64,000 nt of DNA from Aliiroseovarius marinus. GTDB taxonomy: Bacteria; Pseudomonadota; Alphaproteobacteria; Rhodobacterales; Rhodobacteraceae. The number at the start of each line of letters is the position of its first letter. Position 1 is the stretch's first letter. The translations under genes were made by a program, and so were the position numbers. The DNA is taken from positions 4,338 to 68,337 of the forward strand of contig NZ_ML178717.1 in NCBI RefSeq assembly GCF_004360145.1. Reading direction: 5' to 3'. The notes under the pieces are model-generated. The model did no database searches, was not told the origin of the DNA, and saw only the letters and a list, made by a program, of their open reading frames with translations. This document shows positions 1 through 64,000 of the stretch, in pieces.

Positions 1-56
1 TTTACTAAAGCTAGCAATACTTGTTTGCGTGTCTTCAATGGCAGGCTGAACTTCGT

Positions 57-944
57 TCAATACTCGTCTTTGCGTCCGAAGATGACGTAGAGACGGCGTA
101 CCAGAATGCGGCGTATCTGGACCTTGGCACCATTTTCGGTGATGGGGACAAATCTACCTCTGCGCGGGGGCTGGTTTGGGTCGGCTATTAACCCCAATTG
201 CATGTTGAACCGGCTTGGACGCAGTGTGTTGGCAGGGCAGTTGTCTTTGAGAACGCAGGCCAGTGGACGATTGGTTGGCAGACCGCTTGCGGCGAAAATG
301 GGGTCTCCGACATGCAGCGATCCATCGCACCGTGCTTCGATAAAACCGGTATCGTCATCTGCCCAGCGCAGGCGCAGGTTGAACCGATGCCAGTCGCCGA
401 ACTGTTCGGGCGTGATGCAGGTGCGGCCCATGAAGGTTACACCATGTCGGGCATCGAGCTTCAGGTCAAAGAGCGGTTGTCCGCCCTCTGCACTCTCCCA
501 GCGGGCCAGCACCAGCTGGCTATCTTCTCCGCGCGCCCTGCCCTGATAGCGCAGTGATGGGTCAATCCGGAACTCAAAGCTATAAAGGAACCGCTGGCCC
601 AGTTGCCATTCCACCTGCTGCTCCCAGACTTTGCCGGTCTGGATGGTCGACCTCGTTGTCCTTGTCGCGCAGTCACTGGATCCGGTTTGGTCGGAATGCC
701 GTGTGCATTGCCCTTGTTGGATCGAAAAGACGATCTCCCCGCCCCTGCTTTCCGGGGCCGAGACCGAGCGCGGGTTGATGCTGAAATGCGGAGGGACCCA
801 ATCGGGCAAGCTTGCTACCACGCTCTTTGCATCCGCTGCACCGGGCGTTTGCCCGACCGAGGCCGTGCCGGATTCCATCAAACCGTTTGGCGCACTCGTC
901 TGGCAAGCGGCAAGTAGAAAGGCGAAGAACACGGCGTATCGCAT
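57..944 (-). CDS. exported lipoprotein, polysaccharide-lyase-like
   Basis: The 295-residue product begins with a lipoprotein signal (hydrophobic FFAFLLAAC, lipobox LAAC with Cys at about residue 14), so it should be anchored to a membrane facing the periplasm. The rest is beta-rich, with Trp/Arg-rich strands such as FDLKLDARHGVTF and WHRFNLRLRW. This pattern resembles the heparin-lyase-I-like (PL14099-type) jelly roll annotated as polysaccharide lyase in marine bacteria. I see no certain catalytic residues, so the enzymatic role is a guess. A Shine-Dalgarno-like AAAGGG lies just before the ATG. It is transcribed in the same direction as the desaturase gene, 53 bases downstream of it, and may share its transcript. 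Confidence 0.7.
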   Translation of the reverse strand: MRYAVFFAFLLAACQTSAPNGLMESGTASVGQTPGAADAKSVVASLPDWVPPHFSINPRSVSAPESRGGEIVFSIQQGQCTRHSDQTGSSDCATRTTRSTIQTGKVWEQQVEWQLGQRFLYSFEFRIDPSLRYQGRARGEDSQLVLARWESAEGGQPLFDLKLDARHGVTFMGRTCITPEQFGDWHRFNLRLRWADDDTGFIEARCDGSLHVGDPIFAASGLPTNRPLACVLKDNCPANTLRPSRFNMQLGLIADPNQPPRRGRFVPITENGAKVQIRRILVRRLYVIFGRKDEY

Positions 945-997
945 GACAGGCCCTTTGTCGTCAGTTGGCTACTCAGCTGCTGGCGCGAACCGAGGGT

Positions 998-2005
998 TCA
1001 CGAGACACCGCTCACCGAGACCTGCCGCGCGGCGCCGGGAAAGGGGATCATCCGGCCCAGATCCTCGTCATAGAGCTTCCAACGCAGGCATTTCACCCCT
1101 TCGATAAAGCTGATCTTCTCGGACTGGATCAACCCGCGGGCCTCCAGATCCTCGTGGGCTTTGCGGATCTTGTAACCCGGGATCTTGGCATTCAGGTGGT
1201 GCAGATCGTGATAGGCGATGTCCATTGTCACCACATCGAACAGCCGCCCCCAATCCAGCACCGAAGACCCCTTGAGCGCGGCTTGTTCGAAATTGAGTTC
1301 GGGTTTCCGGCCCCAATGCACATGTTCGAAATTGTGCAGCACATAGGGGATCAGCCCGCCAAATGTGCAGGCAATATAGATCGACCCAATCCAAACCCAA
1401 ATGCCGGGCCAACCCGCATACGCCCAGACCGAATAGCCCAAGCCCGCCAGCAGAAGATTGTGCAGCACCAGATCCCAGACCCCGGTTTTGAACCCATAGA
1501 GCGGCATACGGCGCAAGATGGCATAAAGGATGAACGGTCCGATCGCGACAAGGATGAATGGGCTGCGATAAATCCGGTAATAGAGCCGCTGTCCCAAACT
1601 GGCCTTGTTCCATTCCGCCAATGTCATCACCTCGATTTCAAACGCGTCACGGCGGTTCAGATCGGCAACATAGCGGTGATGCAGATTGTGCTTATAGCGG
1701 GTGGCTTGATACGGCGTCATGGCAATCGGGGAGAGCAAGGTTCCAACAACGTCATTCATGCGCCGACTGGTAAAAAAGGCCCGATGCAAGCAGTCGTGCT
1801 GGATCATATAGATCCTAAGCCCCATCGCGGCGGCAAGAATCATGAAGGGCACCATCAGCCACCATGTTCCGATCGTCGATAGGGCAAGAACCAAGGCCAC
1901 GACGTAAAGCCCAAGGCTAATCCCCAACTCCCACCATGCGCGTGTGTCGTCGGCCGTCGCATAGCGACGCGCGACCGAATGCAGCGTGATTGGTCCCTCT
2001 GACAT
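998..2005 (-). CDS. membrane fatty acid desaturase
   Basis: This 335-residue integral membrane protein carries the histidine boxes of the acyl-lipid desaturase/hydroxylase family: HDCLH, HNLHH, HNFEHVH and a C-terminal HDLHH, which bind a di-iron centre. Hydrophobic segments lie around the first box (ALVLALSTIGTWWLMVPFMILAAAMGL) and in the middle of the protein. It should insert a double bond, or hydroxylate, lipid acyl chains or a related substrate in the cytoplasmic membrane. An upstream in-frame Met exists at 2071, but the ATG at 2005 has a strong GGGAGGGG ribosome site. The gene is divergent from phnC across 181 bases and has no evident link to phosphonate use. The precise substrate is unknown. 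Confidence 0.85.
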   Translation of the reverse strand: MSEGPITLHSVARRYATADDTRAWWELGISLGLYVVALVLALSTIGTWWLMVPFMILAAAMGLRIYMIQHDCLHRAFFTSRRMNDVVGTLLSPIAMTPYQATRYKHNLHHRYVADLNRRDAFEIEVMTLAEWNKASLGQRLYYRIYRSPFILVAIGPFILYAILRRMPLYGFKTGVWDLVLHNLLLAGLGYSVWAYAGWPGIWVWIGSIYIACTFGGLIPYVLHNFEHVHWGRKPELNFEQAALKGSSVLDWGRLFDVVTMDIAYHDLHHLNAKIPGYKIRKAHEDLEARGLIQSEKISFIEGVKCLRWKLYDEDLGRMIPFPGAARQVSVSGVS

Positions 2006-2186
2006 TTCCCCTCCCAGTTTTTTGTTGTTTCTGGGGTTCTCCTTCACGTTAGCAATCTGACGGGTTTTCAATCAAGTGCGACGGTCGCTGGCCTTCGCGG
2101 CGATGCGGCGTTACAGAAGTTTTGTATTGCCGACACAAAGTTGTTGGGAAACGCCCATATCCCCCCCTCGAAACGAAGGGGGCGAC

Positions 2187-3017
2187 ATGCTGCAGATTAC
2201 AAACCTGACCAAAGCTTTTGGCGACAAGCGCGCGGTGGACAATGTGACCATTTCGGTCGAGCGTCCCTGCATGATCGGCATCATCGGGGCCTCTGGCGCC
2301 GGCAAATCGACGCTGCTACGGATGGTCAATCGACTGGCGGATCCCACCGAAGGCCAGATCCTGTTTCAAAACAAGAACGTCACCCGCCTGAGTGGTGCGG
2401 CGAAACGGGAATGGCAGTCGCAATGCGCGATGATCTTCCAGCAGTTCAATCTGGTGCCGCGTATGGATGTGGCCTCGAACGTGCTGCATGGCACGCTGAA
2501 CCGCCATTCGACATTGTCGACCCTGTTCAACCTATTCCCGAAGGCCGACATTCACCGCGCCATCGAGATCCTCGAGCGTTTGGGCATTGCCGAACACGCC
2601 GCCAAACGGGCCGAGGCCCTGTCCGGCGGGCAACAGCAACGCGTGGCGATTGCCCGTGCGCTGATGCAGGATCCGTCGATCATTCTGGCCGACGAGCCCA
2701 TCGCCTCGCTTGACCCGATGAACGCACAGATCGTGATGCAGACCCTGCGCCGCATCCATGACGAAGATGGCCGTCTGGTCATCGCCAACCTGCACACGCT
2801 GGATACTGCGCGCCGCTATTGCGACCGCGTGATCGGCATGCGCGCAGGCCGGGTTGTCTTTGACGGCACCCCCGAACAACTGACGGCCGGTGTGGCCCGC
2901 GACATCTATGGCGCTGACGACACGTTCAGCGAAGCGGCCACATCCACCGAACTGGGCGTTCTGGACGCAGCCTCACAGGCGGCATCCGAAGAACGCACTC
3001 CGTTTTACCTGCCCTGA
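2187..3017 (+). CDS. phnC: phosphonate ABC transporter ATP-binding protein PhnC
   Basis: This 276-residue ATPase energises phosphonate import through PhnE. Walker A is GASGAGKST, the signature is LSGGQQQR and Walker B is IILADEP, in the order and spacing of an ABC import ATPase. The start at 2187 follows an AAGGGGG ribosome site, and the longer frame upstream lacks support. It is the first gene of phnCDE1E2, 53 bases before phnD. The family assignment rests on the operon and on the PhnC-like segment containing [19 protein letters not shown]. Roseobacter and Rhizobium loci of this type are called phnCDE or phoCDET and may also import phosphate. Confidence 0.95.
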
Positions 3018-3070
3018 TCAACTTGAACCGAACAATCGATGGGACAGGGCGCCCATCAGGAGAAATCCAA

Positions 3071-3973
3071 ATGAAAAAGCTTCTTGCTCTTGCACTGACC
3101 ACAACCGCTCTGGCCGCTCCGGCCATGGCTGCGGACATCACCGAGTTCCGCATCGGCATTCTGGGCGGCGAAAACGCTCAGGACCGCCTGAACAACAACG
3201 AATGTCTGCGTGAATACACCGAAGAAACCCTGGGCGTTGAAGCCAAGCTGTTTGCGCCTGCTGACTATAACGGTGTGATCCAGGGCCTTCTGGGCGGCAC
3301 CATCGACATGGCGTGGCTGGGTGCGTCGGGCTATGCCAAAACCTTCCTGTCGGACCCGGAAGCGGTCGAGCCGGTTCTGGTGAAAGTGAACACCGATGGC
3401 GGCTATGGCTACTTCTCGATCGGCTTTGCCCGCAAGGACAGCGGCATCACCAAGCTGGAAGACCTGAAGGACAAGACCTTCGGCTTCGGCGACCCCAACT
3501 CGACCTCGGGCTACCTGATCCCGTCGATCGAAATCCCGCAGCAGATCAACGCCTCGATGGAATCGGGTGACTATTTCGGTGAAGTGAAATTCACCGGCGG
3601 TCACGAGCAAACCATCGTTGCTGTAAACAATGGTGACGTTCAGGGCGGCGTGACCTGGGCTGACGGTCTGGGTGAATGGGAAGACGGCTATCAGTCGGGT
3701 GCTCTGCGCCGCGCTGTGGATGCCGGTCTGGTCGACATGAACGATCTGGTCGAGATCTGGCGTTCGGCCCCGATCCCGGAAGGCCCGGTTGTGCTGCGCA
3801 AAGCCCTGCCCGCCGATGTGAAAGAAAAGATGACCGCGCTGATGGCTGGTCTGGCCGAGAAAGACCGCGAGTGCTTCTACGGCGTAGCCGCTGGTGAAGC
3901 CCGCGCTTTCGAGCCGATCACCCATGACGCTTACGAAGTGATCATCGAAGCCCGCAAGCTGAAATCGAAATAA
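3071..3973 (+). CDS. phnD: phosphonate substrate-binding protein PhnD
   Basis: This 300-residue periplasmic binding protein captures phosphonates or phosphate esters for PhnCE. A Sec signal peptide (MKKLLALALTTTALAAPAMA, cleavage before ADIT) is obvious. The mature domain has PhnD-type features: GVIQGLLGGTIDMAWLG near residue 75, and the ligand-loop region DPNSTSGYLIPS near residue 145. AGGAG lies eight bases before the ATG at 3071; the Met at 3023 would place the signal peptide internally. A stable hairpin follows the gene, which would favour more PhnD than permease. Confidence 0.95.
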   Translation: MKKLLALALTTTALAAPAMAADITEFRIGILGGENAQDRLNNNECLREYTEETLGVEAKLFAPADYNGVIQGLLGGTIDMAWLGASGYAKTFLSDPEAVEPVLVKVNTDGGYGYFSIGFARKDSGITKLEDLKDKTFGFGDPNSTSGYLIPSIEIPQQINASMESGDYFGEVKFTGGHEQTIVAVNNGDVQGGVTWADGLGEWEDGYQSGALRRAVDAGLVDMNDLVEIWRSAPIPEGPVVLRKALPADVKEKMTALMAGLAEKDRECFYGVAAGEARAFEPITHDAYEVIIEARKLKSK

Positions 3974-3993
3974 GCGATTTTCAACAAGCTGCT

Positions 3994-4025
3994 GGCGGGT
4001 CCCGCGATGTCGGGGCCCGTCTTTT
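3994..4025 (+). terminator. hairpin between phnD and phnE1 (partial terminator)
   Basis: GGCGGGTCCCG (3994-4004) pairs with CGGGGCCCGTC (4011-4021) over 11 base pairs, two of them G-U, with a six-base loop and TTTT at 4022-4025. It lies inside an operon whose downstream genes continue. It is therefore more likely an attenuator or 3' stabiliser that raises binding-protein mRNA than a full stop. Confidence 0.6.
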
Positions 4026-4041
4026 CAAACGAGGTGGGGCC

Positions 4042-4911
4042 ATGAGCAATATCGAGCATATCAACCAGACCTACATGGACATGGTCCGACGCAAACGCCT
4101 CTATGGTGGCATCATGCTGGCGGTGTTCGTGGCTTTGATGCTGGCGGGCTTCCGCACGGCGGATTCGCGCAACGCCGGCAGCTTCATTGATGGCTGGCAT
4201 CGCTTCTTCGACTTCCCCGGCGAGGTGCTGGGCGAAGCGGCCGGCAAACTGGCCGAATTCCCGGCCCATTTCGCGCAATATGCCCCCTCGCTTCTGGAAA
4301 CCATCAATATCGCGGCGGCGTCGACCCTGCTGGGCGCATTGGGCGCGGTGATCCTGTCGCTGCTCGCCACCAGCGGCATGGCCCGCTGGCCCCGCCTGAT
4401 CCCCGTTTTCCGCCGCGTTCTGGACATCATGCGCGCGGTGCCCGAGATCGTGATCGCCTTGGTGCTGATCTTCGTCCTTGGCGGCGGCCCGGTGCCCGCC
4501 ATGATCGCCATTGCGTTCCACACTGTGGGCGCATTGGGCAAGCTCTTCTCGGAAGTGAACGAAAACGCGTCGCTGAAACCGGTCGAGGGGCTGACTTCGG
4601 TCGGGGCAAGCTGGGCGCAACGCATGGTTCTGGGCGTGATCCCGCAGGTCGCGCCGAACTATCTCAGCTATGCGCTGCTGCGCTTTGAAATCAACATCCG
4701 CGCCTCGGCCATCCTTGGCTTCGTTGGCGCAGGCGGCATCGGCTACGAGCTGAAGAACGCCATGACCTGGGGCAAGGGCCAATATGACGAGGCCGCAGCG
4801 ATCTTCCTGATGCTGTTTGTCACCATCGTCGTGGTGGACCAATTGTCCTCTACCCTGCGTGACCGCCTGACCCACGGCAAGAAATCCAACATGATCGGAG
4901 CACAGGCATGA
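4042..4911 (+). CDS. phnE: phosphonate ABC transporter permease PhnE (first copy)
   Basis: This 289-residue inner-membrane permease forms the translocation path with the second PhnE. It has a first membrane helix near residue 15 (GGIMLAVFVALMLAGF) and further helices. The cytoplasmic EAA loop, EGLTSVGASWAQRMVLGVIPQ, contacts PhnC. GAGGTGGGG precedes the start. The stop overlaps the start of the next permease gene (ATGA), indicating translational coupling and a heterodimeric channel. Confidence 0.93.
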   Translation: MSNIEHINQTYMDMVRRKRLYGGIMLAVFVALMLAGFRTADSRNAGSFIDGWHRFFDFPGEVLGEAAGKLAEFPAHFAQYAPSLLETINIAAASTLLGALGAVILSLLATSGMARWPRLIPVFRRVLDIMRAVPEIVIALVLIFVLGGGPVPAMIAIAFHTVGALGKLFSEVNENASLKPVEGLTSVGASWAQRMVLGVIPQVAPNYLSYALLRFEINIRASAILGFVGAGGIGYELKNAMTWGKGQYDEAAAIFLMLFVTIVVVDQLSSTLRDRLTHGKKSNMIGAQA

Positions 4912-6236
4912 GCACCGCGATCCTCACCCCCGCCGAAGCCACCGCAGGCCTGATCCGCGATACCGACGCACTGTTTGCCCGCAAGCGGATCGTTGCCCTC
5001 GCGATCCCGGCACTGATCCTCGCCTACTTCGCGTATATCTTTGTCGCCTTCGACATCGCCGGGCTGCGCGAGCGTGCCAGCTTGGACAATGCGATGACTC
5101 TGGTCAGCGACAGCTACTCCTACAAAACCCACGTGGCCCGCGACAATCGCTCGGGCGAGGTGTCCATTGCCATTGAGGGCGAACGCAAAGGCGCCTATCC
5201 GGATGGGACGTCGCCTGACTGGGTCACCCTTGGCGACGACACGGTCATCACCCTACCCAAAGGCCACGAGGTGCTGTTCTTGGCAGATGGCACGGTGCGC
5301 TATGACATTCCGGGCTACGGCCTTGTCACCGCCGACCCCGGCCGCAGCGGCGTGAACGCAGTTCTTCCCGCCGGTGACGTGCCGGACTGGATCAACGCAT
5401 CCAAGAACCGCCTTGCCATCAAGACCGAGGCCGGACGCCTGACCATCACCCGCAACCGCACCGAAGTGTTCCGCTACGCAATGGGGTGGGAGCTTTTCTT
5501 CTTCACCCTCGACAGCCCCTATCACGGGCTTGGTCCGGTCACGCTGGCCCAACGCGCAGCCAACGGCGAAGCGGGTGCCATTTGGTCCGACTTCTGGAAC
5601 AACCGCATGTGGCAACACCATCAGGTGGCCTGGGCGATTTTCGAAACCATCCTGATGGCCTTCCTTGGTACTTTCGGTGCCGCCATCGTGGCCCTGCCAC
5701 TGGCCCTGCTGGCCGCCCGCAACTTTGCACCCTTCGTTTGGGTCCGCATGGTGACACGCCGTGTCTTCGACTTCTTCCGCGGCGTGGACGCGCTGATCTG
5801 GACCATCGTTCTGGCCCGCGCCTTCGGCCCCGGCCCCTTGACCGGCGCACTGGCGATCCTGATCACGGATACTGGAAGCTTCGGCAAAATGTTCTCTGAA
5901 ACGCTCGAAAACGTGGACGGAAAGCAAATCGAGGGCATCCGCTCGACCGGTGCCAAACCGCTGCAAACCTACCGCTTCGGCGTCCTGCCGCAGATCACCC
6001 CGATCTTCCTGTCTCAAGTGCTTTACTATCTGGAATCCAACACCCGCTCCGCCACCATCATTGGCGCGATCACCGGGGGCGGGATCGGCCTTCTTCTGAC
6101 GCAAGCCATGATCACCCAGAAAGACTGGGAAGAGGTCGCCTATTACATCACCCTGATCATCCTGATGGTGATGTTGATGGACTGGTTCTCGGGCTGGCTG
6201 CGCAAACGCCTAATCGGCGGGCAGGAGAGCCACTGA
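4908..6236 (+). CDS. phnE: phosphonate ABC transporter permease PhnE, long (PhoT-like) copy
   Basis: This 442-residue permease is about 150 residues longer than a standard PhnE. After a first membrane helix (about 27-50) comes a soluble segment of roughly 170 residues, predicted to be extracytoplasmic. The permease core then follows from about residue 240 (FETILMAFLGTFGAAIVALPLALLAARNF). The EAA loop is EGIRSTGAKPLQTYRFGVLPQ. The length resembles the second permease (PhoT/PhnE2) of rhizobial phoCDET loci. Both ends overlap their neighbours, by ATGA upstream and by one base with the acyltransferase gene downstream. Confidence 0.93.
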   Translation: MSTAILTPAEATAGLIRDTDALFARKRIVALAIPALILAYFAYIFVAFDIAGLRERASLDNAMTLVSDSYSYKTHVARDNRSGEVSIAIEGERKGAYPDGTSPDWVTLGDDTVITLPKGHEVLFLADGTVRYDIPGYGLVTADPGRSGVNAVLPAGDVPDWINASKNRLAIKTEAGRLTITRNRTEVFRYAMGWELFFFTLDSPYHGLGPVTLAQRAANGEAGAIWSDFWNNRMWQHHQVAWAIFETILMAFLGTFGAAIVALPLALLAARNFAPFVWVRMVTRRVFDFFRGVDALIWTIVLARAFGPGPLTGALAILITDTGSFGKMFSETLENVDGKQIEGIRSTGAKPLQTYRFGVLPQITPIFLSQVLYYLESNTRSATIIGAITGGGIGLLLTQAMITQKDWEEVAYYITLIILMVMLMDWFSGWLRKRLIGGQESH

Positions 6237-6850
6237 TGCCCAAACTGTCCCCCGACGCCCCCGTCCTGCATCCCGATTGCGAGATCCATAACAGCACTTT
6301 CGGGCGCTACGTGGAAATCGGTCGGGGCACACGGCTGGTGAATGCGCAGTTCGGCGACTATTCCTATTGCGACCGCCACGCGGATATCGCCAATGCGCAG
6401 ATCGGCAAGTTCGCCAATATCGCCGCAATGACCCGGATCGGCGCAACGGATCACCCGCTGGACACGGCATCCTGCCACCATTTCCTCTATCGGTCCGAAT
6501 ACTACTGGGACAATGTGACAGCAGACGAGGATTTCTTCGCCCGCCGCGCCGCCCGCGTCGCCCATATCGGCCATGACACATGGATCGGCCACGGCGCGAT
6601 GGTGAAACCCGAGGTCTCGCTGGGCCACGGGGCCGTGGTGGCCTCGGGCGCCATCGTGACCAAAGATGTTCCGCCCTACACGATTGTCGCAGGCGTCCCA
6701 GCCGCACCCATCCGCGCACGCCAACCAAAACAGGTTGCCGAACGCCTTATGGAACTCGCCTGGTGGGATTGGGATCACGCCCGCCTGCGCGCCTCGCTCG
6801 AAGACTTCCGCACCCTCAGCGCCGAAGCTTTCCTCGAAAAATACGCATAA
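6236..6850 (+). CDS. phosphonate-locus hexapeptide-repeat acyltransferase
   Basis: This 204-residue left-handed beta-helix protein of the xenobiotic (chloramphenicol) acetyltransferase type matches the subgroup found in phosphonate clusters (Phn_thr-fam, TIGR03308). Hexapeptide turns run from about residue 20 to 70 and again from about 110 to 160, with HIGHDTWIGHGAMVKP containing the likely catalytic His. The C-terminal helical region is WWDWDHARLR. It starts on the last base of the phnE2 stop codon, so it is made with the importer. It probably N- or O-acetylates an imported aminophosphonate, a job done by PhnO (a GNAT) in E. coli; the substrate is not shown by the sequence. Confidence 0.85.
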   Translation: MPKLSPDAPVLHPDCEIHNSTFGRYVEIGRGTRLVNAQFGDYSYCDRHADIANAQIGKFANIAAMTRIGATDHPLDTASCHHFLYRSEYYWDNVTADEDFFARRAARVAHIGHDTWIGHGAMVKPEVSLGHGAVVASGAIVTKDVPPYTIVAGVPAAPIRARQPKQVAERLMELAWWDWDHARLRASLEDFRTLSAEAFLEKYA

Positions 6851-6904
6851 GTTTTCGCCCTTCCTCTTGCCCAAAATACCTCGGGGTGAGCGCGCTTGCC
6901 GCGC

Positions 6905-6943
6905 GAGGGGCAGCGCCCCTCTCAGGCTCATCACAGATGAGCC
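6905..6943. repeat. two adjacent perfect hairpins in a convergent gap
   Basis: GAGGGGC/GCCCCTC (6905-6921, loop AGC) and GGCTCATC/GATGAGCC (6925-6943, loop ACA) are perfect inverted repeats in the 143-base gap between the acyltransferase gene and phnM1, which converge here. Neither is followed by a T tract. The preceding CCAAAATACCTCGGGG resembles sequence common at gene ends in Rhodobacterales, so this may be a dispersed intergenic repeat that ends or protects transcripts. Confidence 0.5.
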
Positions 6944-6993
6944 ACCGCCGCCGCGCAGCCTAAGGCAACGCCGCGGGCCATTCCGATGTCTGC

Positions 6994-8193
6994 TTACTCG
7001 GCCGCCAAGGGCATCGCGCTGCCCATCCGGGTAAACCGATGCGCCGCCTCGCCGGCCAGATAGGTGATCCGCCCACCCGAGATCGTCGCCTCAACCCGGC
7101 GCGTATCGCGATTGATCACCGTCAGATCCGCACGCTTTCCGTATTCAATCCGACCACGATCAAACAGACCCAGAATATCCGCCGGGTTCGACGAGATCAT
7201 CGCCCAAGCCTCGGGCAGCGTTCGGATGCCATCATCCACCAGCCGGAAGGCCGCTTGGGTCAGGGCGGGATAGTAATAGTCGCTGACCAAAGCATCACAC
7301 AGCCCGCGCCGGATCAGCTGCTCGGCGGCGATATTGCCCGATTGCGAGCCACCACGCACCACGTTAGGCGCGCCCATGATCACCGGATCGCCTACCGCAT
7401 GCGCCGCGTGGGCGGCCGAGGTCGAGGTTGGAAATTCGCAGATCCGCGCGCCGATCATCGAGTACCGCTCGCGCGTGTCCCCATCGGGATCGTCATGACT
7501 GCCATAGCTCACACCAAGCTGATCGAACCGCTCGGCCAATCGGCACAGATGGCGCGGAACTTCGCTGGACCGTGCGCGCGCGGCCTCGACCGCGTTCATC
7601 AGCTCATTGGGCTGCAAGCCCAGCTTATGCGCCCAGACATCCAGCGCACCCGAACGGGTTGCCGACAGTTTGAGCGCTTCATCAAGGTGGTCGTTGAACA
7701 CCACATAGTCGATCTTGTGCCGCTTCACGGCCTTCTGCAGCCGGTCGGCCGTGTCGACCGTATGCGTCTCGCACCGCAGCTGTACGCGCAGATCGGTATG
7801 AGTGCGCGACTGATAACAACTCATCGCCTCTAAAAAGCGTTCTGCCGCCTCCGGGCCACGATGCCCGCCTTCCCAGCTCCAACCATGGGCGAGCCATGCT
7901 GTGGTCACACCCGCCGCTGCCGCATCCGCGTCGGTTGCACGAAGGGCCGTTTCCACTGGGAAATGCACGCCGATTCGCGGTGCCATGTGCCGTTCAAACG
8001 CATCGCCATGCAGGTCGATGACGCCGGGCAAAATCCAATAGCCGGACAGGTTCACCTCGGGCAGCGCGCCTTTCGAGATCCGCCCGTCCTGTATGACGAC
8101 CGACCTTTGCTGCATCTCGCGGTCCCGCAAGATGGTTGCATGGGTCATCCGAAAGGACGGCAGGGGCTGGGTTTGGGATGATACGCTCGACAT
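6994..8193 (-). CDS. phnM: PhnM-like amidohydrolase (divergent paralogue)
   Basis: This amidohydrolase-superfamily protein of 399 residues belongs to the PhnM family, which removes pyrophosphate from alpha-D-ribose 1-methylphosphonate 5-triphosphate. It carries the family segments PGVIDLHGDAFERHMAPR and GAPNVVRGGSQSGNIAAEQL. Two positions differ from the canonical copy at 14953: HGDAFE in place of HTDNLE, and SDYYYPAL in place of SDYVPSSL. The ATG at 8193 has GAGG upstream, while the Met at 8205 has no clear ribosome site. It lies 82 bases downstream of phnF and is probably co-transcribed with it. It may act on another nucleotide-like phosphonate ester or be a spare PhnM. Confidence 0.85.
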   Translation of the reverse strand: MSSVSSQTQPLPSFRMTHATILRDREMQQRSVVIQDGRISKGALPEVNLSGYWILPGVIDLHGDAFERHMAPRIGVHFPVETALRATDADAAAAGVTTAWLAHGWSWEGGHRGPEAAERFLEAMSCYQSRTHTDLRVQLRCETHTVDTADRLQKAVKRHKIDYVVFNDHLDEALKLSATRSGALDVWAHKLGLQPNELMNAVEAARARSSEVPRHLCRLAERFDQLGVSYGSHDDPDGDTRERYSMIGARICEFPTSTSAAHAAHAVGDPVIMGAPNVVRGGSQSGNIAAEQLIRRGLCDALVSDYYYPALTQAAFRLVDDGIRTLPEAWAMISSNPADILGLFDRGRIEYGKRADLTVINRDTRRVEATISGGRITYLAGEAAHRFTRMGSAMPLAAE

Positions 8194-8275
8194 ACCAGGC
8201 CTCATTCATTGATTGGGCCGTTCCTAATCGCGCGCTGTATCGTGGATGTGACGCAAACGTATCACTTCCGTAACG

Positions 8276-8986
8276 TTAGGCTGTGTGCCCACCGTCAAGC
8301 GTCAGCGTGACGCGGTCCCCAGCGAACCAAGTCAAGCCAAGCTCGACCGGGATGCCGTCGCCATCCACGTTGATGCCTTCGGAAAACAGCGCCGGTGCCC
8401 CTTCGCGCAAGCCAAGGTGGCGCGCTTCAGTGGCGGGGCAGGATCGGGCCGACAGACGGGTCTCCGCGCGGGTGTAGTCCGCAACCCCGTGATGGGCGAG
8501 CGCCGCTGTGACCGAGTTCGTATCGCTCAGTGCCTTCTGCATTTCAGGAAAGCGATCTGCCGGGAAGACGCTGCGAAAGACCGCAATCGGGTGGCCGTCC
8601 GACAGGGACAACCCGTCATAGACATGCACCGATGCGCCCTCATCCAGCTTCAAGGCTTGTGCTTCTTGCGCGTTGGCGCGACGGGTCTCGAATGCCAGCA
8701 TCTGCTTGCCGGGGATCTTGCCTGCCGCCTTGAGGTTTTGGTGAAACCGTACCCGCGCACCAATGGGGTAATCCGTCGGCGCATGCTGCACAAACACCCC
8801 CGCCCCGCGGCGCGAGATCACAAGATCCTGCGCGGCCAGCTCGGCCAGTGCCCGGCGCACCGTGTGGCGGTTCACACCAAACCGCGCGGCCAGCGCGGCC
8901 TCGGTCGCCAGCTTGTCACCCGGCCCATAATGCCCCTGCCGGATTTCGTCCTTCAGGGTGGTCTCGATGGTTTTCCAGATGCTCAT
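8276..8986 (-). CDS. phnF: GntR/HutC-family regulator PhnF
   Basis: This 236-residue transcription factor has an N-terminal winged helix (residues about 5-70, with LAARFGVNRHTVRRALAEL as the recognition helix). The C-terminal UTRA ligand domain runs from about 95 to 230. The HutC/FarR subfamily and the divergent position to phnG identify it as PhnF, the usual local repressor of C-P lyase genes. Its ligand is likely a phosphonate or phosphate metabolite. The 123-base gap to phnG contains an inverted repeat that fits its operator, so it should control both phnF-phnM1 and phnG onward. Confidence 0.92.
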   Translation of the reverse strand: MSIWKTIETTLKDEIRQGHYGPGDKLATEAALAARFGVNRHTVRRALAELAAQDLVISRRGAGVFVQHAPTDYPIGARVRFHQNLKAAGKIPGKQMLAFETRRANAQEAQALKLDEGASVHVYDGLSLSDGHPIAVFRSVFPADRFPEMQKALSDTNSVTAALAHHGVADYTRAETRLSARSCPATEARHLGLREGAPALFSEGINVDGDGIPVELGLTWFAGDRVTLTLDGGHTA

Positions 8987-9064
8987 GCCCGTGGGACCCT
9001 CTGCCAGCTGTCACGAAAGTTTCACAACACTTTCCTTGCCAGAAATGCGCGAATCCGTGATTAT

Positions 9065-9092
9065 TTGTCTAGAAGTATAGATATATAGACAA
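9065..9092. promoter_or_regulatory. putative PhnF operator
   Basis: TTGTCTA (9065-9071) and TAGACAA (9086-9092) form a perfect 7-base inverted repeat across an AT-rich 14-base centre, 18 bases before the phnG start in the phnF/phnG gap. Binding here would block access to the phnG ribosome site and promoter. HutC-type regulators bind palindromes of this kind; assignment to PhnF is inference. Confidence 0.5.
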
Positions 9093-9109
9093 CTTGACAA
9101 GGTGTCTGC

Positions 9110-9580
9110 ATGACAATGGACATGAGAAACGAACTGCCACCCGCTCAGGCCGCGCGCAAAGCGTGGCTCAGCCTGATGGCAAAGGCGCCAGACAGCGCGA
9201 TGCTTGCGCTGTGGAACGCACAAAACTGCACCCCGAGCTTCACGTGGCTGCGCCGCCCCGAAACTGGAACCGTGATGGTGCGCGGGCGCGCGGGCGGCAC
9301 AGGTGCGCCCTTTAATCTGGGCGAGATGACGGTGACCCGCTGCACGGTTCAGCTGGACAACGGCACCGTGGGCCACGGCTACGTGCAAGGCCGCAGCCAC
9401 GACAAGGCCCGCGCAGCCGCACTGGCGGACGCGATGATGCAAGGCGACGCGGCAGAGGCGCTGCAAAGCGCGTTCCTAACCCCGCTGTCCCAACAGCTTG
9501 CTGCCACTAAGGCCAAACGCGCCCGCAAGGCGGCCGCCACCAAGGTCGATTTCTTTACCATGGTCAGGGGGGAAGACTAA
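9110..9580 (+). CDS. phnG: C-P lyase complex subunit PhnG
   Basis: This 156-residue subunit belongs to the PhnGHIJ core complex. With PhnI, PhnH and PhnL it attaches a phosphonate to ribose by displacing adenine from ATP. The sequence matches the PhnG family in length and in segments such as RKAWLSLMAKAP near the N-terminus and HGYVQGRSHDKARAAALADA about two-thirds in. AAGGTG stands seven bases before the ATG at 9110. It opens the phnGHIJKLN operon, and its stop overlaps the phnH start (TAATG). Confidence 0.95.
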   Translation: MTMDMRNELPPAQAARKAWLSLMAKAPDSAMLALWNAQNCTPSFTWLRRPETGTVMVRGRAGGTGAPFNLGEMTVTRCTVQLDNGTVGHGYVQGRSHDKARAAALADAMMQGDAAEALQSAFLTPLSQQLAATKAKRARKAAATKVDFFTMVRGED

Positions 9581-10173
9581 TGCTTGCGACCGCCACCAGC
9601 ACCTCCGCCATGCAGGGCGGGTTTAAAGATGTGCCCACCGAAGCCGCGCGCCAATTCCGCGCCATCATGAACGCGATTGCCCGCCCCGGTCGGATTGAAG
9701 CCGTGGACGGCGCCACGCCCCCTGCCCCCATGTCGGTGGCCGCAGGTGTCATGGTGCTGACGCTGTGTGACCCGGACACCGGCCTTTACCTTGCCGGGGA
9801 TCACGACACCGCAGACATCCGCGCGTGGGTGCAGTTTCACACGGGCGCCCCGATCGTGTCGGCTGAGAAAGCCGATTTTGCGATTGGCCACTGGGACGCT
9901 CTGGCACCGCTGAATGCCTTTTCAATTGGCACGCCGGAATATCCCGACCGGTCGACCACGCTGATTGTCGAGATGGACGCGCTATCGACGCAAGGTGCCG
10001 CGCTAACCGGCCCCGGGATCAAAGACACCGCACGCCTGTCTCTGCCCGATACGGAGGCCTTCCAGCGCAACGCGCTGCTCTTCCCGCTGGGATTGGATTT
10101 CTTCTTCTGCGCGGGCACCCGGCTGGCCAGCCTGCCGCGCACAACCAAAGTGACTGAAAGGGGGGCAAGCTAA
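9580..10173 (+). CDS. phnH: C-P lyase complex subunit PhnH
   Basis: This 197-residue PhnH has the fold of PLP enzymes without PLP and joins the PhnGHIJ core through PhnI. Family marks include FRAIMNAIARPG near residue 27 and GPGIKD near residue 145. Length matches the family (about 194 in E. coli). Starts and stops overlap on both sides, as expected for stoichiometric complex subunits. Confidence 0.95.
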   Translation: MLATATSTSAMQGGFKDVPTEAARQFRAIMNAIARPGRIEAVDGATPPAPMSVAAGVMVLTLCDPDTGLYLAGDHDTADIRAWVQFHTGAPIVSAEKADFAIGHWDALAPLNAFSIGTPEYPDRSTTLIVEMDALSTQGAALTGPGIKDTARLSLPDTEAFQRNALLFPLGLDFFFCAGTRLASLPRTTKVTERGAS

Positions 10174-11273
10174 TGTATGTCGCCGTAAAAGGGGGCGAGC
10201 GCGCCATTGATAATGCGCATGCCTGGTTGGGCGAGGAACGTCGCGGAGATCACGATGTCTCGGAGCTGTCCGTCGCCCAGATCCGCGAACAGCTGTCGCT
10301 GGCCGTGAACCGCGTGATGGCCGAAGGCTCGCTTTATGATCCCGACCTGGCCGCGCTGGCGATCAAGCAGGCACGCGGAGACATGATCGAAGCGATCTTC
10401 CTGATCCGCGCCTATCGCACCACACTGCCGCGCTTCGCAGGGTCCGAGCCGATTGCGACCGAGAAGATGGCCTGCGACCGCCGTATCTCGGCCACGTTCA
10501 AGGACGTGCCGGGCGGGCAGATCCTTGGGCCGACCTTCGACTACACCCACCGTCTGCTGGATTTCAAACTGGCAGCCGAGGGCGGATTATCCGACGCCCC
10601 AGAAGGCGACGCGCAGCAGGGTGACGTCCCGCATGTGCTGAGCTTCTTGGATGGCGAGGGGCTGATCCAGCAGGAAAAACAGGGGGCCAATACGCCGCCC
10701 GACCTGACGCGCGAACCGATGGAATTGCCTGCCAACCGCCCCTTGCGCCTACAATCCTTGGCGCGCGGGGACGAGGGCTTCTTGCTTAGCCTCGCGTACT
10801 CGACCCAGCGCGGCTATGCCCGCAACCACGCCTTTGTGGGCGAGCTTCGCATCGGCGATGTGCCGGTCGAAGTCGAGATCCCCGAGTTGGGCTTCGCAAT
10901 CGAAATCGGCGACATCACCGTCACCGAATGCGAAACCGTGAACCAGTTCACCGGCTCGAAAACCGAATCTGCACAGTTCACCCGTGGCTATGGCCTTGTT
11001 TTCGGTATGTCGGAACGCAAGTCGATCTCGATGGCGCTGGTGGACCGCGCACTACGCTGGGAAGAGCTGGGCGAAGACAATCTGGGCGCCGCCGCACAAG
11101 ACGAGGAATTCGTGCTGTCGCATTGCGACAACATCCAGGCGACTGGATTTTTGGAACACATCAAACTGCCCCACTATGTCGATTTCCAGTCGGAACTGGA
11201 ACTGGTGCGCAAACTGCGCCGCGACACGATGGCCGGGGCGGACAGCACACCCGCACAGGAGGCGGCGGAATGA
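10173..11273 (+). CDS. phnI: C-P lyase nucleosidase subunit PhnI
   Basis: This 366-residue PhnI is the nucleosidase subunit that removes the purine from ATP so that a phosphonate can be coupled to ribose 5-triphosphate with PhnG, PhnH and PhnL. The diagnostic N-terminus MYVAVKGGERAID is intact, as is the downstream block SLAYSTQRGYARNHAFVGELR. Length is close to the E. coli protein (354). The stop overlaps the start of phnJ by four bases. Confidence 0.96.
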   Translation: MYVAVKGGERAIDNAHAWLGEERRGDHDVSELSVAQIREQLSLAVNRVMAEGSLYDPDLAALAIKQARGDMIEAIFLIRAYRTTLPRFAGSEPIATEKMACDRRISATFKDVPGGQILGPTFDYTHRLLDFKLAAEGGLSDAPEGDAQQGDVPHVLSFLDGEGLIQQEKQGANTPPDLTREPMELPANRPLRLQSLARGDEGFLLSLAYSTQRGYARNHAFVGELRIGDVPVEVEIPELGFAIEIGDITVTECETVNQFTGSKTESAQFTRGYGLVFGMSERKSISMALVDRALRWEELGEDNLGAAAQDEEFVLSHCDNIQATGFLEHIKLPHYVDFQSELELVRKLRRDTMAGADSTPAQEAAE

Positions 11274-12136
11274 CCGACTATAACTTCGCCTATCTTGACG
11301 AACAGACCAAGCGGATGATCCGGCGGGCAATCCTGAAGGGACTCGCAATCCCCGGCTATCAGGTGCCGTTTGCCAGCCGTGAAATGCCGATGCCGTATGG
11401 CTGGGGCACGGGCGGCGTGCAGGTATCCGCCGCGACGCTGACACCCGAGGACGTGTTCAAAGTCATCGACCAAGGCGCGGATGACACCACCAACGCCGTG
11501 TCGATCCGCAAGTTCTTTCAAGCCACGGCAGGCGTGGACACCACGGAAGAAACGGATAAGGCGACCGTCATTCAGACCCGCCACCGGATCCCCGAGGCCG
11601 CGCTGAACGAAGATCAGATCCTCGTCTATCAGGTGCCAATCCCCGAACCCCTGCGCTTTCTGGAACCGCGCGAGACGGAAACGCGGAAGATGCACAGCCT
11701 TGAAGAATACGGCCTGATGCATGTGAAGCTATACGAGGACATCGCACGCCACGGAGCGATTGCCACGGCCTATGCCTATCCGGTTAAGGTCGAGGGGCGC
11801 TATGTGATGGACCCGTCGCCGATCCCGAAATTCGACAACCCGAAAATGACCATGCCCGCGATCCAACTGTTCGGCGCGGGACGGGAACAGCGCATCTATG
11901 CCCTGCCCCCCTATACCGAGGTCGTCAGTCTGGATTTCGAGGACTACCCGTTTGAAGCATCAAAAGCCGACCACAGCTGCGAGCTGTGCGGCGCCGATGA
12001 CAGCTATCTGGACGAGGTGATCGTCGATGATCAGGGCGGGCGCATCTTTGTCTGCTCGGACACGGCCTATTGCACCGCGCGACAGGCCGCACAGCAAGAC
12101 ACTCCCACACCCCAAGCTCAGGAGGCCGCGGTATGA
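11270..12136 (+). CDS. phnJ: radical SAM C-P lyase PhnJ
   Basis: This 288-residue enzyme cleaves the carbon-phosphorus bond of alpha-D-ribose 1-methylphosphonate 5-phosphate, releasing methane or another hydrocarbon and the 1,2-cyclic phosphate. The unusual cluster motif is present: Cys237, Cys240 and Cys262 (C-x2-C-x21-C) to hold the 4Fe-4S cluster, and Cys268 at the position of the E. coli thiyl-radical Cys272. The start at 11270 overlaps the phnI stop (ATGA), whereas the longer open frame upstream lies inside phnI. All catalytic residues I can check are present, so the lyase should work. Confidence 0.97.
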   Translation: MTDYNFAYLDEQTKRMIRRAILKGLAIPGYQVPFASREMPMPYGWGTGGVQVSAATLTPEDVFKVIDQGADDTTNAVSIRKFFQATAGVDTTEETDKATVIQTRHRIPEAALNEDQILVYQVPIPEPLRFLEPRETETRKMHSLEEYGLMHVKLYEDIARHGAIATAYAYPVKVEGRYVMDPSPIPKFDNPKMTMPAIQLFGAGREQRIYALPPYTEVVSLDFEDYPFEASKADHSCELCGADDSYLDEVIVDDQGGRIFVCSDTAYCTARQAAQQDTPTPQAQEAAV

Positions 12137-12960
12137 CGCTGCAGAATTCTTCCGACGCGTTTCGGTCTGAATATACCGACCACTCCGCCCCCCACCCGCT
12201 GCTGCGTGTGGTCGATATCGAGAAATGCTATGGCCAGCGCATTGGCTGCACCGGCGTGAATTTCGACCTCTACCCCGGCGAAGTGATGGGGATCGTGGGC
12301 GAAAGCGGCTCGGGCAAGTCGACGCTGTTGAACTGCCTTGCCGGGCATCTGGAACCGGACCAGGGCGAGGTGTTGTTTGACACCCGCGATGCCGGTCTGG
12401 TCGACACCGTGACCATGGCCGAACCTGAGCGGCGCATGCTGTCGCGCACCGACTGGGCCTTCGTGCACCAACACGCCCGCGATGGGCTGCGCATGTCGGT
12501 CTCGGCCGGTGGCAATGTTGGCGAACGTCTGATGGCCGTGGGCGCACGCCACTATGGCCAGATCCGGGACGAGGCGATTGACTGGCTTGGCCGGGTCGAG
12601 ATCAATGAGACCCGCATTGACGACCGCCCGTCGGCGTTTTCAGGCGGAATGCAGCAGCGCTTGCAGATCGCCCGCAATCTGGTCACCGGGCCGCGACTGG
12701 TGTTCATGGACGAACCAACGGGCGGCTTGGACGTCTCGGTACAGGCGCGTCTTCTAGACCTCTTGCGCGGTTTGGTCCGTCAGATGGGTCTGTCGGCGAT
12801 TATCGTCACCCACGACCTTGCCGTGGTGCGTCTGCTTGCCGACCGGTTGATGGTGATGAAAGATGGGCATGTGGTGGAAACCGGCCTGACCGATCAGGTG
12901 CTGGACGACCCGCAGCACGCCTATACGCAACTTCTTGTCTCTTCCGTTCTGCAGGTGTAA
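12133..12960 (+). CDS. phnK: C-P lyase ABC-type ATPase PhnK
   Basis: This 275-residue ABC ATPase does not transport. PhnK docks on PhnJ in the C-P lyase core and is needed for turnover. Walker A is GESGSGKST, the signature is FSGGMQQR (variant of LSGGQ) and Walker B is LVFMDEP. AGGAGG lies just before the start, which overlaps the phnJ stop by four bases. It is about 20 residues longer at the N-terminus than the E. coli protein. Confidence 0.94.
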   Translation: MTLQNSSDAFRSEYTDHSAPHPLLRVVDIEKCYGQRIGCTGVNFDLYPGEVMGIVGESGSGKSTLLNCLAGHLEPDQGEVLFDTRDAGLVDTVTMAEPERRMLSRTDWAFVHQHARDGLRMSVSAGGNVGERLMAVGARHYGQIRDEAIDWLGRVEINETRIDDRPSAFSGGMQQRLQIARNLVTGPRLVFMDEPTGGLDVSVQARLLDLLRGLVRQMGLSAIIVTHDLAVVRLLADRLMVMKDGHVVETGLTDQVLDDPQHAYTQLLVSSVLQV

Positions 12961-12964
12961 CGCC

Positions 12965-13648
12965 ATGATTTCCATTCAAAATGTCGAGAAAAGCTTCACC
13001 CTGCACAATCAGGGCGCGGCGGTGATCACGGTGATGAGCGACGCCAATGTCGAGGTCACACCGGGCGAGTGTGTGGCCCTTGCCGGCGCGTCTGGCGCGG
13101 GGAAATCCACCTTGATGCGGATGATCTATGGCAACTACCTGACGCAGTCCGGCTCGATCCGCGTGGACGGGGTCGAGGTCGTCGGCGCGAACCCCCGCGA
13201 CGTGCTGGACCTGCGCCGTACCACGCTGGGCTATGTCAGCCAGTTCCTGCGCGTGGTGCCCCGTGTGCCGACGCTAGACGTGGTGGCAGAACCGTTGCTG
13301 GCGCTTGGTGAAGACGAAGGTGTCGCACGGGACAAGGCCGCCACCCTTCTGGCGCGGCTAAATATTCCCGAACGGCTCTGGTCGCTTAGCCCGACCACCT
13401 TTTCAGGTGGAGAACAGCAGCGGGTGAACATTGCGCGTGGCTTCGTGCATCCCTACCGCGCACTTTTGTTGGATGAACCCACGGCCAGCCTTGATGCCCA
13501 GAACCGCGAAACGGTGATGTGCCTGATTGAAGAGGCTAAGGCGCGTGGCGCGGCAATCGTGGGGATTTTCCACGACGAATCCGCCCGTGATCGGGTCTGT
13601 GACCGGGTTCTGGACGTGACAAGTTTCCTGCCAAAGGGGGACGCGTGA
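12965..13648 (+). CDS. phnL: C-P lyase ABC-type ATPase PhnL
   Basis: This 227-residue ABC ATPase of the LolD-like branch belongs to the complex that forms the ribose-phosphonate 5-triphosphate intermediate and can bind on PhnK. Walker A is GASGAGKST, the signature is FSGGEQQR and Walker B is ALLLDEP, with the PhnL-type block LGYVSQFLRVVPRVP between them. The ATG at 12965 follows the phnK stop by four bases. Its stop overlaps the phnN start. Confidence 0.95.
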   Translation: MISIQNVEKSFTLHNQGAAVITVMSDANVEVTPGECVALAGASGAGKSTLMRMIYGNYLTQSGSIRVDGVEVVGANPRDVLDLRRTTLGYVSQFLRVVPRVPTLDVVAEPLLALGEDEGVARDKAATLLARLNIPERLWSLSPTTFSGGEQQRVNIARGFVHPYRALLLDEPTASLDAQNRETVMCLIEEAKARGAAIVGIFHDESARDRVCDRVLDVTSFLPKGDA

Positions 13649-14226
13649 TGGCCGTCGCACCCGGACGTCTGATCGCCGTCGTCGGCCCGTCGGGCGTCGG
13701 CAAGGATAGCGTGATGGAGGCGCTGGCCAAGGCGACAGATTTCCACCTTGTGCGGCGCGTGATCACCCGGCCCAGCGCAGCGGGTGGCGAGCAGTTTGAC
13801 GGCTGTGACGAGGCCACGTTTGATGCAGATCTGGCCCGTGGCCGGTTCGCACTGCACTGGCCTGCGCACGAATTACGCTATGGCATTCCGAAAACGGAAC
13901 TGGCCTGTCTGGATCAGGGCCGAAATGCGCTGGTTAACTTGTCCCGCAAGGTGCTGACAGAAGCCCACGCGGCCTTTTCCGGGTTTATCGTGGTGAACCT
14001 CAGCGCTAGTCCCGAAGTGCTGGCGCAACGCCTTGCCGCACGCGGGCGCGAAAGCGCTGATAGCATCGCCAAGAGGCTTGCGCGGCAGGTGGACCTGCCC
14101 GGCGGACTGACCGTGATCAACGTGGTGAATGACGGCCCGCTGGACGACACCGTCAGGACGATCCTTGCAAGCCTCTCCGATCAGGCTGTCGCGGATGCCC
14201 CCAGCGCGATGCGAGAAATCTCATGA
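13648..14226 (+). CDS. phnN: ribose 1,5-bisphosphate phosphokinase PhnN
   Basis: This 192-residue kinase of the guanylate-kinase fold converts ribose 1,5-bisphosphate to PRPP, the last step of the C-P lyase pathway. The P-loop GPSGVGKDS stands at the N-terminus, followed by RRVITRPSAAGGEQFDG, the PhnN substrate segment. An in-frame GTG lies one codon upstream (13645); the ATG is chosen because it overlaps the phnL stop as TGATG. The 3' end overlaps the opposite-strand DUF1045 gene by 46 bases. Confidence 0.94.
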   Translation: MAVAPGRLIAVVGPSGVGKDSVMEALAKATDFHLVRRVITRPSAAGGEQFDGCDEATFDADLARGRFALHWPAHELRYGIPKTELACLDQGRNALVNLSRKVLTEAHAAFSGFIVVNLSASPEVLAQRLAARGRESADSIAKRLARQVDLPGGLTVINVVNDGPLDDTVRTILASLSDQAVADAPSAMREIS

Positions 14227-14882
14227 AACCGGCCCTCTGCATCTTCCCCCACAAGGGTCAGATCCCCCACCACGAAGGGACGCGGCAGGATCGGGGCCAC
14301 CAAAGGTGCCAATACGTCGCGCACCTGCGCGGCGCGGTTGGGGTCCAGCTTGCCAGACAGGGTCAGGTGGAACTTGAACTCGTCAAAGACGTAAGGGTAG
14401 CCCCATTTCACCAGCATCTCGTCCTGCGCGGGCGTCAGGCCCGCTGCGCGGCGGCGGGCCAACTCGGCGTCATTGGCCGGCGCGCGGAACGGATCGAGCT
14501 TGGCCACCATATGACCCGCCAAAGCGGCCAGCGGTGCCTGATCCCCGTCGATCACCAGCGCCAGAAACCGGCCAATTTGGGCCAGCTTCAATCCGTCCAG
14601 CGTGACCGGGGCGACCTGACGTGCGGCACGTTGAAACGCCTGCAAAAGCCCTTCTGCATCGCAACCTTCCGCCAGACGAAAGGGCGGCTTGATCGTGCCA
14701 TGAAACCCGTATTTGCGCGGGGTCTGGGTGATCTTGGCGATCTCCGTCTGCGACAGATCCGGCAGGGTTTGGTGGGGAACTTCGCGACCTGTAACCAAGT
14801 CCCATCCCAACCAGCTGGCCCCGAAGTCAGCCAGCGCGCCCTGTGGCGCCGTGTAGTATATCGCATAGCGTTTGAACTGCAT
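14181..14882 (-). CDS. DUF1045 2H-phosphoesterase-like phosphonate-locus protein
   Basis: This 233-residue protein of the DUF1045/TIGR03223 family is found almost only in C-P lyase loci. Two H-x-T motifs, H61-G-T-I and H172-L-T-L, lie 111 residues apart and are the double signature of 2H phosphoesterases, which open cyclic phosphates or hydrolyse RNA 2',3' ends. PhnJ makes a ribose 1,2-cyclic phosphate that PhnP normally opens, and no PhnP is seen in this locus. This protein is therefore a reasonable PhnP substitute (inference). AGAGGG precedes the ATG at 14882. It is divergent from phnM2 and overlaps phnN tail to tail. Confidence 0.88.
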   Translation of the reverse strand: MQFKRYAIYYTAPQGALADFGASWLGWDLVTGREVPHQTLPDLSQTEIAKITQTPRKYGFHGTIKPPFRLAEGCDAEGLLQAFQRAARQVAPVTLDGLKLAQIGRFLALVIDGDQAPLAALAGHMVAKLDPFRAPANDAELARRRAAGLTPAQDEMLVKWGYPYVFDEFKFHLTLSGKLDPNRAAQVRDVLAPLVAPILPRPFVVGDLTLVGEDAEGRFHEISRIALGASATA

Positions 14883-14952
14883 TTCACCCTCTTCCGGTCC
14901 GATTGTGCTATTCAAAATCGGCCCTTCTCTGACAGTAAAGCGTGACACTCAG

Positions 14953-16098
14953 ATGACACAGACATTCACCCTCGCCAACGCCAAACTTGTTCTGGAAAAC
15001 GAGGTTATTACCGGGGCCTTGACCGTGACCAACGGCAAGATCACAGCCATTGACCAAGGTACCCAAGTGCCGCAGGGCGCCGAGGACTGCTTTGGCGACT
15101 ATGTCGCGCCGGGCTTGGTCGAACTGCACACCGACAATCTTGAGCGGCACATCCGCCCGCGTCCCCGGGTGGACTGGCCGCATGACGCCGCGATTGTCGC
15201 CCATGACGCCGAGCTCGCCTCGGTCGGGATTACCACTGTGTTCGATGCGCTGCGCGTCGGCTCGATCCATTCGGATGGGCGCAAGAACTATGGCAAATAT
15301 GCCCGTGCGCTTGCCGATGAAATCCTGTCGCTGCGAGCCAAAGGCGGATTGAAAATCTCGCACCATCTGCATTTGCGCGCCGAGATCTGCTCGGAAACCC
15401 TGCCCGAAGAACTGGCCGAGTTTTCACCCGACGACCGCGTGGGCATTGTCAGCATGATGGACCACACGCCCGGGCAACGGCAGTTCACCGATGTCAGCAA
15501 ATTCAAGGCCTATATCCAAGGCAAATACGCCATGCAGGATGCCGAGTTCGAGGAATACATCGCCTTTCTAACCGGGCTGCAGGATAAGCTGGGTGTGGCG
15601 CATGAACGGGCCACGGTGGACCATGCCGCACGTCTAGGGGCGACCCTTGCCAGCCACGATGACACGACCGCAGAACAGGTTGCGACCTCGGCGGGCTATG
15701 GTATCCATCTGGCCGAATTCCCCACCACGGTCGAAGCCGCGCGCGCCAACCATGGTGCGGGTATCGCCAACATCATGGGCGCCCCCAATGTTGTGCGCGG
15801 CGGATCGCATTCCGGAAACGTGGCGGCGTCTGAGCTGGCCGAACTGGACCTCTTGGACATTCTGTCGTCGGATTACGTGCCCTCGTCGCTGATGCTGGCC
15901 GCCCTTCAACTGGGGGACATGTGGGGCGACATGGCTCGCGGTCTGGGAACCGTCACCCATGCACCCGCCCGCGCGGTCGGACTGGAAGATCGGGGCGCGA
16001 TTGCCATCGGCAAGCGCGCAGACCTGATCCGGTTTGCCCGCTTTGAACACGCGCCCGTCCTGCACGGCGTGTGGTCCGAGGGGCGTCGGGTCGGGTAA
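14953..16098 (+). CDS. phnM: ribose 1-methylphosphonate 5-triphosphate diphosphatase PhnM
   Basis: This 381-residue metal-dependent amidohydrolase removes pyrophosphate from alpha-D-ribose 1-methylphosphonate 5-triphosphate before PhnJ acts. It has the canonical PhnM signatures: APGLVELHTDNLERHIRPR with the H-x-D metal ligands, SMMDHTPGQRQF, ASHDDT, and GAPNVVRGGSHSGNVAASEL followed by SSDYVPSSL. This is the copy closest to E. coli PhnM. The ATG at 14953 has no strong ribosome site, but earlier Met codons reach back into the opposite-strand gene. It probably has its own promoter in the 70-base gap. Confidence 0.95.
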   Translation: MTQTFTLANAKLVLENEVITGALTVTNGKITAIDQGTQVPQGAEDCFGDYVAPGLVELHTDNLERHIRPRPRVDWPHDAAIVAHDAELASVGITTVFDALRVGSIHSDGRKNYGKYARALADEILSLRAKGGLKISHHLHLRAEICSETLPEELAEFSPDDRVGIVSMMDHTPGQRQFTDVSKFKAYIQGKYAMQDAEFEEYIAFLTGLQDKLGVAHERATVDHAARLGATLASHDDTTAEQVATSAGYGIHLAEFPTTVEAARANHGAGIANIMGAPNVVRGGSHSGNVAASELAELDLLDILSSDYVPSSLMLAALQLGDMWGDMARGLGTVTHAPARAVGLEDRGAIAIGKRADLIRFARFEHAPVLHGVWSEGRRVG

Positions 16099-16118
16099 GG
16101 CACGATGCCCAGGCCCTA

Positions 16119-17129
16119 TCACGCCATGGCCGGTCCGGTACTTTCGCGCGAGATCAGCTCGGCCGTCACCAAGGTCGTGCTGGCAGGCGCGTCGGGCTGT
16201 TCGAGACGGGCAAGCAAGGTTTGCGCCAGCTTCTGCCCCAACTGATACGGATGGACCGCCAGTGTCGACAACGGAGGAGTCGAGACATAGGCATCCTGAA
16301 TGTTGTCAAACCCGATCACAGACACGTCGCGCCCGGGCACTTTTCCTTGGCGTTGCAACGCGTGGCAGGCGCCCAGCGCAACCACGTCACCGTTGCAGAC
16401 AAGGGCCGTCACTTCTGGATGTGCCGCAGTCAGCGCGAACATCGCATCCATCCCGGACATCTTGTCATCCGGGGCTTCCCAAACGATGGGCGGCCCAAGA
16501 TGCATCTCGTCCAGAATGCTGGTGTAGCCCTCGATCCTTTCGTTGCGCACGTCTGCATTCGCATCCCCACCGAAGAACGCGATATGGCGGTGACCGAGGT
16601 CCGCAAGATATCGGGTCGCCTTTCGTGTGGCGTCCCGGTTCTTGATCCCCACATGGTCCAGCCCCTCGATCCCCGAGGACCGCAGAAATGTCACCGTCGG
16701 AATGCGATGGGTTTTTAATAGCTGCTCGGTGTCATCGGTGGTTTCCGCCGCCGGCACCCAAAGCAACCCCGCGCGCGAGCTTTTGATGAAGGCTTCCAGA
16801 TTGCGCTTCTGACGTTCCGGATCGTCTTGGGAATCCAACACGGATACCAGATAGCCCTCTTGCTCCAACCGGTCGCTCACCCCGCTGATCACTTCAGCAT
16901 TAAAGGGGTTGGAAATGTGATGAATGATCATCCCGACTTCGCGCAACCGCCCGGACCGCATGGACGCTGCGCGTTCGTCCGGCACGTAATGTAAGGCTTT
17001 GGCAGCAGCCAAGACTTTCTTGCGGGTCGCATCCGAAATTCGCCCGGTGCCGCGCATGACCTGACTGACCGTAGCCTTCGAGACTCCAGCAGCTTTCGCG
17101 ACGGTATCAAGCGTGGGTTTGGGCGACAT
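16119..17129 (-). CDS. LacI-family repressor of the sugar operon
   Basis: This 336-residue regulator has an N-terminal helix-turn-helix (TLDTVAKAAGVSKATVSQVMRG, residues about 6-26) and a periplasmic-binding-protein-like sugar domain (about 60-330, with VCNGDVVALGACHALQRQGKVPGRDVSVIGFDN). It is divergent from the ABC importer across 250 bases that contain a perfect 18-base palindrome, so it most likely represses that operon until its sugar binds. The long upstream extension of the open frame lacks family similarity, so the start is placed at 17129. It converges with phnM2. Confidence 0.92.
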   Translation of the reverse strand: MSPKPTLDTVAKAAGVSKATVSQVMRGTGRISDATRKKVLAAAKALHYVPDERAASMRSGRLREVGMIIHHISNPFNAEVISGVSDRLEQEGYLVSVLDSQDDPERQKRNLEAFIKSSRAGLLWVPAAETTDDTEQLLKTHRIPTVTFLRSSGIEGLDHVGIKNRDATRKATRYLADLGHRHIAFFGGDANADVRNERIEGYTSILDEMHLGPPIVWEAPDDKMSGMDAMFALTAAHPEVTALVCNGDVVALGACHALQRQGKVPGRDVSVIGFDNIQDAYVSTPPLSTLAVHPYQLGQKLAQTLLARLEQPDAPASTTLVTAELISRESTGPAMA

Positions 17130-17257
17130 TCGATTCGGACTTCTAGGTAAAACGATATATCTATATGCATATCCAAAACTGCACATTGCGCAAGCACGAG
17201 GTGCATTTTCCCCTTTAAAACTTGGCGATACGCAGTTCTGAGATTTAGATTGACGAG

Positions 17258-17275
17258 TGGTATATCGATATACCA
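17258..17275. promoter_or_regulatory. perfect palindromic operator within a sugar-operon promoter
   Basis: TGGTATATCGATATACCA is an 18-base perfect palindrome 104 bases before the binding-protein gene. It sits between a possible -35 (TTGACG, 17250-17255) and -10 (CATTCT, 17274-17279), so a bound LacI protein would occlude polymerase. A weaker relative with GATATATC stands at 17153-17170 near the regulator's own start. The pairing with the adjacent LacI gene is inference. Confidence 0.7.
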
Positions 17276-17379
17276 TTCTTATTGCACGCTCTTGAGCCGG
17301 CGGAAATTCTGTCGCGCCACAAGAGAGGCGCTAAAGGAGTGAACCAAGCATCCTCGGCGCAGTGAACTGGGAGGAAAAC

Positions 17380-18642
17380 ATGAAATTTAAAACCAAACTT
17401 GCCGGAGCTGTGTCCGGCATTGCCATTTTCGTATCGGCCGGCGTCGCGCAGGCTGAAACGCTATTCTGGTCAACTCAAGCCAAACCCGTGGAGGAAGCGC
17501 AGGCCATGCGCGAGCAGGTTCTGGCAGGTCAGGATGTCGACTATCAACCCAATGACGGCGGCCCGTGGTTGACCCGTCTGAACGCTGAATTGCAGGCCGG
17601 ATCCGGCACCATTGGCGTGCTGGGCGCGCTGCATGGGGATTTCTCGGCGATGAACCCGGATGACCTTGTTGATCTGGGCGATCTGGGCGTCGGCTCGGCC
17701 AGCGCCACGTTCAACGAGCTGGCCAAACTGGGCACCGACAGCGCGCAATACATTCCGTGGATGCAAGCCAGCTATATCATGGCAGCCAACAAGAAAGCGC
17801 TGGAGCATCTGCCCGAAGGCGCCGACATCAACGCGCTGACCTATGACCAGCTGATCGCATGGGCTGGCAATGTGCAGGCCGCAACGGGTGACGCCAAGTT
17901 TGGCTTCCCGGCTGGCCCCAAAGGGCTGAAGCACCGCTTCTTCCAGGGCTACCTATACCCGTCCTACACCAACGGCGTTGTGCGCACCTTCGCGTCGGAT
18001 GAAGCCGTGACCGCATGGGAAAAAATGCGAGAGCTTTGGGCTGTGACCAACCCGGCCTCGACCAACTTCTCGTTCCTGCAGGAACAACTGCTGTCCGAGG
18101 ATGTCTGGATCGCTTTCGACCACACCTCGCGTTTGGCCCAAGCCTTCAACGAGCGTCCGGATGACTTCGTGGCCTTCCCGGCCCCTGCAGGTCCGACCGG
18201 CCGTGGCTTTATGCCGGTTATTGCTGGTGTCGCCATCCCGCGCACAGCCCCTGACATGGATGCCGCGAAAGCCGTCGTTCAGCACCTTTTGAAGCCGGAA
18301 ACCCAGATTGCGACCCTGCGTGCCACCAACTTCTTCCCGGTGGTCGATGTGGCCCTGCCCGACGATCTGCCGCCTGCGGTGCAGGCTGCCGGTGACGCCG
18401 TGGCGAAGATGAGCGCATCTGCTGACGCCAACCCGGGCCTGCTGCCCGCTGGCCTTGGCGACAAGGGTGGTGACTTCAACCGCGTCTTTGTCGATGCGTT
18501 CGAACGCATTGTTCTGGCCGGTCAGGACATCCGCGCCGTGCTGGATGACCAGAAGACCCGCCTGCAGGCGATCATGGACGAGACCGGTGCGCCCTGCTGG
18601 GCTCCGGATGCTCCGTCCGACGGCGCCTGCCCGGTCGAATAA
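17380..18642 (+). CDS. sugar ABC transporter substrate-binding protein
   Basis: This 420-residue periplasmic solute-binding protein of the extracellular family 1 (carbohydrate) type starts with a Sec signal peptide (cleavage after AGVAQA). The mature chain has the two-lobe features YIPWMQASYIMAANKKAL, FGFPAGPKGLKHRFFQGYLYPS and IAFDHTSRLAQAF, and a C-terminal Cys pair. GGGAGG stands five bases before the ATG; the Met at 17362 is too early. It heads the operon and should bind the imported glycoside. The hydrolase downstream suggests a mannosyl or glucosyl glycerate type solute. A hairpin after the gene would raise its output. Confidence 0.92.
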   Translation: MKFKTKLAGAVSGIAIFVSAGVAQAETLFWSTQAKPVEEAQAMREQVLAGQDVDYQPNDGGPWLTRLNAELQAGSGTIGVLGALHGDFSAMNPDDLVDLGDLGVGSASATFNELAKLGTDSAQYIPWMQASYIMAANKKALEHLPEGADINALTYDQLIAWAGNVQAATGDAKFGFPAGPKGLKHRFFQGYLYPSYTNGVVRTFASDEAVTAWEKMRELWAVTNPASTNFSFLQEQLLSEDVWIAFDHTSRLAQAFNERPDDFVAFPAPAGPTGRGFMPVIAGVAIPRTAPDMDAAKAVVQHLLKPETQIATLRATNFFPVVDVALPDDLPPAVQAAGDAVAKMSASADANPGLLPAGLGDKGGDFNRVFVDAFERIVLAGQDIRAVLDDQKTRLQAIMDETGAPCWAPDAPSDGACPVE

Positions 18643-18655
18643 ACACTCCCAGGTG

Positions 18656-18674
18656 GGGGGCGCACGCCGCCCCC
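18656..18674 (+). terminator. GC-rich hairpin after the binding-protein gene
   Basis: GGGGGCG (18656-18662) pairs perfectly with CGCCCCC (18668-18674) around a five-base loop in the 97-base gap before the permease genes. No T tract follows. It is best read as an mRNA 3' stabiliser or weak attenuator that lets the binding protein outnumber the permeases. Confidence 0.5.
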
Positions 18675-18739
18675 GCCACACCGCCCGAGGTTGATTGCGG
18701 CCCGGGCCCCCTTCTCCGCTGACATCCGGGAGCAGTTCC

Positions 18740-19585
18740 ATGAACGCACGGCTTCTTCCCTATATCCTGATCTTGCCAGTCACCTTGTTTCTGTGCCTGT
18801 TCTTCCTCTATCCGTTTTTGCTGGTTGCAAAACAGGCGTTTAACAACGGTTCGGGCTTCACCTTGGAGAACTTCCAAGAGGTGGTCGGATATTGGAAATT
18901 CCCAATCTCGCTTAAAAACACGCTGCTTCTTGCTGCCGCCGTGGTGCCCGTGCAGCTGGCACTGGCGCTTTTGATGGCCACGATGGTCAACAAGATGCAA
19001 AAGGGCCGCGATCTGATCCTGTATGTCTGGACGATCCCTTTGGGCATCTCGGATCTGGCCGCCGGGATCATCTGGCTGGCCATCTTTGAACAGTCGGGAT
19101 TCTTGAACTCGATGATGTCCGGGCTGGGCATGATCGACCGCCCGATGAATTTCCTGAGCTACCAGCATCCCGGCATTGTCTTCCTGGCAATCGCATTGGC
19201 CGAGATCTGGCGCGCCACCGCCATCATGCTGGTCATCCTTGTCGCTGGCATCGGGTTGATCCCTAAGGAATATTACGAAGCCGCCGAAGTGTTCGGTGCC
19301 TCGCCATGGAAACGGTTCTGGCGGATCACGCTTCCACTTCTGCGTCCGTCCCTGCAAACCGCCCTTGTCCTACGCGTCATCCTAGCGTTCGAGATCTTCG
19401 CGGTCGTTGCAGCCCTTGGCGGCACGCTCTTCCCGGTCCTGATGGGCGAGACCTATGCGTATCAGTTTGACCTTCTGAACAGCGGCGCAGCTGCGGCTAT
19501 GGCCCTAATCATTCTTGCGATCTCGATCGGCTTCACGCTGATCATCCTGCGCGCCCTGCGCGTTCCGAAAGGAGCACAGATATGA
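18740..19585 (+). CDS. sugar ABC transporter permease (MalF/UgpA type)
   Basis: This 281-residue membrane protein has six predicted helices, the first at residues 5-28 (LPYILILPVTLFLCLFFLYPFLLVAKQAF). The cytoplasmic EAA loop is EAAEVFGASPWKRFWRITLPLLRPSL. GGGAGC precedes the ATG at 18740, and the gene overlaps the next permease by four bases. It belongs to the carbohydrate uptake family 1 and pairs with the downstream permease. Confidence 0.92.
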   Translation: MNARLLPYILILPVTLFLCLFFLYPFLLVAKQAFNNGSGFTLENFQEVVGYWKFPISLKNTLLLAAAVVPVQLALALLMATMVNKMQKGRDLILYVWTIPLGISDLAAGIIWLAIFEQSGFLNSMMSGLGMIDRPMNFLSYQHPGIVFLAIALAEIWRATAIMLVILVAGIGLIPKEYYEAAEVFGASPWKRFWRITLPLLRPSLQTALVLRVILAFEIFAVVAALGGTLFPVLMGETYAYQFDLLNSGAAAAMALIILAISIGFTLIILRALRVPKGAQI

Positions 19586-20418
19586 CCACTGTCGACACCA
19601 ACCCGGGCACCGACACCCGCAAGGCCGGACGCTTTGTCTATATCTCGGCCGTGGTGCTGCTCTGCGCCTGGGTGATCGTTCCGCTCTATTTCCTGCTGAT
19701 TAACACGCTGTCTTCGCCCGACACGGTGAACAGCTTCCCGAAAGCGTTCGTTCCCGAGTTCGATCTGGGCAGCCTGTCCTTCTTTGCGAGCTTCGCGGGC
19801 ATGCTGACGGCGCTGAAGAACTCGGTGCTGGTCGCGGGGATGACTATGATCATGTCGATTGTCGTCGGCGCCCCGGCAGGATACGCCCTGTCGCGGTTCG
19901 ATTTCCGTGGGAAAGAGCTGTTCCGGCTGCTGATCCTGCTGACCCGCGCCTTTCCGCTGCCGCTTCTGGCGCTGCCGCTGGCCGTCATGTTCATCCGCAC
20001 AGGGCTTGACGACACGGTCTTCGGTCTGGCGCTGGTTCACACGACGCTGGCCATTCCCTTCGCCGTGCTGATCACCTTCTCGCTGTTCTCGGGCATTCCG
20101 CTGGAGCTTGAGGAAGCCGCTTGGACCCTTGGCTGCACCCGCCTGACCGCGTTTACCAAAGTGGTTCTGCCGCTGATCCTGCCCGGCATCACGGCCTCGG
20201 CGATCTTTGCCTTCGTGATCTCGTGGAACGAGGTGTTCGCCGCCGCCGTATTGACCATCGAGAACCGGACGCTGACCGCGTTCCTTCTTCAAAACCTCGA
20301 CACCTCGCCCCTGCACCTGAAATTCGCAGGCGGCTTCATCCTTGTCGTACCGGCGCTGATCTTCATCTTCGCCGTCCGTAAATACCTCTTCGCGATGTGG
20401 GGCATCGCCAACCGCTAA
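19582..20418 (+). CDS. sugar ABC transporter permease (MalG/UgpE type)
   Basis: This 278-residue second permease subunit has its first helix at about 17-38, followed by PLYFLLINTLSSPD, a typical MalG-side start, and an EAA loop EEAAWTLGCTRLTAFTKVVLPLILPG. Start and stop arrangement (ATGA overlap upstream, 31 bases to the ATPase) shows a single transcript. It forms the inner-membrane channel with the previous gene. Confidence 0.92.
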   Translation: MTTVDTNPGTDTRKAGRFVYISAVVLLCAWVIVPLYFLLINTLSSPDTVNSFPKAFVPEFDLGSLSFFASFAGMLTALKNSVLVAGMTMIMSIVVGAPAGYALSRFDFRGKELFRLLILLTRAFPLPLLALPLAVMFIRTGLDDTVFGLALVHTTLAIPFAVLITFSLFSGIPLELEEAAWTLGCTRLTAFTKVVLPLILPGITASAIFAFVISWNEVFAAAVLTIENRTLTAFLLQNLDTSPLHLKFAGGFILVVPALIFIFAVRKYLFAMWGIANR

Positions 20419-20449
20419 GCGTGCCGCGCACCAAACAGGGAGCCGAACC

Positions 20450-21490
20450 ATGGCTGAAATTCAAATCAAGAACGTCGCAAAACGCTTTGGCAGCTACCAA
20501 GCCTTGCACGACATCAACCTGACCATTGCCGATCAGGAATTTATGGTCCTTCTGGGCGCCTCGGGCTGTGGCAAGTCAACGCTTCTGCGGATCATCGCCG
20601 GGTTGGAAACACAAACCGAGGGCGAGGTCTGGATCGGCGGACGCCGCATTGACCACCTGCCCCCGCGCGAACGCGGCATTGCGATGGTGTTCCAGAACTA
20701 CGCCGTTTTCCCGCACCTGACCGTGTTCGAGAACATCGGCTTTGGCCTGCGGATGCAAAAACTGCCGAATGACGAGGTCAAACGCCGCGTGGAGCGGACT
20801 GCCGAGTTGATGCATATCGAACAGCTTCTGGGCCGCTATTCCGGCGAACTGTCCGGCGGTCAGCGTCAGCGCGTGGCCGTGGCGCGTGCGCTGGCGATGG
20901 AACCGGATGTGATCTTGATGGATGAACCGCTGTCCAACCTCGATGCGCTTCTGCGCCTTGAAATGCGCGCCGAGCTGAAGGGCGTTCTGGCCGAAAGCAA
21001 CACCACCGCGATCTACGTGACCCACGATCAGGTCGAGGCGATGTCGCTCGCCGACCGGATCTCGGTCATGCATGAAGGCCGCATCGTACAGGCCGCCACC
21101 CCGGTCGAGGTCTATCGCAACCCCGCCGAGCGCTTCGTCGCGGGCTTCATCGGCAATCCGCCAATGAACTTTCTGCCTGCCGCCAGCGCGGATGGCGGAA
21201 AATGGCAAGTGGCTGGGGAAATCTATGACGGCCCCGCCGCCGCGAATGGGGTCGAGTTTGCAATCCGCCCAGAAGACATCGCCCCCGCCGACACAGGCCT
21301 GCCCGCGAAGGTACGTCTGGTCGAGCCACTGGGCGCGCATCTTCTGGTCACCTGCGACGTCGACGGCACCATGTTCCGCGCCATTCTGGAAAGCGACCTG
21401 CAGGTCAAACCGGGGGACATGCTGAAACTCGCACCGCAAACAGACCGCATCCGCTGGTTTGACTCGTCTACATCACTGGCCGTCGCCTGA
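20450..21490 (+). CDS. sugar ABC transporter ATPase (UgpC/MalK type)
   Basis: This 346-residue ATPase powers the importer. Walker A is GASGCGKST, the Q-loop region VFQNYAVFPHLTVFENIGFGL, signature LSGGQRQR, Walker B VILMDEP, and H-loop VTHDQ. A C-terminal TOBE domain (about 235-345) marks the MalK/UgpC group, which can accept regulatory contacts. It is part of the same operon, with the hydrolase gene starting 23 bases later. Confidence 0.93.
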   Translation: MAEIQIKNVAKRFGSYQALHDINLTIADQEFMVLLGASGCGKSTLLRIIAGLETQTEGEVWIGGRRIDHLPPRERGIAMVFQNYAVFPHLTVFENIGFGLRMQKLPNDEVKRRVERTAELMHIEQLLGRYSGELSGGQRQRVAVARALAMEPDVILMDEPLSNLDALLRLEMRAELKGVLAESNTTAIYVTHDQVEAMSLADRISVMHEGRIVQAATPVEVYRNPAERFVAGFIGNPPMNFLPAASADGGKWQVAGEIYDGPAAANGVEFAIRPEDIAPADTGLPAKVRLVEPLGAHLLVTCDVDGTMFRAILESDLQVKPGDMLKLAPQTDRIRWFDSSTSLAVA

Positions 21491-21513
21491 TTGCCACCGC
21501 CAAAGGTTTCACA

Positions 21514-22791
21514 ATGGGACACTCTCTGATTGATCACGCCGTCGACATTCTGAACAAGAATGACCTGCGCACCTATACCGTACCGACGCACGGGCTTTAC
21601 CCCTTCCAATGGAACTGGGACAGCTGCCTCGTGGCGCTTGGCCAGTCCTATTTCGACGAGGCGCGCGCCTGGACCGAGATCGAGACGCTCTTCGCCAGCC
21701 AATGGGATGATGGGCTGGTGCCGCATATCATCTTCCACAAGGACGATCCGGGCTATTTCCCCGGCCCGGACGTTTGGCAGACCGGGCAACCTATCCCCAC
21801 GTCAGGCATCACGCAGCCACCGGTGGCGGGCTTTGCCGTGCGCCGACTGTATGACCGCGCCAAGGACAAGGCCCAAGCAGCCAAACAGGCGCGCGCGCTG
21901 TTGCCCAAGATCGATGCGTGGCATGACTGGTTTTTCCGCTGCCGCGACCCCGAAGGCACGGGTCTGGTCGCCCTGATCCACCCATGGGAAAGCGGGCGCG
22001 ACAACTCGGTCGACTGGGACGATGCCTTTGACCGCGTCCCCACGGAAGGCGTCGAGCCGTTCGAACGGCGCGACCTGATGCATGCCGATGCAAGCCACCG
22101 GCCAACGCAAGCGCAATACGAACGCTATATCTATCTGGTGCAACTGTTCCGCGACCTTGGCTGGGACAATACGAAACTGCACGACGCCTCGCCCTTCCAG
22201 ATCGTGGACCCCGGCTTTAACGGGATCCTGATCCGGTCCTGCGCGGATCTGGCTGATCTGGCCGACGCGCTTGGCGAACCCGAGATCGCCGCGCGCAACC
22301 GGGCATGGGCGAAGGCGGGCAGCGCGGCCATGGAAGCCCTGTGGAGCGACACGTACGGGCAATATCTTTGTTATGACCGCAAGGCCGGACGGCCCGTCGA
22401 CAATCCCTCAGTTGCGGGGCTGATCGCCGCCTTTGCTCCGCTCCCCCAAAAGCGCGCCGACCGGATCGGCACGCGGATCAAGAACATGGGCGAAGACGTC
22501 ACATACCTCGTCCCCAGCCAACCCGCCGACACGGCGACGTTTGACGGCAAACGCTATTGGCGCGGGCCGGCGTGGCTGATTGTAAACTACATGATCTCGG
22601 ACGGTTTGGCGCATGCAGGCCAGCACGATGTGGCCGAACGCATCGTCAACGACAGCCTGTCATTGATCGAAGCCAGCGGTTTCGCTGAATATTATGATCC
22701 GATCACCGGAGAGGGCTGCGGGGGTAAGGCTTTCTCTTGGACGGCGGCGATGGTAATCGAGTTTTTGACCCGATCGAAGGAACTCGTATGA
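21514..22791 (+). CDS. GH63/MGH1-like glycoside hydrolase
   Basis: This 425-residue (alpha/alpha)6-barrel glycosidase has no signal peptide, so it acts in the cytoplasm on imported sugar. The N-terminal motif YPFQWNWDSC contains Asp36, where the GH63 general acid is expected, followed by GLVPHIIF and the substrate block TSGITQPPVAG. Near the C-terminus lies FAEYYDPITGEGCGG, with the expected catalytic Glu. The family includes mannosylglycerate and glucosylglycerate hydrolases of about this size. With a mannose isomerase next door, mannosylglycerate is the favoured substrate, although another alpha-glycoside remains possible. Confidence 0.82.
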   Translation: MGHSLIDHAVDILNKNDLRTYTVPTHGLYPFQWNWDSCLVALGQSYFDEARAWTEIETLFASQWDDGLVPHIIFHKDDPGYFPGPDVWQTGQPIPTSGITQPPVAGFAVRRLYDRAKDKAQAAKQARALLPKIDAWHDWFFRCRDPEGTGLVALIHPWESGRDNSVDWDDAFDRVPTEGVEPFERRDLMHADASHRPTQAQYERYIYLVQLFRDLGWDNTKLHDASPFQIVDPGFNGILIRSCADLADLADALGEPEIAARNRAWAKAGSAAMEALWSDTYGQYLCYDRKAGRPVDNPSVAGLIAAFAPLPQKRADRIGTRIKNMGEDVTYLVPSQPADTATFDGKRYWRGPAWLIVNYMISDGLAHAGQHDVAERIVNDSLSLIEASGFAEYYDPITGEGCGGKAFSWTAAMVIEFLTRSKELV

Positions 22792-23474
22792 AACGCTCCC
22801 GCGTAAACCAGATTATGGCGGAAGCGGATGAGACGATCCGCCAGTATGGCTTCGTCTTGCCGCCCTTTGCCTATTGGACACCTGAAGAATTCAAGGCCAA
22901 GCGCGATGTGGCCCGGAACGTGATCACCGCGCGCTGTGGCTGGGACATTACCGACTATGGCGATGGGCGCTTTGACGAGATGGGCTTGTTCCTCTTCACT
23001 CTGCGCAACGGGCGGCTTGCGGATCTGCAGCGTGGTGGCGGCATGTGTTATGCCGAGAAACTGCTGATCTCGCGCCAAGACCAGCTCAGCCCGATGCACA
23101 CCCATGTGATCAAGGCCGAGGACATCATCAACCGAGGTGGTGCAACGCTGGTGATCGAGCTTTATGGCTCGGACGACGATGGCAATTTCGCCGAAGATCG
23201 CGGCGGTACGGTCTATTGCGACGGGATCCAGCGCGACTTTGCTGCCGGTGAAAAATTGAAGCTCGCCCCCGGTGAAAGCGTCACCCTGATGCCCGGCGAC
23301 TGGCACGCCTTCTGGGGCGAAGGTGGCGATGTGCTGATCGGCGAGGTTTCGACCGTCAATGACGACGAAACCGACAACATCTTCCGCGCACCCATTGGCA
23401 GGTTCGCTGAGATCGAGGAAGACGAAGCCCCCACACATTTGCTGGTCAGCGACTATAAAACCTGGCTTGGTTAG
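22788..23474 (+). CDS. D-lyxose/D-mannose isomerase
   Basis: This 228-residue cupin-fold sugar isomerase of the D-lyxose ketol-isomerase family interconverts D-lyxose/D-xylulose and D-mannose/D-fructose. The metal site is visible as MHTHVIKAEDI (two His and a Glu), with a further His in PGDWHAFWGEGG. Length agrees with the E. coli O157 enzyme (about 227). The ATGA overlap with the hydrolase gene indicates coupled synthesis, so released mannose is probably turned into fructose here. Confidence 0.88.
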   Translation: MKRSRVNQIMAEADETIRQYGFVLPPFAYWTPEEFKAKRDVARNVITARCGWDITDYGDGRFDEMGLFLFTLRNGRLADLQRGGGMCYAEKLLISRQDQLSPMHTHVIKAEDIINRGGATLVIELYGSDDDGNFAEDRGGTVYCDGIQRDFAAGEKLKLAPGESVTLMPGDWHAFWGEGGDVLIGEVSTVNDDETDNIFRAPIGRFAEIEEDEAPTHLLVSDYKTWLG

Positions 23475-23517
23475 TATGCACAGGGCGGGCTGTCGCAGCC
23501 CTTTGACATTCAGGTCC

Positions 23518-23529
23518 GTTAGCGCTATC
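23518..23529. promoter_or_regulatory. LacI-type operator-like site before the kinase gene
   Basis: GTTAGCGCTATC contains the near-palindrome TTAGCGCTA in the 111-base gap before the kinase gene. The same core recurs twice ahead of gap (24523-24560). It differs from the 17258 palindrome, so another LacI-family protein, encoded outside this window, probably binds it. Confidence 0.5.
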
Positions 23530-23585
23530 AGCTCACGTGAACTCGGCCAACGCGCCTATGCGGCACACCCAAACAGGAGAGAGAC

Positions 23586-24512
23586 GTGATCCTTTGCTGC
23601 GGAGAAGCTCTGATTGACATGATCCCGACCCCGACGACGGCGGGACCGGACGGGTTTGTGCCGCATTCCGGCGGGGCGGTGTTTAATACCGCCATCGCAT
23701 TGGGGCGTTTGGGGGTGCAGACTGGGATGCTAACCGGGCTGTCCACCGACATGTTCGGGCGGCAGCTGAGCGAGTCTCTGAAGGCCAGCCATGTGGACAC
23801 CACGCATGTGATCCCCTCGGACCGCCCCACGACACTGGCCTTCGTGCGGCTTGTCGACGGGCACGCAACCTATTGCTTCTTTGACGAAAACTCGGCCGGG
23901 CGCATGCTGACCCCGGCGGACATCCCGGCGCTGTCCCCGGAAGTCTCGGCGCTGTTTTTCGGCGGGATCAGCCTTGCCTGCGAGCCCTCCGCCGACGCCT
24001 ATGCGGCACTGCTGGCGCAGGAAGCCGCACAGCGCGTGGTGATGATCGATCCCAACATCCGCCCGCGTTTCATCAAGGACATCGACCGCTATCGCGCCCG
24101 GTTGGACCGCATGGTCGCGCAGGCTGACATCGTCAAAGTCTCGGACGAGGACCTGAACTGGCTGCTGCCCGCCCCGCTGTCCTTGAACGAGAAAGTGGCG
24201 ACGCTGATGGACACCGGACCCTCCGTCCTGATCCTGACGCGCGGCGGCGCGGGGGCAAGCGGGTTTCTTGCCGACGGGACCGAGGTTCAGGTGCCGGCCC
24301 AACGGGTGGACATGAAAGACACCGTGGGTGCCGGGGACACGTTCAACGCGGGCTTTCTGGCGAAGCTGTCGGAACTGGGATGCCTCACGAAGAGGCAGCT
24401 TTCGGCGCTGTCGGCTGAGACCTTGCAGCAAGCGATGCAACACGGCGCAAAAGCCGCCGCCGTCACCGTGTCCCGCGCCGGTGCGAACCCGCCATGGGCA
24501 GAAGAGCTTTGA
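23586..24512 (+). CDS. PfkB-family carbohydrate kinase, probable fructokinase
   Basis: This 308-residue ribokinase-fold kinase phosphorylates fructose or a related sugar. The N-terminal substrate block is CCGEALIDMIP and the glycine-rich segment is HSGGAVFNTAIALGRLG. The catalytic anion-hole motif DTVGAGDTFNAGF lies near residue 245, its Asp being the general base. The start is GTG with GGAGAGAG upstream. Following a mannose/fructose isomerase, fructose is the obvious substrate and fructose 6-phosphate the product. Confidence 0.87.
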   Translation: MILCCGEALIDMIPTPTTAGPDGFVPHSGGAVFNTAIALGRLGVQTGMLTGLSTDMFGRQLSESLKASHVDTTHVIPSDRPTTLAFVRLVDGHATYCFFDENSAGRMLTPADIPALSPEVSALFFGGISLACEPSADAYAALLAQEAAQRVVMIDPNIRPRFIKDIDRYRARLDRMVAQADIVKVSDEDLNWLLPAPLSLNEKVATLMDTGPSVLILTRGGAGASGFLADGTEVQVPAQRVDMKDTVGAGDTFNAGFLAKLSELGCLTKRQLSALSAETLQQAMQHGAKAAAVTVSRAGANPPWAEEL

Positions 24513-24522
24513 CAAATGGATC

Positions 24523-24560
24523 TGTTAGCGCTAAATACGCGCCAAACATGTTAGCGCTAT
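24523..24560. promoter_or_regulatory. tandem LacI-type operators upstream of gap
   Basis: Two copies of TGTTAGCGCTA, at 24523-24535 (perfect core TTAGCGCTAA) and 24549-24560, are 26 bases apart in the 83-base gap between the kinase gene and gap. The palindromic CG-centred shape is typical of LacI-family operators. The pair gives gap its own control point apart from the transport operon. Confidence 0.6.
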
Positions 24561-24595
24561 CAAATCACTGAGCTCACCGCGAAGAGGATAAGACC

Positions 24596-25627
24596 ATGAC
24601 ACTTAAGATCGCGATCAACGGTTTCGGACGTATTGGCCGCGGCGTTCTGCGCGCCCTGATCGAACAGGATGCCCAGGATATCGAGGTTGTCGCCATCAAC
24701 GACCTCGCCCCGCCCAAGAACATTGCGCATCTGCTGAAATATGACAGCGTGCATGGCCGTCTGCGCGAAACCGTTTCCGTCGAGGATGATACGCTTGTCG
24801 TCGGACACCGCCGCATCCGCCTGACCGCGCTGCGCAATCCCGAGGAGCTTCCCTGGGGCGATGTCGACGTTGCTTATGAATGCACCGGGCTGTTCACCGC
24901 CCGCGATCAGGCGGCCCGGCTTTTGGAAAATGGATCGAAGCGCGTGTTGATCTCGGCCCCCGGCAAGGATGCCGACCGGACCGTGGTCTATGGCGTGAAC
25001 GACGCCGACCTGACGGCCGACGACGTGATCGTGTCGAACGCATCTTGCACCACCAACTGTCTGGCCCCCGTGGCAATGGTTTTGCACAACGCGTTTGGCA
25101 TCAAGACCGGCTATATGACCACGATCCACGCTTTCACCGGCGATCAGCCCAGCCACGACACCAACCACAAAGACCTCTATCGCGGTCGTGCGGCGTCTAT
25201 GTCGATGGTGCCGACCTCGACCGGCGCGGCGCGCGCGATTTCGCTGGTCCTGCCCGAGCTGAAAGGCAAGCTGGAAGGCTCTGCCGTGCGCGTGCCCACC
25301 CCGAATGTATCGCTGGTCGACCTGAGCTTCATGCCCGAGCGCCCGGTCACCCGGGACGAGATTAACGCCGCCATCGCAGAAGCCGCCGCAGGTCCGCTGA
25401 AGGGCGTTCTGTCCTATGAAGAGGACCCGATGGTGTCGATCGACTTCAACCACGACCCGCATTCGTCCTGCTTTGCCTCGGCCCAGACCGCCGTCACCGA
25501 AGACGGCTTGGTGCGCGTGGTTAGCTGGTATGACAACGAATGGGGTTTCTCGAACCGGATGATCGATACGGGTCGCCGGATCGGAGAGCTGCTGAAGGCC
25601 CAAGAAAACCTGAAGCTGGCAAGCTAA
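24596..25627 (+). CDS. gap: type I glyceraldehyde-3-phosphate dehydrogenase
   Basis: This 343-residue enzyme oxidises glyceraldehyde 3-phosphate to 1,3-bisphosphoglycerate. The Rossmann start INGFGRIGRG, the NAD-selecting Asp in VVAINDL, the active-site SNASCTTNC with Cys151, and the C-terminal SWYDNEWGFSNR are all intact. AGAGGAT precedes the ATG. It is the last gene before a strong terminator and carries two operators upstream, so it can be induced with sugar catabolism. It links kinase-derived hexose phosphate to lower glycolysis. Confidence 0.95.
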   Translation: MTLKIAINGFGRIGRGVLRALIEQDAQDIEVVAINDLAPPKNIAHLLKYDSVHGRLRETVSVEDDTLVVGHRRIRLTALRNPEELPWGDVDVAYECTGLFTARDQAARLLENGSKRVLISAPGKDADRTVVYGVNDADLTADDVIVSNASCTTNCLAPVAMVLHNAFGIKTGYMTTIHAFTGDQPSHDTNHKDLYRGRAASMSMVPTSTGAARAISLVLPELKGKLEGSAVRVPTPNVSLVDLSFMPERPVTRDEINAAIAEAAAGPLKGVLSYEEDPMVSIDFNHDPHSSCFASAQTAVTEDGLVRVVSWYDNEWGFSNRMIDTGRRIGELLKAQENLKLAS

Positions 25628-25689
25628 GACAACGGCCTTACGGGGCACATCCGACGCTTCGTAGGTCACACCCTCTTCCTAGCAACTGA

Positions 25690-25720
25690 AGACCCGCCCG
25701 TCAGGTGCGGGTCTTTTTTT
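25690..25720 (+). terminator. rho-independent terminator of gap
   Basis: AGACCCGC (25690-25697) pairs with GCGGGTCT (25707-25714) around a nine-base loop and is followed directly by seven T residues. It closes the gap transcript. The following 25721-25913 stretch is AT-rich and holds the speA promoter region, with no convincing gene seen. Confidence 0.88.
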
Positions 25721-25913
25721 AATTGACTCAGATTTCAACGAAATATATCGGCGGTTTTGCATCCGGGTTGTTCCGGATTGGAGATTGTGCTCATGAAATG
25801 GCTTCATTTCAATAATGCTGGACAGATCGAACCAGCGTAGTCCTGCGCGGCAATGACGCCGCACGCAAACACTCCCCCCTTCCACAATTCACCTCTAGAA
25901 TAGGTTTGTTCGA

Positions 25914-27803
25914 ATGCCCAAAGGACAGCCCCTTTCTGACTCCATTTACGGCATCGACCGTTGGAGCAAAGGCCTTCTCTCGGTTCTGCCGAATGGCGAC
26001 GTTGCGTTGTGTGATCCGGCCCACCCGGACACCGCGCCGCTGAGCCTGCCGCACATCCTAAGCGATCTGCGCCAGCGTGGCATCGCCAGCCCGCTGGTTC
26101 TGCGTGTGAAAAGCTTTCTTGAGTCGGAAATCCAGCACCTGAATGACAGCTTTGCAGCGGCGATTGCCAAGACCGGTTACCGCGCGCCCTATCGCGGGGT
26201 GTTTCCAATCAAGGTGAACCAACAAGCGCAGGTCGTGGACCGCATTGTCGAGTTCGGCCGGCAGTTTGACTATGGGCTCGAGGCCGGGTCCAAGCCTGAA
26301 TTGGTCATCGCGCTGGCCCATCGCCTGTCGAAAGAGGCGCTGATCGTCTGCAATGGCGTCAAAGATGCTGAGTTCATCCGGCTGGCCATCCTGTCGCGCC
26401 GCATGGGCTTTAACACTGTGATTGTGCTGGAAAGCCCCAAAGAGGCCGAGATCGTGATCGAGGTTGCGAAGGAACTGGGGATCGATCCGCTTTTGGGTGT
26501 GCGGGTCAAGCTGACCAACCAGATCGGTGGCAAATGGCAAAGCAGCTCGGGTGATCGGTCGGCTTTTGGCATGAACACCGACCAACTGCTGCGCGTGGTT
26601 GACCGCCTGCGCGGCGAAAACCTGCTGCATTGCCTGAAGCTGCAACACTCACATCTGGGGTCTCAGGTGCCGGATGTGAACGACGTACGCCGCGCCGCGA
26701 CCGAGGCCTGCCGCTATTTCGCCGAGCTGACCCGAGAGGGCGCCCCGCTGACCCATTTGGATCTGGGTGGCGGTCTGGGCGTCGACTACACGGGCGAGAA
26801 ACGCGCGGCGGAAAACTCGATCAACTACACGATGGCGGAATACTGCGCCAACGTGGTCGAGACCGTGGGATATGCGATGGACGAGGCTGGTCTGGATCAC
26901 CCCATTCTGGTCACCGAAAGCGGGCGCGCCGTCTCGGCGACCTCGTCCATGCTGATTTTCGACGTGCTGGAAAGCACGCTCTATGACGCGCCCGACGCGC
27001 CTGCTGTCGAGCCGGATGACCATCACCTCGTTGCCGACCTTGCTGCAATTTCCGGCTATCTGGTGCCGGACCGCGTGCAGGAATGCTGGAACGATGCCCG
27101 GTTCTATCGCGACGAGTTGCGCGCCCTGTTCCGCCGCAGCCATGTGGACCTGCGCCAGATGGCGCGGGCCGAGCGGATCTATCTGAACCTGATGGCGCGG
27201 ATCAAAGACATCGCACGCGGGACCGAACAATCGGGCGATCTGGACAAAGAGCTGCAGAAGATCGCAGATGTCTATCACTGCAATTTCTCGGTCTTCCAGT
27301 CGTTGCCGGATGTTTGGGCCATTGACCAGCTGCACCCGATCATTCCGCTGCAAATGCTTGATCAGGAACCGGACCGCCGCGCCGTTCTGTCGGACATTAC
27401 CTGTGACAGCGACGGTAAGATGGACAAGTTCATTCTGGCGGGCGACATCGCGCCGTCCTTGCCTGTCCACTCGCTACCCGAAGACCAGCCCTATTATCTG
27501 GGCGTGTTCTTCGTTGGGGCTTATCAGGAAACACTGGGCGACCTACATAACCTTTTCGGGGACACCAATGTCGTGACCATCGACCTGCGCGAAGATGGCG
27601 GCTTTGATCTTCTTCACGAACAAGAAGGCGACACCATTGCCGAGGTTCTGTCCTACGTTGAATACGACCCGGCAGACTGTATCGCCGCCTTCCGCAAAAT
27701 GGTGGACGAGGCGATTTCCGCCGGATCGATCCAAGCCAATGAACGCAAAACCCTCATCGATGCCTATCGCGGCTCGATGAACGGTTACACTTACTTTGAA
27801 TAA
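25914..27803 (+). CDS. speA: biosynthetic arginine decarboxylase SpeA
   Basis: This 629-residue fold-III PLP enzyme converts arginine to agmatine. The PLP lysine is Lys100 in FPIKVNQQ. The phosphate-binding glycine segment LDLGGGLGVDY lies near residue 285, and the paired active-site segment is SDITCDSDGKMD. Length matches SpeA rather than ornithine decarboxylase. It is the first of four polyamine genes read in the same direction, with 15 bases to the next. Together they supply a full arginine-to-spermidine route in which SpeB comes last in gene order. Confidence 0.94.
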   Translation: MPKGQPLSDSIYGIDRWSKGLLSVLPNGDVALCDPAHPDTAPLSLPHILSDLRQRGIASPLVLRVKSFLESEIQHLNDSFAAAIAKTGYRAPYRGVFPIKVNQQAQVVDRIVEFGRQFDYGLEAGSKPELVIALAHRLSKEALIVCNGVKDAEFIRLAILSRRMGFNTVIVLESPKEAEIVIEVAKELGIDPLLGVRVKLTNQIGGKWQSSSGDRSAFGMNTDQLLRVVDRLRGENLLHCLKLQHSHLGSQVPDVNDVRRAATEACRYFAELTREGAPLTHLDLGGGLGVDYTGEKRAAENSINYTMAEYCANVVETVGYAMDEAGLDHPILVTESGRAVSATSSMLIFDVLESTLYDAPDAPAVEPDDHHLVADLAAISGYLVPDRVQECWNDARFYRDELRALFRRSHVDLRQMARAERIYLNLMARIKDIARGTEQSGDLDKELQKIADVYHCNFSVFQSLPDVWAIDQLHPIIPLQMLDQEPDRRAVLSDITCDSDGKMDKFILAGDIAPSLPVHSLPEDQPYYLGVFFVGAYQETLGDLHNLFGDTNVVTIDLREDGGFDLLHEQEGDTIAEVLSYVEYDPADCIAAFRKMVDEAISAGSIQANERKTLIDAYRGSMNGYTYFE

Positions 27804-27818
27804 CCACAGGAGATCATC

Positions 27819-29030
27819 ATGGGAAAGACACTCGTCGTAGGTGCCGGTGGCGTCAGCCATGCCGCTGTGCACAAGATGGCAATGAATGCGGATATCTTCA
27901 CCGAGATCACGCTGGCAAGCCGGACCAAGTCGAAATGTGACGCGATTGCCGCCAGCGTGAAAGAGCGCGTGGGCGTGGACATCAAGACCGCCGAACTGGA
28001 CGCCTATAAGGTCGAAGATACCGTCAAGCTGATCAAGGAAACCGGTGCCGAGATCCTTGTGAACCTCGCCCTGCCCTATCAGGATCTGGTTCTGATGGAT
28101 GCCTGCCTTGAGGCAGGCTGTCACTATCTGGACACCGCGAACTACGAGCCCGAGGATGTGGCCAAGTTCGAATATCATTGGCAATGGGCCTATCAGGAGC
28201 GCTTTAAAGAAGCCGGTCTGACCGCCATTCTGGGCTCGGGCTTCGATCCGGGTGTGACCTCTGTCTTTGCGACTTGGCTGAAGAAGCACAAGCTGGACAC
28301 CATCCGCCAGATCGACATTCTGGACGCCAATGGCGGCTCGAACGATCAGGAATTCGCCACCAACTTCAACCCGGAGATTAACCTGCGCGAAGTACTGGCA
28401 GAAGTGCGTCACTGGGAAGGTGGCGAATGGAAAACCAGCCCGGCCATGACCACCAAGGTCGAGTTCGACTTCCCCGCCATCGGCAACAAGAACATGTATC
28501 TGATGTATCACGAGGAGCTGGAGAGCCTGTCGACCCATTTCCCCGAGATCGAGCGCGCTCGTTTCTGGATGACCTTCGGCGACGCCTACATCATGCACGC
28601 CAAGGTGCTGGAAAATGTCGGCATGACCCGCATTGATCCGGTGATGCATGACGGTCAGGAAATCATCCCGATCCAATTCCTGAAAACCCTGCTGCCCGAT
28701 CCCGGCGATCTGGGCGCCGAGACCAAAGGCAAGGCCTGCATTGGCGACATTGCCACCGGTCAGGCCAAGGATGGCTCGGGTGAAAAGACCTTCTATATCT
28801 ACAACATCTGCGATCACGAAGAGTGCTACGCCGAGGTCGGCTCGCAGGCTGTGTCCTATACCACCGGCGTTCCCGCCATGATCGGCGCGGCGCAGGTTCT
28901 GAAAGGCAACTGGACCCAGTCCGGCGTCTGGAACATGGAGCAGCTGGACCCTGACAACTTCATGGACATGCTGAACGAGCATGGCCTGCCGTGGCAGGTT
29001 CACGAGTTGGACGGCCCGGTCGACTTCTAA
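27819..29030 (+). CDS. carboxyspermidine dehydrogenase
   Basis: This 403-residue saccharopine-dehydrogenase-fold enzyme has an N-terminal Rossmann motif VVGAGGVSHAA. The central block ILGSGFDPGVTSVFATW is characteristic of carboxy(nor)spermidine dehydrogenase. It reductively joins putrescine with aspartate semialdehyde, using NADPH, to give carboxyspermidine. Position directly between speA and the carboxyspermidine decarboxylase supports this reading over a lysine-pathway enzyme. AGGAG lies before the ATG. A long hairpin follows the stop. Confidence 0.93.
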   Translation: MGKTLVVGAGGVSHAAVHKMAMNADIFTEITLASRTKSKCDAIAASVKERVGVDIKTAELDAYKVEDTVKLIKETGAEILVNLALPYQDLVLMDACLEAGCHYLDTANYEPEDVAKFEYHWQWAYQERFKEAGLTAILGSGFDPGVTSVFATWLKKHKLDTIRQIDILDANGGSNDQEFATNFNPEINLREVLAEVRHWEGGEWKTSPAMTTKVEFDFPAIGNKNMYLMYHEELESLSTHFPEIERARFWMTFGDAYIMHAKVLENVGMTRIDPVMHDGQEIIPIQFLKTLLPDPGDLGAETKGKACIGDIATGQAKDGSGEKTFYIYNICDHEECYAEVGSQAVSYTTGVPAMIGAAQVLKGNWTQSGVWNMEQLDPDNFMDMLNEHGLPWQVHELDGPVDF

Positions 29031-29036
29031 GACCTA

Positions 29037-29070
29037 AGGGGAGCGCCTGTCCTAAAGCGGGCGCTCCCCT
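29037..29070 (+). terminator. perfect 11-bp hairpin within the polyamine operon
   Basis: AGGGGAGCGCC (29037-29047) pairs perfectly with GGCGCTCCCCT (29060-29070) around a 12-base loop. AACCCC follows instead of a T tract, so it is probably a processing, stability or attenuation element between the dehydrogenase and decarboxylase genes. Confidence 0.55.
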
Positions 29071-29085
29071 AACCCCTCATCTGGA

Positions 29086-30264
29086 ATGGCGACAATGACC
29101 GAACTGATGCAAACCCAAGCCGGAGATGCAGGCGCATTCCGCGATTTCGACCTGTCCCGCGTCCCCACGCCTTGCTTTGTGGTGGATGAAAAGGCGGTCG
29201 AGGCCAATCTGAAGATCCTCTCCGACGTTGCCGACCGCTCGGGCGCGCATGTGTTGTCGGCGCTGAAAGCGTTTTCCATGTTCGCGCTGGCCCCGCTGGT
29301 CCGGTCACATCTGGGCGGCACTTGCGCCAGCGGCATCTACGAGGCCCGGTTGGGACGCGAAGAATATGGCGGCGAGGTAGCCACCTTCTGCGCGGGCTAC
29401 AAGGCGCAGGATATGGACGAGATCCTCAGCCTCTCGGACCACATCATCTTCAACAGCCCGGCCCAGAAAGACCGTTTTCTGTCGCAAGCGCAGACGGCGA
29501 ACGTACAGGTCGGTCTGCGCATCAACCCGGAACACTCCGAAGGCGAAATCGCCAAATACGATCCCTGCGCGCCCTGCTCGCGTCTTGGCACTCCGGTATC
29601 TTTGCTGACAGATGAGGTCATGCAGGGCGTCGACGGGCTGCACATGCACACTCTGTGTGAACAGGGCTTCGAACCACTCGCCCGCACATGGGCCGCTGTG
29701 GAAGCCAAGCTCGCCCCCTACCTGCCCACCCTCAAATGGATCAATTTCGGCGGCGGCCACCACATCACCCGCGCGGACTATGACCGTGAGGCGTTGATCG
29801 CCTTCATCCAGAACATGCGCGCCGCTTATGGCATCGACGTCTACCTTGAACCCGGCGAGGCCGTGGCGCTGGACGCGGGCATCCTTGTGGGCGAGGTGCT
29901 GGACCTGCCGACAAATGGCATGAACCTTGCGATCACCGATATCTCGGCCACCTGCCACATGCCCGACGTGATCGAAGCCCCCTATCGCCCCGCGCTGATG
30001 GACGAGGCTGACGCAGGCCACACCTATCGCCTTGGCGGGCCCTCGTGCCTCGCGGGCGACGTGATTGGTGACTACACGTGGGACGCACCTTTGCAGATCG
30101 GCCAGCGCTTTGCCTTCCTCGATCAGGCGCATTATTCGATGGTGAAAACCAACACGTTCAACGGCGTCCCCCTGCCCACCATCGCCCTGTGGAACAGCGA
30201 GACGGACGCGTTGCAGATCATCAAACAGTTCGGCTATGACGACTTCAAGGAGCGCCTCTCATGA
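29086..30264 (+). CDS. nspC: carboxyspermidine decarboxylase NspC
   Basis: This 392-residue fold-III PLP decarboxylase releases CO2 from carboxyspermidine to give spermidine. The PLP lysine is Lys61 in SALKAFS, the His-containing HMHTLCEQ block follows, and NFGGGHHITRADYD is the phosphate-binding segment. The distal active-site block is GPSCLAGDVIGDY. The start could also be the ATG nine bases downstream. Its stop overlaps the agmatinase start (ATGA). Confidence 0.93.
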   Translation: MATMTELMQTQAGDAGAFRDFDLSRVPTPCFVVDEKAVEANLKILSDVADRSGAHVLSALKAFSMFALAPLVRSHLGGTCASGIYEARLGREEYGGEVATFCAGYKAQDMDEILSLSDHIIFNSPAQKDRFLSQAQTANVQVGLRINPEHSEGEIAKYDPCAPCSRLGTPVSLLTDEVMQGVDGLHMHTLCEQGFEPLARTWAAVEAKLAPYLPTLKWINFGGGHHITRADYDREALIAFIQNMRAAYGIDVYLEPGEAVALDAGILVGEVLDLPTNGMNLAITDISATCHMPDVIEAPYRPALMDEADAGHTYRLGGPSCLAGDVIGDYTWDAPLQIGQRFAFLDQAHYSMVKTNTFNGVPLPTIALWNSETDALQIIKQFGYDDFKERLS

Positions 30265-31109
30265 GCATTTTTCTGGACAGCGAACTGACCGAGGCCGAAC
30301 GCAGCGAAGACGCACACTTTCACGTCATTCCGGTGCCGCTGGAACGCACCGTGTCCTATGGATCCGGCACCAAGGACGGACCCGCCGCGATCATCGATGC
30401 CTCGAACGAGCTGGAGCGTCTGTGCAAAGGCATTGAGCCTTGCGCTGACGGCATTTTCACCCAGTCGCCTGTGGATTGCGACGGCCCCCTGCCCGAGGTG
30501 ATGGAACGCATCGCCGCCCGCACCGAAGCTGTCGTCAAAGCCGGCCATGTGCCTGTGACGCTGGGCGGGGAACACTCGCTCAGCTATGGCGCCGTCACCG
30601 GTGTCATGCGCGCCCTTGGTCAGCCGGTCGGGATCGTCCAGATCGACGCCCATGCCGACCTGCGCGTCGCCTATCAGGGGGAAAAGCACTCGCACGCCTC
30701 GGTCATGCATTTGCTGGCCGAAGATGGCGTTCGTCTGGCGCAATACGGCGTACGCGCCCTATGCCCGCAAGAGGCTGAAAGCCGCCAGCAGAACAACGTG
30801 GTCTTCATCGACGCGGAAGAGCTGGTGACGCAGAATATCTTCTCGGTCGAGCTGCCCGAGGACTTCCCCGAACTGGTCTATGTCAGCTTTGATGTGGACG
30901 GGCTGGACCCCAGCCAGATGCCCGCGACCGGCACCCCTGTTCCCGGCGGGCTGTCCTATTATCAGGCGCTGCACATCGTGGAAAGCGCCCTGAAAGGACG
31001 ACGTTGTGTGGGGCTGGACGTGGTCGAGCTTGCACCGAACGGCGACGAGGCATGGGACTTCACCGCAGCCCAGATCACCTATCGCCTGATGTCGAACTGC
31101 TGCGCATAG
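30261..31109 (+). CDS. speB: agmatinase SpeB
   Basis: This 282-residue ureohydrolase splits agmatine to putrescine and urea. The two-manganese site is present as GGEHSLSYG, QIDAHADLR and SFDVDGLDPSQMP. The lack of an arginine-specific loop and its place beside speA favour agmatinase over arginase. It supplies putrescine to the carboxyspermidine dehydrogenase of the same operon. Confidence 0.92.
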   Translation: MSIFLDSELTEAERSEDAHFHVIPVPLERTVSYGSGTKDGPAAIIDASNELERLCKGIEPCADGIFTQSPVDCDGPLPEVMERIAARTEAVVKAGHVPVTLGGEHSLSYGAVTGVMRALGQPVGIVQIDAHADLRVAYQGEKHSHASVMHLLAEDGVRLAQYGVRALCPQEAESRQQNNVVFIDAEELVTQNIFSVELPEDFPELVYVSFDVDGLDPSQMPATGTPVPGGLSYYQALHIVESALKGRRCVGLDVVELAPNGDEAWDFTAAQITYRLMSNCCA

Positions 31110-31126
31110 GCCTCATGCAACCCGCA

Positions 31127-31140
31127 TTGACCGGGATCAA
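31127..31140. promoter_or_regulatory. FNR-type box upstream of ppsA
   Basis: TTGACCGGGATCAA matches the FNR/FnrL pattern TTGAY-N4-ATCAA, 54 bases before the ppsA start. A second palindrome, CGCATATATGCG, follows at 31141-31152. FnrL-type oxygen control of ppsA is an inference. Confidence 0.4.
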
Positions 31141-31194
31141 CGCATATATGCGCCGATAGGCTAACATATAGGCGATGAACTTTGGGAGGGTTGC

Positions 31195-33591
31195 ATGACA
31201 GATGCCTTGATGACGACGTCGCCAACGCTGATTTGGCTGGACGAACTTGCGCGCACGGACATTGCCAAAGTCGGGGGAAAGAACGCCTCGCTGGGCGAGA
31301 TGTTGCAGTCACTTACCGAGCGCGGCATCCGCGTGCCGCCCGGCTTTGCCACCACGTCAGACGCCTATCGCAGCTTCATCGCGGCCAACGGTCTGGACCG
31401 CGTACTGCGCGAGGTCCTGCCCAAGCTCGAAGCCAACCGGATCACTCTATCCACAGCGGGCAAGACGATCCGTGCCGCGATCACTGAAGGGGTCTGGCCC
31501 GAAGATGCAGAACGAGACATCCGCGCGGCCTATCAAGACCTTGGCGCCCGTGTCGGGCAGACCGATCCTGCCGTCGCCGTACGCTCCTCGGCGACCGCTG
31601 AAGACCTGCCCGACGCGAGTTTCGCCGGACAGCAAGAAACCTTCCTGAACATCCGGGGAGAGGCTGCGCTGCTGGATGCCTGCAAGGCCTGTCTGGCGTC
31701 GCTCTTCACTGACCGGGCGATCACCTATCGCCAACTGAAGGGTTTCGATCACCTCGAAGTCGCCTTGTCGGTCGGCGTGCAGCACATGGTCCGCTCGGAC
31801 CTGTCCGGCTCGGGCGTCATGTTCTCGATCGACACGGAAAGTGGGTTTGACAAGGTCGTGCTGATCAACGCGGCGTGGGGGCTGGGCGAGAACGTCGTTC
31901 AGGGTCATGTCGACCCGGACGAATACCAAGTATACAAGCCGTTTCTAGACAACGAAGACCTGACCCCGATCGTCCACAAGGCGCTTGGCGCCAAAGAGAT
32001 CAAGATGATCTATGGTCGTGAACAAGGCGCGCCGGTGCGGAATGTTCCGACCTCGAAGGCTGAACGCGCGGGTTTTGTGCTGTCGGATGCCGAGATCCTC
32101 GAACTGGCCCGCGCTGCTGTGAAAATCGAGGCGCACTACGGCACCGCGATGGACATCGAATGGGCCAAGGATGGGGAAACTGGGCTGCTTTACGTCGTGC
32201 AAGCGCGCCCCGAAACGGTCCAATCCAATCTCGCTGCCAGCGCCTTCCAGACCTATACGTTGCACGATACGGGCGAGGAATTGTTGACCGGCCTCAGCGT
32301 GGGAAGTTCAGTCGCCACCGGCGAGGTCTGCTTGATCCATGACGTGACGGATCTGGACCAGTTCGTGGACGGCGCGATCCTTGTCACCTCGAACACCGAC
32401 CCGGACTGGGTACCGATCATGAAACGCGCCGCCGCCATCGTGACCGACCACGGGGGCCGCACGTCCCACGCCGCCATCGTCAGCCGCGAGCTGGGCGTGC
32501 CCGCGATTGTCGGTACGTCGAATGCCACCGAGATCCTGCATACGGGCCAGCACATCACCGTGTCCTGCGCTGAAGGGGAAACCGGGATCATCTATGCCGG
32601 CGAAGCCAAAGTGACCATCGAAGAGCGGCAATTGGATCAGATCCCGTCAACGCAAACCAAGGTCATGCTGAACCTCGCCAACCCTGCCGCCGCCCTGCGC
32701 TGGTGGCGCCTGCCCGTGGATGGCGTCGGCCTAGCCCGCATGGAGTTTGTGATCAACAACGAGGTCCGAGTGCATCCGCTTGCGCTGACCCGCTATGACG
32801 CGCTAACCGACGCGGATGTGCGCGCTGAAATCGACCGCCTGACCCGTGGCTATGACAATCGGGCAGACTATTTCGTGGAAAAGCTGGCAATGGGCCTCTC
32901 GCGGATTGCGGCGACGTGGTATCCCAACCCCACCATCATCCGCATGAGCGACTTCAAGACCAACGAATATGCTGACCTTCTGGGCGGACGCCAGTTCGAG
33001 CCCAACGAGGAAAATCCGATGATCGGGTTCCGGGGCGCGTCGCGCTATTATGACGCCGCCTATCAGGACGGGTTCGCGTTGGAATGCAAAGCGATCCGGC
33101 ACCTGCGCGAGCGGATGGGGTTCGACAATGTCATCGTCATGATCCCCTTCTGCCGCAACGTGGAGGAAGCCGACCGGGTGCTGGCCACGATGGCCGAACA
33201 CGGACTGGAGCGCGGCAAGAACGGGCTCCAAGTCTATGTGATGTGCGAGGTTCCGTCGAACGTGATCGAGGCCGAGGCGTTCGCCGAGCGCTTCGACGGC
33301 TTCTCGATCGGGTCGAACGATCTGACCCAGTTGACGCTTGGGGTGGACCGCGATTCCGAAGCCTTGGCGCATCTGTTCAACGAACGCGATCCGGCGGTTT
33401 TGTGGATGATCAACACCGTCATCGCCAAAGCGCACGCGGCCGGGCGAAAGGTCGGGCTGTGCGGTCAGGCGCCCAGCAACGATCCCGAGTTCGCGAAGCT
33501 GCTTGTGCAGGCGGGGATCGACACGATCTCGGTCACACCGGACAGTTTCTTTGCCGTGAAAAGCAACGTGGCGAGCGCCGAGGCGGACTAG
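31195..33591 (+). CDS. ppsA: phosphoenolpyruvate synthase PpsA
   Basis: This 798-residue enzyme converts pyruvate, ATP and water to PEP, AMP and phosphate for gluconeogenesis. Domain order is normal. The N-terminal ATP-grasp part begins with VGGKNASLGEM, then comes the phosphohistidine domain with His425 in DHGGRTSHAAIVS. The C-terminal TIM barrel carries RMSDFKTNEYADLLGG, SIGSNDLTQLTLGVDRDS and the catalytic GLCGQAPS. GGGAGGG precedes the ATG. It converges with the P-type ATPase gene with stop codons overlapping by four bases. Confidence 0.95.
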   Translation: MTDALMTTSPTLIWLDELARTDIAKVGGKNASLGEMLQSLTERGIRVPPGFATTSDAYRSFIAANGLDRVLREVLPKLEANRITLSTAGKTIRAAITEGVWPEDAERDIRAAYQDLGARVGQTDPAVAVRSSATAEDLPDASFAGQQETFLNIRGEAALLDACKACLASLFTDRAITYRQLKGFDHLEVALSVGVQHMVRSDLSGSGVMFSIDTESGFDKVVLINAAWGLGENVVQGHVDPDEYQVYKPFLDNEDLTPIVHKALGAKEIKMIYGREQGAPVRNVPTSKAERAGFVLSDAEILELARAAVKIEAHYGTAMDIEWAKDGETGLLYVVQARPETVQSNLAASAFQTYTLHDTGEELLTGLSVGSSVATGEVCLIHDVTDLDQFVDGAILVTSNTDPDWVPIMKRAAAIVTDHGGRTSHAAIVSRELGVPAIVGTSNATEILHTGQHITVSCAEGETGIIYAGEAKVTIEERQLDQIPSTQTKVMLNLANPAAALRWWRLPVDGVGLARMEFVINNEVRVHPLALTRYDALTDADVRAEIDRLTRGYDNRADYFVEKLAMGLSRIAATWYPNPTIIRMSDFKTNEYADLLGGRQFEPNEENPMIGFRGASRYYDAAYQDGFALECKAIRHLRERMGFDNVIVMIPFCRNVEEADRVLATMAEHGLERGKNGLQVYVMCEVPSNVIEAEAFAERFDGFSIGSNDLTQLTLGVDRDSEALAHLFNERDPAVLWMINTVIAKAHAAGRKVGLCGQAPSNDPEFAKLLVQAGIDTISVTPDSFFAVKSNVASAEAD

Positions 33592-36170
33592 TCCCGCTTC
33601 ATCCGAACGGTTTTGATCAGCTCAGGCACCACGATCAGGGGCAGCGCCAGCAGAATGATCGCCTGCCAATGCGCCCACTCCAAGGGCGCAACGCGCAGCA
33701 ATTGTTGCAGCGGCGCCCAATAGATCGCGACCACCTGCAAAGACACCATCGCCACCAGTGCGATAATCAGCTTGGGGTTCGAGAACCAGCCCAATCGCCA
33801 GCAGGGTTGCGAGAAAGACCGGAAGGCAAAGACGCTCATCTTCTCGAAAATGACCATCCCGCTGAAGGCCGCCGTCCGCGCCACGACAGTGCCGTCGGGC
33901 ATGAAGGTATAGAACAAATACAGGCTGGCCGCCCCGGTATAGGTGCCAAACGCCAAGATCATGCCCAGCGCTTTACGGTCCAGAATACCGGCTTCGGGGC
34001 GGCGCGGCGGGTCACGCATCTGGTCCGAGGTGCCCGGCTCCAATCCCAAGGCCAAGGCGGTCACACCATCGGTTACGAGGTTCATCCACAGAATTTGCGT
34101 CGGCAAATAGATCAGCGGCCCGCCCAGCGCCAAGTTTGTCAGGATGGCCACAACCTCGCCCGCGTTCGAGGCCAGCAGATAGCGCACGAAACGCTGGATA
34201 TTGGCAAATTGCCGCCGCCCCTCGCTAACCGCGCCTTTCAGCGTGGCGAAGTTGTCGTCCAAGAGCACAAGATCCGCCGCGCTTTTCGCGACATCCGTGC
34301 CCCGGATCCCCATCGCAACGCCAATATCGGCTTGTTTCAGAGCGGGTGCATCGTTTACCCCGTCGCCCGTCATCGCCACGATATGGCCCTGCGCCTGTAA
34401 CGCCTCGACCAGCCGCATCTTGTGTTCGGGCGAGGTGCGGGCAAACAGCGTGGGCTCGGCAAGGATCTCGCGCAATGTCGCGTCGTCGATGTCTTCCAAT
34501 TCGCGCCCGGTCATCACCTTCTGGACCGGAAGGCCGAGGGTATCTGCAATCGCCCGCGCGGTCAGCGGGCCGTCGCCGGTGATCATGATGATCCGCATCC
34601 CGGCACGTAGACAGGTCTGGATGGCGTCCCGAACTTCTGGGCGCGGCGGATCGATCATGCCGACAAGCCCGATGAACTCCAGCCCCGTGTCCCCGACCCG
34701 CTTGTCAGCAACCTGACGATGCGCCAAGGCAATGACCCGCAACCCCTTGGCCGCCATGTCTTCGTATTTCTGTTCGATCTGTGCACGGGCGGTTTGATCC
34801 AACGGCGCACTGCCATTGGGTCCGCGCCACGTCTCGCAGACGTCCAACATCTGCTCGGGCGCGCCCTTGGCAAGCAGCATCAGCCCGCCTTCGCTTTCGC
34901 GCACCATGCTCATGCGTTTGCGTTCCGAGGAAAACGGGATCTCGGCCAGCGGGGCCGCCGCGGGCATCGGGGTCCACGCCTTATAGGCAAAAGTCACCAG
35001 TGCCCCTTCGGTCGGATCCCCGACCATGCGCCAGCTGTCCCCTTCCCGGTGCAGGCTGGCATGGCTGCATCCAATCATGACGTCTAACGCCGCATCCAAA
35101 TCGGCATTCGCGCCATAGCGGACGGGGGTTTCGCCCTTCAGGATCCGCCCGGCGGGATCATATCCGGTGCCGACGGCGGTATAGTCCTGCTCGGCAACCC
35201 ACAACAGCGCACCCGTCATCATGTTTTCCGTCAAGGTGCCAGTCTTGTCCGTGCAGATGACCGACGCCGCGCCGACCGTTTCAATGGCCTGCAAGCGGCG
35301 CACCAAGGCGTTGCGCCGTGCCATCGCGCCTGCCCCCAAGGCCAGACTGATGGTCACGACGGCAGGCAATCCTTCGGGAATAATGGCCACCGCCATCGAC
35401 ATCCCCGTCATCGCCATTTCTAACATCTCGCGGCCAAGCAAGATCCCCGTCGCCGCAATGGCCCCGCCTAGCCCAAGCGCAACAACGCCCAACTGACGCC
35501 CCAACCGCCCCAGCTGGCGCGAGAGGTTGGTGCCTTTGTCCTCGACCGATACGGTCAGGGTAGCGATCTTTCCGAACGCCGTCTGAGGTCCCGTGGCGCT
35601 GACGATCCCTTCCGCGCGTCCCGCGACCACATAGGTGCCCATCATCACCGTATTCTGGTCGCCCTCCGCGTCCGAGGACTTGGCCACCGACACGGATTCC
35701 CCTGTCAGCACACTTTCATCCACACGCAACGCCACGGCCGAGATCACCTGTGCATCCGCGGGTACCTGATCACCTGCCTCAAGCAAGATCAGGTCGCCGG
35801 GCACGAGGTCTTTGCTGGGAATTTCAACGGGGATACCGTCACGCACAACCCGGGCCTTGGGCGACAGCATCTCGCGCAGGGCCGCAAGCGAGGTTTCGGC
35901 ACGCCATTCCTGCACAAATCCCAAGGCTCCGTTCAGAACGACCACCAGCCCGATGGCGATGGCGTCGACACGCTCGCCAAGAACCAACGCCACCAGCCCA
36001 GCAATGATCAGCAGAAGCACCAGAAGACCGGTGAACTGACGCACAAGGATCGCCCAGGCAGGCGTCGCCTTGGCCTCCCCTACAACATTAGGGCCATACT
36101 GGCGCAAACGCTCTTGCGCCTCGGCGCCCGTCAACCCGGTCGCTTGGATCTCTGCCCGATCAGCTTCCAT
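33588..36170 (-). CDS. calcium-type (P2A) cation-transporting ATPase
   Basis: This 860-residue P-type ATPase has the actuator motif LTGES, the phosphorylation motif DKTGTLTEN (Asp308) and the hinge TGDGVNDAPAL. The M4 motif IIPEGLP and M6 NLVTDG mark the SERCA/PMR1-like group, which exports calcium or manganese. About ten membrane helices are expected, and the N-terminal cation ATPase domain (LTGAEAQERLRQYGPNVV) is present. It is probably monocistronic. The exact ion cannot be settled by sequence alone. Confidence 0.93.
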   Translation of the reverse strand: MEADRAEIQATGLTGAEAQERLRQYGPNVVGEAKATPAWAILVRQFTGLLVLLLIIAGLVALVLGERVDAIAIGLVVVLNGALGFVQEWRAETSLAALREMLSPKARVVRDGIPVEIPSKDLVPGDLILLEAGDQVPADAQVISAVALRVDESVLTGESVSVAKSSDAEGDQNTVMMGTYVVAGRAEGIVSATGPQTAFGKIATLTVSVEDKGTNLSRQLGRLGRQLGVVALGLGGAIAATGILLGREMLEMAMTGMSMAVAIIPEGLPAVVTISLALGAGAMARRNALVRRLQAIETVGAASVICTDKTGTLTENMMTGALLWVAEQDYTAVGTGYDPAGRILKGETPVRYGANADLDAALDVMIGCSHASLHREGDSWRMVGDPTEGALVTFAYKAWTPMPAAAPLAEIPFSSERKRMSMVRESEGGLMLLAKGAPEQMLDVCETWRGPNGSAPLDQTARAQIEQKYEDMAAKGLRVIALAHRQVADKRVGDTGLEFIGLVGMIDPPRPEVRDAIQTCLRAGMRIIMITGDGPLTARAIADTLGLPVQKVMTGRELEDIDDATLREILAEPTLFARTSPEHKMRLVEALQAQGHIVAMTGDGVNDAPALKQADIGVAMGIRGTDVAKSAADLVLLDDNFATLKGAVSEGRRQFANIQRFVRYLLASNAGEVVAILTNLALGGPLIYLPTQILWMNLVTDGVTALALGLEPGTSDQMRDPPRRPEAGILDRKALGMILAFGTYTGAASLYLFYTFMPDGTVVARTAAFSGMVIFEKMSVFAFRSFSQPCWRLGWFSNPKLIIALVAMVSLQVVAIYWAPLQQLLRVAPLEWAHWQAIILLALPLIVVPELIKTVRMKRD

Positions 36171-36463
36171 TCACCTTCCCGTGCCAAAACCGTTCATGTC
36201 CTTAGACTTTACCACGACGCTTTCAGACACAATGCGCCAGATCAATGCCCGGACGCACACCTCAGTCCCCCGACAACAGATTTCATTTGCCGACATAAGC
36301 CGTTTCGTGCTTCCATCGCAGTGCTCTGGCAATAAAGGCATTGCGCGCTGCTGTCGGGGTGAGCGGAGCCCGTCTGCTCAGGTTGAACCCTTCCGGTTTG
36401 ATGCGTGCAACAGGCTCCTTTCATGACACCGGCGGCGCGCCGCCTGAACCTGAAGGGCAAACC
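36171..36463. other. 293-base divergent intergenic region
   Basis: This gap between the P-type ATPase and aminotransferase starts holds no convincing gene. It contains a perfect 14-base palindrome GGCGGCGCGCCGCC at 36431-36444, 20 bases before the aminotransferase start, which could fold in the leader mRNA. Promoters for both directions should lie here, but none could be assigned with confidence. Confidence 0.5.
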
Positions 36464-37837
36464 ATGCTTCACAACGATCAACTTGAACACTGGGATCGTG
36501 AAAACTTCTTTCACCCCTCGACACATCTGGCCGAGTTCGCACGGGGCAACGTCCCGCATCGCGTCGTCACCGGCGGGTCTGGCTGCCATATCGAAGACCG
36601 CGACGGGAACCGTCTGCTGGATGCCTTTGCTGGGCTTTACTGCGTGAATGTAGGCTATGGTCGGCCCGAGATCGCCGAGGCGATTGCCGATCAGGCCCGC
36701 GAGCTGGCCTATTACCATTCCTATGTCGGGCACGGGACCGAGGCGTCGATCACCCTGTCCAAAATGATCCTCGACCGAGCACCGGACCACATGTCGAAGG
36801 TCTATTTCGGTCTGTCCGGATCGGACGCGAATGAAACCAACATCAAGCTGATCTGGTACTACAACAATATCCTTGGCCGCCCAGAGAAGAAGAAGATCAT
36901 CTCGCGCTGGCGGGGGTATCACGGGTCCGGGCTGATGACGGGGTCGCTGACCGGGCTGGAGCTGTTTCACAACAAGTTCGACCTGCCTTTGGCGCAGGTG
37001 ATCCACACCGAAGCACCTTATTATTTCCGACGCCCTGATATCCCCCAAACCGAAGCTGACTTCGTGGCCCATTGTGTGGCCGAGCTGGAAGCGCTGATCG
37101 CGCGCGAAGGGGCCGACACCATCGCCGCTTTCATCGGCGAACCAGTGCTGGGCACGGGCGGGATCGTCCCGCCCCCTGCAGGTTATTGGGACGCGATCCA
37201 GGCGGTACTGGAAAAACACGATATCCTTCTGGTCGCGGATGAGGTCGTCACTGGTTTCGGGCGACTGGGAACCATGTTTGGGTCGGACCATTACGGCCTT
37301 CGCCCGGACCTGATCACCATCGCCAAAGGGTTGACATCGGCCTATGCGCCGCTGTCGGGCACCATCGTGTCAGACAAAATGTGGAAGGTGCTGGAGCAAG
37401 GTACGGACGAAAACGGACCCATCGGTCACGGCTGGACCTATTCCGCCCACCCGATCGGCGCGGCAGCTGGGGTCGCGAACCTGAAGCTGATCGACGATCT
37501 GGATCTGGTCACGAATGCAGGTTCTGTTGGCAGCTACCTGAATGCGGCCATGCAGGACGCGCTGGGATCCCACGCCCATGTGGGTGAGGTGCGTGGCGAA
37601 GGGATGCTTTGCGCGGTCGAGTTCGTGGCAGACAAGGATGGACGCCGTTTCTTTGACGCCAGCGACAAGATCGGCCCGCAAATCGCAGCCAAACTGCTGG
37701 AGCAAGACAGCATCATCGCCCGCGCCATGCCACAGGGGGACATTCTGGGCTTCGCCCCTCCGTTCTGCCTGACCAAGGACGAAGCAGACCTCATCGTGGC
37801 CGCCACTGCGCGCGCCGTCCACGCAGTTCTGGGGTAA
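36464..37837 (+). CDS. class III omega-aminotransferase
   Basis: This 457-residue PLP-dependent transaminase has Asp259 in VADEVVTGFGRLG and the PLP lysine Lys288 in TIAKGLTSAY, exactly the numbering of the Chromobacterium violaceum omega-transaminase. Also shared are RWRGYHGSG and SGSDANE. It should move a terminal amino group of a diamine or omega-amino acid to pyruvate or a similar acceptor. AAGGGC precedes the ATG at 36464. It heads a three-gene unit with the M24 and M20 proteins, suggesting degradation of an acylated or cyclic diamino compound. Confidence 0.9.
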   Translation: MLHNDQLEHWDRENFFHPSTHLAEFARGNVPHRVVTGGSGCHIEDRDGNRLLDAFAGLYCVNVGYGRPEIAEAIADQARELAYYHSYVGHGTEASITLSKMILDRAPDHMSKVYFGLSGSDANETNIKLIWYYNNILGRPEKKKIISRWRGYHGSGLMTGSLTGLELFHNKFDLPLAQVIHTEAPYYFRRPDIPQTEADFVAHCVAELEALIAREGADTIAAFIGEPVLGTGGIVPPPAGYWDAIQAVLEKHDILLVADEVVTGFGRLGTMFGSDHYGLRPDLITIAKGLTSAYAPLSGTIVSDKMWKVLEQGTDENGPIGHGWTYSAHPIGAAAGVANLKLIDDLDLVTNAGSVGSYLNAAMQDALGSHAHVGEVRGEGMLCAVEFVADKDGRRFFDASDKIGPQIAAKLLEQDSIIARAMPQGDILGFAPPFCLTKDEADLIVAATARAVHAVLG

Positions 37838-37847
37838 GGAGACATCA

Positions 37848-39032
37848 ATGACACACAGCAACGCACCCTTCAGCCAATCAGAATACGACCGCCGGATCGC
37901 TCTGACCCGAAGCGCGATGGCGCAGGCCGGGCTGGACGCGATCTTTGTCACCGACCCGTCTAATCAGGCGTGGCTGACCGGCTATGACGGCTGGTCCTTC
38001 TATGTCCATCAGGGGGTAATCCTGACGATGCAGGGCGAGCCGATTTGGTGGGGGCGCTACATGGACATGATGGGCGGGCGCCGTACTTGTTGGATGGATC
38101 ACGAGAACATCCTTTGCTATGGCGATCACTACGTGCAGTCCACCGTGGTGCATCCGATGCAAGACCTCGCCGCGCATCTGAAAGCACGGGGTCTTAGCAC
38201 CGCACGGATCGGCGTCGAGATGGAGAACTATTACTACTCGGCCAAGGCCCATGCGGTTCTGACCGACGAGATGTCTGAGGCCACACTGGTGGACGCGACC
38301 GCCTTGGTGAACTGGCAAAGGCTGGTGAAATCCGAGGACGAGATTGCCTTCATCCGCAAAGCCGCGCGCATTTCCGACAAAGTCGTCCAAACCGCGATTG
38401 ACCGCGCCGCGCCGGGCGTGCGCAAGAACGATCTGGTGGCTGACATCATGCACGCGGGCATCACTGGGGTTGGCGACGATTGGGGCGACTACCCCGCCAT
38501 TGTCCCCCTGACGCCGTCTGGTCTGGACGCAACCGCCGCCCACCTGACATGGAACGGCACCCCGATGCGCGAAGGCGAAGCGACCTTCTTTGAATTGTCA
38601 GGCTGCTACCGCCGCTATCACGCACCGCTCTGCCGGACGGTGTTCCTTGGCAAACCCTCGGACGAGATGCTGCGCGCGGAGGGTGCGCAGCTTGAAGGCA
38701 TCGAGGCCGGATTGAACGCCGCGCGCGCGGGCAATCGTACCTGCGACATCGCCAATGCCTTCATGGATGTCCTTGCCAAACACGGGATCGAGCGGTCGGG
38801 CCGCATGGGCTATCCCATCGGCCTGAGCTACCCGCCCGATTGGGGCGAGCGCACCGCCTCGATCCGAAGCGAGGATGAAACCGTTCTTCAGTCCGGCATG
38901 GTCTTCCACTTCATGCCCGCGCTCTGGATGGACAGCTGGGGGCTTGAGACGACCGAGACCATCCTGATCCGCGACGACGGTGCAGCCGAGCCGATGTGCA
39001 GCGTCGACCGCAAACTCTTTGTGAAAGGCTAA
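37848..39032 (+). CDS. M24 creatinase/ectoine-hydrolase-like protein
   Basis: This 394-residue pita-bread protein is of the size of creatinase and ectoine hydrolase (DoeA/EutD). The metal ligands of true M24 peptidases are mostly gone: the first Asp is Glu249 in FFELSGC, the second is replaced around Pro260, and the usual Glu-Pro-Gly is MVFHFMPALW. That is the pattern of the metal-free C-N hydrolases in this fold, so it probably opens a ring or cleaves an amidino or amide bond. It is ten bases downstream of the aminotransferase. No ectoine uptake or eutABC genes are present, so ectoine itself is uncertain. Confidence 0.82.
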   Translation: MTHSNAPFSQSEYDRRIALTRSAMAQAGLDAIFVTDPSNQAWLTGYDGWSFYVHQGVILTMQGEPIWWGRYMDMMGGRRTCWMDHENILCYGDHYVQSTVVHPMQDLAAHLKARGLSTARIGVEMENYYYSAKAHAVLTDEMSEATLVDATALVNWQRLVKSEDEIAFIRKAARISDKVVQTAIDRAAPGVRKNDLVADIMHAGITGVGDDWGDYPAIVPLTPSGLDATAAHLTWNGTPMREGEATFFELSGCYRRYHAPLCRTVFLGKPSDEMLRAEGAQLEGIEAGLNAARAGNRTCDIANAFMDVLAKHGIERSGRMGYPIGLSYPPDWGERTASIRSEDETVLQSGMVFHFMPALWMDSWGLETTETILIRDDGAAEPMCSVDRKLFVKG

Positions 39033-39035
39033 CTC

Positions 39036-40202
39036 ATGCTGATTGATGCCAAGCGCATCCTAAAAGACCTGATCGCCTTTCCGACGGTCTCAGCGGACAG
39101 CAATCTTCAGATGATCGGCTATATGGCGGATCATCTGGAAGCCTGCGGTGCGCGGGTCGAGGTCTTCCACGATCCCTCGGGGCAGAAAGCCAATCTTTTT
39201 GCCACGCTGGGACCGGATACCGATGGTGGGCTGGTCTTGTCAGGCCACAGCGACGTGGTGCCTGTCACCGATCAAGACTGGACCTCGGACCCGTTCGAGA
39301 TGGTCGAACGCGACGGGCGGCTTTATGGGCGCGGAACATGTGACATGAAAGGATTCATCGCCGCGACACTGGCGATGGCCCCTCACTTCGCAAAAACCCC
39401 GCGCACGGCGCCCATCCACTTTGCCTTCACCTATGACGAGGAAACCGGCTGTATCGGTGCAGGACATCTGGCGCAATCGCTGAGCGAACGCGGGATACGC
39501 CCCTCGATGGCGATCATCGGCGAGCCGACCATGATGCGCATCATTGAAGGGCACAAAGGCTGCTTCGAGTACACGACGCGTTTTCAAGGGCTCGAGGGGC
39601 ATGGCTCGGCCCCCGATCTGGGAGTGAACGCGGTGGAATACGCGGTGCGCTATGTGGCGCGACTTTTGGAGCTGCGCGAACAGTTGAAGGGAATGGCACC
39701 CACGAACAGCCCCTTTGATCCACCGTGGACCACGATGAACGTAGGCGCACTGCATGGCGGCAGTGTGCACAATGTCATCGCCCCGAAAGCGCAGGTGGAT
39801 TGGGAGATGCGGCCGGTGCAGACCTCAGACGCACAGTTCGTAAAGCAAGCCATCACCGACTACTGCAACCACACACTTCTGCCCGCCATGCAGGCCGTTC
39901 ATCCAAATGCCTCGATCGAGACCGAGATCGTCGGCGAGGTCGCAGGCCTGATCCCCGTGGAGAAAAACGAAGCCAAGCGCATTCTGTCCGAATTGACCGG
40001 GGCCAATTCGGCAGATGTCGTCCCCTTCGGTACCGAGGCCGGGATCTTTCAGCAGCTTGGTATGGATGTGGTCGTCTGCGGACCGGGAAGTATCGAACAA
40101 GCCCACAAGGCGGACGAGTTCCTGTCCGTTGACCAGTTGTCTAACTGTCTGGAGCTGCTTCAGAAGCTGGATAAGCACTTTGCCCAAAAGGCCGTGAACT
40201 GA
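39036..40202 (+). CDS. M20-family N-acyl-diamine deacylase (ArgE-like)
   Basis: This 388-residue zinc hydrolase is related to acetylornithine deacetylase. Visible zinc and catalytic segments are SGHSDVVPV (His ligand and Asp), GRGTCDMKGF (bridging Asp), YDEETGCIGA (catalytic Glu and ligand Glu), and a dimerisation domain starting at GHKGCFEY. The C-terminal His ligand is in EQAHKADEF. Starting three bases after the M24 gene, it would remove an acyl group from the product of that enzyme. It may or may not serve arginine synthesis. Confidence 0.88.
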   Translation: MLIDAKRILKDLIAFPTVSADSNLQMIGYMADHLEACGARVEVFHDPSGQKANLFATLGPDTDGGLVLSGHSDVVPVTDQDWTSDPFEMVERDGRLYGRGTCDMKGFIAATLAMAPHFAKTPRTAPIHFAFTYDEETGCIGAGHLAQSLSERGIRPSMAIIGEPTMMRIIEGHKGCFEYTTRFQGLEGHGSAPDLGVNAVEYAVRYVARLLELREQLKGMAPTNSPFDPPWTTMNVGALHGGSVHNVIAPKAQVDWEMRPVQTSDAQFVKQAITDYCNHTLLPAMQAVHPNASIETEIVGEVAGLIPVEKNEAKRILSELTGANSADVVPFGTEAGIFQQLGMDVVVCGPGSIEQAHKADEFLSVDQLSNCLELLQKLDKHFAQKAVN

Positions 40203-40218
40203 CTTCGTCGGCAGTCAA

Positions 40219-40476
40219 TCACGCGGCGCTGCTGCTCATACCCGCGATCATCGCGCCAAGTGCTACGAGGTGAACAAGCATCAATGCCTTGTCATTCCAC
40301 AAGGCGCCCACGGCAAACCACCCCAAAACACCGACCAAAAATAGATACAGGTTCCACGGGGTCCAACCGAACCCGGTCGCGGCGTACCCCATAATCTGGA
40401 TCACCGAGGCGCCCCACTTGATCGCAAAGACCATGCGTTCGCGGGGCGTTAAGGCGTGCAGAGTATCAGACCGCAC
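40219..40476 (-). CDS. DUF6552-like small membrane protein
   Basis: This 85-residue protein has three likely membrane helices (about 17-36, 40-58 and 62-81), rich in Trp and Gly, and no catalytic motif. It looks like the DUF6552 family seen in Rhodobacterales. The start lies within the end of the SDR gene (11-base overlap), so the two are co-translated. Function unknown. Confidence 0.75.
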   Translation of the reverse strand: MRSDTLHALTPRERMVFAIKWGASVIQIMGYAATGFGWTPWNLYLFLVGVLGWFAVGALWNDKALMLVHLVALGAMIAGMSSSAA

Positions 40477-41170
40477 AGGTTAGCCCCCCGTCGATGCGCA
40501 GGTTCTGACCCGTCATGTATCCTCCGCCCTCGGATGACAGGAACGCGATCAGCGACGACACTTCCTCGGCGCGGCCATAACGGCCCATGGGGATACGCGC
40601 CTTGCGGCCCTCGGTCTCGGGCAGGCTGTCGATGAAGCCGGGCAGGATGTTGTTCATCCGAATATTCTCGGCAGCATATTTGTCTGAATACAGCTTTGTG
40701 AAGGCGGCCAGTCCGGCGCGAAAAACGCCTGAGGTTGGGAACAGGGGATCGGGTTCGAACGCCGCGAAGGTCGAGAGGTTGATGATCACACCACCCCCCT
40801 GTTCTTGCATCAATGGGGTCACCATCCGCGTCGGGCGAATGACGTTCATCAGATAGACCTCCATGCCCAGATGCCAGTCGTCATCGCTGATCTCAAGCAC
40901 CGGGCCTTTCGGTCCATGTCCCGCCGAGTTCACCAGCACATCGACACGTCCCCAGCGCTCTTGCGCGCCGTGAACAAACGCGGCCAGATCATCATTGTTC
41001 AGGTTGGAGCCCGTCACGCCATATCCACCCAGCTCAGCCCCAAGTGCTTCGCCCTTGCCCGACGACGACAGGATGCCAACCTTGTAGCCGTCCGACGCAA
41101 GGCGCCGCGCTGCATCCGCGCCCATCCCGCTTCCACCCGCTGTAATCAGGGCCACTTTTTCTACTGACAT
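40466..41170 (-). CDS. short-chain dehydrogenase-like protein lacking the catalytic Tyr-Lys
   Basis: This 234-residue Rossmann protein has the SDR nucleotide motif TAGGSGMG, NSAGHGP and Ser133 of the usual triad. Where Tyr-x3-Lys should stand, the sequence reads PTSGVFRAG, with no Tyr or Lys. It therefore may bind NAD(P) without standard oxidoreductase chemistry, or use other residues. The C-terminal MTGQNLRIDGG is normal. AGGAGGTG lies just before the ATG at 41170. It is divergent from a LysR regulator, which likely controls it. Confidence 0.88.
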   Translation of the reverse strand: MSVEKVALITAGGSGMGADAARRLASDGYKVGILSSSGKGEALGAELGGYGVTGSNLNNDDLAAFVHGAQERWGRVDVLVNSAGHGPKGPVLEISDDDWHLGMEVYLMNVIRPTRMVTPLMQEQGGGVIINLSTFAAFEPDPLFPTSGVFRAGLAAFTKLYSDKYAAENIRMNNILPGFIDSLPETEGRKARIPMGRYGRAEEVSSLIAFLSSEGGGYMTGQNLRIDGGLTCAV

Positions 41171-41267
41171 CTTCACCTCCTGCGCCAGTTAGCACTTATC
41201 TACAGACACATTTGCCGGGCATCGAATGAGAATTGATATTTGTTGGCAGTAGAAATACTATTGTCAT

Positions 41268-42143
41268 ATGACTGACCTCCCTCCGCTTAATGGCCTTCGC
41301 GCCTTCGATGTCGCCGGACGCCGCCTGAACTTTCGGGCCGCTGCGGAGGATCTGGGTGTGACGCAAGGGGCAGTCGCGCAGCAGGTCCGGCTGCTTGAAG
41401 CGCATCTGGGCGTCAGGCTGTTTGACAGGCTACCAAAGGGGCTGGCGCTGACATCGGCTGGCCGCACCTATCATGCGCGGATCGAGCACGCTTTCGCAGA
41501 GATGCGCGATGCCACGGCGCAGCTGAGACCAGAGCCGGGCAAAGTCCTGATCAGCGTCACACCGACATTTGCCTCGAAATGGCTTATCCCCAATCTTCCG
41601 GATTTTTCGGCGAAGCACCCGGATATCGACCTGCGCATTTTGGCGACCGAGAACGTGTCCAGCTTCCACAGCGACGGCATTGATCTGGCCGTTCGCCAAG
41701 GCAAGCCACCCTTCGGAGCATCACTTGCGGCAACACTTCTATTCAGACAGGATGTGATCGCAGTCGCCGCCCCAGCGCTTGTGGACGGCGAAAACCTTCC
41801 CCTTCGGCCAGAAGCTCTGGCGCGCCTGCCCAAGATCCATGACACCCATAACCTTTGGCCAGATGTGCTGGCACAGGCGGGCGTTTCGGATCAAAGCACG
41901 CGCAGCCTTCAGCTCAGTCAAACCGCTCTGGCCGTGGATGCGGCTGCATCCGGACAGGGCGTCGCACTGGTCAGTCGCTTCCTTGTGTCGGGCGACATCG
42001 AGACCGGGAAGCTTATTGATCTAGGCTATAGGGCATCCACAGACGCACAGGATTTCTATCTTCTGTCACCGCGCAAAGCAGGCCTGAACGACGCGGTTGG
42101 CACAGTTGTGTCTTGGCTGACATCCTACGCCACAGAAAACTAA
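41268..42143 (+). CDS. LysR-family regulator (GcvA-like)
   Basis: This 291-residue regulator has an N-terminal winged helix (LNFRAAAEDLGVTQGAVAQQVRLLE, residues about 20-45). A type-2 periplasmic-binding effector domain follows, beginning near residue 92 with VLISVTPTFASKWLIP, a GcvA-subgroup marker. It is divergent from the SDR/DUF6552 pair over 97 bases. The effector is unknown. A strong hairpin closes the gene. Confidence 0.92.
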   Translation: MTDLPPLNGLRAFDVAGRRLNFRAAAEDLGVTQGAVAQQVRLLEAHLGVRLFDRLPKGLALTSAGRTYHARIEHAFAEMRDATAQLRPEPGKVLISVTPTFASKWLIPNLPDFSAKHPDIDLRILATENVSSFHSDGIDLAVRQGKPPFGASLAATLLFRQDVIAVAAPALVDGENLPLRPEALARLPKIHDTHNLWPDVLAQAGVSDQSTRSLQLSQTALAVDAAASGQGVALVSRFLVSGDIETGKLIDLGYRASTDAQDFYLLSPRKAGLNDAVGTVVSWLTSYATEN

Positions 42144-42167
42144 AAGGGCGGCCGACTGGCCGCCCTT
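42144..42167. terminator. bidirectional hairpin between lysR and acyl-CoA synthetase genes
   Basis: AAGGGCGGCC (42144-42153) pairs perfectly with GGCCGCCCTT (42158-42167) around GACT, in the 45-base gap between two converging genes. Flanking A and T residues are short. It can serve both strands. Confidence 0.75.
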
Positions 42168-42188
42168 CACTGTTCTGGTTCGGTTCGA

Positions 42189-44081
42189 TCAATCCATCCA
42201 CTCGAATGGACGCGTGAATTCACCAAGGCATTGCTTGACCGCGTCATAATCAACGTCGCCCGTTGCTTGAAGGCGAGCCACCAGACCACGTTTTTTGTCA
42301 TCCAACACCTCGGACACATGGGCGGCATGACCTGCGTCGGCCAGCGCTTTGTCATAGATGCGGGCGATGGCGGACTTACGCAGGTCGGGCTTGAACACCT
42401 TGCCGACAGCAGTCTTGGGCAGCTCGTCCAAGATCTCGATATGTTTCGGCAGGGCGGCTTTCTCGTGGATATGCTCTTTGGCATAGGCCATCAGCTCTTC
42501 CGAGGTGACCTGAGCACCGCCAACCAGCTCGACATAGGCGCAGGGCAGTTCGCCCGCATAGCTGTCGGGTTGACCGATTGCGCCGACCATGGCGACGGCC
42601 TCGTGTCCCGCCAGAACCTCTTCGATCTCGGCGGGGTCGATGTTGTGACCGCCACGGATGATCAGGTCTTTGGCGCGGCCGGTGATCCACAGATAGCCGT
42701 CTTCATCCAGACGCCCCAGATCGCCCGTCCGCAGATGCGTGTCCATCGCGAACAGGCCGTTGTTCTTGGCCTCTTCGGTATAGGTCGCCCCTGTGAACAC
42801 GCCCGGGTTGGACAGGCAAATCTCGCCCACCTCGTCCACGCCATGTTCTTTCAGCACGGTTCCGGCGTCATCGCAGGACAGGATCTTGATATCCGTATAG
42901 GGGAACGGAACCCCGACCGAGCCGACCTTCTTGGCGCCGGTGGGCGGGTTGCAGGACACAAGGCAGGTCGCCTCGGTCAGGCCATAGCCTTCGACGATGT
43001 TCACGCCGGTCGCTTCGACAAAACGGTTATAGAGTTCGACCGGCAGCGGGGCCGAGCCCGAGAACGCGGTTTTCAGGGTCGAGACATCCGCATCCACTGG
43101 GCGCTGCATCAAGGCCGAAATGGCGGTCGGCACAGTGATCATAAAGGTGACCTTGTAGCGCTCGATCAGCTTCCAGAAATTGTCAAAGACGCCGTCACCG
43201 CGATAGCCAGCAGGCGTCGGATGTACGAAATGTGCGCCGGACATCAGGCAAGCCATCCAAATCACGTGAACCGCGAAGACGTGGAACAGCGGCAGCGGGC
43301 AGATGATGACGTCTTTTTCGTCGAACAGAAGGTTCGCGCCCAACCAGCCGTTATAGACCATGCCGGAATATTTATGCTGCGCCACTTTCGGCGTGCCGGT
43401 GGTGCCGCCGGTGTGGAAATAGGCGGCCACACGGTCATCGGTCTTGTCTTCGAAATCCAGCGAGGTGTTCTGGCGCTTCATCTCGGCCACGAAGTCCAGC
43501 ACCTTGGCGTTGTGCTTCACCGGGTTCTTTGGGCGCACCAGCGGGACGATCCAGCTTTTCGGCGGCTTGAGGTATTTGTTCAGGTCGATCTCAAGCACCG
43601 TCTTGACGTTCGGGGCCATCGCCACAGCCTCGTTCGCCAGTTGGGCAACTTCGGATTTCGGGAAAGCTTTCAGGGTCACCAAAACCTTGGCGCCGGTTTC
43701 CTTCAGGATCCCGGCCACTTGCTCGGCGTCCAACAGCGGGTTGATCGGGTTCACGATCCCAGCAATGCCGCCGCCCATCAGGGTATAGATCGTCTCGTTC
43801 GAGTTGGGCAGCAGGTACGCCACCACGTCGTTTTCCCCGATGCCCAGCGACCGAAACAGGTTCGCTGCCTGAACCGAGCGGTCCAGCATCTGCTGCCACG
43901 TCACGGTTTCCTTGGGGTCCGTCGGGCCGGACGTGATCTGGAACGAGGCCGCAGGACGGTCGGGGAACGCACGCGCTGTGCGCTCGAGCATCTGGTAAAG
44001 CGTCTGGGGTTTATCCCGCGCCTCCCATGTCATTTCCGCTTCGACGGCGTCCCGATCGAACATCGAACCAAATTCATACAT
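42189..44081 (-). CDS. acyl-CoA synthetase (AMP-binding)
   Basis: This 630-residue adenylate-forming ligase activates a carboxylic acid with ATP and CoA. Motifs in order are the P-loop HTGGTTGTPKVAQ, GYGLTEATCLVS, the hinge TGDLGRLDEDGYLWITGRAKD, IIRGGHNI, and the C-terminal catalytic lysine in PKTAVGKVFKP. No membrane segment is predicted. AAGGGAGG precedes the ATG at 44081; the Met at 44114 is less well placed. Chain length or aromatic preference cannot be told from sequence. It appears to be transcribed alone. Confidence 0.93.
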   Translation of the reverse strand: MYEFGSMFDRDAVEAEMTWEARDKPQTLYQMLERTARAFPDRPAASFQITSGPTDPKETVTWQQMLDRSVQAANLFRSLGIGENDVVAYLLPNSNETIYTLMGGGIAGIVNPINPLLDAEQVAGILKETGAKVLVTLKAFPKSEVAQLANEAVAMAPNVKTVLEIDLNKYLKPPKSWIVPLVRPKNPVKHNAKVLDFVAEMKRQNTSLDFEDKTDDRVAAYFHTGGTTGTPKVAQHKYSGMVYNGWLGANLLFDEKDVIICPLPLFHVFAVHVIWMACLMSGAHFVHPTPAGYRGDGVFDNFWKLIERYKVTFMITVPTAISALMQRPVDADVSTLKTAFSGSAPLPVELYNRFVEATGVNIVEGYGLTEATCLVSCNPPTGAKKVGSVGVPFPYTDIKILSCDDAGTVLKEHGVDEVGEICLSNPGVFTGATYTEEAKNNGLFAMDTHLRTGDLGRLDEDGYLWITGRAKDLIIRGGHNIDPAEIEEVLAGHEAVAMVGAIGQPDSYAGELPCAYVELVGGAQVTSEELMAYAKEHIHEKAALPKHIEILDELPKTAVGKVFKPDLRKSAIARIYDKALADAGHAAHVSEVLDDKKRGLVARLQATGDVDYDAVKQCLGEFTRPFEWMD

Positions 44082-44232
44082 CCTACATCCTCCCTTAGCC
44101 CATTTTTCGGGCATCTTTGGAAGCTGAGAATGGGCGTAAACGCCATGGCTCGCAAGTCTGACGTGACGTGGAATTGACGTTTACGGAAGGTAAGCGACGT
44201 TAGGAAACATCGCGCTTTTCTGCAGGTCGTGC

Positions 44233-46029
44233 TTAAATCTGCCCTTCGGTGAACTGCAGTCGCGCCAAACGGGCATATAGACCGTCCTGCGCAACAAGTT
44301 CATCATGGGTGCCTTGGGCGACGATCCGGCCTTCGTCAAAGACCACGATCCGGTCGGCCTTTTTCACGGTTGCCAGACGGTGTGCCACGATCAAGGTGGT
44401 GCGGCCTTGGGCCAGCTCGTCCACCGCGCCCTGCACCAGACGTTCGCTTTCCGCATCAAGCGCTGATGTGGCTTCATCAAGCAACAGGATCGGCGCATCC
44501 CGCAGGATCGCGCGTGCGATGGCGATGCGTTGCTTCTGGCCACCCGACAGCATCACGCCGCGTTCACCCACATAGGTGTCATAACCTTCGGGCAGACGCG
44601 ACAGGAAGTCGTGCGCGGCGGCGGCCTTGGCGGCGGCTTCGACCTCGGCATCCGTGGCGTCAGGGCGACCAAAACGGATGTTTTCGCGGGCTGAGGCGGC
44701 AAAGATCACCGCGTCCTGCGGAACCAGAGCGACATACTTACGGAAGTCATCGCGGCGCATGTCGCGCAGATCAACGCCATCCAGCTTCACCGCCCCACTT
44801 TCGGGGTCATAGAAACGCTGGATCAGCTGAACGATGGTGGTCTTGCCCGCGCCCGAGGGGCCGACAAGTGCAACGGTCTCGCCCGCGGTGACATCCAGAG
44901 TGATCCCTTCCAACGCGGCCTGATTGGGGCGCGCAGGATAGTGGAACGTGACATCGTCGAAAGTCAGCGCTCCGGTCGGGCGGTCGGTAATCGCGATGGG
45001 GTCCGCAGGGTCTTTCACCTGATCTTCGGCGTTCAGAAGCTCGACCAGACGCTCGGTAGCGCCGGCTGCGCGCTGAAGTTCGCTCCAAATCTCGGACAGG
45101 GCACCGACGGCGCCCGCGACCATTACCGCGTAGATCACGAACTGCACCAGCGCACCGATAGACACCTCGCCCGCCGTCACGTCGCGCATCCCGATCCACA
45201 ACACGCCCACGACGCCCGAGAAGATCAGAGAGATCACGATCACCGTCATGAGCGCGCGGGTGAGAATGCGGCGCTTGGCGGAAATAAAGCTTTCCTCGGT
45301 CAGGCGCGAAAACTCGGTCCGGCTGAGGTCTTCATGGGTGAAGGCCTGCACGGTTTGCACCGACAACAGCGCCTCGGAGGCGTTGCCCGAGCTTTTGGCG
45401 ATCCATTCCTGATTTTCGCGGCCCAGCACCCGCAGACGGCGACCCAGCACGATGATCGGCACAATGACAACCGGCACAATTAGCAAAACCAGCCCAGTCA
45501 GCTTGGCCGAGGTGAACAGCATCAGGATGATGCCACCGATGAAAATAAACACATTGCGCAGGGCGACGGACACCGACGAGCCAATCACCGACAGGATCAA
45601 CGTGGTGTCGGTGGTGATCCGCGACAGCACCTCGCCGGTCATGATTTTCTCATAAAACGCCGGGCTCATCCCAACGACGCGGGCAAAGACTGCCTTGCGG
45701 ATGTCTGACACGACCCGCTCGCCCAAACGCGTGACAAGGTAATACCGAAGCCCGGTGCCCAGCGCGAGCAGCGACGCCACCCCTAGGGCAGCCATGAAAT
45801 ACTTGTCGAGCAGTTCCGGCGTGGCGTCTCCGAACCCGTCGACAACACGGCGCACCGCAATGGGCAGGATCAGCGAGATCCCAGCCGTGAACACAAGGGC
45901 GACGAAGGCGGCCAGAATCCACAAGCGATGGGGCCGCATGAAGGGCCACAAACCCGACAGCGCGCCGATACGTTTGGATTTCTCGCGTTCGTCCATCTCG
46001 ACGCTGGACGCACCTGCCTGTCTTGCCAT
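44233..46029 (-). CDS. exporter-type ABC transporter (MsbA/LmrA-like half transporter)
   Basis: This 598-residue fused protein has six membrane helices in residues about 25-320 and an ATPase domain with Walker A GPSGAGKTT, signature LSGGQKQR, Walker B ILLLDEATSALD and D-loop. It works as a homodimer exporting a lipid or drug. AAAGGAGC precedes the ATG at 46029. The closest types in alphaproteobacteria are lipid A or multidrug exporters; the substrate is not identifiable. Confidence 0.92.
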   Translation of the reverse strand: MARQAGASSVEMDEREKSKRIGALSGLWPFMRPHRLWILAAFVALVFTAGISLILPIAVRRVVDGFGDATPELLDKYFMAALGVASLLALGTGLRYYLVTRLGERVVSDIRKAVFARVVGMSPAFYEKIMTGEVLSRITTDTTLILSVIGSSVSVALRNVFIFIGGIILMLFTSAKLTGLVLLIVPVVIVPIIVLGRRLRVLGRENQEWIAKSSGNASEALLSVQTVQAFTHEDLSRTEFSRLTEESFISAKRRILTRALMTVIVISLIFSGVVGVLWIGMRDVTAGEVSIGALVQFVIYAVMVAGAVGALSEIWSELQRAAGATERLVELLNAEDQVKDPADPIAITDRPTGALTFDDVTFHYPARPNQAALEGITLDVTAGETVALVGPSGAGKTTIVQLIQRFYDPESGAVKLDGVDLRDMRRDDFRKYVALVPQDAVIFAASARENIRFGRPDATDAEVEAAAKAAAAHDFLSRLPEGYDTYVGERGVMLSGGQKQRIAIARAILRDAPILLLDEATSALDAESERLVQGAVDELAQGRTTLIVAHRLATVKKADRIVVFDEGRIVAQGTHDELVAQDGLYARLARLQFTEGQI

Positions 46030-46187
46030 GTGATCTGCTCCTTTCGTGCACGGATACCGAAACCACCCAACACACACAAGCGGCATTGAATATTTGCGGC
46101 GCGCGCCGTCGCACAGACGCGCTTTTTCCTGCGGCGCGTTCCCGCTATACTGGTCGGATCAGAATATCGAGTATCGGAGCGCGTATC

Positions 46188-46580
46188 ATGTTCACAGCAT
46201 CCAAACTGCGCCTGCCGGCCATCGGGATGGTCCTGACACTGGTCGCAGCCTGCGCCACACCTCAAAATCAGTGCATTGCACGCGAAACGGCCGAATACCG
46301 GGCAGTATCCGCACAGATCGAAGAGCTGGAAGACACGTTGGAGCGTGGATACGCCCTGCACCGACAAACGGTTCAGTATTCAGACCTGCGCGTTTGTCAT
46401 GTGAAGGGGAAACGCTATGTGCCCTGCCCCAGAACGCGTTTTCAGACGATCGAGACGCCCGTGTCCATAGACATGGACGATACCCGCAAGAAACTGGCGC
46501 GGCTCAAAGCACAGCGCGCCAAGCTTGCACCCGCCGCAGTCGCCGCGCGCGAAGCGTGTATCCGCGCCTATCCAGAGTAA
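46188..46580 (+). CDS. small lipoprotein of unknown function
   Basis: This 130-residue product has a signal and lipobox (MVLTLVAACATP, Cys at about residue 22). An alpha-helical coiled-coil-prone region follows (residues about 35-60), then four further Cys in short motifs (CHVKGKRYVPCP) that could form disulfides or bind metal. CGGAGC stands before the ATG. It is divergent from the ABC exporter gene. No function recognised. Confidence 0.72.
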   Translation: MFTASKLRLPAIGMVLTLVAACATPQNQCIARETAEYRAVSAQIEELEDTLERGYALHRQTVQYSDLRVCHVKGKRYVPCPRTRFQTIETPVSIDMDDTRKKLARLKAQRAKLAPAAVAAREACIRAYPE

Positions 46581-46616
46581 GCTCTGCTTGCTTCACGAAA
46601 AATGCGCCAAGCGCGT

Positions 46617-47015
46617 TTACTTGGGAACTGAAACCCTGATCGCAGTAGGCGTTCCATTCTGCCCGAAGACCCGAACCAGGATGAACCCTCCGTTTCGCAG
46701 CCGTTTTGCGGCCTTCGGACCGATATTGCCGTTTGCGACCAGCGTCTGAAGGGTTTTGCGGCTCTGGCTGTTGCCAAAATACGGATCCCACTGATCGCCG
46801 GGCTGGCTGACACCAAACCGGTGATAGTTCGCTCGATCCCGGCGCAAGACTTTCCAAGGCTCGGACAGGGCCGCGCCTTTGGCATTCGTTAGGTCAGATT
46901 TGCCAATGAACACCGTGAACGCGCCGATTTGCTCTTGCGCCACGGCGGCATGCGACGCAAAGGCCATGCCCAGCGCCACAGCGGCAGTTTTCAGCAGTTG
47001 AATGCGATAACGCAT
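46617..47015 (-). CDS. exported protein of unknown function
   Basis: This 132-residue protein has a clear signal peptide (cleavage after SHAAVA). The mature part (IGAFTVFIGKSDLTNAKG; RRDRANYHRFGV; FILVRVFGQNG) is basic and beta-rich. The ATG at 47015 is preceded by AAGGA and fits better than the GTG at 47033. It converges with the preceding lipoprotein gene. I do not recognise the family. Confidence 0.75.
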   Translation of the reverse strand: MRYRIQLLKTAAVALGMAFASHAAVAQEQIGAFTVFIGKSDLTNAKGAALSEPWKVLRRDRANYHRFGVSQPGDQWDPYFGNSQSRKTLQTLVANGNIGPKAAKRLRNGGFILVRVFGQNGTPTAIRVSVPK

Positions 47016-47107
47016 GTCCCATTCCTTACCCACGCGCCGATCAGCGGCATGCCTTTAGAATGGGGACCGAGCGTCCGAAGGTCAATGGAGGCAAGCCTGA
47101 CTGTTGA

Positions 47108-47692
47108 TCAGCTTCCGCCCGTCACCGTCAGGCCCAGCATCCGCCACGCGTGCATGCCCCCGCGGTAATAGTGGATCTTGTCAGCAGGGAAGCCCGCTTC
47201 GATCATGCGTCGCGCAGCGGTCGGGGACTGACCACACCAGTTTCCGTTGCAGAACAGGGCGACCGGCTTGGCTTCCTCACAGACGAATCCATCGAAATCC
47301 AGTTCACAGCCCAGTTCGTCCAGACGATCCGTCGCTTCGTTATACGGAATCGAGATCGCGCCCGGAATGGTTCCGGTTTCGTGATCCGCCGCCACACGGC
47401 TGTCGACCACGATGGCCTCGGGGTCTTGCAGCATCTCCAGAAGCTCCAGCTCGCCAATCGGCGTTACGCCCGGAGCAGGCACCATGGGTTGCACACAGAA
47501 ATTCGGGCAATTGCGCGAGGTCCGCGCCCATTCGCCCGACAGCTCGTGTGCGGTGTCATCAATGCGCGAGATTTCGACTTCGCCGTTTTCGGTCTGAACC
47601 GTCACCCAAGGCATATCGGGGGTAATGTTCACGTCAGCAAAAACAGGGGCGGCGAGAAGGCCAACGGCCGCCGCAATCAGAAAGGGTTTCAT
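47108..47692 (-). CDS. exported rhodanese-like sulfurtransferase
   Basis: This 194-residue protein has a Sec signal (MKPFLIAAAVGLLAAPVFA) and a single rhodanese domain in its C-terminal half (VVDSRVAADHETGTIPGAISIPY). The active loop CNGNWCGQSP has the persulfide Cys plus a second Cys. It should act on sulfur transfer or thiol redox in the periplasm. It is the last of a leftward run from the ABM gene, separated by 20 bases, and probably co-transcribed. Confidence 0.88.
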   Translation of the reverse strand: MKPFLIAAAVGLLAAPVFADVNITPDMPWVTVQTENGEVEISRIDDTAHELSGEWARTSRNCPNFCVQPMVPAPGVTPIGELELLEMLQDPEAIVVDSRVAADHETGTIPGAISIPYNEATDRLDELGCELDFDGFVCEEAKPVALFCNGNWCGQSPTAARRMIEAGFPADKIHYYRGGMHAWRMLGLTVTGGS

Positions 47693-47712
47693 GTCGGCTC
47701 CTGTGATTGGGA

Positions 47713-48033
47713 TCAGTTGAAGGTCTCGAACACGTCATACATGACGGGCTCGAAGCTTTTGCAGAGGGTCGCGATCTTTCGGTTCCGCTCACGCATTTCT
47801 TCGGTGCGCAGCATCGCCTGAAAATCTTCGCGCCGATTCCACTGGCTATAGTTGGCAATCCGCGTCTGGGCGTCATTTACATGAAGACCCGCGCCGACGA
47901 ACCCCGGCTGTTTCGAGATGAAGCTTTCATAGGCATCCGTCAACGCATCCAGAAGATCCTGACAGGTGCCGGGCGTCATCTCGAACGTGGTGATAACGGT
48001 TTGATAGTCGGGGGCTTTGCTGATTTTGGGCAT
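47713..48033 (-). CDS. antibiotic-biosynthesis-monooxygenase (ABM) domain protein
   Basis: This 106-residue dimeric alpha-beta-barrel domain has the typical ABM blocks VITTFEMTPG, SKQPGFVGAGLH and IANYSQWNRREDFQAML. Such proteins act as small oxygenases or as stress-associated proteins. It is upstream of the rhodanese gene on the same strand. Confidence 0.82.
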   Translation of the reverse strand: MPKISKAPDYQTVITTFEMTPGTCQDLLDALTDAYESFISKQPGFVGAGLHVNDAQTRIANYSQWNRREDFQAMLRTEEMRERNRKIATLCKSFEPVMYDVFETFN

Positions 48034-48103
48034 GGCTTCCTCCTTGATAAAAGAAGCGTAGCCCGAATTGGATCACATATGAATATGTGATCTTGCCACA
48101 GCG

Positions 48104-48499
48104 TTAGTCAAAGATGTCGAAAAGCTCGGACAGGACCGACTTTTTGCGCTTTTTCTTATAGCGCTTGGCGTGGCGATAATCGTCGTCGTCGCGGTCGTAG
48201 GAATCGTCATCATGCTTACGCTTGCGCGAGCCTCCGGGCTTCAGTCCTGCGCCACGCTCCATCTCTTCGCGAGACCGCATGCGGACGGGTTCGTCGCGAT
48301 AGACCGGCTCGGGCTGCGGGGGAAGCGATGCGACATAGGGATCCGGGTCGTCCAGTTCGACCGCCGGGGTCGCCTTTTCGATGATCTTGTCCAGTTCGCC
48401 CCGATCCAGCCAGACCCCACGGCATTTGGGGCAATAGTCGATCTCGACCCCCTGGCGCTCGGTCATCAAAAGCTCGGTTCCGTCTACCGGACATTTCAT
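48104..48499 (-). CDS. TFIIB-type zinc-ribbon protein
   Basis: This 131-residue protein starts with a zinc ribbon, MKCPVDGTELL...YCPKCRGVWLD, using four Cys as in the zf-TFIIB family. A long acidic then lysine-rich low-complexity tail follows (residues about 75-125), which suggests nucleic-acid or protein binding. AGGAGG stands directly before the ATG at 48499; the upstream open frame is not supported. Function unknown. Confidence 0.83.
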   Translation of the reverse strand: MKCPVDGTELLMTERQGVEIDYCPKCRGVWLDRGELDKIIEKATPAVELDDPDPYVASLPPQPEPVYRDEPVRMRSREEMERGAGLKPGGSRKRKHDDDSYDRDDDDYRHAKRYKKKRKKSVLSELFDIFD

Positions 48500-48588
48500 C
48501 TTGGATCCTCCTGTTCTGAGGATCATGTAGGCATGAAAAAGCGGGCCACAAGGGGCCCGCAAGTTTGTCACGCAGGGAGGGAGAGAAG

Positions 48589-48996
48589 TTAGCGCGACAC
48601 GTGAACCGCACAGGGCGCATGGCGTACAACACGCGCGGCTGTCGATCCCAGGAAGAAATCCGTCAGGCCCGGACGGTGCGAGGCAACAACGATACAGTCG
48701 ACCTTATTGTCCTTGGCGTAATCCACGATGGCATGGCCCGCATGGCCCGAAATCACAGCGATTTCGATATTCGGCGCATCCTTCAGTTCGTCCTTCAAAC
48801 GCGCTTCCAGCTCGTGCACATTATCGTCCAACTGGCCTTCCGGCAGGTACTGGGCAACATAGGCGGGCACTTCCTCCATCACGTGGAGCGCGGTGATTTT
48901 TGCACCTTCTTCCGAGATCGCGTTGGCGATCTCAAGCGCCTCAGTGGTGTTGCGATCGTGATCAAGTGCGATGGGCACCAAAACATTCTTGTACAT
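48589..48996 (-). CDS. universal stress protein UspA family
   Basis: This 135-residue Usp domain (LVPIALDHDRNTTEALEIANAI...CAVHVSR) forms the usual alpha/beta sandwich. The C-terminal nucleotide motif reads ASHRPGLTDFFLGST, in which the first two Gly of the ATP-binding consensus are Ala and Arg. ATP binding is therefore doubtful, as in UspA itself. An FNR-type site lies 68 bases upstream, compatible with induction on oxygen limitation. Confidence 0.9.
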   Translation of the reverse strand: MYKNVLVPIALDHDRNTTEALEIANAISEEGAKITALHVMEEVPAYVAQYLPEGQLDDNVHELEARLKDELKDAPNIEIAVISGHAGHAIVDYAKDNKVDCIVVASHRPGLTDFFLGSTAARVVRHAPCAVHVSR

Positions 48997-49063
48997 GGGT
49001 CAGCTCCTTCATGGGCTTCAAGTCGTCTTGTTTAATGCGTAACGCGCGAACCATCGGCTGAAT

Positions 49064-49077
49064 ATGACACAGGTCAA
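49064..49077. promoter_or_regulatory. FNR-type box upstream of uspA-like gene
   Basis: On the minus strand this reads TTGACCTGTGTCAT, one mismatch from TTGAY-N4-RTCAA, 68 bases before the usp start and 45 before the opposite gene. Usp genes are often FNR/ANR controlled; assignment here is inference. Confidence 0.4.
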
Positions 49078-49121
49078 ATACCCCCCTTTTCTTGTCGGGC
49101 TTTCCTTTCTACCCTGACCCC

Positions 49122-49637
49122 ATGAAAACGCAGACCAACACGCCTGATCTTTTGGTTCTCGACCACAAACCGTGGCTTCTCTCGCTCAGCATGCTGGCGG
49201 GGCTTCTGATCTTTCTGGGGGTTGGCACAACTGCCCTGCTGCAGGGGGAAGTTCTGTTCGGCGTAATGTTTTCCGGCATTGGCACCCTTGCTTGGGGTGG
49301 CTGCTTTCTGGCCTTTTCCAAGCGGGTGCAATTGATCTTTGACGCCCGTGCCGGACAGATCGTAAAGCGCAAGCGGTCGTTCTTTGGATACGCGCAGGAT
49401 GTCTATCCGCTCGACGCGCTCTGCGGGGCCGAGCTTGAGGAAACGCGCAGCGATGGATCCAGCATGTATCGCCCTGTTCTGGTGATGACCGGGCAGCCAA
49501 ACCTGCCGGTCGTGTCCTACTATACCAATGGGTCCGGCCCGCGCCGCACGACCGAGGCGGTAAATGCGTGGCTGGAAGCGCGACAAAGCCCAATGCAGCT
49601 TGACTCACAGCTTGACTCTGATCCCCAGACGCCGTAA
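49122..49637 (+). CDS. two-helix membrane protein of unknown function
   Basis: This 171-residue protein has two membrane helices near residues 18-38 and 44-64 (AGLLIFLGVGTTALLQ and FSGIGTLAWGGCFLAF). A cytoplasmic-looking tail carries the basic stretch KRKRSFFGYAQDVYPLDAL. No enzymatic motif is seen. The start at 49122 lacks a strong ribosome site, and the earlier Met (49092) is possible. Unknown family. Confidence 0.65.
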   Translation: MKTQTNTPDLLVLDHKPWLLSLSMLAGLLIFLGVGTTALLQGEVLFGVMFSGIGTLAWGGCFLAFSKRVQLIFDARAGQIVKRKRSFFGYAQDVYPLDALCGAELEETRSDGSSMYRPVLVMTGQPNLPVVSYYTNGSGPRRTTEAVNAWLEARQSPMQLDSQLDSDPQTP

Positions 49638-49696
49638 CTCACCCCCAAATCTCGGAAGTGCGAAACTTCCGGTCCCATGGCCCAATGCCGGGATCG

Positions 49697-49727
49697 CCCC
49701 CTGTCAGCGTGTTACGCCCACAGGGGC
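49697..49727 (+). other. long hairpin upstream of ffh
   Basis: CCCCTGT (49698-49704) pairs with ACAGGGG (49720-49726), and within it GCGT (49707-49710) with ACGC (49714-49717), around a GTT loop. No T tract follows. It lies in the 167-base gap before ffh and could be leader structure. A smaller hairpin, CGGAAGT/ACTTCCG, is at 49656-49674. It lacks the conserved bases of SRP RNA. Confidence 0.5.
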
Positions 49728-49804
49728 CATCGTGGTTTGGGCGTTTGGAAAAGCGCAACCCGGCCCCTATCTTGGGGGAAACGAAACGGCAAAGGAGCCG
49801 AGAT

Positions 49805-51319
49805 ATGTTTGAGAGCCTGTCAGATCGCCTGTCTGGTGTCTTTGACCGTCTGACGAAGCAGGGTGCGCTGTCTGAAGATGATGTAAAAACTGCCCTGCGT
49901 GAAGTGCGTGTGGCCTTGCTTGAGGCGGACGTCTCGCTGCCCGTGGCCCGCGACTTTGTGAAAAAGGTGCAGGAACAGGCCACCGGTCAGGCCGTGACCA
50001 AATCGGTCACGCCGGGCCAGCAGGTCGTCAAGATCGTACACGACGCGCTGGTCGACGTTCTGACCGGCGAAGGCGAGCCCGGCGCGCTGAAGGTCGACAG
50101 CCCCCCTGCCCCGATCCTGATGGTCGGTCTGCAAGGTGGTGGTAAGACCACCACAACCGCGAAGCTGGCCAAACGCCTGACGGAAAAAGAGGGCAAGCGG
50201 GTTCTGATGGCGTCGCTCGACGTGTACCGCCCCGCCGCGATGGATCAGCTGGCCGTTCTGGGTACTCAGATCGGTGTGGACACCCTGCCGATCGTTCCCG
50301 GCCAGAAACCCGTCGACATCGCCAAGCGCGCCAAGCAGCAGGCGACGATGGGCGGCTATGATGTCTATATGCTCGACACCGCCGGTCGTCTGCACATCGA
50401 CGAAGTCCTGATGGGCGAGGTCGAGGAAGTCTCGGCCGTGGTGAACCCACGCGAGACCCTGCTGGTGGTTGACGGTCTGACCGGTCAGGTCGCAGTCGAA
50501 GTGGCGCAAGAGTTCGACGACAAGGTCGGCATCTCGGGCGTGGTCCTGACCCGTATGGATGGTGACGGACGCGGTGGTGCGGCGCTGTCGATGCGTGCAG
50601 TTACCGGCAAGCCGATCAAGTTCGTCGGTCTGGGCGAAAAGATGGACGCGCTGGAAACCTTCGAGCCCGACCGGATCGCAGGCCGCATCCTTGGCATGGG
50701 CGACATCGTTGCTCTGGTCGAGAAAGCCCAAGAAACCATCGAAGCCCAGCAGGCCGAGCGCATGATGAAGCGCTTCCAGAAGGGTCAGTTCAACATGAAC
50801 GACCTGAAGATGCAGCTGGAGCAGATGATCAAGATGGGCGGCATGCAGGGCATCATGGGGATGATGCCGGGCATGAAGAAAATGGCCAAACAGGCCGAAG
50901 ACGCCGGCATGGACGACAAGGTTCTGAAACAGCAGATCGCTCTGATCCAGTCGATGACCAAACGCGAACGTGCGAACCCGCAGATCCTGCAAGCCAGCCG
51001 CAAGAAACGCATTGCCGCCGGTGCGGGCATGGAAGTGTCCGACCTGAACAAGCTTCTGAAAATGCAGCGCCAGATGGCGGACATGATGAAGAAGATGGGC
51101 AAGATGGGCAAAGGCAAGATGCTGAAGCAAGCCATGGGTGGCATGTTCGGCAAAGGTGGCGGCATGCCCGATATGGGCGGTATGGACCCCTCGCAGATGG
51201 ATCCGAAAGCGCTGGAACAAGCCGCGAAAGCCATGGGCGGCAAACTGCCCGGCGGTCTGCCCGGTCTGGGTGGCGGTGGCCTGCCCCCCGGCCTGTCCGG
51301 CTTCGGGAAGAAGAAGTAA
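49805..51319 (+). CDS. ffh: signal recognition particle protein Ffh
   Basis: This 504-residue SRP GTPase binds signal sequences and 4.5S RNA and targets nascent proteins to FtsY. The N domain (1-90) and the G domain with GLQGGGKTTTTAKLA, DTAGRLHID and TRMDGD are intact. The methionine-rich M domain from about 330 holds the RNA-binding motif SMTKRERANPQIL followed by SRKKRIAAGAG. The tail is Gly/Met-rich. AAAGGAG precedes the ATG at 49805. A GNAT gene follows in the same direction. Confidence 0.97.
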   Translation: MFESLSDRLSGVFDRLTKQGALSEDDVKTALREVRVALLEADVSLPVARDFVKKVQEQATGQAVTKSVTPGQQVVKIVHDALVDVLTGEGEPGALKVDSPPAPILMVGLQGGGKTTTTAKLAKRLTEKEGKRVLMASLDVYRPAAMDQLAVLGTQIGVDTLPIVPGQKPVDIAKRAKQQATMGGYDVYMLDTAGRLHIDEVLMGEVEEVSAVVNPRETLLVVDGLTGQVAVEVAQEFDDKVGISGVVLTRMDGDGRGGAALSMRAVTGKPIKFVGLGEKMDALETFEPDRIAGRILGMGDIVALVEKAQETIEAQQAERMMKRFQKGQFNMNDLKMQLEQMIKMGGMQGIMGMMPGMKKMAKQAEDAGMDDKVLKQQIALIQSMTKRERANPQILQASRKKRIAAGAGMEVSDLNKLLKMQRQMADMMKKMGKMGKGKMLKQAMGGMFGKGGGMPDMGGMDPSQMDPKALEQAAKAMGGKLPGGLPGLGGGGLPPGLSGFGKKK

Positions 51320-51326
51320 GCGACCC

Positions 51327-51890
51327 GTGAAACTGCCCTTCGATCATATCACCACGCCGCGCCTTGTGCTGCGCCCGCCAGAAGCGGGTGACTGGGATGC
51401 GTTCCGCGATTTCCTCGTGGACAATCCGCGCGCGTGTTTCGTGGGTGGTGGACCGAAGAGCGACACCAACCGTCGCCTGGCTTGGCGTGCCTTCGGCCAC
51501 GCGGTAGGCCATTGGGTGCTGCGCGACTACGGCCCCTTCATCGCCACGGACAAGGCCGATGGCCAGCCCATCGGCTGGATCGGCCCGTGGAACCCCGAAG
51601 GCTGGCCGGAGCCGGAAATCGCTTGGTCGATCTGGTCCGATAAGCACGAAGGCAAAGGCTTTGCACATGAGGCTGCCGTGGCCGCGATCGACTGGGCCTA
51701 TACCAACACCGATATCGACAGATTCGTCAGCTATGTGGATCACGACAACGCCCCCTCGGCCGCCTTGGCCAAACGCTTGGGCTGCGTGATCGACGCGGAC
51801 GCCCCGCGTTTTGAAGACGAAGACGACAGCTATGACGTCTGGCGCCACCCCGCGCCCGACACAGACGGCAATCCGGAGGCCTACGCATGA
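51327..51890 (+). CDS. GNAT N-acetyltransferase (RimJ/RimL type)
   Basis: This 187-residue acyltransferase shows TPRLVLRPPEAGDWDAF at the start, typical of RimJ/RimL-like GNATs, and the acetyl-CoA region KHEGKGFAHEAA near residue 110. The only upstream ATG lies deep inside ffh, so the GTG at 51327, seven bases after the ffh stop, is taken as start. The end overlaps the chorismate mutase start by four bases. Confidence 0.85.
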   Translation: MKLPFDHITTPRLVLRPPEAGDWDAFRDFLVDNPRACFVGGGPKSDTNRRLAWRAFGHAVGHWVLRDYGPFIATDKADGQPIGWIGPWNPEGWPEPEIAWSIWSDKHEGKGFAHEAAVAAIDWAYTNTDIDRFVSYVDHDNAPSAALAKRLGCVIDADAPRFEDEDDSYDVWRHPAPDTDGNPEAYA

Positions 51891-52183
51891 CCGACGCATC
51901 CACCCGTGCAGCAGATCTGCTGAAAGAACATCGCGAGTCGATCGACCGGCTGGACGCGATCCTTGTCTACACGCTGGGCGAGCGCTTCAAGCACACGCAG
52001 GCGGTGGGCAAGCTGAAAGCCGAACACGACCTGCCCCCGTCGGACCCGAACCGGGAAGCCCGTCAAATCGAACGACTGGAAGATCTGGCCACCCGCGCCA
52101 ATCTGGATCCTGAATTCGCCAAGAAATTCCTGAACTTCATCATTGATGAGGTCATCAGGCACCACAAGAAACACCAAGAATGA
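51887..52183 (+). CDS. AroQ-type chorismate mutase
   Basis: This 98-residue all-helical protein shows the AroQ pattern: RESIDRLDAILVYTLGERFKHTQAVGKLKAEH, with the Arg and Lys that bind chorismate, and a third helix ending in IDEVIRHHKKHQE. It converts chorismate to prephenate for Phe and Tyr. It lies in the translation gene cluster between the GNAT and rpsP, as in related Rhodobacterales. Confidence 0.9.
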   Translation: MTDASTRAADLLKEHRESIDRLDAILVYTLGERFKHTQAVGKLKAEHDLPPSDPNREARQIERLEDLATRANLDPEFAKKFLNFIIDEVIRHHKKHQE

Positions 52184-52228
52184 ATGGGCTGTAAGCCCCT
52201 CAAATAGCTAGTAAAAAGGAAAACTCTC

Positions 52229-52618
52229 ATGGCTATGAAAATTCGTCTCGCCCGTGGCGGCTCGAAAAAACGTCCCTTCTATCGCGTTGTAGCTGCAGAC
52301 TCGCGCATGCCGCGCGATGGCCGCTTCATCGAGAAGCTGGGCACCTACAACCCGCTGCTGCCGAAAGATTCGGAAGAGCGCGTAAAGCTGGACATGGAAC
52401 GCGTTCAGTACTGGCTGGACCAAGGCGCTCAGCCGTCGGACCGCGTATCGCGCTTCCTGGAAGCCGCTGGCGTTCTGGAGAAGAAAGAGCGTGCAAACCT
52501 GAAAAAAGGTGAGCCGGGCCAGAAAGCCAAGGACCGCGCAGAAGAGAAAGCCGAAAAAGCTGCTGCCGCTGCTGAAGCTGCTGCTGCTCCGGCTGAAGAA
52601 GCTGCTGCCGAGGAATAA
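52229..52618 (+). CDS. rpsP: ribosomal protein S16 with Ala/Glu tail
   Basis: This 129-residue S16 of the small subunit begins with [23 protein letters not shown] and has [15 protein letters not shown] near residue 60, both signature blocks. From about residue 85 a tail rich in Lys, then Ala and Glu, extends beyond the core. Such tails vary in alphaproteobacteria. AAAAGGA precedes the ATG. It opens the rpsP-bluB-rimM series. Confidence 0.96.
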
Positions 52619-52642
52619 ATCCTTCGGAACGGATCTGACGAC

Positions 52643-53272
52643 ATGCACGCCTTTTCAGACGAGTTTCAGTCGGATCTAGAAGATCTGATGCGTTGGCGGC
52701 GCGACGTGCGCCGCTTTCGCACAGATCCTGTGGACGAGGCATTGCTGACGCAGTGCCTCGACGCGTTTCTGATGGCCCCCTCAGTGGGGCTGTCCGAACC
52801 GTGGCGCGTGGTGCGTGTCCAAAGTGACCGCGCCCGTGCCGCCGCTCTTGAGAATTTCAAAGCCGCCAATGCCGATGCGCTCACGGGTTATTCCGGGGAC
52901 AAGGCGCAGCTTTACTCTGGCCTGAAATTGTCCGGCATGGAGAATGCGCCCGTTCAACTGGCGATCCTCTGCGACGAAGCAACCGACAAAGGCGCGGGTC
53001 TTGGCGCAAAAACCATGCCCGAGATGCGCCGCTATTCCGTGGTCTCGGCCATCATGCTGTTCTGGCTGGCGGTGCGCTCGCGCGGGCTTGGTCTGGGCTG
53101 GGTGTCGATCCTCAATCCAGAGCAACTGTGTCGCGATCTGGACGTGCCTGAAAGTTGGAGCCTTGTGGGCTATTTCTGCCTCGGCTGGCCCGAGCAGAAC
53201 GCCGATAGCCCCGAACTGGAAAAAGCAGGATGGGAAAGCCGTCGCGGCTCGCTTCCTGTCGAGGTAAGGTGA
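52643..53272 (+). CDS. bluB: 5,6-dimethylbenzimidazole synthase BluB
   Basis: This 209-residue nitroreductase-fold enzyme fragments FMNH2 with oxygen to make the lower ligand of vitamin B12. The BluB marks RRDVRRFRTDPVDE near the N-terminus, MAPSVGLSEPWR, and the C-terminal GLGLGWVSILNPEQL and FCLGWPEQ are present. It is placed unexpectedly between rpsP and rimM, 24 bases after the former. Confidence 0.92.
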   Translation: MHAFSDEFQSDLEDLMRWRRDVRRFRTDPVDEALLTQCLDAFLMAPSVGLSEPWRVVRVQSDRARAAALENFKAANADALTGYSGDKAQLYSGLKLSGMENAPVQLAILCDEATDKGAGLGAKTMPEMRRYSVVSAIMLFWLAVRSRGLGLGWVSILNPEQLCRDLDVPESWSLVGYFCLGWPEQNADSPELEKAGWESRRGSLPVEVR

Positions 53273-53277
53273 CACCA

Positions 53278-53427
53278 ATGGGTTTGCTTTTTCATCCAGT
53301 GAAGCTGATCATACTGGTCAGCGCGGGCTTTACCGCAGGCGTGGTCTATGAACGCGGTGTGCTTGGCGACAAATGCGAGGCCCGCGGGGGTAAAATGGAA
53401 CAAGCTGTCTGCATAGGTGCAAAATGA
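53278..53427 (+). CDS. 49-residue membrane-anchored small protein
   Basis: This short product has one membrane helix ([18 protein letters not shown]) and a short tail with two Cys (KCEARGG...AVCIGAK), probably outside the cytoplasm. AAGGTG precedes the ATG at 53278. It starts five bases after the bluB stop, and its own stop overlaps the rimM start (ATGA), so it is coupled to both. Function unknown. Confidence 0.72.
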
Positions 53428-53948
53428 GTGACGACCGGATTTGTGTAGGAAGCATCGGTGGCGCCTATGGCGTTCAAGGCGAGGTGCGCATCAAAAGCTT
53501 CTGCGCCGAACCCACGGCGATTGCCGATTACGGCCCGCTGTCGTCCGAGGACGGCAAGCATGTCTTTTCCCTGACCCTGCTGCGCCCGATCAAGAACGGG
53601 TTTTCCGTGCGGATCGACAGTGTCTCGACCAAGGAACAGGCTGACGCGCTGAAAGGCGTGAGGCTTTATGTCAGCCGCGACGCCCTGCCCGCTTTGCCGG
53701 ATGACGAGTTTTATCACACTGATTTGGTAGGCCTGACGGTGCTGGACACTGGCGGGACAGAGCTGGGCAAGGTCCATGCGGTGCACAATCACGGCGCGTC
53801 CGATGTGCTGGAAATCAAGCTGCCCGGAAGCTCGACCACCGCGCTGTTGCCCTTCACGCTGGATGCGGTGCCGACTGTGGATCTGACGTCGGGCCGGATC
53901 ATCGCCGACCCGCCCGAGGGCGTCTTTCCGGACGACACAGCCTCTTAA
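53424..53948 (+). CDS. rimM: 16S rRNA processing protein RimM
   Basis: This 174-residue assembly factor has an N-terminal beta-barrel starting [19 protein letters not shown] and a PRC barrel from about 95 ([16 protein letters not shown]). It helps 30S head maturation with S19. It begins inside the stop of the upstream small gene. The stop codon overlaps that of the opposite phosphotransferase gene by four bases. Confidence 0.95.
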
Positions 53949-54931
53949 TCTTCGAACAGTTTTTCGGCGTATTTCAGAAGGTTCTGAAAGCGTTGTTGCT
54001 GCCCGGACCGCCGGTCCCCGCGCCGTTTCGGAATATCACGCCAATCCCCCAGCACGCGAATGGGCAGAATGTAACTGAGCGCGGGCTGCGCCTGCGTGTG
54101 CAGGTCAGCCCCATAGCCGCGCCAAAACGCATCAAGTGCAGGCGTGTTCGGATCGGCATCGAACCTGCCGTGATAGCGCACCAGAAATTTCGCCAGATCA
54201 TGCGCGGTGGTCACAGTGCGCACGCCCTCGAAATCCAGCCCGACGGCGCCGGTTTCGGTGATCAGCAGATTGCGCAGATGCATGTCACCATGCGCCACGG
54301 CGATGGGCGTGGGCTTCCCTGTAGCGGCCTCGGCCAATGCAGGGATCCGGTCGGCATAGGCCAGAAAGAGGTCCCGGCGTGGCACATCGTGGCTGCGATC
54401 CTCGACCTCGGCCCGCATCTGGGCTGCCCAACGCACCATGGCTTTAGGATCGATTGGGCGGGTTTCTTGCAAGGTTGCGCGGTGGAAACGACCGATCCAG
54501 CGCCCGCAGGCCTCTAGGATCTCGTCGGACTTGGCCAATCCCAACTCGGCCATCCCCAGCATGTCTTGCGCGGTTCTCACCCCGATATGCCGCATGATCA
54601 GACTGCGTGTTTCGGGATGGACAGACAGGATCTCGGGCACTGCGCCTGGACCTAGGTTTTCCAAGGCTTTCTGATGTCCACCAAGGTGATGCTCGAACTC
54701 CTCCAGCGCATCCCCAGCCGCAAACGCCTTTAGCACCACATCGATGGCATCTGCATCATCCACCCGCCCAAGATTGGTCAGGCGCACAACGACCCGCCGC
54801 CCTTTGTTTGACGTCCGATCAGCCAGCACCACCGGCATCACGCTTGACAGATGCGGGCGCAGCCAGTCGTGCTGGGCCGCGATCTCGCGCGCAAGATGCT
54901 CAACAGCTTGACGATCTTCACGTTCGCTCAA
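53945..54931 (-). CDS. APH-family phosphotransferase, TTG start
   Basis: This 328-residue protein kinase-like small-molecule phosphotransferase has the catalytic loop [13 protein letters not shown] (His-Gly-Asp...Asn) and the metal-binding [26 protein letters not shown] stands six bases before the TTG at 54931, in frame, while the next ATG would remove about 40 residues. It is divergent from trmD and convergent with rimM, splitting the usual rimM-trmD pair. Substrate unknown; such enzymes include homoserine, choline or drug kinases. Confidence 0.82.
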
Positions 54932-54982
54932 AAGAGCACCTCTGCGGTTTGCATTTCCCTTTGACTGTCGTAGACAGCCGCT

Positions 54983-55831
54983 ATGTCTAAGGTCAATGAA
55001 AATAGCGCGCCCTCCACGCCCCCGAAATCCAAGGGCCGTTCCCATGGTCGTCTGGCGATTTCCGCCAGCTTCAAACCGCGCGAGCTGATGACGGACACGC
55101 CGCGCGTTGCGGGCACGTGGACCGCCAAGGTGATCACGCTGTTCCCCGGCGCCTTTCCCGGCGTGCTGGGCGAAAGCCTGACAGGCAAGGCCCTGAAAGA
55201 TGGCCGCTGGGCGCTGGAGCCCATCGACCTGCGCATCTTCGGCGAGGGCAAGCATCGCAACGTGGATGACACGCCTGCCGGTGGTGGCGCGGGGATGGTG
55301 TTGCGCGCTGACATTTTGGGCCGCGCCATCGACATGGCGCAGCGCGGCGTGCCCGCGGATCGTGCGAAATGGCCGATCGTTTATATGTCCCCGCGTGGAA
55401 AACCGATGGATCAGGCCACCGCCCGCCGCTTTTCCGAATGTGCCGGCATGACCATCCTGTGCGGTCGTTTTGAAGGCGTCGATGAGCGCGTGCTGGAAGA
55501 ATACGACATCGAAGAGGTCAGCCTTGGTGACTTCGTCCTGACCGGGGGCGAGATCGCCGCACAGGCCATGCTGGACGCCACCGTCCGCCTGCTGCCCGGC
55601 GTCTTGGGCAACGAAGCCTCAACCGAGGAAGAGAGCTTTTCCGCCGGGATGCTGGAACACCCGCAATACACCCGCCCCGCCGAATGGCGCGGCCGCACGA
55701 TCCCCGAGGTTCTGACGTCGGGCCATCACGGCAAGGTCGCCGAATGGCGGAGGGAAATGAGTGAGAAAATTACCCGTGAACGTCGGCCCGATCTGTGGGA
55801 CGCGTTGACCCGCGATCAGGACGACACCTGA
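54983..55831 (+). CDS. trmD: tRNA (guanine-N1)-methyltransferase TrmD
   Basis: This 282-residue knotted methyltransferase makes m1G37 in tRNAs. The motif blocks are VITLFPGAFPGVLG, DDTPAGGGAGMV, YMSPRGKPMDQ and the trefoil knot LCGRFEGVDERVLE...SLGDFVLTGGE. About 35 extra N-terminal residues precede the core (KSKGRSHGRLAISASFKPRE). Related Rhodobacterales proteins appear to carry a similar lead, but the internal ATG at 55088 could be the real start. Confidence 0.92.
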   Translation: MSKVNENSAPSTPPKSKGRSHGRLAISASFKPRELMTDTPRVAGTWTAKVITLFPGAFPGVLGESLTGKALKDGRWALEPIDLRIFGEGKHRNVDDTPAGGGAGMVLRADILGRAIDMAQRGVPADRAKWPIVYMSPRGKPMDQATARRFSECAGMTILCGRFEGVDERVLEEYDIEEVSLGDFVLTGGEIAAQAMLDATVRLLPGVLGNEASTEEESFSAGMLEHPQYTRPAEWRGRTIPEVLTSGHHGKVAEWRREMSEKITRERRPDLWDALTRDQDDT

Positions 55832-55866
55832 CCGCCCCCCTCTGACTTTCTAAAGGTTACACCACA

Positions 55867-56673
55867 ATGGAACCCCTTCTTGAACAGGTCCAAAGCTATG
55901 GACCGTTGCTGCTAAACGTTGCCAAAGCCTTTGCCACGCTGGTCATCGGCTGGATGGTTGCCAATGCCCTTGGATCGATGGCCCGGCGCAAGGTTAACAA
56001 CACACCCGAAATCGACCCAACCCTTGGCAATTTCATTGCCTCGATGGTGAAATGGGTGATCTTGCTGATGGTGCTGGCCGCCGTGCTCAGCATCTTTGGC
56101 ATTCAGGCGACCAGCCTTGTCGCCATGCTCAGCGCCGCCACGCTGGCGATTGGTCTGGCGCTGCAGGGCACGCTGAGCGACATTGCGGCTGGCTTTATGC
56201 TGACGCTGTTTCGCCCCTATAAACTTGGACAATACGTCGATATCGGCGGCACGGCTGGCACGGTGAAAGACCTGAACCTGTTCGTGACCGAACTGACGAC
56301 CCCTGACAATGTGCAGGTGATTGTGCCCAATGGTCAGGCCTGGGGCTCGATCATCCGCAACTTCTCGCACCATGACACCCGTCGCGTCGATATGGTCTTT
56401 GGCATCGACTACGCCGACGACATTGACAAGGCGATGCAGATCATCACCGATCTGGCCGAGGCCGATCCGCGCGTCCATGCCGATCCCGCCCCGTGGGTCC
56501 GTGTCACCAACCTTGGCGACAGCAGCGTCGACCTGACCACCCGCGTCTGGTGCGACAACGCCGAGTACTGGAACGTGAAATTCGAGTTGACCAAGGCGGT
56601 AAAAGAGGCGTTCGACGCCAAAGGCATCTCGATCCCCTATCCGCATTCGGTGGAAATCAAGAAAGAGGCGTAA
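55867..56673 (+). CDS. mscS: small-conductance mechanosensitive channel MscS
   Basis: This 268-residue channel has three membrane helices. The pore helix is ATLAIGLALQGTLSDIAAGFMLTLFRP, followed by the beta domain (LGQYVDIGGTAGTVKDLNL, PNGQAWGSIIRNFS) and a C-terminal alpha/beta domain. It releases solutes on osmotic downshock. It is closed by a terminator at 56711. Confidence 0.93.
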   Translation: MEPLLEQVQSYGPLLLNVAKAFATLVIGWMVANALGSMARRKVNNTPEIDPTLGNFIASMVKWVILLMVLAAVLSIFGIQATSLVAMLSAATLAIGLALQGTLSDIAAGFMLTLFRPYKLGQYVDIGGTAGTVKDLNLFVTELTTPDNVQVIVPNGQAWGSIIRNFSHHDTRRVDMVFGIDYADDIDKAMQIITDLAEADPRVHADPAPWVRVTNLGDSSVDLTTRVWCDNAEYWNVKFELTKAVKEAFDAKGISIPYPHSVEIKKEA

Positions 56674-56710
56674 GCCCGCCACCGGGCCAAACCGCCCGGC
56701 GCTGAATTGG

Positions 56711-56744
56711 AAGAGGCCGCTCTGCACGAGGGCGGCCTCTTTTC
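56711..56744 (+). terminator. rho-independent terminator after mscS
   Basis: AAGAGGCCGC (56711-56720) pairs perfectly with GCGGCCTCTT (56732-56741) around an 11-base loop and ends in TTTTC. It stops rightward transcription just before the convergent oxidoreductase gene and may also work leftward. Confidence 0.85.
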
Positions 56745-56763
56745 TTATCTACGTCGCGTGCGA

Positions 56764-57348
56764 TCATGCCCCGCGCTGCCCCAAAGCGGCAACCGTTTGC
56801 GCCCAGCGATCGACTTGCTTGTCACTTGGATGGCTCGCCTGCGCGAAATGGGTTACGCGGGCGGGACGCAGGCCGACAAACTCCAAGATCTGCTTCTTGA
56901 GCTGCCAGAACAGCGGGCGATGCAGGAAGAAGCGGAAGTACCACCACGGGCTGTCCGAGGTCAGGATGACGCGGGCAGAGCGACCCTTCAAAAGTGGCTT
57001 CGGCAGGCCAGCACCACGCGGATCAAAGGCGACGCCCGGCAAAAATGCGCGGTCTATCAGCCCCTTCAGCTTGGCCGGCAATCCGCCCCACCACATCGGA
57101 CTAACGATCACGACGTGACTGGACCAGTTCAGATCATCCAGAAATTGCTCCAACGCCGGTTCGAGCGGTTTGTGATGCTTGTATCCGCCAAATCCATAAT
57201 CCGCGTCGAACGTCATGTCGTGAATATGCAGCACCCTTACGTCGTGCCCCGCTGCTGTTGCTGCCTCAGCATATTGCGTTGCCAAACGCTTGTTCAACGA
57301 TGTCTCGGCCGGATGGCCGTTCAACACCAGTATCCGTTTCTGTGTCAT
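56764..57348 (-). CDS. NAD(P)H dehydrogenase (quinone)/flavodoxin-fold oxidoreductase
   Basis: This 194-residue FMN-binding flavodoxin fold has ILVLNGHPAETSLN at the start and VVIVSPMWWGGLPAKLKGLIDRAFLPG in the middle, marks of the NQO1/MdaB group that reduces quinones. GGAG precedes the ATG at 57348. It is divergent from tetR across 102 bases with three identical operator cores, so the TetR protein most likely represses it until a quinone or electrophile binds. Confidence 0.9.
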   Translation of the reverse strand: MTQKRILVLNGHPAETSLNKRLATQYAEAATAAGHDVRVLHIHDMTFDADYGFGGYKHHKPLEPALEQFLDDLNWSSHVVIVSPMWWGGLPAKLKGLIDRAFLPGVAFDPRGAGLPKPLLKGRSARVILTSDSPWWYFRFFLHRPLFWQLKKQILEFVGLRPARVTHFAQASHPSDKQVDRWAQTVAALGQRGA

Positions 57349-57362
57349 ATCAGTCTCCACAA

Positions 57363-57430
57363 TTGACCACGGTCATTTTCCTTGCACACAAAACTGACCA
57401 CGGTCAATAATTAATTTTGACCACGGTCAA
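57363..57430. promoter_or_regulatory. three operator copies in the oxidoreductase/tetR gap
   Basis: The core TGACCACGGTCA occurs at 57363-57376, 57394-57407 and 57417-57430, each flanked by T/A as TTGACC-AC-GGTCAA. It is a perfect inverted repeat with a two-base spacer, spaced 31 then 23 bases. The 12-base core is identical in all three, pointing to one dedicated regulator. The half-sites also resemble FNR boxes, but the divergent TetR gene is the better owner. Confidence 0.75.
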
Positions 57431-57450
57431 AATATGTGGGATAAAGCGCC

Positions 57451-58047
57451 ATGACGACGACGATCCAACCCCGCACATTGAAAACCCGCGCCCGCCTGAT
57501 CGAAGCCGCAACGGACATCGTTGCCGAAAGCAACTTCACCGAATTGCGGGTGGAAGAGGTCGTGCGCCGAGCTGGCGTCGCCAAGGGCACGTTCTTTGCC
57601 CATTTCAAGGACAAGGACGCGCTTCTGGACCGGATGATCGGGGAAATCATCGATCAGCACCTTGATCAGATCAGCGCGCAAAACACGCCCAAAACGATTG
57701 ACCAGATACTGGACACTCTGACCCCATTGATGCGGTTCATGGGCAGTGAACGCGCGGTGTTCGACGTCATTCTGCGCTATTCTGGTGCCGCGTCGGTAGA
57801 GGAGATCGGCCCCATCGCAGCGACATTCGAGCGGTTCATTCACGTGCTGGCAGACTGGTTCGTCGATGGTCCCTTCCGTCAGGATGCAGACCCCGCCACG
57901 CTCGCCGAAGGGGTTCAGGCTTTCGTATTTCAGGCGCTCGCGTTGAACTTCTGCGCGCTGAACAACACCCGCCCCGTTCGCGACCGTCTGCGCCCATATT
58001 TGGAACTGTGGTTGAACCCCGCCAAAACGCTTGATCCACAGGGCTAA
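57451..58047 (+). CDS. TetR-family regulator
   Basis: This 198-residue regulator has an N-terminal TetR helix-turn-helix (VEEVVRRAGVAKGTFFAHFKDKDALL, residues about 28-55) and a helical ligand domain. It should bind the three upstream sites and control itself and the oxidoreductase. The hairpin at 58062 ends it. Confidence 0.93.
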   Translation: MTTTIQPRTLKTRARLIEAATDIVAESNFTELRVEEVVRRAGVAKGTFFAHFKDKDALLDRMIGEIIDQHLDQISAQNTPKTIDQILDTLTPLMRFMGSERAVFDVILRYSGAASVEEIGPIAATFERFIHVLADWFVDGPFRQDADPATLAEGVQAFVFQALALNFCALNNTRPVRDRLRPYLELWLNPAKTLDPQG

Positions 58048-58061
58048 AGCCCCTATACACC

Positions 58062-58103
58062 GCCCGTCCGGCACTCTTCCGAGTCGCACGGGCCTTTTCC
58101 TTT
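58062..58103 (+). terminator. terminator after tetR
   Basis: GCCCGT (58062-58067) pairs with ACGGGC (58088-58093), with an inner ACTC/GAGT stem around TTCC, followed by CTTTTCCTTTT. It closes the tetR transcript before the rplS leader. Confidence 0.7.
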
Positions 58104-58266
58104 TGGGCTGTTGCCTTTCTTCGGCAACCACACAGCGCAGCGGAAACTGACAAAGAAACGACGGACTACCCTCCCGCGGGCGTGAAAAACGGACCCGGTG
58201 AAGACGCGGAGCTCTTGTACGGCACCAACTTTGCGGACCAACCGCAAGCAGATAGGAGATGATCAG
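58104..58266 (+). promoter_or_regulatory. structured leader of rplS-rpmE
   Basis: This region before rplS has a hairpin GTTGCC/GGCAAC (58110-58128) and a second one, TTGCGG/CCGCAA (58231-58247), ending a few bases before the AGGAGAT ribosome site. A purine-rich middle connects them. Ribosomal protein operons often use such leaders for feedback; the regulator is not known. No gene is seen here. Confidence 0.45.
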
Positions 58267-58641
58267 ATGGACCTGATCGCACAGCTCGAGGCGGAACAAG
58301 TTGCCGCCCTGGGGAAAGACATCCCCGATTTCAAAGCCGGCGATACCATTCGCGTAGGCTTCAAGGTGACCGAGGGTTCGCGCACCCGTGTGCAGAACTA
58401 CGAAGGCGTTTGCATCAGCCGTAAAAACGGCGCTGGCATTGCCGGTTCGTTCACCGTTCGCAAGATTTCCTTCGGTGAAGGCGTGGAGCGTGTATTCCCG
58501 CTGCACTCGACCAACATCGACTCGATCACCGTAGTTCGCCGTGGCCGCGTACGTCGCGCCAAACTGTACTACCTGCGTTCGCGTCGCGGTAAGTCGGCAC
58601 GTATCGCTGAAGACACCACATACAAAGCCAAGAAAGCTTAA
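58267..58641 (+). CDS. rplS: ribosomal protein L19
   Basis: This 124-residue L19 starts [34 protein letters not shown] and carries the conserved [12 protein letters not shown] and [14 protein letters not shown]. It lies at the 30S-50S interface. AGGAGAT precedes the ATG at 58267. It is co-transcribed with rpmE. Confidence 0.96.
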
Positions 58642-58652
58642 GGAGCGTCGAT

Positions 58653-58874
58653 ATGAAAAAGGATCTGCATCCCGACTACCACCTGATCGACGTCAAAATG
58701 ACCGACGGCACCATCGTTCAGATGAAATCGACCTGGGGCAACGAAGGCGACACTCTGGCGCTGGACATCGACCCCACCGTACACCCGGCATGGACCGGCG
58801 GCGGCGCACGCCTGCTGGACACCGGCGGCCGCGTGTCGAAATTCAAGTCGAAATACGAAGGCTTTGGTTTCTAA
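58653..58874 (+). CDS. rpmE: ribosomal protein L31
   Basis: This 73-residue L31 ([19 protein letters not shown]...[13 protein letters not shown]) has no Cys quartet, so it is the zinc-free form. AAGGAG precedes the ATG, 11 bases after rplS. A strong terminator follows. Confidence 0.93.
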
Positions 58875-58895
58875 ACCACGCCTCTTTCGAGACAG

Positions 58896-58927
58896 AAACG
58901 CCGCTTCATTCGAAGCGGCGTTTTTTT
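58896..58927 (+). terminator. terminator of rplS-rpmE
   Basis: AAACGCCGCTTC (58896-58907) pairs perfectly with GAAGCGGCGTTT (58912-58923) around ATTC and continues into a T tract. This is the strongest terminator in the window. It also faces the convergent Lin0512 gene. Confidence 0.93.
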
Positions 58928-58939
58928 GTTGGGATCGGA

Positions 58940-59299
58940 CTATGATCCCACCCGCCATTTCCCCGCCTGGTCCGGCAGCCATGCCTCGATCGCGGCGGTG
59001 GCGACGACATGCACTTGCCCGGCGCTGTCCGTGTTCATGCCGCCTTTCACTGCGCGCACCTCGGCACGACCTCGGGGCAATTCGGCGCGGACAACCTCCA
59101 AGTCCACCTGTTCAGGGTCGGCCACACCGATGGTCACGGATACGCGCATATCTTGGTGATCCAGCCCCAGCGTGGAAAACAGAGTGATCGACGAATGATG
59201 CAGCGCATCCTGCACCGCGCGGCAGGCGGCTTTGGTGTAATCCTGACCATAGAGGTCGTTGCCCATCCCCATCTCAAGGATCATGCGTTTTTCACCCAT
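58940..59299 (-). CDS. Lin0512-family protein (second copy)
   Basis: This 119-residue product of the Lin0512 family (function unknown) has the repeated start ILEMGMGNDLYGQDYTKAACRAVQDALHHSS. It starts on the last base of the stop of the preceding copy (TGATG), so both are coupled. A GTG one codon upstream is a possible alternative. The pair probably forms a hetero-oligomer. Confidence 0.85.
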   Translation of the reverse strand: MGEKRMILEMGMGNDLYGQDYTKAACRAVQDALHHSSITLFSTLGLDHQDMRVSVTIGVADPEQVDLEVVRAELPRGRAEVRAVKGGMNTDSAGQVHVVATAAIEAWLPDQAGKWRVGS

Positions 59300-59643
59300 C
59301 ACGCAGCCTCCATCATGAACGACACGGCAATGGCGACATTGGCGATCAATGTTTTGCCTCCATGCGGCTTGCCGATGTCCAAACCGCCGTGCTTCACAGC
59401 GAAGGAAATGTTGCCATAGGGAAAGTCCTTGGCCAGCTGGCTGGTGTCGACCTGATCGGGCTGTTGCACGGCGATTTCCACGTCCACGATCATGTCGGTT
59501 TTCTCGAACCCGAACAGCTCGGCCATATTGACCGAGTTGTGCCACAGCGCATCCCGGATCGCGCGGGCGGCGGCCTCGGTATAGTCTTCGCGGCGCAGCG
59601 ACGTGCCCATGCCAAATTCGACAAGTACGCGTTTCTTTTCCAT
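59299..59643 (-). CDS. Lin0512-family protein (first copy)
   Basis: This 114-residue paralogue begins MEKKRVLVEFGMGTSLRREDYTEAAARAIRDALWHNS, colinear with the downstream copy. It ends KPHGGKTLIANVAIAVSFMMEAA, a glycine-rich segment. AGGAGG stands next to the paired ATG codons at 59646/59643; spacing favours the second. The family is widespread and uncharacterised. Confidence 0.85.
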   Translation of the reverse strand: MEKKRVLVEFGMGTSLRREDYTEAAARAIRDALWHNSVNMAELFGFEKTDMIVDVEIAVQQPDQVDTSQLAKDFPYGNISFAVKHGGLDIGKPHGGKTLIANVAIAVSFMMEAA

Positions 59644-59808
59644 CATGCCTCCTGAGGTTTTGTCCAAGCTTACCGCAGCCGTGCTGTGATCATAGGGCCA
59701 GCTTCGCGAAAGAGTTGTACAATTTGGATTTGCGCCTCTTCCCCCTGCGAATGATGCGACATATAGTGGCCGAAAGAAAAAAACACTCAAGATACCGGGG
59801 ATAGTGGC

Positions 59809-60621
59809 GTGGCACATATTATTGTTGTCGGGAACGAAAAGGGCGGTGCGGGTAAGTCGACCGTGTCGATGCATGTGGCGACCTCGCTGTCACGCTTGGG
59901 GCACCGCGTGGGCGTGCTGGATCTGGACTTGCGCCAGCAAACCTTTGGCCGGTTCATCGAAAACCGCAAGGTCACGATGGAGCGTGAAGGCACCGATCTG
60001 CCGACGCCTGAGTACCACGATCTGCCCGACATTGATCCGTCCGAGCTGAAAGACGGCGAGAATCCGTATGACCGCCGTTTGGCGATGGCCATTGCCTCGC
60101 TCGAACACAGCCAGGACTTCATCCTGATCGACTGCCCCGGCTCGCACACCCGCCTGAGCCAAGTGGCGCATTCGCTGGCCGATACGCTGGTGACGCCTCT
60201 GAATGACAGTTTCGTTGATTTCGACCTGCTGGCCCACATTGATCCGACCTCGGGCAAGGTCACCGGCCCGTCTGTCTATTCCGAGATGGTGTGGAACGCC
60301 CGCCAACTGCGTGCCAAGGCCGGTCTGAAGCCAATGGATTGGGTCGTCGTGCGCAACCGTCTGGGCGCTCAGATGATGCACAACAAGAAGAAGATGGGCG
60401 ATGCGATTGACGAGCTGTCGCGCCGCATCGGCTTCCGCGTGGCCCCCGGCTTTAACGAACGCGTCATTTTCCGCGAGCTCTTCACCCGCGGCCTGACCCT
60501 GTTGGACCTGCGCGACATCGGCGTTATGGGGCAGATGAACATCTCGAACGTCGCTGCCCGTCAGGAACTGCGCGAGCTGATGAAGGCCCTGAACCTGCCG
60601 GGTGTCGAAGTCAAAATCTGA
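59809..60621 (+). CDS. mipZ: division plane positioning ATPase MipZ
   Basis: This 270-residue P-loop ATPase of the ParA/MinD superfamily has the deviant Walker A KGGAGKST near residue 11, Walker A' LDLDLRQQTFGRF and DCPGSHT. In alphaproteobacteria MipZ forms a gradient from the pole-bound ParB and blocks FtsZ, placing the Z-ring mid-cell. The GTG at 59809 is the start used by this frame. It is divergent from the Lin0512 pair over 165 bases, in which no gene was seen. Confidence 0.95.
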   Translation: MAHIIVVGNEKGGAGKSTVSMHVATSLSRLGHRVGVLDLDLRQQTFGRFIENRKVTMEREGTDLPTPEYHDLPDIDPSELKDGENPYDRRLAMAIASLEHSQDFILIDCPGSHTRLSQVAHSLADTLVTPLNDSFVDFDLLAHIDPTSGKVTGPSVYSEMVWNARQLRAKAGLKPMDWVVVRNRLGAQMMHNKKKMGDAIDELSRRIGFRVAPGFNERVIFRELFTRGLTLLDLRDIGVMGQMNISNVAARQELRELMKALNLPGVEVKI

Positions 60622-60683
60622 CGCTGCGCGCCCGCAGGCCGAATTCTCTTTTCGCAGGCATTTTCAGGGGCTAGGCTCGCCTC

Positions 60684-61631
60684 ATGTTGCGTTATCTGAT
60701 CACCCGCGCCCTGTCGCTTGGGGCAAGCCTAATCGTGGCCTCGCTGGTGATCTTCGCGATGATCGAGGTCATCCCAGGCGACCCAGCCTCGTTCATGTTG
60801 GGGCTGAATGCGTCCCCTGATACGGTCGCGGCCCTGCGTGATGATCTGGGCCTAAACGGATCCGTGACCACGCGCTATGTCAACTGGGTGGGAGGCCTTC
60901 TGGTCGGGGATTTCGGCACCTCTTACACCTATCGCGTACCGGTGTCCGAGCTGATTCTGGAGCGCCTTCAGGTATCCCTGCCGTTGGCCCTGTTTGCCCT
61001 GATCCTGTCCACGCTGATCGCCATTCCCGTCGGATTAGTCGCCGCCGCACGCCGCGGACAGATGACGGATTACACCATCATGGGCGCAACCCAGATGGGC
61101 ATCGCGGTTCCGAATTTCTGGTTCGCCATGCTGCTGGTTCTGGTCTTCGCGGTGCAGCTCCGCTGGTTCTCAGCCGGAGGTTTTCCGGGCTGGGACAATG
61201 GCATCGGCCCTGCGGTGAAAGCGCTCACCTTGCCCGCCATCGCATTGGCCCTGCCGCAGGCGTCGATCCTCGCCCGCGTCATGCGCTCGTCGCTGCTGGA
61301 CGTGCTGCATCAGGACTATATGCGCACCGCCCGCGCCAAGGGGCTGAGCGTCGCACAAGCCACCCGCCGCCACGCGCTGCGCAATGCCATGATCCCGGTC
61401 CTGACCATCATCGGGCTGCAATTCAGCTTCCTTCTGGCGGGCGCGATCATCATCGAGAACGTGTTCTTCCTGCCCGGCCTTGGGCGACTGATCTTCCAAG
61501 CAATCACCCAACGCGATTTGGTGGTGGTTGAAAGCGTCGTGATGCTGTTGGTCTTCGCCGTCATCCTTGTGACTTTCCTTGTCGACGTGGCCTATGCGGT
61601 CGTGGATCCACGGCTCAGGAGGCCTGCATGA
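60684..61631 (+). CDS. peptide/nickel-type ABC permease (DppB-like)
   Basis: This 315-residue permease has a first helix at residues 8-30, and the N-terminal LITRALSLGASLIVASLVIFAMIEVIPGDP typical of DppB/OppB. The cytoplasmic loop is ARAKGLSVAQATRRHALRNAMIPVLT. It starts one gene unit that lacks a binding protein within the window. Substrates of this class are peptides, nickel, or other oligomers. Confidence 0.9.
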   Translation: MLRYLITRALSLGASLIVASLVIFAMIEVIPGDPASFMLGLNASPDTVAALRDDLGLNGSVTTRYVNWVGGLLVGDFGTSYTYRVPVSELILERLQVSLPLALFALILSTLIAIPVGLVAAARRGQMTDYTIMGATQMGIAVPNFWFAMLLVLVFAVQLRWFSAGGFPGWDNGIGPAVKALTLPAIALALPQASILARVMRSSLLDVLHQDYMRTARAKGLSVAQATRRHALRNAMIPVLTIIGLQFSFLLAGAIIIENVFFLPGLGRLIFQAITQRDLVVVESVVMLLVFAVILVTFLVDVAYAVVDPRLRRPA

Positions 61632-62452
61632 CCCGCCTACCCGCCCAGCTTTGGATCGGCGCGGTGCTCAGCATCGTGCTCTTGGCCGCTGCGCTGATCT
61701 CGTTCCTGTGGACGCCCTATGACGTCACCGCGTTGAACATCGCGGACAAGCTGAAGGCGCCCTCGGCCGAGTACCTTCTGGGCACTGACCATTTCGGCCG
61801 AGACCTCTTGTCCATGCTGATGGAGGGCGGTCGGATTTCCATTGCCGTCGCCGTTTTGGCCGTCGGCATCGGCATGGGCATCGGCGTCCCCTTAGGTCTG
61901 ATGGCCGCCGCCAATCGGGGCGGCTGGCTGGATGAAATCATCATGCGCGGCAATGACCTGATCTTCGCCTTCCCCTCGCTAGTCATCGCGATCCTGATCA
62001 CCGCCACCTTCGGCCCCTCTGCCACCAACGCGATCATCGCCATCGGTATCTTCAATATCCCGGTCTTTGCCCGTGTCGCCCGCGGTGGCGCGCTAACCAT
62101 CTGGACGCGTGAATTCATCATGGCCGCCCGTGTTGCGGGCAAAGGCAAGGCCCGCATCAGTGTTGAGCACATCCTACCCAACATCGCCAACCTATTGATC
62201 GTGCAGGGAACTATTCAGTTTTCGTTGGGCATTCTGGCCGAAGCGGGCCTGTCTTATGTGGGCCTTGGCGCCCAGCCGCCCACCCCCAGCTGGGGCCGCA
62301 TGCTCGCCGACGCGCAGACCATGATCTATTCCACCCCGCGCCTCGCCATCGCACCGGGTCTGGCGATTGTCGTCATGGTGCTGGGGCTAAACCTGATGGG
62401 TGACGGGCTGCGTGATCTGCTGGATCCCCGGATCAGAAGGGCGCGCGAATGA
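61628..62452 (+). CDS. peptide/nickel-type ABC permease (DppC-like)
   Basis: This 274-residue partner permease has the DppC segment LLGTDHFGRDLLSMLMEGGRISI and an EAA loop AARVAGKGKARISVEHILPNIANLL. It overlaps both neighbours by four bases (ATGA), so it is coupled to the upstream permease and downstream ATPase. Confidence 0.9.
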   Translation: MTRLPAQLWIGAVLSIVLLAAALISFLWTPYDVTALNIADKLKAPSAEYLLGTDHFGRDLLSMLMEGGRISIAVAVLAVGIGMGIGVPLGLMAAANRGGWLDEIIMRGNDLIFAFPSLVIAILITATFGPSATNAIIAIGIFNIPVFARVARGGALTIWTREFIMAARVAGKGKARISVEHILPNIANLLIVQGTIQFSLGILAEAGLSYVGLGAQPPTPSWGRMLADAQTMIYSTPRLAIAPGLAIVVMVLGLNLMGDGLRDLLDPRIRRARE

Positions 62453-64000
62453 TTAAGATCCAGAACCTCTCGCTGTCGATCCACGACACGCCGATCCTGC
62501 AGGACGTGGACCTGTCCATTGCGCTCGGTCAGGTGGTTGGGCTGGTGGGCGAAAGTGGGTCGGGAAAATCGATGACTGCACTCGCATTAATGGGCCTTCT
62601 GCCGCGCGGGGCCGAGCTCTCGGGGCGGGTCATGTTGGACGAAACGGACCTCTCGACGCTAGACGAACCCGCGCTCTGCGACATTCGCGGGCGGCGGATC
62701 TCGATGATCTTTCAGGAGCCGATGACGGCTCTGAACCCGGTGAAAACCATTGGGGATCAGGTGGCCGAGACGCTCTTGATCCACACAGACACCTCGAAGA
62801 CAGACGCCTTGCGCATCGCCGCCGAGAAGCTGACCCGCGTGGGTCTGCCGCAGGACCGTTTTCCGCTGGACCGTTATCCGCACGAGCTGTCGGGTGGCCA
62901 GCGACAGCGCGTCTGCATCGCCATGGCCATCGCGCTCCACCCCGACCTTTTGATCGCGGACGAACCCACGACAGCACTGGACGTCACCACGCAGGCGCAG
63001 ATCCTCGATCTGTTGAAGGAACTCGTCGCCGAGGAAGGCATGGGCCTGCTTCTGATCACCCACGATCTGGCCGTGGTCGCGGGCATGGCCGATCACGTCG
63101 CAGTCATGCGCAAGGGCGAGATCGTCGAACAGGGCGAGACTGAGCAGCTTTTCCGCACCATGTCGCACCCCTATACGCGCCAGTTGCTTGAAGCCTCTGG
63201 TCACGCGCCAGATGGCGACGCGCAGCCCAGCGCCACGCCGCTTTTGCAGGTGAATGGTGCCACCCGCGACTATCCTCTGCCTCGCACGCGCCTCTTCGGC
63301 CCCGCCCCGCAATTCCGCGCAGTGGATGGTATCAGCTTCACGCTGAACAAGGGCGAAAGCCTTGGGCTGGTCGGGGAAAGCGGCTGCGGAAAATCCACGA
63401 TCAGCCGCGCCATTCTGGGGCTTGAGGCGCTACAAGGTGGGGAAATTCTGTTGAACGGGACGCCCATCACACCCGATATGGACCCCACCCGCCGCGCCGG
63501 GCTTCAGGTCGTCTTCCAAGACCCCTATGGCAGCTTCAATCCACGCTGGACCGTCGAAAAGCTGGTTGCTGAACCGTTCCACCTGCTTGGCAAACGGCCT
63601 GAGGATTGGCGCGACCGTGTGCGGCACGCGCTGGCCGAGGTCGGCTTGCCGGGTGAGGCCATGACCCGCTATCCGCACGAATTCTCAGGCGGGCAGCGCC
63701 AACGTATCGCCATCGCCCGCGCCTTGATCCTGCGCCCGGAGTTGATCGTGCTGGACGAGGCCGTGTCGGCACTGGATGTCTCGATCCGCGCGGATATTCT
63801 GGACCTGCTGGCCGACCTGCAAGCCAAGCACGGGCTGGCCTATTTGTTCATCAGCCACGACCTTGGTGTCGTGCGCAATGTCACCGACCGCGTGCTGGTC
63901 ATGCGCGCGGGGCAGATCGTGGAAGAGGGCGACACGGACACCGTTTTTGCTCACCCGCAACATGACTACACTCGAAACCTGATAAACGCGGCGCCGGTCA
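62449..64000 (+). CDS. fused double-ATPase of the peptide importer (partial)
   Basis: This protein runs past the right edge; 517 residues are present. Two full ABC ATPase domains are joined. The first has Walker A GESGSGKS (34-41), signature LSGGQRQR and Walker B LLIADEP. The second begins near residue 280 with GESGCGKST, signature FSGGQRQR and LIVLDEA. This is the DppD-DppF or GsiA-like fused form. The stop codon is outside the window. Confidence 0.92.

Follow-up and report, generated by a model that had tools for sequence, protein, structure and literature searches.

A DUF1045 protein as the probable 2H-type replacement for PhnP in the C-P lyase locus of Aliiroseovarius marinus

The phn locus of Aliiroseovarius marinus encodes a C-P lyase but no PhnP, raising the question of which enzyme opens the cyclic phosphate that PhnJ releases. 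The gene that very probably answers it occupies positions 14181..14882 on the minus strand of the window, the whole 64,000-nucleotide stretch of DNA that we analysed, and encodes a 233-residue protein of the DUF1045/TIGR03223 family, a predicted 2H-type phosphoribosyl 1,2-cyclic phosphodiesterase. We propose that this protein belongs to the 2H phosphoesterases, probably works without metal and takes the place of PhnP, an unrelated metal-dependent enzyme.

The phn locus and the search for PhnP in its genome

The source genome (3.13 Mb in 33 contigs) is 99.98% complete. Its locus is ordered phnCDE1E2, hexapeptide transferase, phnM-like, phnF, phnGHIJKLN, DUF1045, phnM, with the phnM-like gene, phnF and DUF1045 on the minus strand. 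Profile searches identified, all on the plus strand, the transporter genes phnC, phnD, phnE1 and phnE2 (2187..6236), phnG (9110..9580), phnH (9580..10173), phnI (10173..11273; PF05861, 2.3e-162), phnJ, for C-P bond cleavage and release of the cyclic phosphate (11270..12136; PF06007, 5.6e-142, with no NCBIfam model matching at 1e-30), phnK (12130..12960; TIGR02323, 389 bits), phnL (12965..13648; TIGR02324, 310.2 bits), phnN, for ribose 1,5-bisphosphokinase (13645..14226; TIGR02322, 169.6 bits, cut-off 156), and phnM (14953..16098; TIGR02318, 428.8 bits, cut-off 390.55), whose start codon was read from the sequence. The DUF1045 gene is convergent with phnN, their ends overlapping by 46 bp, and divergent from phnM. 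Between the transporter and lyase genes are a hexapeptide-repeat transferase of phn loci (6236..6850, plus strand; TIGR03308, 305.2 bits) and, on the minus strand, the GntR regulator gene phnF (8276..8986; TIGR02325, 215.4 bits) beside a gene for a second PhnM-like amidohydrolase (6994..8205). The latter matches NF011987 (390 bits) better than the phnM model TIGR02318, where its 306.9 bits fall short of the cut-off; a published marine Rhodobacteraceae cluster likewise has a second phnM-like gene, named phnM1 (PMC3840354). A fatty acid desaturase gene (998-2071, minus strand) adjoins phnC. An earlier sequence-only reading had held that the locus contains all steps but PhnP, and by profiles the C-P lyase cluster is indeed otherwise complete.

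That reading had also assigned the frame at 14181..14882 to DUF1045. The minus-strand frame, taken from its ATG, bears this out, belonging both to PF06299 (3.1e-55, 186.9 bits, curated cut-off 24.3) and to TIGR03223, 'putative phosphonate metabolism protein' (261.7 bits, cut-off 248.95). Its closest relatives, among the matches listed, are mostly named as Rhodobacterales genera, and phnJ is within the examined stretch at 54 of the best 80 DUF1045 loci.

A phnP gene elsewhere in the genome would count against the proposal. The PhnP profile TIGR03307 gave no match above its cut-off of 272.25 in the whole genome; its single match, at 52.1 bits, is on another contig (G000:C12:8329-9105). If this metallo-beta-lactamase opened the cyclic phosphate, DUF1045 would have another role in the cluster. 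The protein is a distant relative of PhnP (52-55 bits) and carries the HxHxDH motif, yet its score for the GPMC MBL model NF038231, 241 bits, though under that model's cut-off of 360, far exceeds the 55 bits for PhnP, and it lacks the CxCxxC motif present in 14/14 PhnP proteins checked, of 21. CxCxxC is not itself proof of PhnP, since all five weak PhnP relatives checked from the extra-draw DUF1045 genomes have it too. The frames ahead of the gene are, we presume, holB-like and tatD-like. Weak TIGR03307 matches of this kind are common, being found in 11/14 control genomes, with E. coli the only one above cut-off. A role for this metallo-beta-lactamase in the pathway would moreover leave unexplained the non-overlap of PhnP and DUF1045 described below, and we consider it very improbable.

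The PHP-type enzyme Elen0235 of Eggerthella cleaves the two ester bonds in turn to ribose 5-phosphate plus phosphate. A PHP-type phosphodiesterase acting in this way would bypass PhnN, yet phnN is kept in the locus. No stand-alone PHP enzyme was found in the whole genome with PF02811, whose only two matches fall in frames 1174 and 1155 codons long, presumably DNA polymerase III alpha subunits by their size. On the other side, a Phaeobacter PHP protein is induced by phosphate starvation (PMC10132767). We give this route almost no chance of operating here.

Catalytic motifs, predicted fold and proposed reaction

Two HxT/S motifs mark the 2H phosphoesterase superfamily. The window protein has three HxT triplets, at residues 37 (HQT), 61 (HGT) and 172 (HLT), and its predicted catalytic motifs are His61-Gly-Thr63 and His172-Leu-Thr174. 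His61 and His172 were the residues originally singled out, and their numbering is confirmed; H61, T63, H172 and T174 are invariant in alignments A1 (20 sequences) and A2 (58). An HxT pair 90-140 residues apart is found in 121/122 DUF1045 rows, with a spacing of 109-115 (pairs within 100-125), the one exception, L146, being an unrelated, wrong reading frame taken by the script; shuffles of the window protein yielded a comparable pair in 0.5%. The metallo-beta-lactamase motif HxHxDH, a feature of PhnP, is absent from the 233-residue sequence. The Pfam 2H model PF13563 gives the window protein itself 23.2 bits, below the cut-off of 27, and matches 14/20 members of A1 at E<=0.001 (best 2.8e-10), while LigT_PEase matches 11/20.

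An AlphaFold2 model built from 58 aligned sequences (pLDDT 96.1, pTM 0.92) has 2H enzymes as its best matches both in Foldseek and in VIA-align (Z 13-15.5). The top solved structure is YjcG (2d4g; Z 15.5, 165 residues aligned, 3.1 Å), followed by the Arabidopsis cyclic phosphodiesterase 1jh6 (Z 13.5, 169 aligned, 3.7 Å), LigT (Z 13.4, 164 aligned, 3.7 Å), human Usb1 (Z 12.9) and AKAP18 (Z 12.7). Foldseek returned 21 matches below E 0.001, among them the same bacterial and plant 2H enzymes. Sequence searches of solved structures found none of DUF1045: one gave five matches, the best (E 0.05) a kinase, and a second gave YjcG alone (E 0.51).

By analogy we infer the substrate and the bond cleaved, the parts played by the histidines and threonines, and the independence of metal. 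PhnJ releases 5-phospho-alpha-D-ribose 1,2-cyclic phosphate; of His61 and His172, one would activate water to attack the phosphorus and the other would donate a proton to the departing O2, with the phosphoryl oxygens held by Thr63 and Thr174. This would give ribose 1,5-bisphosphate, which PhnN would then convert to PRPP.

Distribution, phosphate control and copies away from C-P lyase

The sequence-only reading had suggested surveying whether phnP and DUF1045 exclude one another. We drew 398 Pseudomonadota genomes, 83 with PhnJ over cut-off and 315 others. Full DUF1045 was found in 69 and PhnP over cut-off in 19 (profile search at E 1e-20); the 19 accepted PhnP matches are set off from the rest, with no score between 296 and 108 bits. 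Among the 83 PhnJ genomes, 62 have DUF1045, 19 have PhnP, none has both and 2 have neither. A second draw, from the order of genome G246, had PhnJ in 17/200 genomes, 3 of them already counted; the 14 new ones divide into 11 with DUF1045, 2 with PhnP and 1 with neither, again with no overlap. Combined, the 97 PhnJ genomes comprise 73 with DUF1045, 21 with PhnP, 3 with neither and none with both. The E. coli control carries PhnP beside PhnJ and lacks DUF1045. Left out were G040 from the PhnJ set (18.9 bits, in-frame stops) and the weak DUF1045 matches of G210, G288 and G371.

The split is clean in all 97 genomes, yet few evolutionary events, about two switches, lie behind it. Mapped onto a PhnJ tree of these genomes, the DUF1045 and PhnP labels need just two changes, and the raw count therefore overstates the exclusion. 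An independent-pairs test of the split has 2-3 pairs and no power, and Fisher values for co-occurrence in the first draw ignore relatedness and are not a gauge of its strength. The PhnJ proteins of G048, G366, G471 and G540 form a very divergent group set on a long branch, and each of these genomes has PhnP. Several genomes (G067, G071, G194, G339) have two or three PhnJ copies, one per genome clearly lower-scoring (379-397 bits); in G194 two fragmented DUF1045 copies (G194:C103:104374-117931) share a contig with two of its three phnJ copies.

In one of the three PhnJ genomes with neither enzyme, G535, PhnJ is at a contig end. Loci L085 (G374) and L086 (G377) have the genes from phnF to phnN with neither DUF1045 nor PhnP over cut-off, and group with PhnP-bearers on the PhnJ tree; from these two, a third enzyme for the cyclic phosphate step may exist. 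PhnP paralogues nearer than that of the window genome are present in 4/14 extra genomes (82-108 bits) and four first-draw genomes (77-86 bits), all DUF1045-bearing, and such weak paralogues might share the cyclic phosphate step in some DUF1045 genomes.

A link to phosphate supply is suggested by a direct repeat, TGTCAY-N5-TGTCAY, which we take to be the Pho-box pattern. One Pho-box-like repeat, TGTCATCTGAGTGTCAC (14942..14958, minus strand), lies 60-76 bp ahead of the DUF1045 start codon and overlaps that of phnM; another, TGTCACGAAAGTTTCAC (9009..9025, plus strand, 1 mismatch), is between phnF and phnG. With the stricter TGTCAC-N5-TGTCAC the window contains no one-mismatch site besides these two, while at three mismatches there are 41 sites, no more than the 44.9 expected by chance. 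We scanned 160 bp upstream at linked loci (those with phnJ and phnM) and 200 bp at others. On the DUF1045 strand of linked loci the repeat occurs at <=1 mismatch in 25/53 and at <=2 mismatches in 48/53, against 0.1% and 0.8% in shuffles and 2/53 and 14/53 on the opposite strand; in twelve linked loci inspected it starts 40 to 92 bp ahead of the DUF1045 match. The conserved site fits a report that a Phaeobacter MED193 protein labelled DUF1045 behaves as PhnI, J, L and M do, rising under phosphate starvation and going undetected when phoB is mutated (PMC10132767).

DUF1045 also occurs away from C-P lyase. It is in 7/315 first-draw genomes without PhnJ, and 15 of the best 80 DUF1045 loci have none of phnI, phnJ, phnN and the two kinds of phnM; the genomes behind these unlinked loci have PhnJ elsewhere in 9 cases, with none found in 6. 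DUF1045 therefore does not imply C-P lyase: in total 13 genomes where no PhnJ was found have a copy, with catalytic residues kept. For 6 of the 13 completeness is not given, and since metagenome assemblies and uncultured isolates are among them, PhnJ may be missing from the assembled sequence. Two loci in the PhnJ-less count, L079 and L081, adjoin phnM or phnN. The word 'dedicated' in the earlier reading is accordingly too strong for the family as a whole.

These copies raise the possibility that DUF1045 is a general 2H enzyme, acting on 2',3'-cyclic nucleotides, RNA ends or ADP-ribose cyclic phosphate, with its phn location secondary. The 2H fold serves many substrates, and the genome of the window carries KptA, whose reaction yields ADP-ribose cyclic phosphate (PMC6333775). 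Against this, 62 of the 69 DUF1045 genomes among the 398 drawn have PhnJ, the Pho-box-like site is conserved at linked loci as given above, the window genome has one further 2H protein (PF13563) besides DUF1045, and KptA is in only 1/13 of the PhnJ-less DUF1045 genomes. We regard a general role as very improbable. That last count also led us to reject KptA as the reason for PhnJ-less DUF1045; in the family of the window genome KptA is in 4/19 PhnJ genomes and 0/4 genomes with neither gene.

PhnJ-less copies differ from other unlinked copies upstream: a Pho-box-like site at <=2 mismatches precedes 1/13 of them as against 6/9 of the unlinked copies scanned where the genome does have PhnJ (Fisher p 0.007, ignoring relatedness; L161, with 77 bases upstream, left out, and the starts of L077, L078 and L092 estimated), and such a repeat is in 1.9% of random 200-bp stretches. 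A separate subfamily of PhnJ-less copies is unsupported, since the DUF1045 tree requires 11 label changes, compared with 12.5 for shuffled labels (35/500 shuffles as low); in that tree 'linked' means every row not otherwise labelled, some of them unlinked, L146 is included and five duplicate loci were dropped. No shared neighbour of the copies away from phn genes was found by blastp with crude gene calls, the widest non-DUF1045 cluster covering 6 loci. It is possible, though somewhat less likely than not, that the family has two roles: PhoB-controlled replacement of PhnP in C-P lyase genomes, and action on another cyclic phosphate in scattered PhnJ-less genomes. The latter copies suggest a further, unnamed cyclic phosphate.

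For C-P lyase genomes, the fold, the motifs, the operon slot, the absence from the window genome of a PhnP over the cut-off and of a stand-alone PHP match, and the non-overlap in 97 genomes all support DUF1045 as a 2H phosphodiesterase in place of PhnP.

Published proposals and known systems

DUF1045 as a PhnP analogue is already published (PMC3840354, PMC10574752, PMC8235418), the proposal having been in print since at least 2013. A survey of 54 operons (citing Podzelinska 2009) counts PhnP in 27 and, in 16 that lack phnP, the 2H phosphodiesterase gene rcsF (PMC10574752); rcsF is called probably analogous to phnP (PMC3840354), an analogy repeated in PMC6981132; and DUF1045 is a proposed phosphoribosyl cyclic phosphodiesterase whose function is called uncertain, with Hove-Jensen 2014 cited (PMC8235418). 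The Rhodobacteraceae fosmid B3_TF_MPn_2, with rcsF but no phnP, as a whole gives growth on methylphosphonate to E. coli lacking phnHIJKLMNOP (PMC3840354). For Roseovarius HI0049 the order phnM, rcsF, phnNL is given (PMC5649143), which puts rcsF in the slot of DUF1045 in the window; from this gene order, the rcsF of phn operons is probably DUF1045. The literature searched, with subscription papers mostly outside its coverage, contained no assay of an isolated DUF1045 or rcsF protein. To this we add a distribution weighed on a PhnJ tree, the conservation of the Pho-box-like site, the absence from the genome of PhnP over cut-off and of a stand-alone PHP enzyme, and the PhnJ-less copies. The proposed role supplies the missing step of C-P lyase breakdown in many alphaproteobacteria, among them marine Rhodobacteraceae whose clusters allow growth on methylphosphonate, and it offers a clear example of two unrelated enzymes that probably carry out the same step.

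The window protein is a member of the TIGR03223/DUF1045 family with nothing essential different. E. coli PhnP is proposed to share its reaction and pathway position and differs in being a metallo-beta-lactamase with HxHxDH. Bacillus YjcG and E. coli LigT share its 2H fold at 17-18% identity in the structural alignments above; to our knowledge neither is known from phn loci. The Arabidopsis Appr>p cyclic phosphodiesterase (1fsi, 1jh6) is likewise similar in fold and has a ribose 1,2-cyclic phosphate as its own substrate, with 12% identity to DUF1045, which is about 50 residues longer; our guess is that the extra part consists of helices 138-145 and 151-160 together with G161-Y162 and V165, invariant residues that precede the second HxT. 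Because the C-P lyase intermediate is a 1,2-cyclic phosphate on a 5-phosphorylated ribose, the same cyclic phosphate as in Appr>p, both the fold and the reaction proposed for DUF1045 have precedent.
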